Source of the DNA: an uncultured Hyphomicrobiales bacterium | GTDB lineage: Bacteria; Pseudomonadota; Alphaproteobacteria; Rhizobiales; Beijerinckiaceae | Assembly (NCBI GenBank): GCA_903889985.1 | Contig: CAISZN010000187.1 | Span: forward strand, 1 to 43,424 | Direction: 5' to 3' | Length of the DNA: 43,424 nucleotides | In this document: positions 1-43,424 of the stretch, piece after piece | Numbering within the stretch: position 1 is the first letter of the stretch | How the letters are laid out: each line of letters starts with the position of its first letter | The notes under the pieces: model-generated | Told to the model about the DNA's origin: nothing | The model's input: only the letters and a program-made list of their open reading frames with translations | The model's database searches: none | Translations under genes and position numbers: made by a program

Positions 1-1291
1 GCACCTGATAGGTCTTCACGTCCTTTGTCTGGGCATCAATACGCACCAGCATGTTGCCCTGATATTCGGTGATGAACAGATTGTTCTTCGAGTCCGCGCG
101 GATGTCATAGAAGGAGCGCCCTGCGGCGCCACCGGGCAGCGACTTGATCGGATCGAAGTCCTCGTATTTTCCAGTCTTCACATCAAGGCGCAGGATCGAT
201 TGCGGCCCGGCATCGTTGACCCAGATCTTGCCATCGACATGCTGGTTGAGGGTCACCATGTTGAGCTGCGTATCGTCCTTGTTGCGTTCAGGAGAAACCG
301 GGAAGTAGGTGAACTTTTCTGTCTTCGGATCAAATTTGGTGATCGCGGCCTGATACATCATGCCAAGCCACAGGTTGCCTTCCTTGTCGGCCCCGATATC
401 GAGGCTTCCGGTTGGCCAGCCGGGCTTCAGCTCCTGCATCTTGTATTCCTTGTGCTCACCAGTCTTCGGGTCGAGCCGGCCAAGATACTGTTCGCCGAAA
501 TTTGAATACCAGACCGTGCCGCCTTCCACGATCACGTCATGGGGCTCGATTGTCGGGCGCGGCAGGTCATATTCGGTAATGATGGCGCGCGTACCGCGCC
601 CCTTCACGCGCGGCATGGTCTGCAGCGGGTAATTCCACGTGGTTCCTTCGCTCAGGTTGATGCTGGCGAGATATTTGGCGAAGGGCCGGAAGCGCTCCGG
701 ATTGGCGGCACGGGATTTCTCGACGCGCGGCTGCGGCTTGATGGGTTGGCTGACCTGCGCGTAGCCCGCCATGCGCTCCTGGATTTTGACGAAATCGTCC
801 TCGTCATAGGTCGACTTCACGATGCGTTCATGCGTGTGGCAGCTCACGCAGTTGATCATCTGCAGCTTCTGGTCTTCCGTGCCGGGGATGCTCATCATCC
901 ATTCGGCATTGGTCAGCTGCCTGGCGAGGTTCTTCGTCTTCTTCAGCTTGATGTCGGCGCTGCCGGGCTTGCCATCGGCGAGTTCCGCGGCCTTGGGCCC
1001 ATCGAGATCATAGCCAACGGCGCGGATCGAGATCGCATATTTGCCGGAGGCAAGGCGGCCTGCGGGAAAACTATAATGGCCCTTGTCATCAGTGATGACG
1101 CTGACCGTGATATTCGAGCCTTCGCGCTTGGCGCTGACGATGACGCCCTCCATTGCGCCTTCTTCTGCGGAACTGACCGTGCCCGAGAGAGCTGCCTGCT
1201 GTTGGGCATTGGCGGGGCCGGTGACAGTTGCTGCAAGAATGAGTGTGGCGAGCGCAGTGCCCAACGCCAGTCGCGATGCGAGCGATCTCAT
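1..1291 (-). CDS. Secreted CarboxypepD_reg / Vgb-like beta-propeller protein with CxxCH motif (3' truncated by window)
   Basis: Reading the minus strand from ATG at 1291 gives an uninterrupted frame of at least 430 codons that runs off the window. The start has a good Shine-Dalgarno (GGGGAGGACG) upstream. Residues 1-30 form a Sec-type signal peptide ending in ANA-Q. Residues about 34-115 resemble a carboxypeptidase regulatory-like (Ig-fold) domain (SGTVSS, GHYSFPAGRL, GKYAISIRAVGY). A CVSCH heme-c-like motif lies at residues 148-152. From about residue 235 repeated blade motifs (DVIVEGGTVWYSNF, GADKEGNLWLGMM, DGKIWVNDAG, DSKNNLFITEY) look like a virginiamycin-B-lyase/SMP-30-type propeller. 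By family it is probably a periplasmic protein; lyase activity is not shown. Covalent heme attachment is inference from CxxCH only. The C-terminus is outside the window, so the full length is unknown. Confidence 0.8.
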   Translation of the reverse strand, partial: MRSLASRLALGTALATLILAATVTGPANAQQQAALSGTVSSAEEGAMEGVIVSAKREGSNITVSVITDDKGHYSFPAGRLASGKYAISIRAVGYDLDGPKAAELADGKPGSADIKLKKTKNLARQLTNAEWMMSIPGTEDQKLQMINCVSCHTHERIVKSTYDEDDFVKIQERMAGYAQVSQPIKPQPRVEKSRAANPERFRPFAKYLASINLSEGTTWNYPLQTMPRVKGRGTRAIITEYDLPRPTIEPHDVIVEGGTVWYSNFGEQYLGRLDPKTGEHKEYKMQELKPGWPTGSLDIGADKEGNLWLGMMYQAAITKFDPKTEKFTYFPVSPERNKDDTQLNMVTLNQHVDGKIWVNDAGPQSILRLDVKTGKYEDFDPIKSLPGGAAGRSFYDIRADSKNNLFITEYQGNMLVRIDAQTKDVKTYQV

Positions 1292-1376
1292 GGACGTCCT
1301 CCCCTGATCCGGCCGCCTTTTTTGCTGGCCTGTGGGGGCGAAGCCTACGCGGTTTCTGGCGTTCGGCAAGCCCGGC

Positions 1377-3476
<2,100 letters not shown>

Positions 3477-3550
3477 GGAAAGGGTTTAGCTGCGCCGGGC
3501 GGGGCTGTGAAGCATGAGGCTGGACTGCGAGGAAACAATCCCGTGTCCGA

Positions 3551-3967
3551 TCACGAGCCTGCGCGATCAACCTTGGTCAGCCGGCCTGCCACGATGAGTT
3601 GGCGCAATTCTGCCTTGATGCGGGAGGTGAAGGCTTCGCTGAACCGTCCCTTGGGCCTATCCGTCGGATCCAGATAATAGGACGTTTCGAGAATGTCATA
3701 GTTGCATTCACTCAGAATGAGCCAGCCGGGTGTTTGTGCACTCAGTCCAGCTCGTCGCCCTTCGAGTGGGGGAACTTGAAGTGCAATCTGTCCATCGCGG
3801 GGTGCTGTCGTCGTCAACGGGAGCAGGAACAGATGGGTTTTGTCGCACTTGCGCAGCGGCAGTGCGACGCAAACCGGCCGAGGTTTCCTGCCCTCAGTTT
3901 CGCCGCGTTCAGCCTGCCAGTGCCAGAGATAGGCATAATGGATCACTTCCCCCTGGCGCAGGCTCAT
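3551..3967 (-). CDS. PemK/MazF-like toxin of a type II toxin-antitoxin pair
   Basis: This is a 138-residue protein from the ATG at 3967. That start is preferred over an upstream in-frame ATG at 4009 because GAGGAC lies just before it inside the antitoxin gene and the MSLRQGEVIHYAYLW N-terminus fits relatives. Visible features are an N-terminal GEVIHYAYLWHWQAERG segment, a KPRPVCVALPL strand, a LFLLPLT strand and PGWLILSECNYDI. These resemble the PemK/MazF-like growth inhibitors of alphaproteobacteria whose core reads YLW..EAERG..EGRKxRP / LPITHTPP / SWIVLSEAN. Such toxins are usually mRNA endoribonucleases; the activity here is inference. The gene starts 4 bases after the stop of the Phd-like antitoxin, so the two are very probably co-transcribed. 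An alternative is a MazF-fold protein without toxicity. Confidence 0.7.
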   Translation of the reverse strand: MSLRQGEVIHYAYLWHWQAERGETEGRKPRPVCVALPLRKCDKTHLFLLPLTTTAPRDGQIALQVPPLEGRRAGLSAQTPGWLILSECNYDILETSYYLDPTDRPKGRFSEAFTSRIKAELRQLIVAGRLTKVDRAGS

Positions 3968-3971
3968 GAGG

Positions 3972-4220
3972 TTAGTCCTCGTAGGGCTGGTCCAGGGCTT
4001 CCAATGCAAGCGTCCGCAGGTCGTTAGGCATGTTGCTCGTCATGAGACTGCGCCGCGGATCACCGTGCCCGGCGATGAGCGCCTCATAGGCTTCAAAACT
4101 CATCATCACGAATTTCGGACGACGATATTCCGTGATCGCGACCGGTGCCTTCCGGGCCGCTTCCTTGAGGGCCGTCGGATCGCGCGTGAGGGTGGCTGCG
4201 GGAAATTCCTTCATGGGCAT
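3972..4220 (-). CDS. Phd/YefM-like antitoxin
   Basis: This is an 82-residue protein from ATG 4220 (a second ATG is at 4214). It has the Phd/YefM pattern: a short N-terminal strand (EFPAATLTRDP), a helix (ALKEAARKAP), the strand pair VAITEYRRPKFVMMSFEAYEALI, then a charged C-terminal tail (LEALDQPYED) that would contact the toxin. Family knowledge says the N-terminal part binds DNA and represses its own operon, and the tail neutralises the toxin. The longer upstream frame to 4484 overlaps sdhE and its promoter and is rejected. No Shine-Dalgarno is visible before either ATG, and a perfect palindrome lies 4 bases upstream, so the transcript may be leaderless or nearly so. Confidence 0.75.
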   Translation of the reverse strand: MPMKEFPAATLTRDPTALKEAARKAPVAITEYRRPKFVMMSFEAYEALIAGHGDPRRSLMTSNMPNDLRTLALEALDQPYED

Positions 4221-4224
4221 GAAT

Positions 4225-4241
4225 TTACAACATTGTTGTAA
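4225..4241. promoter_or_regulatory. Perfect palindromic operator of the toxin-antitoxin operon
   Basis: The sequence TTACAACATTGTTGTAA is an exact inverted repeat: 8-base arms TTACAACA and TGTTGTAA around one central T. It lies 4 bases upstream of the antitoxin start and in an AT-rich pocket within GC-rich DNA. Phd/YefM antitoxins autoregulate by binding short palindromes overlapping their promoter, so this is the obvious operator candidate. The role is inferred from position and symmetry. Confidence 0.7.
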
Positions 4242-4295
4242 GTTTTGGAAGGGGGATGCGAGCGGAGCCCACGCTGTCCAATTCGCCCAAAAGCC

Positions 4296-4324
4296 CTGAC
4301 ATTGGCGCACCGGCGCTCTATATA
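4296..4324 (+). promoter_or_regulatory. Sigma-70-type promoter for sdhE-mfd
   Basis: CTGACA (4296-4301) and TATATA (4319-4324) are separated by 17 bases, a near-consensus housekeeping promoter. It would start transcription near 4331, leaving a leader of about 60 bases before sdhE. It diverges from the toxin-antitoxin operon, whose palindrome ends 55 bases away. Confidence 0.6.
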
Positions 4325-4389
4325 AGCCCATCACCGCCGCCGGATTTGCCCGTCGGCGGCTGTTGCCGTTGCCTGCCAAGGGGACACCG

Positions 4390-4686
4390 ATGCCTGAATC
4401 CACCCTGTCGAGCGCCGAGCTCGATCCCCGCCGCCGCCGCGCCCTGTTCCGCGCCTGGCATCGGGGCCTGCGCGAGATGGACATCCTCTATGGCCAGTTC
4501 GCCGACAAGAACCTGCCGACCCTGAGCGAGGGCGACCTCGACCAGTTCGAGACCCTGATGGAAGTGCCCGACCGGGACGTCCTCATGTGGCTGACGGGTG
4601 AATCCGAGGTCCCGGCCAATTACGACACGCCGATCTACCGCGCCATCCAGGCGTTCCACACCCATTCCGGCCCGATCAACGTCTGA
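4390..4686 (+). CDS. sdhE: FAD assembly factor SdhE (succinate dehydrogenase assembly factor 2)
   Basis: This is a 98-residue DUF339 protein. It contains the family signature RAWHRGLREMDILYGQFAD near residues 19-37, matching the conserved R-x-x-RG-x-x-E-x-D motif of SdhE/Sdh5, and a helical C-terminal half ending in LMWLTGESEVP. SdhE helps covalent attachment of FAD to SdhA and related flavoproteins in the cytoplasm. The ATG at 4390 is chosen over 4363 because AAGGGG precedes it at good spacing and the residues added by the longer form are not family-like. mfd begins 14 bases after its stop, so the two are probably one transcript. Confidence 0.93.
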   Translation: MPESTLSSAELDPRRRRALFRAWHRGLREMDILYGQFADKNLPTLSEGDLDQFETLMEVPDRDVLMWLTGESEVPANYDTPIYRAIQAFHTHSGPINV

Positions 4687-4700
4687 GCCCCAGAGGCCCC

Positions 4701-7700
4701 GTGTCCATCAAAGCCAATGCCGACCTGAAGCGGGCGCTTGACCGGCTCGCCAAGCGCGAACCCCTGACGCTCTCCAATGTGCCTGACGGCTTCGATGCCG
4801 TGATCGTGGCCGACATGGCGCGTGGTCTTGCCCGCGCCGCCGAGGATCGCTCGGTCGCCCTTGTTCATGTGGCGCGCGATGGGCAACGCTCCCGCGCCTT
4901 CCAGGAGGCGCTGGCCTTCGTGGCCCCCGAGATCGAAATTCTGGATTTCCCCTCGTGGGATTGCCAGCCCTATGACCGTGTCTCGCCCAATGGTGCGATC
5001 ATCTCGCGGCGCATGACGGTACTGTCACGACTGGCGCGGGCGCGCTCGGCCGAGGACCGGCCGCGCGTCCTGTGCGTCTCGGTCAATGGCCTCATCCAGC
5101 GTGTGCCCCCACGCAGCTGGATGGAGACGGAAAGCTTTTCGGCGGCACCCGGCAACATGGTGTCGATGGATGCGCTGGCACGCTGGCTTGAGACCAACGG
5201 CTTCCTGCGCTCTTCCACCGTGCGCGACACGGGCGAATACGCGCTCCGCGGCGGCATCCTCGATCTCTTTGCGCCGGGCATGCCCCTCCCGATCCGCCTC
5301 GACTTCTTCGGCGATACGCTGGAGTCGATCCGCGCCTTCGATCCGGAAACCCAGCGCACCACCGGCCAGCTGCGCAGCCTCGACCTCGTGCCCATGAGCG
5401 AAGTGACGCTGACGTCGGAGACCATGCGCCGCTTCCGGCAGGCCTATGTGACGGAATTTGGCGCCCAGACCCGTGGCGATGGCCTCTATGAGGCGATCAG
5501 CGAGGGCCGCCGCTATCCGGGCATGGAGCACTGGCTGCCGCTCTTCTATGGCGAACTCGACACGCTGTTCGATTATGTGGGCGATGCACCCCTCGTGCTT
5601 GATACGCTGGCTGAAGATGCGGCTGGTGAGCGACTCTCGCAGATCAAGGACTATTACGACCAGCGCAAGGCGCAGTATGACTGCGACACGGCGCATGCTT
5701 CCTACAAGCCGCTGAAGGCCGATGCGCTTTATCTCTCGCCAACCCAATGGCGCGAGACGCTCGACGCAGCACCGCTCGCGCGCCTGTCTCCATTTGCCAA
5801 GCCCGATGATCGCAGCGTGGTCGATTGTGGCGGCCGGCAGGGGCGCAACTTCGCGCCCGAACGCGCGGACGAGACGCTCAATGTTTTTGAGGCGGCTATC
5901 GCCCATATCCGCACCCTGCAGAAGAATGGCCAGCGCGTCATTGTTGCGGGCTGGTCGGATGGGTCGCGCGAGCGCGTCTCCCACGTGCTGGTTGAGCATG
6001 GGCTCAAGAAGCTCGAGATCGTGAACTCGCTGTCGCAGGCCATGGGGCTTGCGCCTGATGTGACGGCCCTTGCCGTCATCGGCCTTGAGAGTGGCTTCGA
6101 GGCGCCCGCCTTTGCCGTCATCGGCGAGCAGGACATCCTGGGCGACCGGCTGATCCGCCAGCGCCGCAAGAGCAAGCGCGCGCAGGACTTCCTGTCGGAA
6201 GTGGCCTCCCTCAGTGCCGGCGATCTCGTCGTGCATGTGGACCACGGCATTGGCCGCTTTGTCGGCCTGCAGACCATCACGGCGGCAGGCGTCCCGCACG
6301 ATTGTCTCGAAATCCATTATGCCGGCGGCGACAAGCTGTTCCTGCCCGTCGAAAATCTCGAACTGCTGACACGCTACGGGTCGGAAGACACGGAAGCGAC
6401 CCTCGACAGGCTGGGCGGCGCGGGCTGGCAGAACCGTCGCTCGAAGATGAAGAAGCGCATCCGCGACATGGCCCATGCGCTGATCAAGGTTGCTGCTGCA
6501 CGCCATACGCGCGAGGCGGCTCGCTTGCCGCTTCCGGACCATCTCTACGAAGAGTTCTGTGCCCGCTTTCCCTATGATGAGACGGAAGACCAGCAGGGCG
6601 CCATCGATGCGGCGCTGGATGATCTGGCGTCAGGCCGCCCCATGGATCGACTGGTGTGCGGCGACGTGGGCTTCGGCAAGACGGAAGTGGCCCTGCGCGC
6701 GGCCTTTGCAGCCGCCATCAATGGCAAGCAGGTGGCCGTCGTGGTGCCGACCACTCTTCTCGCCCGCCAGCATTACCGCACCTTCAGCGCGCGCTTTGCC
6801 GGCCTGCCGATCAAGGTCGCTCAGATGTCGCGCATGGTCTCGGCTGCGGATCTCAAGGCCGCGCGCGAGGGGATAGCCTCCGGCGATATCGACATCGTCG
6901 TCGGCACCCATGCGGTGCTCGGCAAGACGGTCTCCTTCCGCGATCTGGCCCTCGTCATCATCGACGAGGAGCAGCACTTTGGCGTCGCCCACAAGGAGAA
7001 GCTGAAGGAGCTGCGTGCGGAAGTGCATGTGCTGACCCTTTCGGCCACGCCGATTCCGCGCACCATGCAGCTCGCCATGACGGGCGTGCGCGAACTGTCG
7101 ATCATCGCTTCCGCGCCTGTCGATCGACTGGCCGTGCGCACCTTCGTCACCCAGTTCGACGAACTCATCATTCGCGAGGCCCTGCTGCGCGAGCGCTATC
7201 GAGGCGGCCAGAGCTTCTATGTCTGCCCGCGCATCGAGGACCTGGAAGAGGCTGCCGCCTTCCTGCGCACCAGCGTGCCGGAAGCGAAGTTCGTCATTGC
7301 CCATGGGCAGATGTCTGCCACCGAACTCGAAGAGAAGATGTCGGCCTTCTATGATGGCAAATATGACATCCTCGTCGCCACCGCGATCGTGGAATCCGGT
7401 CTCGATATTCCCACCGCCAATACGCTGATCGTGCATCGCGCCGACATGTTCGGCCTCGCCCAGCTCTATCAGCTGCGAGGCCGCGTTGGTCGTGCCAAGA
7501 CGCGCGCCTACGCACTCTTCACCATACCGGCCAACCGCACCATCACGCCGCAGGCCGAGAAGCGCCTGAAGGTGCTGCAGTCCCTCGATACGCTTGGGGC
7601 CGGCTTCCAGCTCGCCAGCCACGATCTCGATATTCGTGGCTCCGGCAACCTGCTCGGCGAGGAACAATCGGGCCACATCAAGGAAGTCGGCTACGAGCTC

Positions 7701-8228
7701 TACCAGCAGATGCTGCAGGAGGCGATTGCCGCACTAAAGGCTGGCATCGAGGATGTGCAGGAAGAGGCCTGGTCGCCGTCCATCACCATGGGCACCCCCG
7801 TCACCCTGCCGGAGCACTATGTCTCGGACCTGACCGTGCGCATGCAACTCTATCGCCGCCTGTCATCGCTCAAGGACGACGAGGAGATCGAGGCCTTTGC
7901 CTCCGAGCTGATCGACCGCTTTGGCCCGCTGCCGCCGGAAGTGGATCAGCTGATGAAGCTCGTCTCCATCAAGATCCTCTGCCACAAGGCCCATGTGGAG
8001 AAGGTGGATGCGGGCCCCAAGGGCGTGATCATCGGCTTCCGCGACAATTCCTTCGCCAATCCGCAGGGACTTGTGCGCTACGTCGCCCAGCAGGGCAGCG
8101 AAGCCAAGGTGCGCCCTGACATGAAGATCGTCTTCCTGCGCGATTTCGATACGTCGGATGAGCGGCTCGAAGGCACACGCCTGATCATGCGCACGCTGGC
8201 GAATATCGCGGAGAAGAAGGCAGCGTGA
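4701..8228 (+). CDS. mfd: Transcription-repair coupling factor Mfd
   Basis: This 1175-residue protein has the full Mfd length and starts at GTG 4701. Domains in order: a UvrB-homology module (about 1-340), the RNA polymerase interacting (CarD-like) domain containing GDLVVHVDHGIGRF and FLPVENLELLTRYG (about 500-580), a RecG-like helicase core with GDVGFGKTE near 654, DEEQHFG near 756, SATPIPRT, and QLRGRVGRAKTRAYAL, then the C-terminal TRCF domain. Mfd removes stalled RNA polymerase at lesions and recruits UvrA. All helicase motifs are intact. It is probably transcribed with sdhE. A palindromic repeat follows immediately after its stop, facing the convergent dsbA-like gene. Confidence 0.97.
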   Translation: MSIKANADLKRALDRLAKREPLTLSNVPDGFDAVIVADMARGLARAAEDRSVALVHVARDGQRSRAFQEALAFVAPEIEILDFPSWDCQPYDRVSPNGAIISRRMTVLSRLARARSAEDRPRVLCVSVNGLIQRVPPRSWMETESFSAAPGNMVSMDALARWLETNGFLRSSTVRDTGEYALRGGILDLFAPGMPLPIRLDFFGDTLESIRAFDPETQRTTGQLRSLDLVPMSEVTLTSETMRRFRQAYVTEFGAQTRGDGLYEAISEGRRYPGMEHWLPLFYGELDTLFDYVGDAPLVLDTLAEDAAGERLSQIKDYYDQRKAQYDCDTAHASYKPLKADALYLSPTQWRETLDAAPLARLSPFAKPDDRSVVDCGGRQGRNFAPERADETLNVFEAAIAHIRTLQKNGQRVIVAGWSDGSRERVSHVLVEHGLKKLEIVNSLSQAMGLAPDVTALAVIGLESGFEAPAFAVIGEQDILGDRLIRQRRKSKRAQDFLSEVASLSAGDLVVHVDHGIGRFVGLQTITAAGVPHDCLEIHYAGGDKLFLPVENLELLTRYGSEDTEATLDRLGGAGWQNRRSKMKKRIRDMAHALIKVAAARHTREAARLPLPDHLYEEFCARFPYDETEDQQGAIDAALDDLASGRPMDRLVCGDVGFGKTEVALRAAFAAAINGKQVAVVVPTTLLARQHYRTFSARFAGLPIKVAQMSRMVSAADLKAAREGIASGDIDIVVGTHAVLGKTVSFRDLALVIIDEEQHFGVAHKEKLKELRAEVHVLTLSATPIPRTMQLAMTGVRELSIIASAPVDRLAVRTFVTQFDELIIREALLRERYRGGQSFYVCPRIEDLEEAAAFLRTSVPEAKFVIAHGQMSATELEEKMSAFYDGKYDILVATAIVESGLDIPTANTLIVHRADMFGLAQLYQLRGRVGRAKTRAYALFTIPANRTITPQAEKRLKVLQSLDTLGAGFQLASHDLDIRGSGNLLGEEQSGHIKEVGYELYQQMLQEAIAALKAGIEDVQEEAWSPSITMGTPVTLPEHYVSDLTVRMQLYRRLSSLKDDEEIEAFASELIDRFGPLPPEVDQLMKLVSIKILCHKAHVEKVDAGPKGVIIGFRDNSFANPQGLVRYVAQQGSEAKVRPDMKIVFLRDFDTSDERLEGTRLIMRTLANIAEKKAA

Positions 8229-8235
8229 TTCTCAT

Positions 8236-8280
8236 GATCGCGGGGCTCCCGCCGCGCCTGCGGGCCGGAGGTCCGCGATC
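8236..8280. repeat. Palindromic intergenic repeat (REP-like)
   Basis: This is a 45-base element with exact 8-base arms GATCGCGG / CCGCGATC and a smaller internal hairpin CCGC-GCCT-GCGG. It fills the gap between the convergent mfd and dsbA-like genes, so it may also act as a bidirectional terminator or mRNA stabiliser. Its core closely resembles a segment at 31321-31349 downstream of the HU gene, which suggests a dispersed repeat family. Confidence 0.55.
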
Positions 8281-8287
8281 CAACCTC

Positions 8288-8944
8288 TCACGCCTTTGCC
8301 GTCTCAAACGCCTGCCTGATGGCGCCAGCCAGCACTTCCGGCGACTGTGCACCTGAGACAGCCAGCCGGTTGGCGAAGATGTAGAACGGCACGCCATTGA
8401 CGCCGATGCGCTGCGCGGTGGCAATTTCTTCCGTTACGTCCTGCTTGTCGATGTCCGTGTCGAGACGGCGGCGCACGTCCGCGCTGTCGAGGCCGAACTC
8501 TGCTGCCAGGGACGCGAGGACATCTCTGTCGCCAATGTCCTTGCCTTCGACGAAATAGAGCGTGAAGAGGCGGTCCACGAGTTCGCTCTGTCGTCCGCTC
8601 GACTGCGACCAGCGGATCAGGCGGTGGGCATCGAGGGTGTTGGGCGAACGGGTGATCTTGTCGAAGGCGAAGGGGATGCCGACCTCGGCGCCGACGCCCT
8701 CGATGCGCGCATGGATCTCCGCGATCCGCTCCGGCCCGAATTTGCGGGCCATATAGTCCTGCCGGCTGATCCCCTCCTGCGGGATCGTTGCATCGAGCTG
8801 ATAGGGCCGCCAGCTGACCTGAACGGGAAGGTCTTCGATCAGCTTCAGTGCTTCGTCGAGCTTGCGCTTGCCAATGAAACACCACGGACAGACGGCATCG
8901 GAAACCACGTCGATGGTGACGGGTGAATCTTGCACGGAAGCCAT
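8288..8944 (-). CDS. DsbA-family (FrnE-like) thiol oxidoreductase
   Basis: This is a 218-residue protein with the thioredoxin-type active site CPWC near residue 19, the FrnE signature SDAVCPWCFIGKRKL, an inserted helical domain, and the cis-proline segment GVNGVPFYIF near residue 184. There is no signal peptide, so it is cytoplasmic, as is usual for FrnE relatives. It probably performs thiol-disulfide exchange; some relatives are 2-hydroxychromene-2-carboxylate isomerase-like or act in polyketide pathways. The ATG at 8944 has AGGAG that overlaps the TAG stop of the upstream AMP-ligase-like gene, with only 9 bases between the genes, so it is the last gene of a three-gene operon. Confidence 0.88.
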   Translation of the reverse strand: MASVQDSPVTIDVVSDAVCPWCFIGKRKLDEALKLIEDLPVQVSWRPYQLDATIPQEGISRQDYMARKFGPERIAEIHARIEGVGAEVGIPFAFDKITRSPNTLDAHRLIRWSQSSGRQSELVDRLFTLYFVEGKDIGDRDVLASLAAEFGLDSADVRRRLDTDIDKQDVTEEIATAQRIGVNGVPFYIFANRLAVSGAQSPEVLAGAIRQAFETAKA

Positions 8945-8953
8945 GACCTGCTC

Positions 8954-10063
8954 CTAGAGAAATGTGACCGCTTCGCCCTCAAATCGCAGGGCACCTGAAC
9001 CCGTGCCCCTGCGCAGGGCGAGGATGTTGCGGCCGTCGAGTTCGATCATATGGGGCGTCATGGCAGGTGGCAAAGCCGAGCCATCCTGATTTCGCGCTTC
9101 GACCACGAGGCAGGTTTCGCCAAAAGCCGTGAGGTCGAAAACAGGCACGTGGCAACGTTCCAGAGGCAGCGCGGATTCATCCACCCTCTGCGCACGGTGC
9201 AGCAGGGAGAGGGAAGCCAGCCGTCCCGCGTCAGGCAGGCGGGCATCACTCACGGCATCGCCCAGCGCGCGCGGGATGATGAGATGGGGAGTTCCAGCGG
9301 CTGCAATCTCTTCCATGAGGCCGGCAGCCGAGAAGGGGCCATGCAATCTGAGCGTTGCGCCGCCGAGCAGGGCCATCAGGGGGCCGCTGACGAGGCCGGC
9401 AAAGCTGGATGGAGCAATGGTCGTGATCAGCGTCTGTCCGGCCCCGATGCGCAGGCGCGATACCGCATCAAGGGCTGAGGCCACCAGCGTGCGCTGGAGA
9501 TGGCGAAGCGCACCGCCGGGCACATAGGTGAACACACGGGCTGCGCACGAGCCCAGCGGTTCGATCCAATGGCCTTCGGCAACGAAGCTTGCAAGATCCA
9601 CTGCGCCGTCAGCCTCGCCTTCGAGGGAGCCGATAAGGCGCAGGCTCTCGCACCCCGCAGCCACTTCCATCATCGTGTCGACGGGTTGCAGGCCGTCATA
9701 GGCCTGCCCCGCAAAGGCCGCCACGGCGCGCAGGCGCGCGGCATAGCCACGCAGCTCCGCACCCGTGAGATGCGACGGCACCAGCGCAACGTCGATCCCG
9801 GCGCGCAGGGCTGCCACCAACCCGATGAGCGTGGAAGCGCGCGGCGTCGCAAAGAGCAGGACGCAATCACCGGGACCAAGGCCAAGGCTCGCCATTGCGC
9901 CAGCCATGCGTCGGCTGGCTGCATGCCATTCGGCAAAGCTCAGTCTTATGCCACCGCTGTCGGAGATGGCGCATTGATCCGGGCGCAGGCCTGCACAGCC
10001 TTCAAGCAGGGAGCTGACCGAAAATCGCGACAGGGGATCGGTTGTGGTCTCGACGAGGCTCAT
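8954..10063 (-). CDS. Truncated AMP-dependent synthetase/ligase-like protein, probably non-catalytic
   Basis: This is a 369-residue protein from ATG 10063, with GGAGGA at good spacing; the longer frame to 10165 lies in the preceding gene. Residues 1-220 follow the N-terminal fold of acyl-CoA synthetases (LSFAEWHAASRRMAGAMASLGLGPGDCVLLFATPRAS). Where the phosphate-binding TSGTTG-x-PK loop should be there is FTYVPGGALRHLQRT, and no YGxTE motif or C-terminal lid domain is present; relatives are usually 500 or more residues. ATP-dependent adenylation is therefore unlikely (inference). Its ATG overlaps the TGA of the solute-binding protein gene (ATGA), indicating translational coupling. The role is unknown. 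Confidence 0.72.
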   Translation of the reverse strand: MSLVETTTDPLSRFSVSSLLEGCAGLRPDQCAISDSGGIRLSFAEWHAASRRMAGAMASLGLGPGDCVLLFATPRASTLIGLVAALRAGIDVALVPSHLTGAELRGYAARLRAVAAFAGQAYDGLQPVDTMMEVAAGCESLRLIGSLEGEADGAVDLASFVAEGHWIEPLGSCAARVFTYVPGGALRHLQRTLVASALDAVSRLRIGAGQTLITTIAPSSFAGLVSGPLMALLGGATLRLHGPFSAAGLMEEIAAAGTPHLIIPRALGDAVSDARLPDAGRLASLSLLHRAQRVDESALPLERCHVPVFDLTAFGETCLVVEARNQDGSALPPAMTPHMIELDGRNILALRRGTGSGALRFEGEAVTFL

Positions 10064-11904
10064 TTCGTCTTCCTCCACCATGTATCGAGGGTTGCGCCAA
10101 ACAGGGGTGCGGCAAAGCGCGCGACGCTGGCTGGCCGGTCGAGCGCAGTCGAATAGGCAAACCACTGGTCTGCTGAGTGGAACAACGGCACGACATAGAA
10201 CCCGGAGAGCAGCACCCGATCATAGGCGCGCACCGCGTCCACGAAATCCTCGTGGGTGCGCGCCGAAAGGATCTGCCCGATCATGCCATCGATGGCCGGT
10301 GACTTTGCGCCAGCGAGATTGAACGAGGCTTCCTGATCCGCACTCGCCGAGCCCCAGCGCGAACGTTGCTCGTTGCCGGGCGAGGCAGAGGCGACCCAGA
10401 GCCCGGGCATCATGTCGAAATCGAATTTTTGCCGGCGCCGCTGGTACTGCACATCATCCACCAGCCGCACACGCACCTCGATGCCGATGCGCTGCAGGCT
10501 CGTGGCATAGTTGAGGGCCAGTCGCTCCTGGCTGCGATCTCCAACCATGATCTCGAAAGCGAAGGGCGCTCCGCTCGCCACATTCCGCATGACCCCGTCA
10601 CGAATCTGGTAGCCGGCACTTTTCAGCAAGGCGACGGCAGCCTGGGCGAGTTTGCGGTCGCGACCTGAGCCATCACTCTGGGGAGGGGTCCATTTGCCTT
10701 CGAGAATGTCATCACGGACTGCGCCGGGCCATGGTGCAAGCAACTCGCGCTCATGTGCGCTCGCCGGACGGCCGGAGGAGCTGAGTTCGGAATCATCGAA
10801 GAAGCTTTTCGTGCGCGCGTAGAGGCCGCCGAAGAGATTGGCGTTGATCCAGTCGAAATCGAACATCAGCCCAAGCGCTTCGCGCACGTGCACATCCTTG
10901 AAAAGGTCGCGGCGCATGTTGAAGGCAAATCCCTGCAGGCCTTTTGGGATGCCCAGATGCTCGGCCTTGCGAGCCACGCGTCCGTCGCGCAGAGCTGGAA
11001 AATCATAGCCATTCAGCCAGCGGCTGGGATTGGTCTCCTCGCGATAGTCGATGAGGCCAGCCTTGAAGGCCTCGTAGAGAGCCGTTGGGTCACGATAATA
11101 TTCGATGCTGATCTCATCGAAATTATAGAGACCGCGACTGGTTGGGAGATCCTTGGCCCAATAATCGGGATTGCGCTTGAGCAGCAGGCGCTGGCCGGCC
11201 TCCACGTCCTTGATGACATAGGGCCCGGAAGCCACAGGGATCTGCAGGCTCGACTCCTGGAAACGCTCCACATCCGTATGCGCTTTCGACAGGACGGGCA
11301 TGAGGGCGAGGATCAGGGGCAATTCGAGATCCTGGATGCCGGTGAGGTCATATTTGACCGTCAGGGGATCAGGTGTGTCGATGGCCTTCACCTGCCCATA
11401 GGCACCGCGGCTCTGCGGGCGACCCTTGGTCTTGAGCAGGTCGAAGGTGAAGCGCACGTCGTCCGATGTGATGGGCGTGCCATCGGAGAAGCGCGCGGTC
11501 GGATCGAGGTGGAAGGTCACGTGCTCGCGCGTGGCATCGGTCTCGATCGAGCGGGCGATCTGTCCATAGAGCGAGAAGGGCTCGTCGAAATTGCGGGCCA
11601 TCAGGGTCTGGAAGACGTTTCCGCTCAGCCCCTGTGCCGTCGAGCCGGACTTGATGTTGAAGGGATTCAGGCTGTCGAAGGTGCCCTGAAAACCGATCCG
11701 CAGTCGCCCGCCCTTGGGGGCATCGGGATTGGCATAGGGCAGGTGGGTGAAGCCTTCGGGCAGTTGCGGCTCACCATGCATGGCGATGCCATGACGGGGA
11801 AGGCTCTCGCCGGCGAAGCTACCCATAATCGAGGCAAGGCCAAGACCGGCCGCAAGGGCCAGTCCACGCCACAGGGCATGTCCGCGAATCGATAGCTCCA
11901 TCAT
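10060..11904 (-). CDS. YejA-like ABC transporter periplasmic peptide-binding protein (SBP_bac_5)
   Basis: This 614-residue protein has an N-terminal signal sequence (hydrophobic LALAAGLGLASIMGSFAG) and then the YejA signature HGIAMHGEPQLPEGF followed by YANPDAPKGG and GTFDSLNPF. The remainder is a family 5 extracellular binding protein (RNPDYWAKDLP, DPTALYEAFKAGLID). Such proteins deliver peptides or peptide-like compounds to an ABC importer such as YejBEF. No permease or ATPase genes lie nearby, so the transporter partner must be encoded elsewhere. It is the first gene of an operon with the AMP-ligase-like and DsbA-like genes, its TGA overlapping the next ATG. The start at 11904 (ATGATG) has only a weak ribosome binding site. 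Confidence 0.9.
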   Translation of the reverse strand: MMELSIRGHALWRGLALAAGLGLASIMGSFAGESLPRHGIAMHGEPQLPEGFTHLPYANPDAPKGGRLRIGFQGTFDSLNPFNIKSGSTAQGLSGNVFQTLMARNFDEPFSLYGQIARSIETDATREHVTFHLDPTARFSDGTPITSDDVRFTFDLLKTKGRPQSRGAYGQVKAIDTPDPLTVKYDLTGIQDLELPLILALMPVLSKAHTDVERFQESSLQIPVASGPYVIKDVEAGQRLLLKRNPDYWAKDLPTSRGLYNFDEISIEYYRDPTALYEAFKAGLIDYREETNPSRWLNGYDFPALRDGRVARKAEHLGIPKGLQGFAFNMRRDLFKDVHVREALGLMFDFDWINANLFGGLYARTKSFFDDSELSSSGRPASAHERELLAPWPGAVRDDILEGKWTPPQSDGSGRDRKLAQAAVALLKSAGYQIRDGVMRNVASGAPFAFEIMVGDRSQERLALNYATSLQRIGIEVRVRLVDDVQYQRRRQKFDFDMMPGLWVASASPGNEQRSRWGSASADQEASFNLAGAKSPAIDGMIGQILSARTHEDFVDAVRAYDRVLLSGFYVVPLFHSADQWFAYSTALDRPASVARFAAPLFGATLDTWWRKTK

Positions 11905-12213
11905 GTCCCGACTCTAGAGAATGGGCGCGAGGTCGTCATGGGCAGGTCTTCATGGCCCGTTCGTCATGGGGAAGGCGTGACATCCATGCCGCGCATCCAT
12001 GGCGATTTGCGCAGGCAGCACTTCACCGCTGGCCATGGCGGGGGGAAGGGGATATGAGACGCCGGTCAATCTGTCGCCTTATTCGAGGGGGATAGGCGGT
12101 TCGTTTCGAACGAACGTCGGATTCGGGGCTGCTTTGCAGCCTTCGGACGCTTCCCCATCGTATCTGGCGCGCGACGGCTGCCCTTGACGAGAGATCTTGT
12201 GAAAGGATCGTGC
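11905..12213. other. Divergent intergenic region with two inverted repeats
   Basis: There is no convincing gene in these 309 bases between the YejA-like gene and the IalB-like gene; short open frames here lack family resemblance and ribosome binding sites. Two inverted repeats are visible: GTTCGTTTCGAACGAAC at 12099-12115 (7-base arms, 3-base centre) and GGCTGC-TTT-GCAGCC at 12127-12141. They lie about 70-115 bases upstream of the IalB-like start, a position suitable for a repressor site or a leader hairpin. I could not identify a clear -35/-10 pair. Confidence 0.45.
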
Positions 12214-13011
12214 ATGTTGATTTCCCTGAAGCGTAGCGGCGCTGTTGTGCTTGCTGGCGCGATTCTGGCCGCTGGTGCCGCTATGGCTCAGCAGCCCGCC
12301 GCCCCCGCACCGCAGCCCAAGCGCCCAGCGGCGCCTGCCGCCCAGCCTGCCACGCCCCCTGCTGCCCAGCCAGCCGCTCCGGCCCCGCAGGCCCAGCCCG
12401 GCCAGCCGGCACCTGGCGGCCCGGTTCGGGTCGACCTCATTGCCTCCCAGTCCGACTGGACAAAGGTTTGCGGCCGCGATCCTGCTGCCAACAAGGAAAT
12501 CTGCTACACGACCCGCGACTTCGGCCAGGCTGCCGATCAGCCGCCGGTACTGGCGGTCGCCATCTATGACGTGAAGGGCGATGACACCAAGATCATCCGC
12601 CTGCTGCTGCCGCCGGGCCTCATGCTGCGTCCGGGCTTCCGCTTCACGGTCGACAAGGGGGCCCCGATCGAGGGCGCCTTCGAGATCTGCTTCCCGAACG
12701 GTTGCTTCGCTGAGTCCAAGGTCCGTACCCAGACCATCGACCAGATCAAGAAGGGCACGACCCTGAACGTGATGGTCAAGAACCAGTTCAATGGCGAAGT
12801 GACTTTCGCCCTGCCGCTGGCTGGCTTCGGCAAGTCCTTCGATGGCGCGCCGATCGATCCCAAGGTTCTCGAAGAGCAGCAGAAGCAGCTGACCGAAGAG
12901 CTGCAGCGCCGCGCCGAAGAAGAGCGCAAGCGCCTTGAGGCTCAGCCGGGTGCTGCGCCGGCGCCCGCACCGGCCCCGGCACCTGCTCCCGCACCGGGCG
13001 CTCCGCGCTGA
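12214..13011 (+). CDS. Invasion-associated locus B (IalB) family periplasmic protein
   Basis: This is a 265-residue protein from ATG 12214, preceded by AAAGGA; the ATG at 12184 would add residues before a clean signal peptide and is rejected. Residues 1-26 form a signal peptide ending AMAQ. A Pro/Ala/Gln-rich linker of about 45 residues follows. The IalB domain (about 72-225) has the paired cysteines of the family (KVCGRD, EICYTTRDF, EICFPNGCF). A charged coiled-coil-like stretch (EEQQKQLTEELQRRAEEERKR) leads to an Ala-Pro repeat tail. IalB was named for Bartonella erythrocyte invasion, but relatives are widespread in free-living Rhizobiales and their biochemical role is not known. It is a single-gene unit closed by a strong terminator. 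Confidence 0.9.
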   Translation: MLISLKRSGAVVLAGAILAAGAAMAQQPAAPAPQPKRPAAPAAQPATPPAAQPAAPAPQAQPGQPAPGGPVRVDLIASQSDWTKVCGRDPAANKEICYTTRDFGQAADQPPVLAVAIYDVKGDDTKIIRLLLPPGLMLRPGFRFTVDKGAPIEGAFEICFPNGCFAESKVRTQTIDQIKKGTTLNVMVKNQFNGEVTFALPLAGFGKSFDGAPIDPKVLEEQQKQLTEELQRRAEEERKRLEAQPGAAPAPAPAPAPAPAPGAPR

Positions 13012-13036
13012 TCCTGGCGACAATCACGATTGATCA

Positions 13037-13064
13037 CGCGGGGCTTAGGCCCCGCGTTTTTGTT
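13037..13064 (+). terminator. Rho-independent terminator of the IalB-like gene
   Basis: A perfect 8-base-pair stem CGCGGGGC / GCCCCGCG around the loop TTAG is followed directly by a T-rich run (TTTTTGTTT). It lies 26 bases after the IalB-like stop. Confidence 0.9.
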
Positions 13065-13119
13065 TGTGCTGGCAGGATTGAAGACGTTCAGGACAAAGTG
13101 CGGATAAAGCCGCCCAGCA

Positions 13120-13449
13120 TCAGTTCATCGGCTTGCGTCTGAGGCGGTACTTGCCGTCCTGGGTCCGTTCGAAGGTCTCATCCACCTGCGGATGGCGCAC
13201 CGGCTCGCCACTTTCGTCGGCCAGAAGATTCTGCTCCGACACATAGGCGACATACTCGGTTTCGGCGTTTTCCGCATAGAGATGGTAGAACGGCTGCTCC
13301 TTGCGGGGCCGCACATCCTCCGGGATCGACTGCCACCATTCCTCTGTATTGGCGAAGATCGGATCGACGTCATAGATCACGCCCCGGAAGGGATACTTCC
13401 GATGCCTGACCACCTGTCCGATGCCGAATTTTGCCGTTTGCGCTTTCAT
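13120..13449 (-). CDS. hspQ: Heat shock protein HspQ
   Basis: This 109-residue protein begins at ATG 13449. The motif KFGIGQVVRHRKYPFRGVIYDVDP at the N-terminus, EWWQSIPEDVRP, and QPFYHLYAENAETEYVAYVSEQNL are characteristic of HspQ/YccV, a hemimethylated-DNA-binding-fold protein that in Escherichia coli modulates Lon and accelerates degradation of abnormal proteins. A longer frame starting at 13749 lacks family character upstream and overlaps the tonB-like gene. The Shine-Dalgarno is weak (GGCAGG close to the ATG). Its stop lies about 56 bases beyond the IalB-like terminator, so it is convergent with that gene. Confidence 0.93.
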   Translation of the reverse strand: MKAQTAKFGIGQVVRHRKYPFRGVIYDVDPIFANTEEWWQSIPEDVRPRKEQPFYHLYAENAETEYVAYVSEQNLLADESGEPVRHPQVDETFERTQDGKYRLRRKPMN

Positions 13450-13510
13450 GGCCTGCCTGTTGAACGGCGGATGACCTATCGCGGAGGGCAATGGGAAGTC
13501 AATTCCGGGC

Positions 13511-14482
13511 TTAGCGCAGCTGGAAATTGATCGGCACACCCATGCTGCGTGGGGCGCCCGGTGGCGGTGGCGGAAAGGGCGCAGCGCGGCGGACGATGGC
13601 CGCGGCCTCCGCATCGAGATCCGCGTGGCCGCTGCTGTGCACGACCGAGGCGCTGATGATCCGACCACCAGTGTCCATAGAGAATGCGATCGAGGCCTGC
13701 CCCATGGCCCCTCGGGCTCGGGCGCCATCAGGATAGCGCATGGCAGCACGCAGCCTGCTGAAGATGGAGGCCTGCCAGGCGGCCATGTCTGGACCGGAGG
13801 CTACAGGGCGTGCTGCCGGGGCCGACACCGGCGCGCGATGTGGCTCATGGGCGCTTGCGGTGGGAGCACGGGCAGGCGCGGTCTTTACGGGCCTTGGCTT
13901 GGGGGCGGGCTTCCTTGGTGGCTGGGGTGTGTCCGCGGTGGCCAGGGGTGCGGGCTCCCGCTGCGGTTTTGGGGCAGGAAGCTCAGCCACTTCAGTCGGT
14001 CGCCGGGCAGGTTCGGGCAGTGGCAGGGGAGCCGCGTCAGCCGCTGTCGGAGCCGGGGCTTCCTCAAGCACTGTGGCTGCAGCTTCTTCCGCGACAACCA
14101 TCCTGGGGGCTTCGGTAAGGAGGATCTCACGCGTGCTGACCAGTGCGTCAGCCTCGACCGAAAGCGGAGCCAGGTCTGCTGTGGAGATCACCTCCACGGG
14201 CATGGCTTCCATCACGTCCGTCATGGGCGGCAGGTCGGAGTTGGTGAGCCAGGCGAGAGCTGCTCCATGGACCAGCAGGGAGAGGGCGATCCAGCCCAGG
14301 GTCCTGTTCGACAGGGGCGGCACCTTCGGCTCATCGGCGACGACGGGCGTAGCGATGTCAGGCAGTTTACCGTCTGCGTCGGCCTCGCGCGGCAGGGCTG
14401 CCCCCTCGAATTGGAGGACCGGCCAGTCGGGCGGTTCGACGGAAAGCTGGACGAGCATCAGAAGGTGGCTTTCATCCGGCAT
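13511..14482 (-). CDS. TonB-family energy transducer
   Basis: This 323-residue protein has the TonB plan. A single transmembrane helix near residues 62-81 (TLGWIALSLLVHGAALAWLT) contains the S-x3-H motif of TonB anchors. A long Pro/Ala/Lys-rich periplasmic spacer follows (about 140-230), then a C-terminal TonB domain (about 235-323: IFSRLRAAMRYPDGARARG, GQASIAFSMDTGGRI, AAIVRRAAPFPPPP). TonB couples the proton motive force to outer-membrane receptors. The roughly 60-residue cytoplasmic segment before the membrane helix is longer than in classical TonB. No exbB, exbD or receptor gene is adjacent, so its partners are unknown. It lies 61 bases upstream of hspQ on the same strand. Confidence 0.85.
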   Translation of the reverse strand: MPDESHLLMLVQLSVEPPDWPVLQFEGAALPREADADGKLPDIATPVVADEPKVPPLSNRTLGWIALSLLVHGAALAWLTNSDLPPMTDVMEAMPVEVISTADLAPLSVEADALVSTREILLTEAPRMVVAEEAAATVLEEAPAPTAADAAPLPLPEPARRPTEVAELPAPKPQREPAPLATADTPQPPRKPAPKPRPVKTAPARAPTASAHEPHRAPVSAPAARPVASGPDMAAWQASIFSRLRAAMRYPDGARARGAMGQASIAFSMDTGGRIISASVVHSSGHADLDAEAAAIVRRAAPFPPPPPGAPRSMGVPINFQLR

Positions 14483-14651
14483 TGAGGGTGCGAGATGCTG
14501 CTGGCGCCAGCGAGTGTGGATCGTCGAGGCCTAGCGGGTTGATTTCGGTCATACCGAAAACGGGTCCGGCCGTCGATTAGCACCCCTCGGGCGCAAAACG
14601 ACCAATCCCGCCGTCGTTGAGCACGCGGCCAGCCGGTGGACTGAAGGCAGA

Positions 14652-16208
14652 TTAGAAGCTGGCCCAGAATCGCTTTGTTTCGGCGGCCTTCCGAGCTGCT
14701 TTTCCGGCGCGCTCGATCAGGCTTTCGCGATCGGGCTCAAGCGCAGCAAGCCGTCCGGCAGCAAAGAGCAGCATGGCTGCATCGCCACTGGACTTATGGG
14801 CCCAGATCTCTGCTGACTTTGTCAGGAAGGCGCTTCGGGTCTCAGCATCCTGAATGAGGCCCAGCGCCGTCTGGACCTCTTCTATGGCCTTGATGAACCG
14901 GCGCGCCTGGCGTTCCTGCTTGTGGCTGGAAGCCAGGCTTTCAAAGAATTGCGCTCCATAACGCAGCTTCTTGGCGCGGATGCGCTCATCGTGCTGCTGC
15001 AGCGGCGAAAGCTTTTCAAGTCGTTCAGCCTTGCCCGCAAACTTGTCCGCCCTGCGGTTGAGATCCAGTTTCGCATAATCGCAAACCGGACCATTGCGCA
15101 GATCCATGATTTGGCTCGTGCGCGCCCGCCGCCATGGGCCATCCTCCACCCAGAGTGTCAGGTCCAGGATCAGGTCGGACAAGCGTGCGGACGCCAGGCC
15201 TTCCTTCAAGGCTGCATGGGCCTGCAGCCGTTCGGCCTCGATGCAATCATAAAGTGCCCGCAGGCCAGCTGCATCGGGTTCCTTTTCGATCGCCGGCCTG
15301 ACCGTTTCGGTCTGCAGGACGTCGAGGTCCCGGGCCCGGCCCAGCAGGTCGCCGATCCAGCCAATCTCTGCGCGCAAACGGCCCAGTTCGCGATCCTGGA
15401 TGATTGTACTGAAAATGCTCATGGCGGCGCGAAGACGACGCAGGGCCACGCGCGATTGGTGGACCGCCTCGATCTCCTCACCATTGGTGAAGGCCGGCTG
15501 GTTCAGGGCGAATTGGTGCAGGCAGGCGTGGACGATGGCTGCGAAAGCGGAGGCCGCAGACATATCGGATGAAAGGGTAACCGGAGCGCCCTTGACGGGC
15601 ATGCCCCATTTGCCATCGGCCAGCAGAAAGCCTCGCTCTCCCTTGCTCACGAGGCCTAGCCGCAGGGTGCCGTCCCGCGGCAGTGAGCGCACGAAACGGA
15701 ACATCTCGTCCCGACGGCCGCTGACCAGTTCAAGCTCGTATTCTCGAACCGGCAGCTTTCTGTCCCGCGCGCGTAACTCGCCTTCGTCATAGGTGACTTC
15801 GATCTTCGTGCGCTGATGCGTGACCAGGCTACTGCGCCTCACGATCTCAGTGCCAAGTCGTGGCAGCAAATCGCGTGGGTCGATGCGCGATAGAACGTCA
15901 GCATGAGGTGTATTGGCGAAAAGGGAGAGGTCGGGCTCCTTGCCGGGAACCTCAAACTCCCATTCGCCTCGCTCGAAAGGAGTCACGCCGTCGCTTTTAA
16001 GCGTCATGATATAACGCGTGCCATCGCCACGAACGCGCAGCATCAGGCGCGCCTTGCGCAGATCACCGTCAGGAGTCTCGTAGTAGATCGCTTCGAGAGT
16101 CTTGGGTGTCGCAGAGGCGACGGTTGCTTCGAGGGGAGGGCGTCCGCCGCCGGAATCGCGGCGATCAACGACCTCAAATTTAAACTCGAATTCCTGTGAT
16201 CCCGGCAT
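14652..16208 (-). CDS. CYTH and CHAD domain-containing protein
   Basis: This is a 518-residue protein from ATG 16208. The N-terminal CYTH domain begins with the ExExK motif (EFEFK) and continues through LRVRGDGTRYIMTLKSDG and REYELELVSG, typical of triphosphate tunnel metalloenzymes. The C-terminal CHAD domain (about 220-518) is helical and His/Arg/Lys-rich (VHQSRVALRRLRAAMSIF, RAKKLRYGAQFF). CYTH enzymes hydrolyse inorganic triphosphate or related compounds; CHAD domains bind polyphosphate. A role in polyphosphate or triphosphate metabolism is likely but is inference. It diverges from the nnr gene across 127 bases, and no ppk gene is nearby. Confidence 0.9.
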   Translation of the reverse strand: MPGSQEFEFKFEVVDRRDSGGGRPPLEATVASATPKTLEAIYYETPDGDLRKARLMLRVRGDGTRYIMTLKSDGVTPFERGEWEFEVPGKEPDLSLFANTPHADVLSRIDPRDLLPRLGTEIVRRSSLVTHQRTKIEVTYDEGELRARDRKLPVREYELELVSGRRDEMFRFVRSLPRDGTLRLGLVSKGERGFLLADGKWGMPVKGAPVTLSSDMSAASAFAAIVHACLHQFALNQPAFTNGEEIEAVHQSRVALRRLRAAMSIFSTIIQDRELGRLRAEIGWIGDLLGRARDLDVLQTETVRPAIEKEPDAAGLRALYDCIEAERLQAHAALKEGLASARLSDLILDLTLWVEDGPWRRARTSQIMDLRNGPVCDYAKLDLNRRADKFAGKAERLEKLSPLQQHDERIRAKKLRYGAQFFESLASSHKQERQARRFIKAIEEVQTALGLIQDAETRSAFLTKSAEIWAHKSSGDAAMLLFAAGRLAALEPDRESLIERAGKAARKAAETKRFWASF

Positions 16209-16335
16209 GCAGCCGCCCAAAACTCCCAATTACAGTGTAAGCCGTCCTTTAAAAAAGTGTCATAGTCAATGCAGTGGTTTTTACTCTGGCCGCCAATACA
16301 TTGCGCATGGCAGCTCGCTGCGTCACGATAAGTCC

Positions 16336-17898
16336 ATGACGCCGATCGAACTTCTCAACACCACAGAAATGGCCGAGGCTGATTGCTTGGCGATCGCCAG
16401 CGGCATTCCCGGTATCGACCTCATGGAGGTCGCGGGACGTGCCATTGCGGAGGCCGCAGAGCGTCTGGCAACCTCGGGACAGATCATCGTCATCTGCGGT
16501 CCCGGCAACAATGGGGGCGATGGCTTCGTCGCGGCGCGGCTCCTGCGGGCCTGGGGCCGCGAGGTCCAGCTGGGGCTGCTCGGGCCTGTATCAGTGCTGA
16601 AGGGCGATGCGGCTGCGGCAGCCGCGCGCTGGGCCGGGCCTTTGCTGTCCCTGCCGGAACTCGATCTCCGTGGGGCAGCTTTGGTGATCGATGCCCTCTT
16701 CGGCGCTGGCCTCGCCCGGGACCTCGATGGGCTTGCCCGCGCTACGGTCGAGCGGGTGAATGGCTGGTCGCAAGGCACAGGTCGTCCGGTGCTGGCAGTG
16801 GATGTGCCCTCCGGCCTCGATGGCACGACGGGGCAGGTGCGCGGTGTTGCCATCGAGGCGACCCAGACGGTCACTTTCTTCCGCCTCAAACCCGGCCACC
16901 TGCTGATGCCCGGACCCGAACGATGCGGCGAGGTGAAGCTGGCCCAGATCGGGATTCCGGACCGGGTGCTGGACAGGATCGCGCCCCGTGTCTTTGCGAA
17001 CGCGCCCGCACTCTGGGCGCGGCACCTGCCGGTCCCGCAGCGGGATGGTCACAAATATTCCCGAGGCCATGCGCTGGTTGTCTCGGGCGGTGCCTGGTCG
17101 AGCGGAGCTGCACGCCTCTGCGCCCTTGCAGGCCTCAGGGCAGGGGCAGGCCTCGTCACCCTTGCCTCGCCGCGCCCAGCCCTGACCATCAACGCGAGCC
17201 ACCTGACTTCGGTCATGATCACCCCCTGCGATGATGCGGACGAACTCGGAGGCATTCTCTCTGATCCCCGCAAGAACGCGCTTGTCATGGGCCCCGGTCT
17301 TGGGATCGGTGAGGCTACGGCGGCCCTTGTTCGGGTCGCCTTGAAACCCCGCGCGGGCCATCGGGCCTTGGTGCTCGATGCCGATGCACTCACAGCCTTT
17401 GCAGGCCGGGCCTGTCACCTTCGGGACACCATTGCATCCTCGGGGGTGAGCGTTGTGCTAACGCCTCATGATGGGGAGTTCGCACGTCTTTTCAACGCGC
17501 AAGGTTTCATTAATGAATCAATCTCCGAGCCGGAATCGGAAAATGAAACACTATTTCATTCAAGACTTGAGCGGGCTCGAAATGCTGCTTCGGCCATGGG
17601 AGCGATCCTTCTCCTGAAGGGTCCGGACACGGTGGTCGCACATCCGGATGGGCGGGCCTCCATCGGGACGGACCTGCCACCCTGGCTGGCCACGGCGGGC
17701 TCCGGGGATGTTCTGGCGGGCATGATCGGTGGCCTTCTGGCGCAGGGCATGGCGCCCTTCGAAGCTGCAAGCGCGGCCGTCTGGCTGCATGGCGCGGCGG
17801 CGCGGGCCTTCGGTCCGGGCCTCATATCCGAGGACCTGCCGGACATGCTGCCGACTGTTTTCGAAGACCTCTACGAGGAACTGGGCATCCTCAGCTGA
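16336..17898 (+). CDS. nnr: Bifunctional NAD(P)H-hydrate epimerase / ADP-dependent dehydratase
   Basis: This is a 520-residue protein from ATG 16336 (MTPIELLNTTEMAEAD is the family N-terminus); the frame upstream to 16102 overlaps the CYTH gene and is not family-like. The N-terminal YjeF epimerase half shows GPGNNGGDGFVAARLL and VDVPSGLDGTTG. The C-terminal ribokinase-like dehydratase half shows HKYSRGHALVVSGG, VMGPGLG, LDADAL, LTPHDGEFARL and GSGDVLAGMIGGLLAQG. Together they repair hydrated NADH and NADPH. The stretch at 17511-17570 coding INESISEPESENETLF is locally AT-rich but in frame. Its 3' end overlaps the convergent multicopper-oxidase-like gene by 8 bases. Confidence 0.95.
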   Translation: MTPIELLNTTEMAEADCLAIASGIPGIDLMEVAGRAIAEAAERLATSGQIIVICGPGNNGGDGFVAARLLRAWGREVQLGLLGPVSVLKGDAAAAAARWAGPLLSLPELDLRGAALVIDALFGAGLARDLDGLARATVERVNGWSQGTGRPVLAVDVPSGLDGTTGQVRGVAIEATQTVTFFRLKPGHLLMPGPERCGEVKLAQIGIPDRVLDRIAPRVFANAPALWARHLPVPQRDGHKYSRGHALVVSGGAWSSGAARLCALAGLRAGAGLVTLASPRPALTINASHLTSVMITPCDDADELGGILSDPRKNALVMGPGLGIGEATAALVRVALKPRAGHRALVLDADALTAFAGRACHLRDTIASSGVSVVLTPHDGEFARLFNAQGFINESISEPESENETLFHSRLERARNAASAMGAILLLKGPDTVVAHPDGRASIGTDLPPWLATAGSGDVLAGMIGGLLAQGMAPFEAASAAVWLHGAAARAFGPGLISEDLPDMLPTVFEDLYEELGILS

Positions 17899-19252
17899 CC
17901 TCGAACCAGGCGGCGAGTCCGCTCGCCGCATGCTCAAGGATCGCGCTTTCGATCAGCCAGCGCCCCGGATTGTCCGCGAGGAAGGCGACCCGCACCGTGC
18001 GCCCCGGCGGCACGATGACCGAGTCCCGCCAGTAGGGCTCCCAGCCATCATCGAGCGGATGCAGCAGGCGCATGACGTGCCCGTGCAGATGCAGGACATG
18101 GGCGACTTCGGTCCGGTTCACGAAGCCGAGGCTCACCGGTTGGCCGCGCTTGACCGCGAGCAGGGGCCTGCTGTCCGCGCCCGGCCAGGAGGTACCGTTC
18201 AGGCTCCAGACGCGCAGCGGGTCGCCCTCCTTGCGCTGTTCGATGGCGATGTCGAGGCGGCGCGCATCCTGCAGCTTGATGATGGGTGGCAGGGCCGGAT
18301 TGAGGGCCGGGCCGGTCACCGGTCCACGATCTGGCAGAGGGGGGCCCTCGGGCTCGATGCGCAGGAGTGGCTGGGGCTGCTCCTGCGTTGTGGCGGTCCG
18401 CAGGCCGCCGGCTCTCAGGAAGATCCCGGAGGGCCCCGTCGCGGGCACGTCGAAGATCACATCGAAGCGCGAGCCCGGTAAGGCGGGCAGGGTCATGCGG
18501 GCCGGTTCAAAGGGGCTGCAGGGCTGCCCATCGACCGCCACCACAGAGGGGCGCAACCCCTCGAAGACGAGCCCTGCGAGGCGGGCGTTGCAGGCATGGA
18601 GGATGCGCACCCGGACCCGGCTGCCGGGACGGAGCTTTTCGACCTGTGGCAGTGGCCTGGAATTGACCGTGACGAGGGGCCCGATGCGCCCTTCGCCCCG
18701 GGTCTCGGTCGCGCTGAGGAAGGGGCGCGGCTCGCCCTTGTCGTCCAGCAACCAGTCGTCGAGGATGAGCAGGATCTCGCGGTCGACCGGCGGTGGCGAG
18801 GCCTCGTCCACGATGAGAAGGCCATAGAGGCCCCGACCCTTCTGCTCCGCCAATTGCGGATAGACCCCGGGGCGATACCAGTAGGTGCCCGCATCAGGGG
18901 GCGTGAAACGGTAGTCGACGTTTCCCTGCGGCGGGATGGCGGTTTGGGTCAGGCCGGCGACACCGTCCATTGCATTTGGGCTGCGCATGCCGTGGACGTG
19001 GAGGCTTGAGGGCTGGGAGAGGTGGTTGAGAAACTGTACTCGCAGCTCCTCGCCCTTGCGGATGCGCAGGACCGGGCCGGGCACCTTGCCCTCGTAAGTC
19101 CAGGCCGGGGTCTGGGCGGCAGGCTCAGCAAGCAGGCGCAGGCCGTCGGGCCGGGCCTCGATCCGGGTCCAGCCATCGCGGGCGCTCTGGGCGCGCGCCA
19201 CCGAGGGAAGCAGGAGAGCGCTGGCAAGGAGCTCGCGGCGGGACAGCATCAT
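17891..19252 (-). CDS. Multicopper-oxidase-fold protein with degenerate copper sites
   Basis: This 453-residue exported protein has a short signal (LSRRELLASALLLPSVARAQ, a twin-arginine-like start) followed by three cupredoxin-like domains. The first has LHVHG and GTYWYRPG where active oxidases have HWHG and WYHSH. The last has HVLHLHGHVMRLL, close to the normal HPxHLHGH, but ends with ESAILEHAASGLAAWFEV where the HCHxxxH type 1 site should be. The type 1 cysteine and several type 2/3 histidines are therefore missing. It resembles the copper-free division protein FtsP/SufI in this respect, although orthology is not shown. A periplasmic structural or binding role is more likely than oxidase activity (inference). 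It is monocistronic, with a 3' overlap with nnr. Confidence 0.85.
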   Translation of the reverse strand: MMLSRRELLASALLLPSVARAQSARDGWTRIEARPDGLRLLAEPAAQTPAWTYEGKVPGPVLRIRKGEELRVQFLNHLSQPSSLHVHGMRSPNAMDGVAGLTQTAIPPQGNVDYRFTPPDAGTYWYRPGVYPQLAEQKGRGLYGLLIVDEASPPPVDREILLILDDWLLDDKGEPRPFLSATETRGEGRIGPLVTVNSRPLPQVEKLRPGSRVRVRILHACNARLAGLVFEGLRPSVVAVDGQPCSPFEPARMTLPALPGSRFDVIFDVPATGPSGIFLRAGGLRTATTQEQPQPLLRIEPEGPPLPDRGPVTGPALNPALPPIIKLQDARRLDIAIEQRKEGDPLRVWSLNGTSWPGADSRPLLAVKRGQPVSLGFVNRTEVAHVLHLHGHVMRLLHPLDDGWEPYWRDSVIVPPGRTVRVAFLADNPGRWLIESAILEHAASGLAAWFEVS

Positions 19253-19330
19253 GGAAGGAGACCGGAGCGGCGATGCCGCGAGCCCCCGGTTATAGGGCGA
19301 GCTGCAGCGCAGGGCGAGCGGGCAGCGCCT

Positions 19331-20317
19331 TCACTTGCGCAGGAAGCGCTCGTCATAGAGCTGGTCGGCGGGCGGCACTTTTTCGAGCGTGCCGATCTCG
19401 ACCAGAGAACGGCGGATGACTTCGACGGCCGCGGGCTCGAAGGTCCCCTTGTCGCGCAGCATCCTCGTGATCTCATCCTCATAGGCCTGCCGGGCTGCAG
19501 CCTCCCCGATGCCCAGCGTCTTCGCGCCGACGCGGATCGTGACCTCCGGATTGGCGCGGGCAAAAGCCACCGTGCGGAACCATCCGTCGACGAATTTCTG
19601 CACGAGCTCGGGCTTTTCCTGAATGAGCTTGTTGCGGGCGAAAAGCACGTTCGAATGAAAATCCTTCACCGTGTCGCCAAGGCTCGCAAAGACTTTGGAG
19701 GCCCCGTTGATCTGCGCTTCAAAAGCAGTCGCGGCCCCCATCACCACGCCGTCGATCTCGCCCGCCTTCAGGGCAGCCAGCGACGTGCGCGAGGCCCCCG
19801 ACGGGAATGTCTTGATGCCGTCCGGGCCCCAGCCCTTCTGGCGGGAGATCTCGTGGACCATCCAGTCCGTCAGCGAGCCCGATGAGGTGACGCCGATGGT
19901 GCGGCCTTTCAGGTCATCGAGGCTCTTGATGGTGGTATCCGTGCGCACACTCAGCACGAGATTGAAGGGCGCTCCACTCACGGCCGCGATGGCGGTCGCC
20001 GGCACGCCCTTGACCGCATAGGCGAGGCCAGGGCCTGAGCCGAAGCCGAGGTCGATGGAATCCGAAGTCAGGGCCTGAATGGTGGGCGCTTCGCCGCCAA
20101 ACATGAGGCCTTCAACCTCGAGGCCCAGGTCTTTCCAGATGCCAGCCTCGGTGCCGAGCTCGACGAGGGTCAGGATCATCGGCGGGCCGGATTTGCCCAC
20201 GCGCAGCTTGTCGAGCGCCAATGCGGGAAAGGACAGGCAACAGGCAGCCCCAGCGATGAGCGCAAGTCTCGGAAGGTCCCGGATGAGTGACGAAACCGCT
20301 TCACCGCCGAGCTTCAT
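19331..20317 (-). CDS. NMT1/SsuA-type ABC transporter substrate-binding protein
   Basis: This is a 328-residue protein from ATG 20317 with an excellent Shine-Dalgarno (GGGAGGAACC); the upstream in-frame ATG at 20380 is not supported. The signal peptide runs to about residue 35 (LALIAGAACCLSFPALA). The mature part follows the SsuA/ThiY/NMT1 pattern: KLRVGKSGPPMILTLVELGTEAGIWKDLGLEVE, LTSDSIDLGFGSG, SLDDLKGRTIGVTSSGSLTD and LKAGEIDGVVMG. Relatives bind sulfonates, nitrate, thiamine precursors or aromatic compounds. No permease or ATPase is adjacent. It diverges from the cupin-dehydrogenase-dioxygenase cluster, suggesting it may supply that pathway's substrate, but this is inference. Confidence 0.88.
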   Translation of the reverse strand: MKLGGEAVSSLIRDLPRLALIAGAACCLSFPALALDKLRVGKSGPPMILTLVELGTEAGIWKDLGLEVEGLMFGGEAPTIQALTSDSIDLGFGSGPGLAYAVKGVPATAIAAVSGAPFNLVLSVRTDTTIKSLDDLKGRTIGVTSSGSLTDWMVHEISRQKGWGPDGIKTFPSGASRTSLAALKAGEIDGVVMGAATAFEAQINGASKVFASLGDTVKDFHSNVLFARNKLIQEKPELVQKFVDGWFRTVAFARANPEVTIRVGAKTLGIGEAAARQAYEDEITRMLRDKGTFEPAAVEVIRRSLVEIGTLEKVPPADQLYDERFLRK

Positions 20318-20438
20318 ATGGTTCCTCCCGAATGATCTTTCGCAAAGGGTAGGGGCCAGGCAGCATCCGCGCAAGCGCATGGGGACTTGCAGCGCGGCGG
20401 TGTGCGCGCCTTAATGGCGGCCAAATAAGAGGAAGCCC

Positions 20439-21290
20439 ATGCAGATCGCGCACGCCGACACCTTTCAGGGAGAGGTCACAAGCCCTGAGTTTCGTGGTGG
20501 GGGCAAGGAGTTCCGAACCCTGCTCAGGGGCCGCGACGGGGATCCTGCCAATTATCGCATGGTCTATGCCCGACAGACCGGTTCCGTGTCGGGCCCGCGC
20601 CACCGACATAATTTCGATCAGGTGCGTCTTTGCCTTGAAGGCCGTGTGAACTTCGGACCCGATCGCTGGATCGACCCGGGCGAGCTCGCCTATTTTCCAG
20701 AGGGCGCTCATTATGGTCCCGAGGAGAGCGATGTGCCCCGTCTTGCCCTCACGATCCAGTTCGGAGGGCCGAGCGGGTTTGGCTTCGTCAGCGAGACGCA
20801 GCAGCTCGCAGCCATGGAAGAGCTGAAGGCATCGGGCCGCTTCGAGAAAGGCGTCTATCGCCGCGAGGGCGATCTGCCGGAGGGCGCTAAGCGCAACCAG
20901 GATGCGTTCGAGGCCATCTGGGAGCGCGTGAACGGCCGTCGCATTGCCTATCCGGCGCGCCGTTACGACGACCCCATACTCATGCGCCCCCAAAATTTTC
21001 CATGGCGCCTCGTGAAGGGGGAGAACGGTGTCGAGGAGCGTGCGCTGGGGACATTCACGGAGCGCAAGATCGAGGTCTCCATGCGCAGGGTCGCAGCAGG
21101 ATCGCGGACAAGATTTTCTGTGCGGCGTAGCCCGTTGCTGGGCTTTCTGCTGGCCGGCGCTGCGAAGCTGGATGGCGAGGACCTCCGACTACATTCCGCT
21201 TTCGAGCTTGGCGCAGGTGAGACCGGAACCCTGGACGCGAGCGTGCCGACCGAGATCTTCCTGCTCGGCTTGCCGGAGTTCGACGCATGA
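20439..21290 (+). CDS. Cupin-domain protein of a putative catabolic operon
   Basis: This is a 283-residue protein without a signal peptide. The first cupin barrel (about 35-110) has PRHRHNFDQVRLCLEG, which matches the HxH part of cupin motif 1, and later GELAYFPEGAHYGPEE, which resembles motif 2. The second half (about 190-283: MRRVAAGSRTRFSVRRSP to GTLDASVPTEIFLLGLPEF) looks like a degenerate second cupin. It could be a dioxygenase, isomerase or sugar-type binding protein; the substrate is not recognisable. Its TGA overlaps the ATG of the downstream dehydrogenase gene (ATGA), so the two are translationally coupled. Confidence 0.7.
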   Translation: MQIAHADTFQGEVTSPEFRGGGKEFRTLLRGRDGDPANYRMVYARQTGSVSGPRHRHNFDQVRLCLEGRVNFGPDRWIDPGELAYFPEGAHYGPEESDVPRLALTIQFGGPSGFGFVSETQQLAAMEELKASGRFEKGVYRREGDLPEGAKRNQDAFEAIWERVNGRRIAYPARRYDDPILMRPQNFPWRLVKGENGVEERALGTFTERKIEVSMRRVAAGSRTRFSVRRSPLLGFLLAGAAKLDGEDLRLHSAFELGAGETGTLDASVPTEIFLLGLPEFDA

Positions 21291-22201
21291 GCGGCCCCCT
21301 CGGGTTCATTGGCGTCGGCGCCATGGGTGGCGCGCTTGCCAGGAAGCTCATGCGCAACGGCCATGCGCTGGTTGTGTGCGATCTGAACGCGGAGGTGACC
21401 GCGCCATTTGCCGCGGCGGGGGGCCGTGTCGTGGCGACGCCGCAAGCAGTTGCTGATGAGTGCGAAATCGTCTTCGCCTGCCTGCCTTCTGGCAAGGCGA
21501 GCCGGGCGGTGGCGCTGGGCATCGATGGTGTATGCGAGGGGAAGGCCATCCGCATGTACGCGGAGCATTCGACCATCGGCATTCCGCTGATGGAAGAAAT
21601 TGGTCGCGACCTTTCCGCACGAAACATTGGCGTGCTGGATGCGCCAATCACCGGCGGGGCAGGGGGCGAACATGGGGTTGCATCGGGCAACTTCGCCATC
21701 ATCACGGCGGGTGATCCGGATCTCTTCGAGACGCTGAAGCCGATTTTTTCGAGCCAGACCGATCATGTCTTCCATGTGGGGGCAAAGCCCGGCATGGCGC
21801 AGATCGCCAAGGTCATCAACAATGCCCTGTCCATCACCGCCCTGACCATTTCCTGCGAAGCCGTGGTCATGGGGGTGAAGGCAGGCCTCGATCCGCAGGG
21901 CCTGCTCGATGCGATCAATGCGGGCAGCGGACGCAATAGCGCGACCCTCGACAAGTTTCCGCGTGCCATCCTGCCGCGGAAATTCGAGGGCTCGCCCATG
22001 ACCATCGGCCACAAGGACCTGCAGCTCTATATGCAGACCATGCGCGACTTTGGCCTTCCGGCCCCTGTCGGAGCCACCGTGATGGAAATCTGGAATGCGG
22101 CGGCTGCACAGAAGCCCGGGCGGGGCTATAATTCCATCATCGAACATTTCGAGCAGTTCGCCCATGTGATGGTCGCCAGCTCGCCAACGACAAAAAAGTG
22201 A
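21287..22201 (+). CDS. NAD(P)-dependent 3-hydroxyisobutyrate-dehydrogenase-family oxidoreductase
   Basis: This 304-residue beta-hydroxyacid dehydrogenase has the N-terminal dinucleotide motif GFIGVGAMGGALARKL, the substrate-binding segment LDAPITGGAGG (DAPVSGG in relatives) and the catalytic lysine in GMAQIAKVINNAL. The C-terminal helical domain is complete. Such enzymes oxidise 3-hydroxyisobutyrate, tartronate semialdehyde or similar beta-hydroxyacids. It is coupled to the cupin gene upstream by a 4-base overlap and followed after 9 bases by the TauD-like gene, so the three form an operon. The exact substrate is unknown. Confidence 0.9.
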   Translation: MSGPLGFIGVGAMGGALARKLMRNGHALVVCDLNAEVTAPFAAAGGRVVATPQAVADECEIVFACLPSGKASRAVALGIDGVCEGKAIRMYAEHSTIGIPLMEEIGRDLSARNIGVLDAPITGGAGGEHGVASGNFAIITAGDPDLFETLKPIFSSQTDHVFHVGAKPGMAQIAKVINNALSITALTISCEAVVMGVKAGLDPQGLLDAINAGSGRNSATLDKFPRAILPRKFEGSPMTIGHKDLQLYMQTMRDFGLPAPVGATVMEIWNAAAAQKPGRGYNSIIEHFEQFAHVMVASSPTTKK

Positions 22202-22210
22202 GGAAATGCC

Positions 22211-23053
22211 ATGGACGTCGTGAAGCTTCATCCCGCGCTCGGTGCAGAGGTGCGTGGTGTCGACCTGTCGAAACCCGTTGATGCCACGACGAAGGCGGCC
22301 ATCGCACAAGCCTTCAACGATCACATCGTGCTGGTATTCAAGGACCAGACCCTCGATGAGACGTCCCAGCTCGCGGCCGGCGAAATCTTCGGGCCCGTGG
22401 CGATCCGCCGTCGTCCTCCGGGGCGCCAGCCAGGCGGCGACTACGATACGCCCTTCATGCTCGTCACCAACATCGTGCGGCCGGACGGCAGCTCGCTAGG
22501 GGCCTTCGGCGATGGCGAGATGTGGTTTCACCATGACACCAGCTATTACCCCGAGCCCCATCGCGCGACGCTGCTCTATGCCATGAAGCTGCCGACCCAT
22601 GGCGGCAATACCTGCTTCTCGAATATGTACATGGCCTATGAGAACATCCCGCGCCCGCTGCGCGACAGGCTCGAAGGCCGCAGGGTGCTGCAGATCCACG
22701 ACTACAAGCGGCGCGAGCGGCTGAACCTCGACGAGATCGACTTCGCCAAGACCCGGCATTTCGAGCAGCCCATCATCATCACCCACCCCAAGACCGGCCG
22801 GAAGGCGCTCTATATCAGCCGTCTCATGTCGGCGCGGATCGAGGGGTTCTCCAAGGCCGAGAGCGAGGATGCTCTGGAGCAGCTCTTCGAGATTGCTGAG
22901 AACCCGGCCATTGTCTTCGAGCACGAATGGAGCCTGGGCGACATGGTCATCTGGGACAACTGGTGCTCGATCCACGCCCGCAAGGATTTCCCCCGCGATC
23001 AGGAGCGGCTGATGCGCCGGCTCACCATCGAGGGGCAGGCGATGAGTTTCTGA
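22211..23053 (+). CDS. TauD/TfdA-family 2-oxoglutarate-dependent dioxygenase
   Basis: This is a 280-residue protein. The iron-binding facial triad is visible: HxD at H107 and D109 in WFHHDTSY, and the distal H255 in WDNWCSIHARKDFP. The 2-oxoglutarate-binding arginine is probably in the following RLMRRLTIEG. The N-terminus (HPALGAEVRGVDLSKPVD) is typical of TauD/TfdA enzymes, which hydroxylate and thereby cleave taurine, 2,4-D, alkyl sulfates or other small acids. The substrate cannot be read from sequence. It is the third gene of the cupin-dehydrogenase-dioxygenase operon. Confidence 0.92.
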   Translation: MDVVKLHPALGAEVRGVDLSKPVDATTKAAIAQAFNDHIVLVFKDQTLDETSQLAAGEIFGPVAIRRRPPGRQPGGDYDTPFMLVTNIVRPDGSSLGAFGDGEMWFHHDTSYYPEPHRATLLYAMKLPTHGGNTCFSNMYMAYENIPRPLRDRLEGRRVLQIHDYKRRERLNLDEIDFAKTRHFEQPIIITHPKTGRKALYISRLMSARIEGFSKAESEDALEQLFEIAENPAIVFEHEWSLGDMVIWDNWCSIHARKDFPRDQERLMRRLTIEGQAMSF

Positions 23054-23141
23054 GCTGGCCGCCTGCGGTCACAATGACGTGAGCCTTTGTAAGCCGGAAT
23101 TTGCGATAACCTCCCCGGACAAGACATTCGGGGAGGTTGCC

Positions 23142-23954
23142 ATGAAAGCAGGAATGATTGCTGCCGCCGTCATCGGTCTGGGTCTATGGACCGGGCAGGC
23201 GTCGGCCCAGACAGCCGAGAAGCTCTATATCCTCAACTGCGGCGAGGGCCATGCGAGCGACGAATCCCGCTGGTCGCCTGGTATCAACGTGGGCAAGCCC
23301 CGCGATGTCTCGGACAATTGCTACCTGATCCGCCACGCGCAGGGTTGGTTCCTCTGGGACACGGGCATCGTTGATTCGATTGCAGACCGGCCGCCCGCCC
23401 CGCCCTCGGACCCGGCCGCGATCCAGTGGCGCCGCCCCAAGAAGCTCGAGACCCAGCTTGCCGACCTCGGGGTGAAGCCTGACGACATCAAGTTCATGGC
23501 GGTTTCCCATACTCATCCCGACCACATCGGGAACGTCGAGCTGTTCCCCAAGACCATGCTGCTTGTCCAGAAGGCCGAATATGACTGGCCGTTGCCGCTG
23601 GGCTTGGGCCGGTTCAAGCCGGAACACCCGGTGACCAAGCTGGAGGGGGACAAGGACGTCTTTGGTGACGGCAGCATTCGGCTCATTTCCACCCCCGGCC
23701 ATACCCCGGGACATCAGTCCCTTGTGGTGAAGCTCCCCAAGACCGGGACGCTGGTCCTGAGCGGCGATGCCACCCATTTCATGGAAAACTTCGAGAATCG
23801 CCGGGTTCCGGCCGGCAATACGGATGCCGCCCAGACCCAGGCTTCCATGCAGCGGATCGCCGGAATTCTCGAAAAGGAAAAGGCCAAGCTCTGGATCAAC
23901 CACGACAAGGCCCAGAGCGACACCCTGAAATATGCCCCGGCCTTCTATGATTAA
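23142..23954 (+). CDS. Secreted MBL-fold metallo-hydrolase (AHL-lactonase-like)
   Basis: This is a 270-residue protein from ATG 23142, with GGGAGG just upstream; the ATG at 23079 has no such site and precedes a clean signal peptide (MKAGMIAAAVIGLGLWTGQASAQ), so it is rejected. The zinc-binding motif HTHPDH spans H123 to H128, followed by the GHTPGHQS histidine and SGDATH. The phrase VSDNCYLIRHAQGWFLWDTGI is usual for N-acyl-homoserine-lactonase-type MBL proteins, which may cleave lactones. The signal peptide implies periplasmic action. It lies 88 bases after the TauD gene and may belong to that transcript; a strong terminator follows. Confidence 0.88.
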   Translation: MKAGMIAAAVIGLGLWTGQASAQTAEKLYILNCGEGHASDESRWSPGINVGKPRDVSDNCYLIRHAQGWFLWDTGIVDSIADRPPAPPSDPAAIQWRRPKKLETQLADLGVKPDDIKFMAVSHTHPDHIGNVELFPKTMLLVQKAEYDWPLPLGLGRFKPEHPVTKLEGDKDVFGDGSIRLISTPGHTPGHQSLVVKLPKTGTLVLSGDATHFMENFENRRVPAGNTDAAQTQASMQRIAGILEKEKAKLWINHDKAQSDTLKYAPAFYD

Positions 23955-23981
23955 GGCAGCAAAGGGCTGCAGAAATGGGTT

Positions 23982-24015
23982 CCCGGGGGCCGATTGCCCC
24001 CGGGGTCCACTTTTT
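23982..24015 (+). terminator. Rho-independent terminator after the MBL hydrolase gene
   Basis: A 9-base-pair GC-only stem CCCGGGGGC / GCCCCCGGG around CGATT is followed after GTCCAC by six T residues. It separates the catabolic cluster from tRNA-Leu. Confidence 0.8.
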
Positions 24016-24100
24016 TGCTGCATCTGGGGACCGCCATTGCTATAGGGGCGCACCCAGCGGCGATAAAAGCCGGGCGTGCACCTTAAGCGTGCGCAGGTTC

Positions 24101-24185
24101 GCGGGCGTGGCGGAATTGGTAGACGCAGTGGATTTAGGTTCCACCGCTGAAAGGCGTGGGGGTTCGAGTCCCTCCGCCCGCACCA
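24101..24185 (+). tRNA. tRNA-Leu (anticodon UAG)
   Basis: This is an 85-base cloverleaf with acceptor stem GCGGGCG / CGCCCGC, encoded CCA at 24183-24185, anticodon stem GTGGA/TCCAC with loop TTTAGGT giving anticodon TAG, a long variable arm as expected for a class II tRNA, and the T-loop TTCGAGT. It lies 88 bases upstream of trigger factor. Confidence 0.96.
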
Positions 24186-24273
24186 GACCATCCCGGCATT
24201 CGCCGTTCAGGACTTTGCAGGATTCACACTGCGGGCGCACAAGGCCCCGCTGGAGATTTGGAAGGCGACCAAG

Positions 24274-25635
24274 ATGCAGGTGACGGAAACCCTCTCCCAG
24301 GGCCTCAAGCGCGCGTACAAGGTTGTGCTGCCGGTGGGAGACCTCTCGGCGCGCCTTGAAAGCCAGCTCAACGAGATGAAGAACAAGGCCCAGATCAAGG
24401 GCTTCCGCCCTGGCAAGGTGCCGCTGGGCCATCTTCGCAAGATGTATGGCAAGTCGATCATGGCCGAGGTCATGCAGGAGGCCGTGAACGAGGCCAACCG
24501 CAAGATCATCGACGACAACAGCCTGCGGCTTGCCCGCGAGCCCAAGATCGATTTCCCCGAGGACCAGGCCGAAATCGAGAAGGCCCTGTCGGCCGAGGGC
24601 GATCTGGCCTATTCCGTGAACATCGAAGTCCTCCCGAAGTTCGACATCGGCCAGTTCGATGACATCTCCCTCGAGAAGCTCGTGGTCGAGATTCCCGAGT
24701 CCGAGGTTGACGACGCCGTCCTGCGCATGGCCGACCGCAACCGGACGTTCACGGTTCGTGACGCCGGCGGCTATGCCGAAAAGGGCGACAAGGTCTCGAT
24801 CGACTTCGTCGGCAAGATCGACGGCGAGGTTTTTGAGGGTGGCAGCGGCACCGACATCGACGTCGTGCTCGGTTCCAACACCTTCATCCCGGGCTTCGAA
24901 GAGCAGCTCGAAGGAATCAAGGTTGGCGAGGCCCGCGTGGTCAACGTGACCTTCCCGGCCGAATACAATGCCGCCCATCTGGCCGGAAAGGCTGCCAGCT
25001 TCGACGTCACCGCCAAGGTGATTTCGTTCCCCGGCGAGGTGACCATCGATGACGAATTCGCCAAGGGCTTCGGCCTCGACGATCTCGCCAAGCTGCGTGA
25101 GGCCGTCCGCGCCAACCTCGAGGGCGAGTTCAGCCGCATGTCGCGCGAGAAGCTGAAGCGTACGCTCCTCGACACCCTCGATGGCCGCTATTCCTTCGAC
25201 CTCCCCGAGAGCCTCGTGGAGCAGGAATTCAACGGCATCTGGAGCCAGGTCGAGAGCGAGCAGCAGCGTTCGGGCAAGACCTTCGCCGATGAGAACACCA
25301 CGGAAGAGGCCGCCCGCACCGACTACCGCAAGATCGCCGAGCGCCGTGTGCGCCTGGGCCTCCTGCTCGCCGAAGTCGGTGAGAAGGCTGAAGTCAAGGT
25401 GACCGACGACGAGCTGTCGGCAGCCCTCGTCGAGCGCGTCCGCCAGTTCCCGGGTCAGGAAAAGGCCGTGTGGGACTACTACCGCAACAACGCAGAGGCT
25501 CTCGCCTCGGTCCGCGCCCCCCTCTTCGAGGAAAAGGTCGTCGACCATATCGTGGGCCAGGCCAAGGTCAGCGAGCGCAAGGTCTCCAAGGACGAGATCC
25601 TGAAGGCCGTTCAGGAAGACGAAACCAAGGCCTGA
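24274..25635 (+). CDS. tig: Trigger factor (ribosome-associated chaperone and prolyl isomerase)
   Basis: This 453-residue protein has all three trigger factor domains. The N-terminal ribosome-binding domain carries the signature GFRPGKVP near residue 47. The FKBP-type isomerase domain spans about 165-250 ([42 protein letters not shown]). The helical C-terminal chaperone domain has [19 protein letters not shown]. It binds nascent chains at the ribosome exit tunnel. It is followed by clpP after a hairpin, the usual alphaproteobacterial order. Confidence 0.97.
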
Positions 25636-25642
25636 ACTGGTT

Positions 25643-25675
25643 GGGCGGGTCCCCCGAAAAGCGTGGGACCTGCCC
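25643..25675 (+). terminator. Hairpin between tig and clpP
   Basis: An 11-base-pair stem GGGCGGGTCCC / GGGACCTGCCC (one G-U pair) with the loop CCGAAAAGCGT lies 8 bases after the tig stop. No immediate T-run follows, so it may be an attenuator or mRNA-stabilising hairpin rather than a full terminator. Confidence 0.5.
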
Positions 25676-25765
25676 TCGGTGGCCCTTTTCGGCGCAAGGT
25701 CGGATGACTATGTTGCGCTTTCGGGGTCAGCTTGGCCGATTGGAATTCGTCAGGGAAATTCAGGA

Positions 25766-26398
25766 ATGCGCGATCACATCGATCTCTGGAACAGCTTCGT
25801 CATCCCCTCCGTCGAGGAGACGACGTCGCGTGGCTCCTACCGGTACGACATTTTCTCGCGCCTTCTGAAGGAACGCATCATTTTCCTCGCCGGCCCGGTC
25901 GAAGACCAGTCGGCAACGCTCATCGTGGCCCAGCTCCTGTTCCTGGAAGCGGACAACCCGAAGCGGGAAATCTCCTTCTATATCAACAGCCCGGGTGGTG
26001 TCGTGACTGCCGGCCTGTCGATCTACGACACCATGCAGTTCATCCGCTGCCCGGTTTCCACCCTCTGCGTCGGCCAGGCCGCCTCCATGGGCTCGCTGCT
26101 GCTTTGCGCCGGTGCCCCGGACATGCGCTTCAGCCTGCCGAACTCGCGGATCATGGTCCACCAGCCCTCTGGCGGCTTCCAGGGCCAGGCCTCGGACATC
26201 GTCCGCCATGCCGAGGACATCATGAAGGTGAAGCGCCGGCTGAACGAGATCTACGTCAAGCACACCGGCCAGGACTACGATACGATCGAGAAGACCCTTG
26301 ATCGAGATCACTTTATGTCGGCGGAAGAGGCGAAGGCTTTCGGGCTCGTCGATCAGGTGCTCGACAAGCGGCCGGAAGAGGCGGCGCCAGCTCGCTGA
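25766..26398 (+). CDS. clpP: ATP-dependent Clp protease proteolytic subunit ClpP
   Basis: This is a 210-residue protein from ATG 25766, which gives the alphaproteobacterial ClpP N-terminus ([20 protein letters not shown]); the frame to 25679 is an unsupported extension. The catalytic triad is intact: S107 in [10 protein letters not shown]132 in IMVHQPSGG and the aspartate of LDRDHF near residue 181. The axial and handle regions [21 protein letters not shown] and [13 protein letters not shown] are canonical. ClpP forms the tetradecameric serine protease that works with ClpX, encoded downstream. Confidence 0.97.
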
Positions 26399-26733
26399 GG
26401 CCGCTTCGTGACAGGGTCGGCGGGGAATCACCCCGCCTTTCCGGTTAGCCAAACCTCCGAATTCAGGCAGGATCCCCGGATCAACGGGGGCGGATTCGCT
26501 TGATTGCGGCCGCTGGCCGTGATTGCATGGGGTTGAGTTTGCGCTGCAAAAGCCGAGTTGCAGCGGGGTATGGGGGCGTTTCACGGTTTCGGACCGCCAT
26601 GGGGTTATCCCCCGACGGCCCGGATCAGACCTCGGTAGGCGATCGTCGCTACCCTTTGTTAGCCCGTCGCCTATAACCTTTACAGTGACCGATTCCCGGT
26701 CTTCCGAGGGAATGCGGTCGTACGGAGATTAGA
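26399..26733. other. clpP-clpX intergenic region with a terminator-like hairpin
   Basis: There is no gene in these 335 bases. A hairpin GGCGGGG-AATCA-CCCCGCC followed by TTT lies at 26419-26440 and would end or attenuate clpP transcripts. The remaining 290 bases contain AT-richer sequence near the clpX start (CCTATAACCTTTACAGTGACC around 26668-26688) where a clpX promoter could lie, but no convincing -35/-10 pair was found. clpX therefore probably has its own promoter. Confidence 0.5.
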
Positions 26734-27996
26734 ATGGCCAGAGCCGAAGGCGACTCGAAGAACACGCTCTATTGCTCTTTCTGCGGCAAGAGCCAGCACG
26801 AGGTTCGCAAGCTGATCGCTGGCCCGACCGTTTTCATTTGCGATGAATGCGTCGAGCTTTGCATGGATATCATCCGCGAGGAGAACAAGTCCTCGCTGGT
26901 GAAGAGCCGGGATGGAATCCCGACCCCCCGCGAGATCTGCAAGGTTCTCGACGACTACGTGATCGGCCAGTTCCAGGCCAAGCGCGTCCTGTCGGTGGCG
27001 GTCCACAACCACTACAAGCGCCTCAACCACGCTACCAAGCACCATGACGTGGAGCTGGCGAAGTCCAACATCCTGCTGATCGGTCCCACGGGCTCCGGCA
27101 AGACGCTGCTCGCCCAGACGCTGGCACGCATCCTCGATGTGCCCTTCACCATGGCAGACGCCACCACCCTCACCGAGGCGGGCTATGTGGGTGAAGACGT
27201 CGAGAACATCATCCTGAAGCTGCTCCAGGCCTCCGACTATAATGTCGAGCGGGCCCAGCGTGGCATCGTCTATATCGACGAGATCGACAAGATCAGCCGC
27301 AAGTCGGACAATCCCTCCATCACCCGCGACGTGTCGGGCGAGGGTGTCCAGCAGGCGCTGCTCAAGATCATGGAAGGCACGGTTGCCAGCGTTCCGCCCC
27401 AGGGTGGCCGCAAGCATCCGCAGCAGGAATTCCTGCAGGTCGACACGACGAACATCCTGTTCATCTGCGGCGGCGCCTTCTCGGGCCTCGAGAAGATCAT
27501 CTCTGGTCGCGGTAAGGGCACGTCCATCGGCTTCGCCGCACGGGTTCAGTCCCAGGAAGACCGCCGCACCGGCGAAATCTTCCGTCAGGTCGAGCCTGAG
27601 GATCTGCTGAAGTTCGGTCTCATCCCCGAATTCGTCGGCCGTTTGCCGGTCATCGCCACGCTCGAGGATCTTGATGAGGACGCCCTCAAGAAGATCCTCA
27701 CCGAGCCGAAGAACGCCCTGGTCAAGCAGTACCAGCGCCTCTTCGAGATGGAGAACACCGAGCTTACCTTCCAGGACGAGGCGCTCAACGTCGTCGCCAA
27801 GAAGGCGATCGAGCGCAAGACCGGTGCGCGCGGCCTGCGCTCCATCATGGAAGGCATCCTGCTCGATACCATGTTTGACCTGCCGGGCCTTGAGGGCGTC
27901 GAGCAGGTGGTGATCGGTCCGGAAGTGGTCGAGGGCAAGGCCCGGCCGCTTTATATCTACTCGGATCGTGCCGAAAAGACGGGCGCCAGCGCCTGA
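26734..27996 (+). CDS. clpX: ATP-dependent Clp protease ATP-binding subunit ClpX
   Basis: This 420-residue protein has the N-terminal C4 zinc finger (C14, C17, C36, C39) that binds adaptors, Walker A GPTGSGKT at 117-124, Walker [10 protein letters not shown], the [23 protein letters not shown] segment, and sensor 2 [11 protein letters not shown]. It unfolds substrates and feeds them to ClpP. The ATG at 26734 has GGAGATTAGA upstream. Confidence 0.98.
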
Positions 27997-28009
27997 GCCT
28001 GATCCCATC

Positions 28010-28039
28010 TTGCCCGTGGCCCTTCAGGTCCACGGGCAA
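28010..28039 (+). terminator. Hairpin downstream of clpX
   Basis: A perfect 10-base-pair stem TTGCCCGTGG / CCACGGGCAA around a 10-base loop begins 14 bases after the clpX stop. No long T-run follows, so termination strength is uncertain. Confidence 0.6.
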
Positions 28040-28062
28040 TTGCAACTGTGTGATGACGGTTG

Positions 28063-28090
28063 CTTGAAACTTGCGCAACAATCGCCATCT
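28063..28090 (+). promoter_or_regulatory. Sigma-32 (RpoH) heat-shock promoter candidate for lon
   Basis: CTTGAAA at 28063-28069 and CGCCATCT at 28083-28090 are 13 bases apart. The E. coli sigma-32 consensus is CTTGAAA, 11-16 bases, CCCCATnT, so only one defined position differs. It lies just after the clpX hairpin and about 235 bases before lon, a classical heat-shock gene. The 200-base leader between the promoter and lon contains no gene I can support. Confidence 0.65.
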
Positions 28091-28325
28091 CATGTCCAGA
28101 GACAGGATGGCTGCGCAGTCCCTCCCCGGGCCCGGGCACCTTCCCTGAGATCTCGATCCAGCAACAGCCGGGGGTGCCTGTCCACAGGGCCCAATGGCAG
28201 GGACGGCAGGATCGCAGGAAAGCTGACCAGTTGGTTCGAATCATGCTTTCCTGTGCGCTAGGCCATCCCGTTCAACGGACTGCCTTTCAGGAGTCCGTCG
28301 GGCGTCACGAGATAGGACCGTTAGA

Positions 28326-30746
28326 ATGACAACCCAGAAGCGTGAGCTCACCCCCGGTCGCAGCGACACCTACCCGGTCCTGCCACTGCGTGACATTGTC
28401 GTTTTTCCGCACATGATCGTTCCGCTTTTCGTGGGCCGCGAAAAGTCGATCCGCGCCCTCGAAGAGGTGATGAAGGGCGACAAGTACATCTTGCTCGCCA
28501 CGCAGATGAACGCCTCGGACGATGATCCGGCGACGGATTCGATTTTCAAGATCGGGACGCTGGCCACCGTTCTGCAGCTGCTCAAGCTGCCCGACGGCAC
28601 CGTGAAGGTGCTGGTCGAAGGCACAGCCCGCGCTGAAATCGCGACCTACTCGCGCACCGATGAATATTACGAGGCCTCTGCCTCCATCATCGCTGACGAT
28701 ACGGGTGAGAAGGTCGAGGTCGAGGCGCTGGCGCGTTCCGTCGTCAGCGAATTCGAAGGCTATGTGAAGCTCAACAAGAAGGTGTCGCCGGAAGTCGTCG
28801 CGGCCGTTGGCCAGATCGAGGACTATTCCAAGCTCGCCGATACGGTGGCTTCGCATCTCGCCATCAAAATCTCCGACAAGCAGGCGATCCTGGAAATGCC
28901 AGCCGTCGCCAAGCGTCTGGAGAAGTGCCTTGCACTGATGGAAAGCGAGATCTCGGTCCTTCAGGTCGAGAAGCGCATCCGCACGCGTGTGAAGCGCCAG
29001 ATGGAGAAGACCCAGCGCGAGTACTATTTGAATGAGCAGATGAAGGCCATTCAGAAGGAACTCGGCGATGAGGATGGCAAGGACGACCTCGCCGAAATCG
29101 AAGAGCGCATCAAGAACACCAAGCTGACCAAGGAAGCACGCGACAAGTCGCTTGCGGAGCTGAAGAAGCTGCGCCAGATGTCGCCCATGTCCGCGGAAGC
29201 AACCGTGGTGCGCAACTATCTCGACTGGATCCTGTCGATCCCGTGGGGCAAGCGCAGCAAGGTCAAGAAGGACATCAATGCGGCCTCTGACATCCTGAAC
29301 TTCGACCACTTCGGTCTGGACAAGGTCAAGGAACGCATCCTCGAATATCTTGCCGTGCAGCAGCGTGCCAACAAGCTGACCGGTCCGATCCTGTGCCTCG
29401 TCGGCCCTCCGGGTGTCGGCAAGACCTCGCTCGGCAAGTCGATTGCCAAGGCCACGGGCCGCGAGTTCGTGCGCATGTCGCTTGGCGGCGTGCGCGACGA
29501 GGCGGAGATCCGCGGACATCGTCGGACCTACATCGGTTCGATGCCCGGCAAGATCGTCCAGTCGATGCGCAAGACGAAGACAACGAATCCGCTCTTCCTG
29601 CTCGATGAGATCGACAAGATGGGCATGGATTTCCGCGGCGATCCGTCTTCCGCACTTCTGGAAGTGCTCGACCCCGAGCAGAACCAGACGTTCAACGACC
29701 ATTACCTGGAGGTCGACTACGACCTGTCGAACGTGATGTTCGTGACCACGGCCAACACGCTGAACATCCCTGCGCCCCTCATGGACCGCATGGAGATCAT
29801 CCGGATCGCTGGCTACACGGAAGATGAGAAGGCTGAGATCGCGCGCAAGCATCTGATCCCGGCTGCCGTCCACAAGCATGGCCTGTCACCGACCGAATGG
29901 TCGATCGATGACGCAGCCCTGCTGACGCTCATCCGCCGCTACACCCGCGAAGCGGGCGTGCGTAATCTTGAGCGGGAGCTCTCCAACCTTGCCCGTAAGA
30001 CGGTGAAGGAGATTCTCACGACCAAGACGAAGCAGGTGGCCATCACGGCTGACAACCTGTCCGACTATCTCGGCGTACCGAAGTATCGCTATGGCGAGGC
30101 CGAGACGGAAGATCAGGTGGGCGCGGTGACCGGTCTTGCCTGGACCGAGGTCGGTGGCGAGCTGCTGACGATCGAAGGCGTCATGATGCCCGGCAAGGGC
30201 CGCATGACGGTGACGGGCAACCTGAAGGATGTGATGAAGGAATCGATCTCGGCGGCGGCGTCCTATGTGCGCTCGCGGTCGGTCGACTTCGGCATCGAGC
30301 CGCCGCTTTTCGAGCGTCGCGACATCCACGTGCACGTGCCGGAAGGTGCCACGCCGAAGGATGGTCCCTCCGCCGGTATCGCCATGGCAACTGCCATCGT
30401 CTCGGTGCTGACGGGCATCGCGGTGAAGCGCGACATTGCCATGACGGGCGAGGTCACCCTGCGCGGTCGCGTGCTGCCCATCGGCGGCCTGAAGGAAAAG
30501 CTGCTCGCGGCGCTCCGTGGCGGCCTCAAGAAGGTGTTGATTCCTCAGGATAATGCCAAGGATCTGGCGGATATCCCGGAGAACGTGAAGAACGCGCTCG
30601 AGATCGTCCCGGTCTCCCGCATGGAGGAAGTGCTGCAGCACGCGCTCGTGCGTCAGCCCATCCCCATCGTGTGGGAGGAAGAGCTGCCGGTAAAGACTGC
30701 GGCACGTCCCACAGACGAAGATCAGACGGGCGTCGTCGCACACTGA
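28326..30746 (+). CDS. lon: ATP-dependent protease Lon
   Basis: This 806-residue protein has the LonA plan: an N-terminal substrate-binding LON domain (about 15-210, [22 protein letters not shown]), a coiled-coil helical region with [18 protein letters not shown], an AAA+ module with Walker [10 protein letters not shown] near 360 and LLDEIDKMG, and the C-terminal protease domain with the catalytic S682 ([10 protein letters not shown]) and K725 ([14 protein letters not shown]). It degrades misfolded and regulatory proteins in the cytoplasm. A sigma-32-type promoter upstream and a strong terminator downstream make it a single-gene unit. Confidence 0.98.
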
Positions 30747-30764
30747 TCATTTGCTCACGAACGA

Positions 30765-30795
30765 AAGCCGCGGAGCCTCGCTCCGCGGCTTTTTT
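30765..30795 (+). terminator. Rho-independent terminator of lon
   Basis: A 12-base-pair perfect stem AAGCCGCGGAGC / GCTCCGCGGCTT with the 3-base loop CTC runs into further T residues. It lies 18 bases after the lon stop. Confidence 0.95.
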
Positions 30796-30989
30796 GCCAG
30801 CCGGTGTCAACCCCTTAATCATGGGCTGGTGATTGCGGGCGCAATGCGCGTTTTGCCTTGATTCACCGGCCTTTCCACGACACTGAAGGGTCCGCAGGCG
30901 TGTGGCGATTCGTTTGCCCGCCGGCATCCCGCGTGGCCGCGTGTGCCCGCTCCTTTCCGGGCCCTGGCCCATCACAACAGGATGATGAC

Positions 30990-31265
30990 ATGAACAAGCA
31001 GGAACTCGTCGATCACATCGCATCGGCGACAGAGTCCTCCAAGGCCGTTGCAGCCGCTGCACTCGAAGCAGCGCTGGAAGGCATCACCGAAGCTCTCAAG
31101 AAGGGCGATGAAGTTCGCCTCGTGGGCTTTGGCACCTTCTCCGTGAAGCAGCGCGCCGAGACCAAGGGCCGCAACCCCTCCACCGGCGCCGAGATTACCA
31201 TCCCGGCCTCGATGAATGCCCGCTTCAAGACCGGCGCGAGCCTCAAGGCCGTGCTGAACAAGTAA
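30990..31265 (+). CDS. hupB: DNA-binding protein HU
   Basis: This 91-residue protein begins at ATG 30990 behind AGGATG; the longer frame from 30858 adds non-family residues. It has the complete HU fold: MNKQELVDHIA, GDEVRLVGFGTFSVKQRAETKGRNPSTG with the DNA-intercalating beta-arm and its NP pair, and ITIPASMNARFKTGASLKAVLN. HU is a nucleoid-associated dimer that bends DNA. The gene lies between lon and tRNA-Val, the usual rhizobial order. The symbol hupB is by position and similarity only. Confidence 0.95.
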   Translation: MNKQELVDHIASATESSKAVAAAALEAALEGITEALKKGDEVRLVGFGTFSVKQRAETKGRNPSTGAEITIPASMNARFKTGASLKAVLNK

Positions 31266-31280
31266 GGCTGGATGCTGGAT

Positions 31281-31384
31281 CGCGGTTCCCGTGGTCCAGC
31301 ACTCTTCCACGGGACCGCGCGGCTCCGCCGCGCTGCGAGCCGGAGGCTCCCGGTCCAGCCGCCTGCCGCTTGCCAGCGGCAGGC
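31281..31384. repeat. Compound palindromic region between HU and tRNA-Val
   Basis: Three inverted structures are packed here. First, CGCGGTTCCCGTGG at 31281-31294 pairs with CCACGGGACCGCG at 31307-31319 (one bulge). Next, a segment at 31321-31349 closely resembles the core of the 8236-8280 palindrome. Last, a perfect 10-base stem GCCTGCCGCT / AGCGGCAGGC spans 31361-31384 with the loop TGCC. It lies directly after HU, and may end its transcript, but no T-run follows any stem. Confidence 0.5.
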
Positions 31385-31421
31385 CCTTGCCTCTAAAACG
31401 ACTGATCCGGCCATTGGCCGA

Positions 31422-31497
31422 GGGCGGTTAGCTCAGTTGGTAGAGCATCTCGATTACACCGAGAGGGTCGGCGGTTCGAGCCCGTCACCGCCCACCA
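31422..31497 (+). tRNA. tRNA-Val (anticodon UAC)
   Basis: This is a 76-base cloverleaf with acceptor GGGCGGT / ACCGCCC, encoded CCA at 31495-31497, anticodon stem TCTCG/CGAGA with loop ATTACAC giving TAC, and the T-loop TTCGAGC. Its 3' end is repeated 1.2 kb downstream. Confidence 0.96.
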
Positions 31498-31500
31498 TTC
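31485..31500 (+). repeat. att-like direct repeat, tRNA-Val copy
   Basis: TCACCGCCCACCATTC spans the last 13 bases of tRNA-Val, including CCA, and 3 bases beyond. It matches 32666-32681 at 15 of 16 positions, with 12 identical bases in a row. Placement at a tRNA 3' end is the standard signature of site-specific integration. Confidence 0.6.
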
Positions 31501-31659
31501 CATAACTGTTCAGAAAACCCTTTCGCTGCGCGGGCAGGCCTCATCTGAGGGATTGCCTGCAGCGGTGCTCGTGTGGTCCGATCTGGAATGGCTCACAGGG
31601 ACTTTCCCGCTCTCGCGGTGTTCGCTCCGGTACCTGTTGGCCTCACTTAGAGGTGCGCG

Positions 31660-32640
31660 ATGAATATTCCCCGGCGACTTTTCTTGAAGCATGCGGGTGC
31701 CGCTGCAGCTCTAACGACAGTCCATCGGGCTTGGGCGGATAATTACCCTTCGAGACCAATAAAGCTTTTGGTCTCCTCCGCGCCGGGCGGTGTGCATGAC
31801 GTGATAGGACGCCTCTGGGCTGATAGACTTCACGATGCTCTCGGAACGATCGTGGTCGAAAACCAGGGCACTGCCGGGGGCGCAATTCTTCGCGCCATTC
31901 GATCTCCGCCAGATGGATACACGCTATTTCTGGGTTCAAGCGGCACGCATGTCCTTGAGCCACTCATCAGGGCACATATTGACTACGATCCCCTGAACAG
32001 CTTCGAGGCTGTCTCCATTTTTTCAAAGGCCACCACCTCGGTCGCGGTCAGCAGCGCGTCTCCTTTTCATTCGTTGAAGGAGCTGATCGGGTTTGCCCGC
32101 GCCAATCCGGGGAAATTGTCATACGCCTATGCTGGCGTTGGTGCGATTAGCAATGTCGCGGGGGAAATGTTCAAAGGCCTTGCGGGCGGGCTGGTCATTG
32201 AACCTGTTGCCTATCGCGGGATGGGTCCCGCCCAATTCGATGTCATGAGTAATCAGGTCCCTTTGTTCTTTCCGAATGTCACGGGACAAGTTGTAGGTCT
32301 TCACGAGAGTGGCAGCATCCGCATCCTCAGCGTAAACTCGCAAACTCGTCTTGAGATGCTTCCCTCAATTCCCACGTCCATCGAAGAAGGCGTCAACGAT
32401 ATGATCGCCGAGACTTTTTTTGGCATCTTCGCGCCGAAGGGTCTTGCGATTGATGTTGCTCAAAAAATCAATAAGGCAACAGATGATGCCTTTCGAGATG
32501 CGGTGTATCGCGAGAAGCTGAGAAAAGACGGCTTCCAGGTGTTAAGCGGTATCGCGGCCGATAGCACCAAGGCGTTTATCATAGAGGAAACGCGGCGCTG
32601 GGCTCCAATCATAAAAGCGGCCGGCATCACTGCAGATTAA
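31660..32640 (+). CDS. Bug/TctC-family tripartite tricarboxylate transporter binding protein (in low-GC islet)
   Basis: This is a 326-residue protein starting behind AGAGGT. It has a twin-arginine signal (MNIPRRLFLKHAGAAAALTT, cleaved near RAWADN). The mature protein follows the Bug pattern: YPSRPIKLLVSSAPGGVHDVIGRLWADRL, VVENQGTAGGAILRAIRSPPDGYTLFLGSS, SLKELIGFARANPGKLSYAYAGVG and PVAYRGMGPAQFDVMSNQV. These periplasmic proteins capture carboxylates or aromatic acids, normally for a TctAB permease, which is absent here. Base composition is visibly more AT-rich than flanking genes (for example GATAATTACCC, AATAAAGCTTTT), and it is the only gene between the two att-like repeats, so it is probably horizontally acquired. 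Confidence 0.9.
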   Translation: MNIPRRLFLKHAGAAAALTTVHRAWADNYPSRPIKLLVSSAPGGVHDVIGRLWADRLHDALGTIVVENQGTAGGAILRAIRSPPDGYTLFLGSSGTHVLEPLIRAHIDYDPLNSFEAVSIFSKATTSVAVSSASPFHSLKELIGFARANPGKLSYAYAGVGAISNVAGEMFKGLAGGLVIEPVAYRGMGPAQFDVMSNQVPLFFPNVTGQVVGLHESGSIRILSVNSQTRLEMLPSIPTSIEEGVNDMIAETFFGIFAPKGLAIDVAQKINKATDDAFRDAVYREKLRKDGFQVLSGIAADSTKAFIIEETRRWAPIIKAAGITAD

Positions 32641-32665
32641 ATAGATGCCGTCCGAATTCGACACA

Positions 32666-32681
32666 TCATCGCCCACCATTC
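32666..32681 (+). repeat. att-like direct repeat, distal copy
   Basis: TCATCGCCCACCATTC repeats the tRNA-Val 3' end with one mismatch. It overlaps the last 2 bases of the VOC gene stop and closes the low-GC segment. No integrase gene lies between the copies. Confidence 0.6.
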
Positions 32682-33114
32682 AATCTGTCGCAGACCCTTC
32701 CCATGCATGTCCCGTGATGTCGAACACGACGCCATCAGGGCCGCGATACTTATATTCTGCGTGCGAGTTCGGCGGGATGTCGTAAGGCACGCGCTCAAGC
32801 CCCATGGCTTCGAGCTTGTCCATCCAGGACTGCACGTCGTCCACCACCACGCCGATGTGATGCAGGCCGATATAGTCGATGCCCTTCTTCAGCTGGTCGT
32901 CGTTGAACTTCAGGATGGCGATGTTGATGGCGCCATCGGTCAGGAAAACCCCAGAGGGGCGTGGCGCGAAATCAGGCCGCGCAGGATCGAGGCCGAAACG
33001 GCGTAATTCCTTGAAGCCGAAGGTCGACTTGTAGAACTCGGCTGCCTTGCCCGGATGATCGCTGGCCATGGCGATGTGGCGGATGCGCATGGGTTCACGC
33101 GGGCTCTCTGACAT
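32680..33114 (-). CDS. VOC (glyoxalase/bleomycin-resistance fold) family protein
   Basis: This is a 144-residue single-VOC protein. The two beta-alpha-beta-beta-beta halves start at MRIRHIAMASDHPGKAAEFYKSTFGF and LHHIGVVVDDVQSWMDKLEAMG, and HAEYKYRGPDGVVFDITGHAW supplies the usual metal-site glutamate region. The family includes glyoxalases, extradiol dioxygenases and methylmalonyl-CoA epimerases; the substrate cannot be read. The 3' end is next to the att-like repeat, with 2 bases of the stop inside it. It is probably a cytoplasmic enzyme of an accessory pathway. Confidence 0.87.
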   Translation of the reverse strand: MSESPREPMRIRHIAMASDHPGKAAEFYKSTFGFKELRRFGLDPARPDFAPRPSGVFLTDGAINIAILKFNDDQLKKGIDYIGLHHIGVVVDDVQSWMDKLEAMGLERVPYDIPPNSHAEYKYRGPDGVVFDITGHAWEGSATD

Positions 33115-33206
33115 GGCGGTGGTCTCCTCGTTGCCCCTAGAGTTGCGGGTTGCGGGTGGCTTGTCCAGTGGCTGGAGGAAATGGAAAGGGCCGAATGCCT
33201 GACGTC

Positions 33207-33235
33207 CCCTCTCCCCGCCGCAGGTGGGGAGAGGG
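33207..33235. repeat. Intergenic hairpin CCCTCTCCCC / GGGGAGAGGG
   Basis: A perfect 10-base-pair stem with a 9-base loop lies between the VOC gene start and the Bug gene end. Its arms resemble the terminal hairpins of the 35963-36136 element, so it is probably a solo copy of the same repeat family; it could also end the Bug-gene transcript. Confidence 0.55.
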
Positions 33236-33255
33236 CGTGCACGCGGCTCGCCCAG

Positions 33256-34272
33256 TTACTTCCTTGGCTCGCGTGCGATCCTCGCCTTCTCCACGAGCGC
33301 CTTGGGGAAGGTCGCCACCTCGGCCACCATCTCCTGCAGCTTTTCGCCCGTCATCGGCTTCACATCGAGGCCGGCCTTTTCCACATCCTCCAGGAACCTC
33401 GTGTCGGTGAGCATGCGATCAAAGGCGCGGCGCAGGGTCGTGACGATCTCGGGCGACATATTGGGAGGCGCCACGATGGCGCGGCCGATGTCGTCGGCGC
33501 TGGCATAAAACTTCAGGATGCGTCGCGCCTCGTCTGTCTTGCCCAGCTCAACGATGCTGGGCACGTCGGGCATCTCTGCCTCGCGCCGGCCCGACCACAG
33601 CACGATCACGCGGATCTTGCCCTCGCGCACCCAGTTGGCGCGATAGCTCTTGAGGCTTTCCATGGGCGTGCCGCTGCCCTCGACCTCGCCGCGTTCCATG
33701 GCAAGGCCGATCTCATTCGTGCCATTGAAGCCGGTGATCACCTTGAACTTCGTGCCCGCCAGATTGTTGAGCAGATAGGGCACGAAGACCGTCGAGGACG
33801 TGGGGCCCGTGCCGCCCACCAGCGTCTCGCGCGTCATCACGTCTGCAATCGTCTTCACCGGCGTCGTGTGCCAGACGATGCCCGTCTCCACGGCGGAGCT
33901 GATGCGGCCGATCCAGTTGAAGCGGTTGGCGTCATAGGCGATACCTTCGTTCTGGAGCAGCTGCTCCATGGGCATGGCCTGATTGATGACGGCGATGGCG
34001 GACCCATCGCGCGGCGCCTTGTTGAACATGAAATTGGTCAGCACGAGGCTCGAGGCACCCGGCATGTTCTGCACGACGACCGCCGGATTGCCTGGAAGCA
34101 TTCGCCCGAGATGGCGGGCGACGAGGCGGCCATAGGTGTCATAGCCACCGCCCGGCCCTGTGCCGATGTAGAGCGTGATGCTCTTGGCGCGGAAGGCTTC
34201 CTGATCCTGCGCCTGCGCGCTCGTGATCTGGAGCGCTGCTGCGCACAGCAGCGCAAGCAGGCTGCGCGCCAT
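33256..34272 (-). CDS. Bug/TctC-family substrate-binding protein
   Basis: This is a 338-residue protein with a signal peptide (MARSLLALLCAAALQITSAQAQ). The Bug-type ligand loops are TGPGGGYDTYGRLVARHLGRMLPGNPAVVVQNMPGASSL near residues 38-77, and TLVGGTGPTSSTVFVPYLLNN. The more divergent KSITLYIGTGPGGGYD start and long C-terminal helix match the subgroup that includes the gene at 37860. Upstream is GGGAGGAACCC, a strong Shine-Dalgarno. It is transcribed away from the shikimate-dehydrogenase-like gene. No TctA or TctB gene is present nearby. Confidence 0.9.
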   Translation of the reverse strand: MARSLLALLCAAALQITSAQAQDQEAFRAKSITLYIGTGPGGGYDTYGRLVARHLGRMLPGNPAVVVQNMPGASSLVLTNFMFNKAPRDGSAIAVINQAMPMEQLLQNEGIAYDANRFNWIGRISSAVETGIVWHTTPVKTIADVMTRETLVGGTGPTSSTVFVPYLLNNLAGTKFKVITGFNGTNEIGLAMERGEVEGSGTPMESLKSYRANWVREGKIRVIVLWSGRREAEMPDVPSIVELGKTDEARRILKFYASADDIGRAIVAPPNMSPEIVTTLRRAFDRMLTDTRFLEDVEKAGLDVKPMTGEKLQEMVAEVATFPKALVEKARIAREPRK

Positions 34273-34447
34273 TGGGTTCCTCCCGCGATTTTCGTTGGAC
34301 GAACACTAGCAGAGGCGGGCAGGGGCCGCCAACCAGCGCTGAGTGATCGCCCGGATGCTCGCCATGTCCAATAGGTCCCTGGCTTGCAGGGCGGGGCCTG
34401 CGGGGCTAGAGAGCCATCCTGAGTTCCACAGTCGCCCGAGTTCCGCC

Positions 34448-35290
34448 ATGGCCCACCCCGACCGTTTCCTGCTTGCCGGCGTCATGGGCTGGCCCGTGAT
34501 GCACTCGCGCTCGCCGAAGCTCCATACCTACTGGATGGAAAAGCACGGCCTTGCGGGCACCTATGTGCCGCTCGCCATTCGGCCCGAGGGCATCGAGGCG
34601 GCCCTGCGCGCCCTGCCGGCGCTGGGCTTTGCCGGCTGCAACCTGACGATCCCGCACAAGGAGACGGCCCTGCGCGTGGTCGACCATGCGGATGAGAAGG
34701 CGCGCCGCATCGGTGCCATCTCCTGCGTCACCGTGCGCAGCGACGGCAGCCTTGCGGGCACCAACAACGATGTCTTTGGCTTCATCGAGAACCATCGCGA
34801 GGCTTTCCCCGACTGGCGCGCCGACCAGGGGCCTGTCACGGTCATCGGTGCCGGCGGCGCTGCCCGCGCGGTGGTCTATGCGCTGGCCGAGATGGGCGTG
34901 CGCGAGATCCGTCTTTCCAATCGCACAGGTGATCGTGCCGAAAGGCTCGCAGCTGAACTGGGGGTGGATTGCACCATCGTCGACTGGGCCGACCGCCATC
35001 GTGCGCTTGAGGGCGTGAACCTGCTGGTCAATGCAACGAGCCAGGGCATGGTCGGCAATCCGCCGCTCGACCTCAATCTTGAGCGCCTGCCACGCAAAGC
35101 CTGCGTCAGCGACATCGTTTATATTCCCGGCGAGACGCCGCTGCTGGCAGCGGCGCGCGCGCGGGGCAATAGCACCGTGAACGGCCTCGGCATGCTGCTG
35201 CATCAGGGCCGGCCAGCCTGGCGCGACTGGTTCGGCATCGAGGTGCAGGTGACCCGGGAGCTGCGCTCTCTGATCGAGGCGACGATCTGA
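34448..35290 (+). CDS. aroE: Shikimate dehydrogenase-like protein (AroE family)
   Basis: This is a 280-residue protein from ATG 34448; the frame upstream to 34343 is not family-like. Shikimate-binding motifs are present: the serine pair in HSRSPKLH, the catalytic lysine in NLTIPHKETA, and GTNNDVFGF, where most members have NTD. The NADP site reads VIGAGGAARAV with SNRTGDRAERL, and the C-terminal NGLGMLLHQG is normal. It reduces 3-dehydroshikimate to shikimate or acts on quinate. Because it sits in an accessory block among catabolic genes rather than among housekeeping aromatic genes, it may be a paralog used for quinate/shikimate breakdown; sequence alone does not decide. Confidence 0.85.
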   Translation: MAHPDRFLLAGVMGWPVMHSRSPKLHTYWMEKHGLAGTYVPLAIRPEGIEAALRALPALGFAGCNLTIPHKETALRVVDHADEKARRIGAISCVTVRSDGSLAGTNNDVFGFIENHREAFPDWRADQGPVTVIGAGGAARAVVYALAEMGVREIRLSNRTGDRAERLAAELGVDCTIVDWADRHRALEGVNLLVNATSQGMVGNPPLDLNLERLPRKACVSDIVYIPGETPLLAAARARGNSTVNGLGMLLHQGRPAWRDWFGIEVQVTRELRSLIEATI

Positions 35291-35357
35291 GCTTCTTCCC
35301 CTCGCATTCAGGTGGCGCTCTTTGCTAGAGTGTTGCCACCGAATGGGAGGACCATGA

Positions 35358-35948
35358 ATGCTGCCGAACGATATCGATCCGGAATCCCGCTGCCGCCTGC
35401 CGATCGTCAAGCGCGAGGAGCTCGATGACACGGGCAAGCGCCTTTACGATCTTGCGGTTGATCCCAAAGGCAAGACCATCCGCGGCCTCAAGGGTCCCGG
35501 TGGCCTGAAGCTGCACAGCCCCAAGCTTGCCGAGATCATGCGGCCGCTGAACGACTATCTGCGTTTCGAGACGGCCTTTTCCGCGCGCAACCGCGAAGTG
35601 GCGATCCTCATTACCGCGCGCAGCTGCGACAGCCAGTTCGAATGGGCTGCCCATGAGAATGTCGCGCTGAAGGAAGGCGCTCCGAAGGCCGTGGTGGAAG
35701 CGATCAAGCATCGCCTGCCCACCACCGGCCTCGAGGAGCAGGATGCTGCCATCATCGAATTCGGCCGCGAGATGTTCGTGGCGCGCAAGGTGTCGTCCGA
35801 GACCTATGCCCGCGTGCACAAGCTCTTCGGTTCGAAGAACCTGCTCGATCTCGTGTCGCTGATGGGCAACTACGCTGCAACAGCAGCGCTGCTGTGCGCC
35901 TTCGACATGCAGCTCGATGAGGGCGTGGAGCCCATGCTGCCGAAGTGA
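35358..35948 (+). CDS. Carboxymuconolactone decarboxylase-like (AhpD-fold) protein
   Basis: This is a 196-residue protein. GGGAGG lies 9 bases upstream of ATG 35358; an ATG 4 bases earlier is in another frame. The central CMD motif reads ITARSCDSQFEWAAHENVALKEG with a single cysteine and the E/H pair, not the CxxC of peroxidatic AhpD, so a lyase- or decarboxylase-like role in aromatic breakdown is more likely (inference). The N-terminal SRCRLPIVKREELDDTGKRLYD segment is common to this subgroup. It follows aroE-like after 67 bases on the same strand. Confidence 0.86.
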   Translation: MLPNDIDPESRCRLPIVKREELDDTGKRLYDLAVDPKGKTIRGLKGPGGLKLHSPKLAEIMRPLNDYLRFETAFSARNREVAILITARSCDSQFEWAAHENVALKEGAPKAVVEAIKHRLPTTGLEEQDAAIIEFGREMFVARKVSSETYARVHKLFGSKNLLDLVSLMGNYAATAALLCAFDMQLDEGVEPMLPK

Positions 35949-35962
35949 GGGGGCGCGTGTTC

Positions 35963-36136
35963 ACCCTCCCCTTGATGGGGAGGGTCGACGCGCGAAGCGC
36001 GGCGGGGTGGGGTGACGCTGCGATTTCGTATCGGGTTGGACTGAAGCTGCAGAGTGAGTCCGACGCGCGCTGATCGCGCGCTACCCCCACCCCGAAAATG
36101 CTTTGCATTTTCGACCCTCCCCGCAAGGGGGAGGGT
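35963..36136. repeat. Composite palindromic intergenic element
   Basis: A 174-base element occupies the gap between two convergent genes. It begins with the hairpin ACCCTCCCC-TTGAT-GGGGAGGGT (35963-35985) and ends with ACCCTCCCC-GCAAG-GGGGAGGGT (36114-36136). Inside are matching arms GGCGGGGTGGGGT and ACCCCCACCCCG, a GCGCGC-TGATC-GCGCGC hairpin, and CGAAAATGC-TTT-GCATTTTCG. The whole forms a large imperfect palindrome like the mosaic intergenic repeats known from rhizobia. No gene is encoded. Confidence 0.75.
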
Positions 36137-36149
36137 TGGAGGAGCCCTT

Positions 36150-36833
36150 TCACCCCAGCTTCGAATAGAAGTGGTCCCAGGTCTTCTGGAACAACCCGCG
36201 CGACCATAGCTTCTGCCGGCAGGCTTCCTGTTCTTCCGCGGTGAAGACATAGGGCTCGCCGAGCTGGCGCGCCATGTACTGGCGCTCGCTGTTTTCCTCG
36301 AGATAGACGGCGAGCGTGAAGACCTCGACCATGTCCGCGCCAACCACCGTCACGCCATGGGACTTGAGCAGGATCGAGGGGCGGTCGCCGAGCGCCTTGG
36401 CAAGCTCTTCGCCCATGGGCTTGGTGTTGATCGACATGGGCGTGTCGAACAGCGGGATCTCGCCGAGCAGCACACCCTGCGCATAGACCGGCTTGTAGGG
36501 CGTGCCTGTCATCGACAGATAGGTCGACCAGCGCGGGTGCGTATGTGCAACCGCCTTCACATCGGGGCGAGCACGATAGATGCCCGTATGCAGGTGGAAT
36601 TCCAGCGGCGGCGCCACATTGCCGCCGATGATGTTGCCATCGAAGTCGATGCAGACGATGTCCTCGACGGTGAGCTTGCCGCGCACCGACGAGCCGGAAT
36701 TGATGAACAGGCGATCCTCGCCGACACGCACGGAGCAATGTCCGTTGTAGTCGATGATATTGGCGCGCTCGAGCATGCGGATGGCATCCACGAGCTGCTG
36801 CTTGACCTCACGTTCCGAGGGGGCAGTGGTCAT
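36150..36833 (-). CDS. Class II aldolase/adducin-family protein, copy 1
   Basis: This is a 227-residue protein from ATG 36833 behind CAGGAGAACG; the longer frame to 37088 lies in the upstream gene. The zinc site of FucA/AraD-type aldolases is complete: HxH in AVAHTHPRWSTYLS, the distal histidine in LLKSHGVTVVG, and the acidic residue in LEFHLHTGIYRARPD. The N-terminal IDYNGHCSVRV binds phosphate in relatives. The family includes fuculose-phosphate aldolase, ribulose-phosphate 4-epimerase and many decarboxylases; the substrate is unknown. It lies 23 bases after a paralog with the same orientation. Confidence 0.9.
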   Translation of the reverse strand: MTTAPSEREVKQQLVDAIRMLERANIIDYNGHCSVRVGEDRLFINSGSSVRGKLTVEDIVCIDFDGNIIGGNVAPPLEFHLHTGIYRARPDVKAVAHTHPRWSTYLSMTGTPYKPVYAQGVLLGEIPLFDTPMSINTKPMGEELAKALGDRPSILLKSHGVTVVGADMVEVFTLAVYLEENSERQYMARQLGEPYVFTAEEQEACRQKLWSRGLFQKTWDHFYSKLG

Positions 36834-36856
36834 GACGTTCTCCTGAAAACACAAAC

Positions 36857-37678
36857 TCAGTTGCCGACGCGGCGCTTCCACATGTCCCATGGACGGCCGA
36901 CATTGGCGACATTCACCGTATCGGCGATGCGGCCTTCTTCCTGCGACAGGGCAGCGAGTGGCGCGCCGCCAGAGATGATGGTCGCCTGGATCTGCAGCTT
37001 GGCGTTCACTTCCGTATAGACGGCGCGGAACACGGCGTGCTTCAGGCTCGGGCCGGTGGCAACAGATCCATGGGCACGCATCAGGCACACGGGCTTGGAG
37101 CCAAGGACGCGTGCCAGCTCACGGCCCTTTTCACCATTGCCCACGAGCATGTCGGTTGCGCCGAACTTTTCGGCGATGTCGAACACGGGCACGCCTTCCG
37201 CGATGAAGGCAGCGTTGTGATACATGGCGCGCATCTGGTTCGGCACCAGGCTAAAGGGCACCACCGAGGGTGAATGGGAGTGCACGATGGACTGCACGTC
37301 CGGGCGCGCCTTGTAGACCTCGCCATGGATGAAGCGCTCGAGGAAGCTGCTGCGGCCCTGCGGATCGACGGCCTCCGAATCGAGGTCGTATTCCAGGATG
37401 TCGTCGGCCGTCACCAGCGCCGGCGCCTGTGAGCGCGACATCAGGTAGCGATTCGGATCGGCCGGGTGGCGCATGGAAATATGGCCAAAGGCATCGAACA
37501 CGCCTTGGTCGGCCAGGATGCGGCTGGCAGAGGCGAATTCCTCCAGCACGTCACGGGCGACAACGCCGGCGGATTTCAGCGCCGGACGGCCGCCGCCTCC
37601 GGGCGCATCAGCAGGAGAACTCAGGACATCGGCCATGAAACCGGCGGGGGCGCAGCAGGCGCAGGTGGCAAATCTCAT
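36857..37678 (-). CDS. Class II aldolase/adducin-family protein, copy 2
   Basis: This is a 273-residue protein. The start at 37678 is fixed by an excellent TGAGGAGG. The N-terminal 40 residues (MRFATCACCAPAGFMADVL...) are unusual, with three cysteines, and not recognised. The aldolase core retains FDAFGHISMRH, the acidic residue before GEVYKARPD, HxH in SIVHSHSPSVVPF and the distal LMRAHGSVATG. It is a paralog of the downstream gene and likely part of the same transcript, possibly acting on a related substrate or as heteromer subunits (inference). It diverges from a Bug-type binding protein gene. Confidence 0.9.
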   Translation of the reverse strand: MRFATCACCAPAGFMADVLSSPADAPGGGGRPALKSAGVVARDVLEEFASASRILADQGVFDAFGHISMRHPADPNRYLMSRSQAPALVTADDILEYDLDSEAVDPQGRSSFLERFIHGEVYKARPDVQSIVHSHSPSVVPFSLVPNQMRAMYHNAAFIAEGVPVFDIAEKFGATDMLVGNGEKGRELARVLGSKPVCLMRAHGSVATGPSLKHAVFRAVYTEVNAKLQIQATIISGGAPLAALSQEEGRIADTVNVANVGRPWDMWKRRVGN

Positions 37679-37859
37679 GTTTCCTCCTCAGGGCGCAGGG
37701 CGGCAGGGCCGCATCTCCCTTGCCTATCGGCCAATCGGGGCGCGGGTTCAAGGGGATTGGTGCCGCCATCTGGCGGCTCCAGCTTCACATTGCCAGACCC
37801 GGAGGCTTGCGACAAAGTGCGCCGGCCGCGCGGGCCACGACCCGCGCCGGGAGGAACAC

Positions 37860-38897
37860 ATGAATTTCAAACGTCTCGTCGCCTCGGCGCTCGCCCTTGC
37901 TGGAGCCTGCAGTCTGGCTGCCCCCTCACAGGCCCAGGCACCCGTCGACTTCTACAAGGGCAAGACCATCCAGATCGTCGTGCCCTTCTCCGCAGGCGGC
38001 TATTACGACCTGTCCTCGCGGGTGCTTGCCCGCTTCCTGCCCGATGCCATTCCCGGCCATCCCAATGTGGTGGTGCAGAACCAGCCCGGCGGTGGAGGCC
38101 TGACGGCGGCCAACCGTCTCGCCAATACGGTCGAGCGCGATGGGCTCACCATTGCCACCTTCAGCCGCGGCGTCCCGCAGCTTGCCATGGTGGGTGATCC
38201 CAATGTGGCCTTCGATCCGACCAAGATCACCTGGCTCGGCAGCCTGTCGGATTACACGCAGGACGCCTACCTGATGCTGGTGAACGCCGACAGCCCGATC
38301 AAGACCATCGCCGATGCAAGGCAGACCCTGACACATCTGGGCGGTGTGGGCGCCGGCTCCACCAACACCACCTTCGCCCTGCTGGCACGAGATATCCTCG
38401 GCGCCAAACTCGAGCTGGTGCGTGGGTTCCCCGGCGCCACCGACATCTGGCTGAGCATGGATCGCGGCGAGGTCGACGGGCAGGTGATCGACGTCTCCGC
38501 GATCATGTCTGCCCGGCCGAGCCAGTACAAGGCGGGCAAGTACCGGGCGCTCGTCCAGTTCGGCCGCCTGACCCGCCTGCCGAGCCTGCCCGATGTGCCG
38601 ACCGCCCGTGAGCTCGTCACCGACCCCAAGGACAAGGCGCTGCTCGAATTCGCCGAGATCCCCTTCTTCATGGCGCTGCCCTTCGGGGCGCCTCCCGGCA
38701 TCCCAGCGGATCGCGCCAAGATCCTGCGCGAGGCCTTCATGAAGGTTGCCACCGACAAGGCCTTCCAGGAGGAACTCGCCAAGACGGGGATCATCGCCGA
38801 CCCGGTCGATCACACGGCCGTCGAAGCAGTCATTGCAAAGGGCGCTGCCATGCCGGCAGAGGTACGCGAGCGCTATGGCAAGCTGTTGATGCAATAG
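37860..38897 (+). CDS. Bug/TctC-family substrate-binding protein
   Basis: This is a 345-residue protein from ATG 37860 with GGGAGGAACAC upstream; the frame to 37473 covers the aldolase gene and is rejected. The signal peptide is MNFKRLVASALALAGACSLAAPSQAQ. The Bug-type core has VDFYKGKTIQIVVPFSAGGYYDLSSRVLARFLP, VVVQNQPGGGGLTAANRLANTV and a long C-terminal segment. It resembles the Bug gene at 33256 in its subgroup character. It diverges from the aldolase pair and has no transporter permease nearby. A role in importing the aldolase pathway's substrate is possible but is inference. Confidence 0.92.
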   Translation: MNFKRLVASALALAGACSLAAPSQAQAPVDFYKGKTIQIVVPFSAGGYYDLSSRVLARFLPDAIPGHPNVVVQNQPGGGGLTAANRLANTVERDGLTIATFSRGVPQLAMVGDPNVAFDPTKITWLGSLSDYTQDAYLMLVNADSPIKTIADARQTLTHLGGVGAGSTNTTFALLARDILGAKLELVRGFPGATDIWLSMDRGEVDGQVIDVSAIMSARPSQYKAGKYRALVQFGRLTRLPSLPDVPTARELVTDPKDKALLEFAEIPFFMALPFGAPPGIPADRAKILREAFMKVATDKAFQEELAKTGIIADPVDHTAVEAVIAKGAAMPAEVRERYGKLLMQ

Positions 38898-38989
38898 GGG
38901 AGGCGCGGGGGGCCTGTGGCCCCTGCGCTTGCTGCAAGCACATGGCAACGCTTTCGTCCGCGCCAGCGCGCCGCTAGAGTGATGGCCCG

Positions 38990-39691
38990 ATGCCTTTCCG
39001 GAGCACCCTCTTGCGACGCCTCATCAGGCCCCTCCTTGCTGCGGCCCTCCTGTGTTCTTCCGCGTATAGCGCGGCAGCTGCCGCCATGGTCTTTCGCCTC
39101 GTTCCCTATGGCCAGACCGACCTCTGCCGCTCACGCTGCACCGAGGTGATCAGCGCCGAAGGTGAGATCACCAACGAGACGCCGCGCCAGTTCCTCGAAT
39201 TCGTGGCCAAGAACCTCGAGAACCCGAATCTGCGGTCCGTCGTCTTCCTGCATTCCCCGGGGGGTGGCGTGCAGGCTGCCATGCGGCTGGGCGAGCTTTT
39301 CCGCAAGACAGGGATCCTGGCCGTGGTGGCGCGGGTGCGCCCCCCGGTCGAGCCGGGCGGGCCAACCGTGGCGGTTCCTGGCGCACGCTGCTTCTCGGCC
39401 TGTGTCTATGCCCTGATCGGTGCCAAGAAGCGGATTGTGCCCACCACCAGCATGGTCGGCATCCACCGCATGTTCTTCTACGAGGACGCGCGCGACCCCC
39501 AGACCGGGGAGGAGCGTCGCGAACGCACCTTCGGGACAAGTTCCTTCGTCACCCAGCTGGCCCGCTATGCCAGCACCATGGGTGTCAGCCGCAACCTCAT
39601 CTATGCCGCCGAAAAGATCGATCCCGACAATATCCACATTCTCACCGGCGCCGAATTGAAGAAGTGGGGGCTGGGAACGCGAAAATATTGA
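38990..39691 (+). CDS. Exported ClpP/crotonase-fold protein (COG3904-like)
   Basis: This is a 233-residue protein with a signal peptide (LIRPLLAAALLCSSAYSAAAAA). The mature part resembles periplasmic ClpP-fold proteins: VISAEGEITNETPRQFLEFV, SVVFLHSPGGGVQAAMRLGE (the SPGG oxyanion turn), GARCFSACVYALIGA with the nucleophile-position serine, and VGIHRMFFYE with the histidine position. The motif order matches ClpP, but the location is periplasmic. Proteolysis is inference. Cysteines in LCRSRCTE, ARCFSACV could form disulfides. It lies between a Bug gene and tRNA-Asp on the same strand. Confidence 0.8.
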   Translation: MPFRSTLLRRLIRPLLAAALLCSSAYSAAAAAMVFRLVPYGQTDLCRSRCTEVISAEGEITNETPRQFLEFVAKNLENPNLRSVVFLHSPGGGVQAAMRLGELFRKTGILAVVARVRPPVEPGGPTVAVPGARCFSACVYALIGAKKRIVPTTSMVGIHRMFFYEDARDPQTGEERRERTFGTSSFVTQLARYASTMGVSRNLIYAAEKIDPDNIHILTGAELKKWGLGTRKY

Positions 39692-39842
39692 AACGACAGG
39701 ATTTCCGGGATTTTCCGCAGGCTTTGCCTCTGGCCGATGCCCATCATGCGCAAAGAAATCGGATGGGTGCTTGACTTGGGCAGGCGCGTATCATAATCGA
39801 GCGTCCTCCGAGTTCGGCAGCGCCTGGCGCCGCAACGGATGC

Positions 39843-39919
<77 letters not shown>

Positions 39920-40347
39920 TTTCATTTTGAGATGTCTGGAAAGATTTGGTGTCGCAGATTTAGCGTTGCCATCTGTTGCAGACATCGATCGGTCGCCTTC
40001 CCTATTCAGTAAGAAACCTCCCTTCATCTGCGGCTACGCCGATGAAAATCGAGGCGGCCTGCGCTCCGGCATCATCATCATCAGGCCGCCAAGGATCATT
40101 GTGGGACCTCAGCTGCAACATCACGGGCAGCACATCAAAGTGTCTTCACTGCAGCGTCCATAACCCTTTCGAATAAATCGCCTCGTTTGTTTGGTTGGCC
40201 CGAGCTGATGACCATGTCTAGTCTGTGCAGACAGCAGCTTGTGCAATTACTTTCGATTTGATACGAAGAGTCCTGTTGCATTACTCTGCGTAAATTTATA
40301 ATTCGATTTTCTTATTTATTAACTAGTCTCTATATTAGGGTTTAACC
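39920..40347. other. AT-rich stretch between tRNA-Asp and the glycosyltransferases
   Basis: These 428 bases are much more AT-rich than the window average, particularly 40180-40347. Short open frames here have no recognisable family or good ribosome binding site. No copy of the tRNA-Asp 3' end and no integrase remnant was found. The 3' part probably carries the promoter of the downstream glycosyltransferase pair. Confidence 0.5.
40276..40302 (+). promoter_or_regulatory. Possible promoter of the glycosyltransferase pair
   Basis: TTGCAT (40276-40281) and TATAAT (40297-40302) are 15 bases apart, a little short of the optimum. The TATAAT is exact and lies 45 bases before the first glycosyltransferase start. 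In AT-rich DNA this can occur by chance. Confidence 0.35.
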
Positions 40348-41691
40348 ATGTATTGGTTGGACATATCGACGGCGGCGCAGTGGCGTGGCTGGCATGTCGG
40401 CATCACTCGCGTAGAATTCGAACTCATGGATCACGCACTTGGCTGCGAGGATGTGAGTTTCTGTGCATTTGATTTGCGTAACGGGATTTTTCGCGAGGTA
40501 TCCAGAGAGCAGGTTCGAGCGATTTCATCGCGAAAATTGCTCATCAATCTCAGTCGGGGGGGATCAGATGAAGAGAGACGAATGTCCCGCATTCGCCATC
40601 CATTCCGCTCGTCTCCGCTGCTGTGGTATCTGTCGCAGCGGATCCGGCGCAGGCACAGAAACCTGCGGAAAATTGAAATCATCAATCTGCATCGACAGAA
40701 ATTTGATCATGATCAACAGCAGATTCCGATCATCCAATCAACTCAGTTGCGCCCTGTAAAGCTGGGTGAAACGGATGTCGTGATTTCCACTGGTCTTGAC
40801 TGGGACTTCAAGGACATTCGGAAAATCATTGATCTCAAGCGAAGGGATCGATTCAGATATGTAGCTATGGTTTATGACCTGGTTGCCCTGAACAGTCCTC
40901 AATTTGTGGTGCCTGGGTCTGCCGAGAGACTGACTGATTATTTTGGCGAACTGTTTTGGCTGGCTGATCATATCATCTGCAATTCACGAGCAGTCGAGAA
41001 GGACGTCAGGGAGCATATTTCGACGCTAGCTTCGGCCAACCCGAATGTCAGCGTTGTACCGCTTGGGGTTTCGATATCCCTTGGCCAATTCGAAAAATTA
41101 CCGCGAGAGCTGAGGGGCAATAAATATATTGCTGCAATCGGTACATTGGAGCCGAGAAAGAATATTCGAACACTCTATGTTGCTTGGGAAGTCGCGATAC
41201 GTGACGGATTGATTGACCCAAGCCTCCATAAGCTTGTCCTGGTTGGCCGTAAAGGTTGGTCAGTCGATGACCTGGTGCGGGACATAGGTTTGAATCCAAA
41301 TACGGCGGGGAGTGTTCTGATCACTGGTTCTGTCGATGAATCGACGCTCATGTCGATCTATGAACATGCTTCAGCGATTGTCGTCCCATCTTTTCATGAG
41401 GGCTTCGGGTTGCCGCTTGCCGAAGCCATGGCATTCGGAAAAGCCTCTCTTTCAAGTGGTCAGGGCGCGCTTGCCGAGGTCGGAGCGGGGCTCGTGACGG
41501 AAATTGATCCTTACGATGTCATGGCATGGGCACGAGCGATATCTCGTGCTTTGACTGACGACACTTGGCGTAGCCAGCAGGAGGTCTTGCTGGCGGGACG
41601 TCGAAGCAAATCGTGGGGGCAGGTCGCATCAGATTTTTTCAATATCATTTTTCAGGAGTTTCCCGAATGTCGGATGGTATCCTCGCACTAG
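40348..41691 (+). CDS. Family 4-type glycosyltransferase (GT-B fold)
   Basis: This is a 447-residue protein behind AGGG at 40337-40340. The C-terminal GT-B domain contains GTLEPRKNI (typical GT4), and HEGFGLPLAEAMAFGKASLSS supplies the EX7E-type donor-site motif. The N-terminal part (MYWLDISTAAQWRGWHVGITRVEFEL) resembles initiating segments of mannosyl- or rhamnosyl-type transferases acting on surface polysaccharide. Codon use is more AT-rich than in core genes. The next glycosyltransferase overlaps its end by 25 bases. Donor and acceptor are unknown. Confidence 0.88.
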   Translation: MYWLDISTAAQWRGWHVGITRVEFELMDHALGCEDVSFCAFDLRNGIFREVSREQVRAISSRKLLINLSRGGSDEERRMSRIRHPFRSSPLLWYLSQRIRRRHRNLRKIEIINLHRQKFDHDQQQIPIIQSTQLRPVKLGETDVVISTGLDWDFKDIRKIIDLKRRDRFRYVAMVYDLVALNSPQFVVPGSAERLTDYFGELFWLADHIICNSRAVEKDVREHISTLASANPNVSVVPLGVSISLGQFEKLPRELRGNKYIAAIGTLEPRKNIRTLYVAWEVAIRDGLIDPSLHKLVLVGRKGWSVDDLVRDIGLNPNTAGSVLITGSVDESTLMSIYEHASAIVVPSFHEGFGLPLAEAMAFGKASLSSGQGALAEVGAGLVTEIDPYDVMAWARAISRALTDDTWRSQQEVLLAGRRSKSWGQVASDFFNIIFQEFPECRMVSSH

Positions 41692-42947
41692 GTACTTATC
41701 CCATCGTGAACGCCATCCATGGCGGACAAAGGCGGGTACGGGCTATTCAGAAATATTATGAGTCCATTGGCATCAGATACGATTATGCTTGCATCTACGA
41801 GCCCAAGGCATACCTGCCATCTGACCTTGGCACTCATGACATACCCTGTCCAAAATCACATTTCATGCGTCAAGTTCCTCAAATAGGCGATCTGAGGACT
41901 GCCTATGAATGCCAAAAAAGTCTGGAACTTCTGAGTTGGCTTGGAAATTTGATACGGGAATTCAGGCCTCGTGCCATACAGCTTGAGCAGCCCTTTCTGG
42001 GCCCGCTGGTCCTTCGGTATCTGCAAGAAACAGGGTCCTCACACCCAAAAATAATTTATTCCAGCCACAATATTGAGTCCGCACTCAAACGTGACCTGCT
42101 TGGCAAGGTCGAAGTCGAGCAAGCAGACAGACAGGCCGTTCATGATTCGATTATGAGCATCGAAACAGAACTATGCAGGCATTCCAGCCTGATCATTTCC
42201 TGCACGGATCATGACGCGTCCTGGTTGCGTCGCCATTCTGGCTGCCCAGCGATCGTTATTCCCAACGGTGTAGATCGACCAGTGCAATCAGAACCTTGGA
42301 TGGCAGCGCAAATCAGGGACATGTTTGGCGGCGAGCCGTTTTTGCTTTGCGTTGGAAGCTCGCATATTCCCAACATACAAGGCTTCATCGATTTGTTGCT
42401 GACAGACGGCGCCTATTTTCTTCCATCGCGTCATGCCCTGGCTCTCTGCGGAGGAATGGCGACCGAGGTTGTGCAATCGGGGGCCTATGGACGATACAGC
42501 GCTGGTCATTCGCGCAGGATCGTTCCTTTCCCTAAGTTAAATGATGCCATGCTGGATGCCCTGAAAGCATCTTGTCATGGTATTCTGCTTCCTATCCTAA
42601 CCGGAGGCGGCAGCAATTTGAAAACTGCGGAAGCTATAGCTGCCGGGTGCCATATCGTTGGAACACCTAAAAGCTTTCGAGGATTTTCAGAGTATGAAGG
42701 CATTTCTGGGCTGACACTCGCAGATGATCCTTGTTCATTCAGAGCAGCTGCAGCAAAAGCGCTTTCCGCCCCGGCTCTCCAAATCGATCGATCGGAAAAG
42801 GACTTTCGCGAAAGGGTTTACTGGGACGCTGCGCTTGCAAGAAGTGATCTGAAGTACAATGTCGAGGGCTTACTCGGAGCGACCCACCATCAACCCGCAC
42901 CGAGGCGCGAATGGGCTCAGTTGAGGCGCGCCGCCCGTTCAGCGTGA
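41667..42947 (+). CDS. Glycosyltransferase, second of an overlapping pair
   Basis: This is a 426-residue protein from ATG 41667, behind TTCAGGAG, inside the end of the preceding gene; the in-frame start at 41613 is rejected. The N-terminal NAIHGGQRRVRAIQKYY is the GT-B glycine-rich acceptor-domain start. The C-terminal half has VIPNGVD, FLLCVGSSHIPNIQGF and LTGGGSNLKTAEAIAAGCHIVG, a variant GT4 donor loop in which the first glutamate of EX7E is glycine. It probably works with the upstream transferase on a surface glycan (inference). Composition is AT-richer than the window norm. Confidence 0.85.
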   Translation: MSDGILALGTYPIVNAIHGGQRRVRAIQKYYESIGIRYDYACIYEPKAYLPSDLGTHDIPCPKSHFMRQVPQIGDLRTAYECQKSLELLSWLGNLIREFRPRAIQLEQPFLGPLVLRYLQETGSSHPKIIYSSHNIESALKRDLLGKVEVEQADRQAVHDSIMSIETELCRHSSLIISCTDHDASWLRRHSGCPAIVIPNGVDRPVQSEPWMAAQIRDMFGGEPFLLCVGSSHIPNIQGFIDLLLTDGAYFLPSRHALALCGGMATEVVQSGAYGRYSAGHSRRIVPFPKLNDAMLDALKASCHGILLPILTGGGSNLKTAEAIAAGCHIVGTPKSFRGFSEYEGISGLTLADDPCSFRAAAAKALSAPALQIDRSEKDFRERVYWDAALARSDLKYNVEGLLGATHHQPAPRREWAQLRRAARSA

Positions 42948-43063
42948 GGTTCGTTGCACAAAAGGACGATCGTTTGGTCTGAGTAGCGCAGTCACATTTC
43001 CTTTGATGCATTCATTGAGTCGCATCCACGCAAATCAGGATCTGACTGAACTTTTTGCTCAGC

Positions 43064-43424
43064 TCACCTCCGCTCCGCCGCGATCGCACGTTGAAACTCG
43101 CGCTCCATGACAAAGCTTGCGGGGTCCGCCCGGTCCGTAAAGACGCGACCGTCGATGTGGTCGTATTCGTGCTGGAATATGCGGGCCACAAAGCCTTCAA
43201 GGCGCATGCCCTGTGGCTTGCTATGGCGATCCGTGAAGCTGATGTCGATGATTGCATGGCGGCGGACGCGGCCGCGCAGGCCGGGGATGCTGAGGCAGCC
43301 CTCCCAGTCCTCCTCCATGTCGTCGCCGACCGGCGTGAAACTGGGGTTCAGCATGGCGGTGGGTTCCATCAGGGGCGCTGACGGATAGCGGGCATTCGGC
43401 CGGGATGCGACGATGAACAATCGC
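43064..43424 (-). CDS. def: Peptide deformylase (5' end beyond window)
   Basis: The reading frame is open to the right window edge and the natural start lies outside; residues before the visible RLFIVASRPNARYP are missing. The catalytic motifs are complete: EGCLSIPGL (cysteine metal ligand) and QHEYDHIDG (two histidine ligands and the catalytic glutamate). The enzyme removes the N-terminal formyl group from nascent proteins. The first deformylase motif (GxGLAAPQ) must lie beyond the window. It is convergent with the glycosyltransferase pair across 116 bases with no other feature. Whether this is the only deformylase or a second copy cannot be told. Confidence 0.9.
   Translation of the reverse strand, partial: RLFIVASRPNARYPSAPLMEPTAMLNPSFTPVGDDMEEDWEGCLSIPGLRGRVRRHAIIDISFTDRHSKPQGMRLEGFVARIFQHEYDHIDGRVFTDRADPASFVMEREFQRAIAAERR

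Follow-up and report, generated by a model that had tools for sequence, protein, structure and literature searches.

Cis-mobilizable elements (CIMEs), as defined in the passages of PMC5704250 that treat them, are remnants that retain attL and attR and carry no integration or transfer genes. The fGI-2 islands of Methylophilaceae, in the part of PMC10872708 devoted to them, span 330 bp to 42 kb and 1 to 63 CDS and lie next to repeated copies of the final 20 bases of tRNA-Lys, and the fGI1 of Actinomarinales is presented in the corresponding part of PMC7771536 as tRNA-targeted gene cassettes. For the ssrA islands of Dehalococcoides, the relevant sections of PMC3146451 give 20-bp direct repeats of the RNA gene end as borders, with an integration module in many islands, not all.

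Here we analyse a 1.18-kb insert between a tRNA-Val(TAC) gene and a VOC gene in a 43,424-nt contig of an uncultured Hyphomicrobiales bacterium (the window). With moderate confidence, we regard it as the residual, integrase-less islet of an element that targeted tRNA-Val(TAC).

Layout and composition of the tRNA-Val islet

The insert begins at the 3' end of the tRNA-Val(TAC) gene and carries at its far border a direct repeat of the tRNA end. The features of the locus are as follows.

28326..30746, + strand: lon, the conserved upstream flank of tRNA-Val(TAC) in the genus (lon match upstream at 33 of 43 loci, one of them just 46 aa)
30990..31265, + strand: HU gene, chromosomal flank (PF00216, E 8.6e-31)
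31422..31497, + strand: tRNA-Val(TAC), the target gene, intact (ARAGORN; congener sequences)
31485..31500, + strand: proximal att-like copy (attL side), the last 13 bases of tRNA-Val plus TTC (read directly)
31501..31659, + strand: leader from the tRNA to the cargo gene, GC 0.60, no recognised gene
31660..32640, + strand: cargo gene for a Bug/TctC-family periplasmic binding protein with a Tat-like N-terminus, 326 aa, GC 0.54, GC3 0.57 (PF03401, E 1.1e-45; composition)
32666..32681, + strand: distal att-like copy (attR side), matching the proximal copy at 15 of 16 bases and, at all 16, the tRNA-Val(TAC) end plus TTC as found in congener G029 and in viral contigs
32680..33114, - strand: VOC (glyoxalase superfamily) gene in the chromosomal flank, with the distal copy reaching into its stop codon (PF00903, E 7.9e-12)

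The proximal copy reads TCACCGCCCACCATTC, the final 13 bases of the tRNA followed by TTC, and the distal copy reads TCATCGCCCACCATTC; direct reading bore out the earlier note's claim that 15 of their 16 bases agree. Twelve of the matching bases are consecutive, and extension to 31503/32684 gives 17 of 19 matches at a start-to-start distance of 1181. The VOC gene is convergent to the cargo gene, and the distal copy runs straight into its stop codon (TGA, minus strand, 32680-32682), which lies one base past the distal CCA, so that two bases of the stop codon are overlapped; the earlier note had said that the copy touches this stop. We rejected the idea that the distal copy continues into the T-arm and anticodon arm, since the DNA just upstream of it is not significantly like the remaining tRNA 3' half: against the two tRNA types, 62% and 18% of window stretches reach as high a score. 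The source assembly comprises 695 contigs and 4.78 Mb (completeness 100, contamination 8.55), and seven of the eight named records related to the VOC protein are MAGs of Beijerinckiaceae, Rhizobiales or Hyphomicrobiales, the eighth and more distant one being a Binataceae MAG.

A chance origin of the repeat is unlikely. Using a Markov model of order 3 fitted to the window, we observed one event with at most one mismatch to the 16-mer in 14,997,750 simulated positions, a rough, single-event basis for expecting a 15/16 match about 8e-5 times per 1.2 kb and 8e-4 times in all downstream DNA. Across 691,526 positions of genus DNA, counting both strands, the closest non-tRNA places have three mismatches (n=2). 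At 43 other tRNA-Val(TAC) loci from 41 genomes, comprising 222 kb of downstream DNA with many loci ending early at contig ends, we found no copy of the locus's own tRNA end within three mismatches of 18; four mismatches occur at one place each in three loci (L104, L114 and L116), and the best other downstream runs, 12 bases in L118 and 11 bases in L129 (G005, +4467), both have five mismatches in 18. The 12-mer core occurs five times in the 4.78-Mb assembly, in the two islet copies and at three further places (window 20077-20088 and contigs C431 and C432). The C431 and C432 matches were rejected as att sites: both fall within a sequence that the two contig ends have in common and that looks, by eye, like an ABC permease, and no tRNA was found in these stretches.

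The interval has a GC content of 0.547, compared with 0.620 upstream and 0.643 downstream, and 4 of the 775 overlapping stretches of this size that lie before position 39900 have a GC no higher than that, counting those in the interval's own neighbourhood. The cargo gene, at 54% GC, is indeed AT-richer, as claimed; its GC3 of 0.571 corresponds to a z of -2.0 against 25 mechanically called ORFs, a rough value because some of these are shadow ORFs, and one of the 25 has a GC3 of 0.572. A second tRNA-adjacent low-GC insert lies elsewhere in the window, at 39843-43063, where about 3 kb at 48-53% GC, carrying two glycosyltransferase genes, separates tRNA-Asp from def; we found no copy of the tRNA-Asp end downstream in the window at up to 7 mismatches of 22.

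The cargo protein belongs to the Bug family, as had been proposed, with PF03401 (TctC) matching residues 51-322 of 326 at 156.8 bits (cut-off 27; E 1.1e-45). Its N-terminus contains PRRLFLK, read by eye, which we take to be a predicted Tat-like motif. Other Bug proteins act in solute capture for uptake or sensing, and by analogy the cargo protein presumably serves the same purpose. The genus is rich in this family: TctC matches at E<=1e-20 occur in all 51 genomes searched, at least 12 per genome in 41 of them and at least 43 per genome in 17. Several homologues lie in stretches of 53-59% GC in G016, G036, G028, G019 and G013 (stretch values only), with no integrase there by profile.

The earlier note had called the gene foreign-looking, and its low composition agrees; foreignness to the genus is not supported, as the nearest relative (56%, GC 0.67) is in congener G015, beside trmL-like and cytochrome-bc1-like genes (by eye); the 8 kb fetched for it hold no tRNA. 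The next relatives, at 43%, are in G016 and G036, and with the gene's own genome set aside none of 385 class genomes reaches E 1e-85 and none of 398 phylum genomes reaches E 1e-75. A plasmid search returned 759 matching records, all below 60% and at 35-39% among the matches listed, and no viral contig with a relative of the cargo protein was confirmed. The closest kin thus being within the genus and the gene itself aberrant in composition alone, "foreign" here refers to composition and insertion, not to a donor.

We infer that an element would have integrated by site-specific recombination of the tyrosine-recombinase type at the 3' end of tRNA-Val(TAC), rebuilding the tRNA proximally and leaving a second copy of its end distally at the VOC stop codon. 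Later, the integrase would have disappeared together with most of the element's remaining DNA, and one intact cargo gene, for a putative secreted solute-binding protein, would have stayed behind.

The tRNA-Val to VOC gap in congeners

Among 51 genomes of the genus, matches at E<=5.1e-16 yielded the 43 tRNA-Val(TAC) loci in 41 other genomes, the window's own locus left out. The VOC gene lies downstream of the tRNA at five of them (G005, G016, G009, G068 and G032). In G005, 17 bp separate tRNA-Val from VOC with no insert, and a single 123-kb contig gives the order lon, HU, tRNA-Val, 17 bp, VOC, TctC and, further on, aroE. The suggestion that tRNA-Val and VOC were once adjacent is thus matched by a relative in which they are, and the distal copy lying at a junction seen as tRNA/VOC in that relative makes chance still less likely. 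An empty site of the kind sought by the earlier note is thus present in the genus, at one of the five linked loci and in another species than the window's; the data searched include no strain of the window's own species with such a site, and the one in G005 could also reflect secondary loss.

The four other linked congeners hold between 1.4 and 9.5 kb in the gap, making it a hotspot. The insert is 1.38 kb in G016 (aminotransferase class V), 2.2 kb in G009 (TctC and an alpha/beta-hydrolase), 5.1 kb in G068 (genes similar to those of G009, by eye) and 9.5 kb in G032, and none of these ends in a tRNA copy. In a Lon tree, G005 falls inside a supported clade with G016, G032, G033 and G036, indicating that the gap content changed more than once; the window's own placement is weakly supported. 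Across the genus, tRNA-Val(TAC) comes in clearly different sequence types that do not neatly follow the Lon tree: G028 has a window-like type, yet its sister group consists of five genomes that have the other type, and the window's own anticodon loop has an A where the other listed copies have a T.

This turnover bears on a rather unlikely account in which an older element left the distal tRNA end as a scar and the TctC gene came in later, through a separate event of homologous or illegitimate recombination. The repeat-free inserts of the four congeners, with their host-like GC of 0.636-0.659, are what such arrivals would resemble. The G033 bin likewise holds two versions of the locus (L126, on G033:C268, and L128, on C125) that are 95.8% identical to about 7 bases past tRNA-Val(TAC), differ over 0.97 versus 0.45 kb, and are 93% identical afterwards; DNA has been swapped at the tRNA end, no tRNA-end copy is seen in either, and the longer version has a 275-aa ORF at 51% GC with no Pfam match. 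G015 further shows a degenerate tRNA-end-like tail after VOC, followed by other DNA to the contig end, as an old scar might look, although scores as high are reached by 1.8% of window control stretches for one tRNA type and by 10.3% for the other. (G015 is among six genomes that yielded no tRNA-Val(TAC) locus; at E<=1e-200, lon was found in one of the six, G069, and not in G015.) The scar account, however, needs two events where one suffices, the gene and the repeat together accounting for the whole 1.18 kb.

Integrases and tRNA-Val(TAC) ends on viral contigs

The remnant reading proposes a lost integrase. In agreement with the earlier note, the roughly 1.2 kb between the copies holds one gene. 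It is intact and codes for 326 aa, and neither profile nor sequence searches of the window found an integrase, which is why we describe it as a remnant or cassette and not as an autonomous element. Nor did a profile built from 17 genus integrases match any of 3361 ORFs from the window and the 43 loci, which extend as far as about 3 kb on the upstream side and 7 kb on the downstream side of the tRNA (13 kb in G032); as a control, a reduced profile recovered the genome's own C486 recombinase (7.6e-10) as well as five genus integrases that had been left out of it (6e-126 to 6.8e-56). The full profile misses the integrase of viral contig L208, and a second search used the L208, L210 and own C271 proteins as queries. 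Against the same ORFs it returned one weak match (E 0.0086), taken as noise, in L099 at 2.5-2.7 kb upstream of the tRNA within the lon stretch, and its control recovered six genus relatives. In whole genus genomes, neither integrase type gives a match on any contig carrying a tRNA-Val(TAC) locus. With none at the 43 loci or in the window, and the genus matches on other contigs, no helper is seen at the site in the genus.

Elsewhere in the genus, integrases are associated with other tRNA genes. The P0001 type gives 12 matches in 10 of 51 genomes, flanked by tRNA-Val(CAC/GAC) in six (in six genomes), tRNA-Thr in one, tRNA-Arg in one and no tRNA in the fetched flank in four. These integrases were rejected as the cause of the islet: none of those with a tRNA in the flank is beside a TAC gene, they are absent from the window's own genome at E<=1e-40, and the 4.5-kb integrase-bearing unit at tRNA-Val in G066 is bounded by exact 69-bp copies, far longer than 16. 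At that G066 locus (L185, G066:C133), two P0001-type integrases stand in tandem at tRNA-Val(CAC), at 2056 and 6541, with the 69-bp exact repeat 4.5 kb apart. The L210 type has eight genus matches, flanking tRNA-Thr (three), tRNA-Ser (two), tRNA-Phe (one) or no tRNA (two). The window's own genome has four PF00589 matches at E<=1e-8, the three listed lying on contigs C231, C533 and C486. The last of these carries a cluster (L148, G000:C486 10000-22408) of a phage-integrase-family recombinase, a Thoeris ThsB-like TIR protein, a patatin/SLOG protein and an MvaI/BcnI-type restriction enzyme, perhaps a defence island.

The distal copy is itself a natural tRNA end: TCATCGCCCACCATTC is the exact tRNA-Val(TAC) end plus TTC of congener G029, so the single mismatch need not be decay. 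An origin in the genome's own other tRNA-Val genes was rejected, as the GAC and CAC types end in TCGCGCCCACCA. Two pattern scans of viral contigs returned 11 different contigs, counts that are descriptive because the patterns allowed both forms and some contigs look alike. Seven have the distal 16-mer in tRNA-Val(TAC), six of them in a whole tRNA; L228 has the CACC form, and in L205, L207 and L209 the 16-mer lies inside one common non-tRNA sequence. The seventh of the tRNA-bearing contigs, L225 (IMG/VR 3300029787_000095), has the tRNA 3' part only, at 700-770, possibly a phage attachment site.

In L208 and L210, integrases begin about 0.1 kb behind tRNA-Val(TAC). The two are homologous (E 6e-132 to each other). 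PF00589 recognises the L210 protein (1.6e-06), behind which come portal and capsid genes; the L208 protein has no Pfam match of its own. From this placement, phages do integrate at tRNA-Val(TAC) 3' ends bearing the distal 16-mer. The repeat was not found a second time on either contig. Had an attP supplied the left half of the distal and the right half of the proximal copy, its core would read TCATCGCCCACCATTCCAT, a 19-mer that occurs in L208 and L210 (IMG/VR) and contains the whole distal 16-mer; the agreement is weak, since L206, with a recombinase-like ORF at tRNA-Asp, has the 19-mer too. L206 was rejected as a tRNA-Val prophage despite its att-pattern match, as that ORF (5069-6319, by eye) adjoins tRNA-Asp. 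A search of viral contigs with the L210 integrase returned itself alone, an insensitive search that missed the L208 homolog, and phage records gave two weak matches.

Such integrases could also have acted from elsewhere. It is improbable that the islet is a mobile one-gene cassette of 1.2 kb (attL, gene, attR) moved in trans by phage or other integrases recognising tRNA-Val(TAC), rather than a decayed larger element. The structure is clean, comprising the tRNA, one intact gene, a tRNA-end copy and nothing else, and small tRNA-side islands or cassettes are described in the fGI sections of PMC10872708 (Methylophilaceae) and PMC7771536 (Actinomarinales). We found no second copy at another site or in another host, however, and no sign of excision. 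The only L210-like integrase of the genome (G000:C271) is 33% identical to that of L210 and has a much closer match in G024 (E 1e-199), in an integrase adjoining tRNA-Ser, so tRNA-Val is probably not its site; no tRNA was found in the search of its 4.2-kb contig. If true, trans-movement would be one route by which the genus gains new binding proteins.

Weighing the readings and comparison with known systems

The earlier note's reading of the insert as an islet or remnant stands in part: the adjacency in G005, the length-variable hotspot, the low composition, a repeat beyond chance that matches a natural tRNA end, and the lack of an integrase in the searches all agree with it, and any excision or movement of the islet, and the loss of an integrase rather than its supply in trans, are putative. 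Against a remnant in particular count the absence of an integrase at the site, the repeat-free inserts of relatives, the nearest kin in the same genus and the 69-bp length of the G066 repeat. That the repeat is a coincidence and the gene an ordinary intergenic gain is very improbable, for although the 12-mer core recurs in coding DNA of the same genome, and 2 of the 43 other loci show chance runs of 11-12 bases from the tRNA end, the expected number of 15/16 matches is about 8e-5 per 1.2 kb, and this copy lies where a congener has the tRNA itself and has as its variant base a natural tRNA-Val allele.

The remnant reading makes the islet a testable route by which a TctC-rich alphaproteobacterial genus may add single solute-binding proteins, and it leaves the knowledge of tRNA-site integration unchanged. 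The nearest counterparts on the phage side are the prophage-like contigs L208 and L210, which have the same tRNA-Val(TAC) species and the 19-mer containing the distal 16-mer; unlike the islet, they carry an integrase and, in L210, portal and capsid genes, and show no second repeat copy. The ssrA islands of Dehalococcoides, as far as the sections cited above describe them (PMC3146451), resemble it in the repeat of an RNA gene end at the border and in an integration module that is not always there, and differ in their serine integrase module, tmRNA target and kilobases of cargo. With the additive flexible genomic islands fGI-2 and fGI1, in the accounts of PMC10872708 and PMC7771536, the islet shares the tRNA-side position, direct repeats of part of the tRNA and small size, whereas it is one insert in one genome and not a tandem series of copies. 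Compared with CIMEs as defined in PMC5704250, it is likewise inserted in a gene end, has an att-like copy on either side and shows no integrase, the integration and transfer genes being absent and the repeats present; unlike them, it has one gene and no sign of a parent ICE or IME, and both its standing as a CIME and its capacity for excision are putative. Islands bounded by tRNA or tmRNA ends, some without an integration module and some down to one gene, are already known from the accounts in these papers, so the novelty of the islet is low; it is a very small case of the kind. As an instance of a gene gained at a tRNA hotspot it is clean: a congener has the empty site, and the one base by which the att-like copy differs occurs in a natural tRNA allele.
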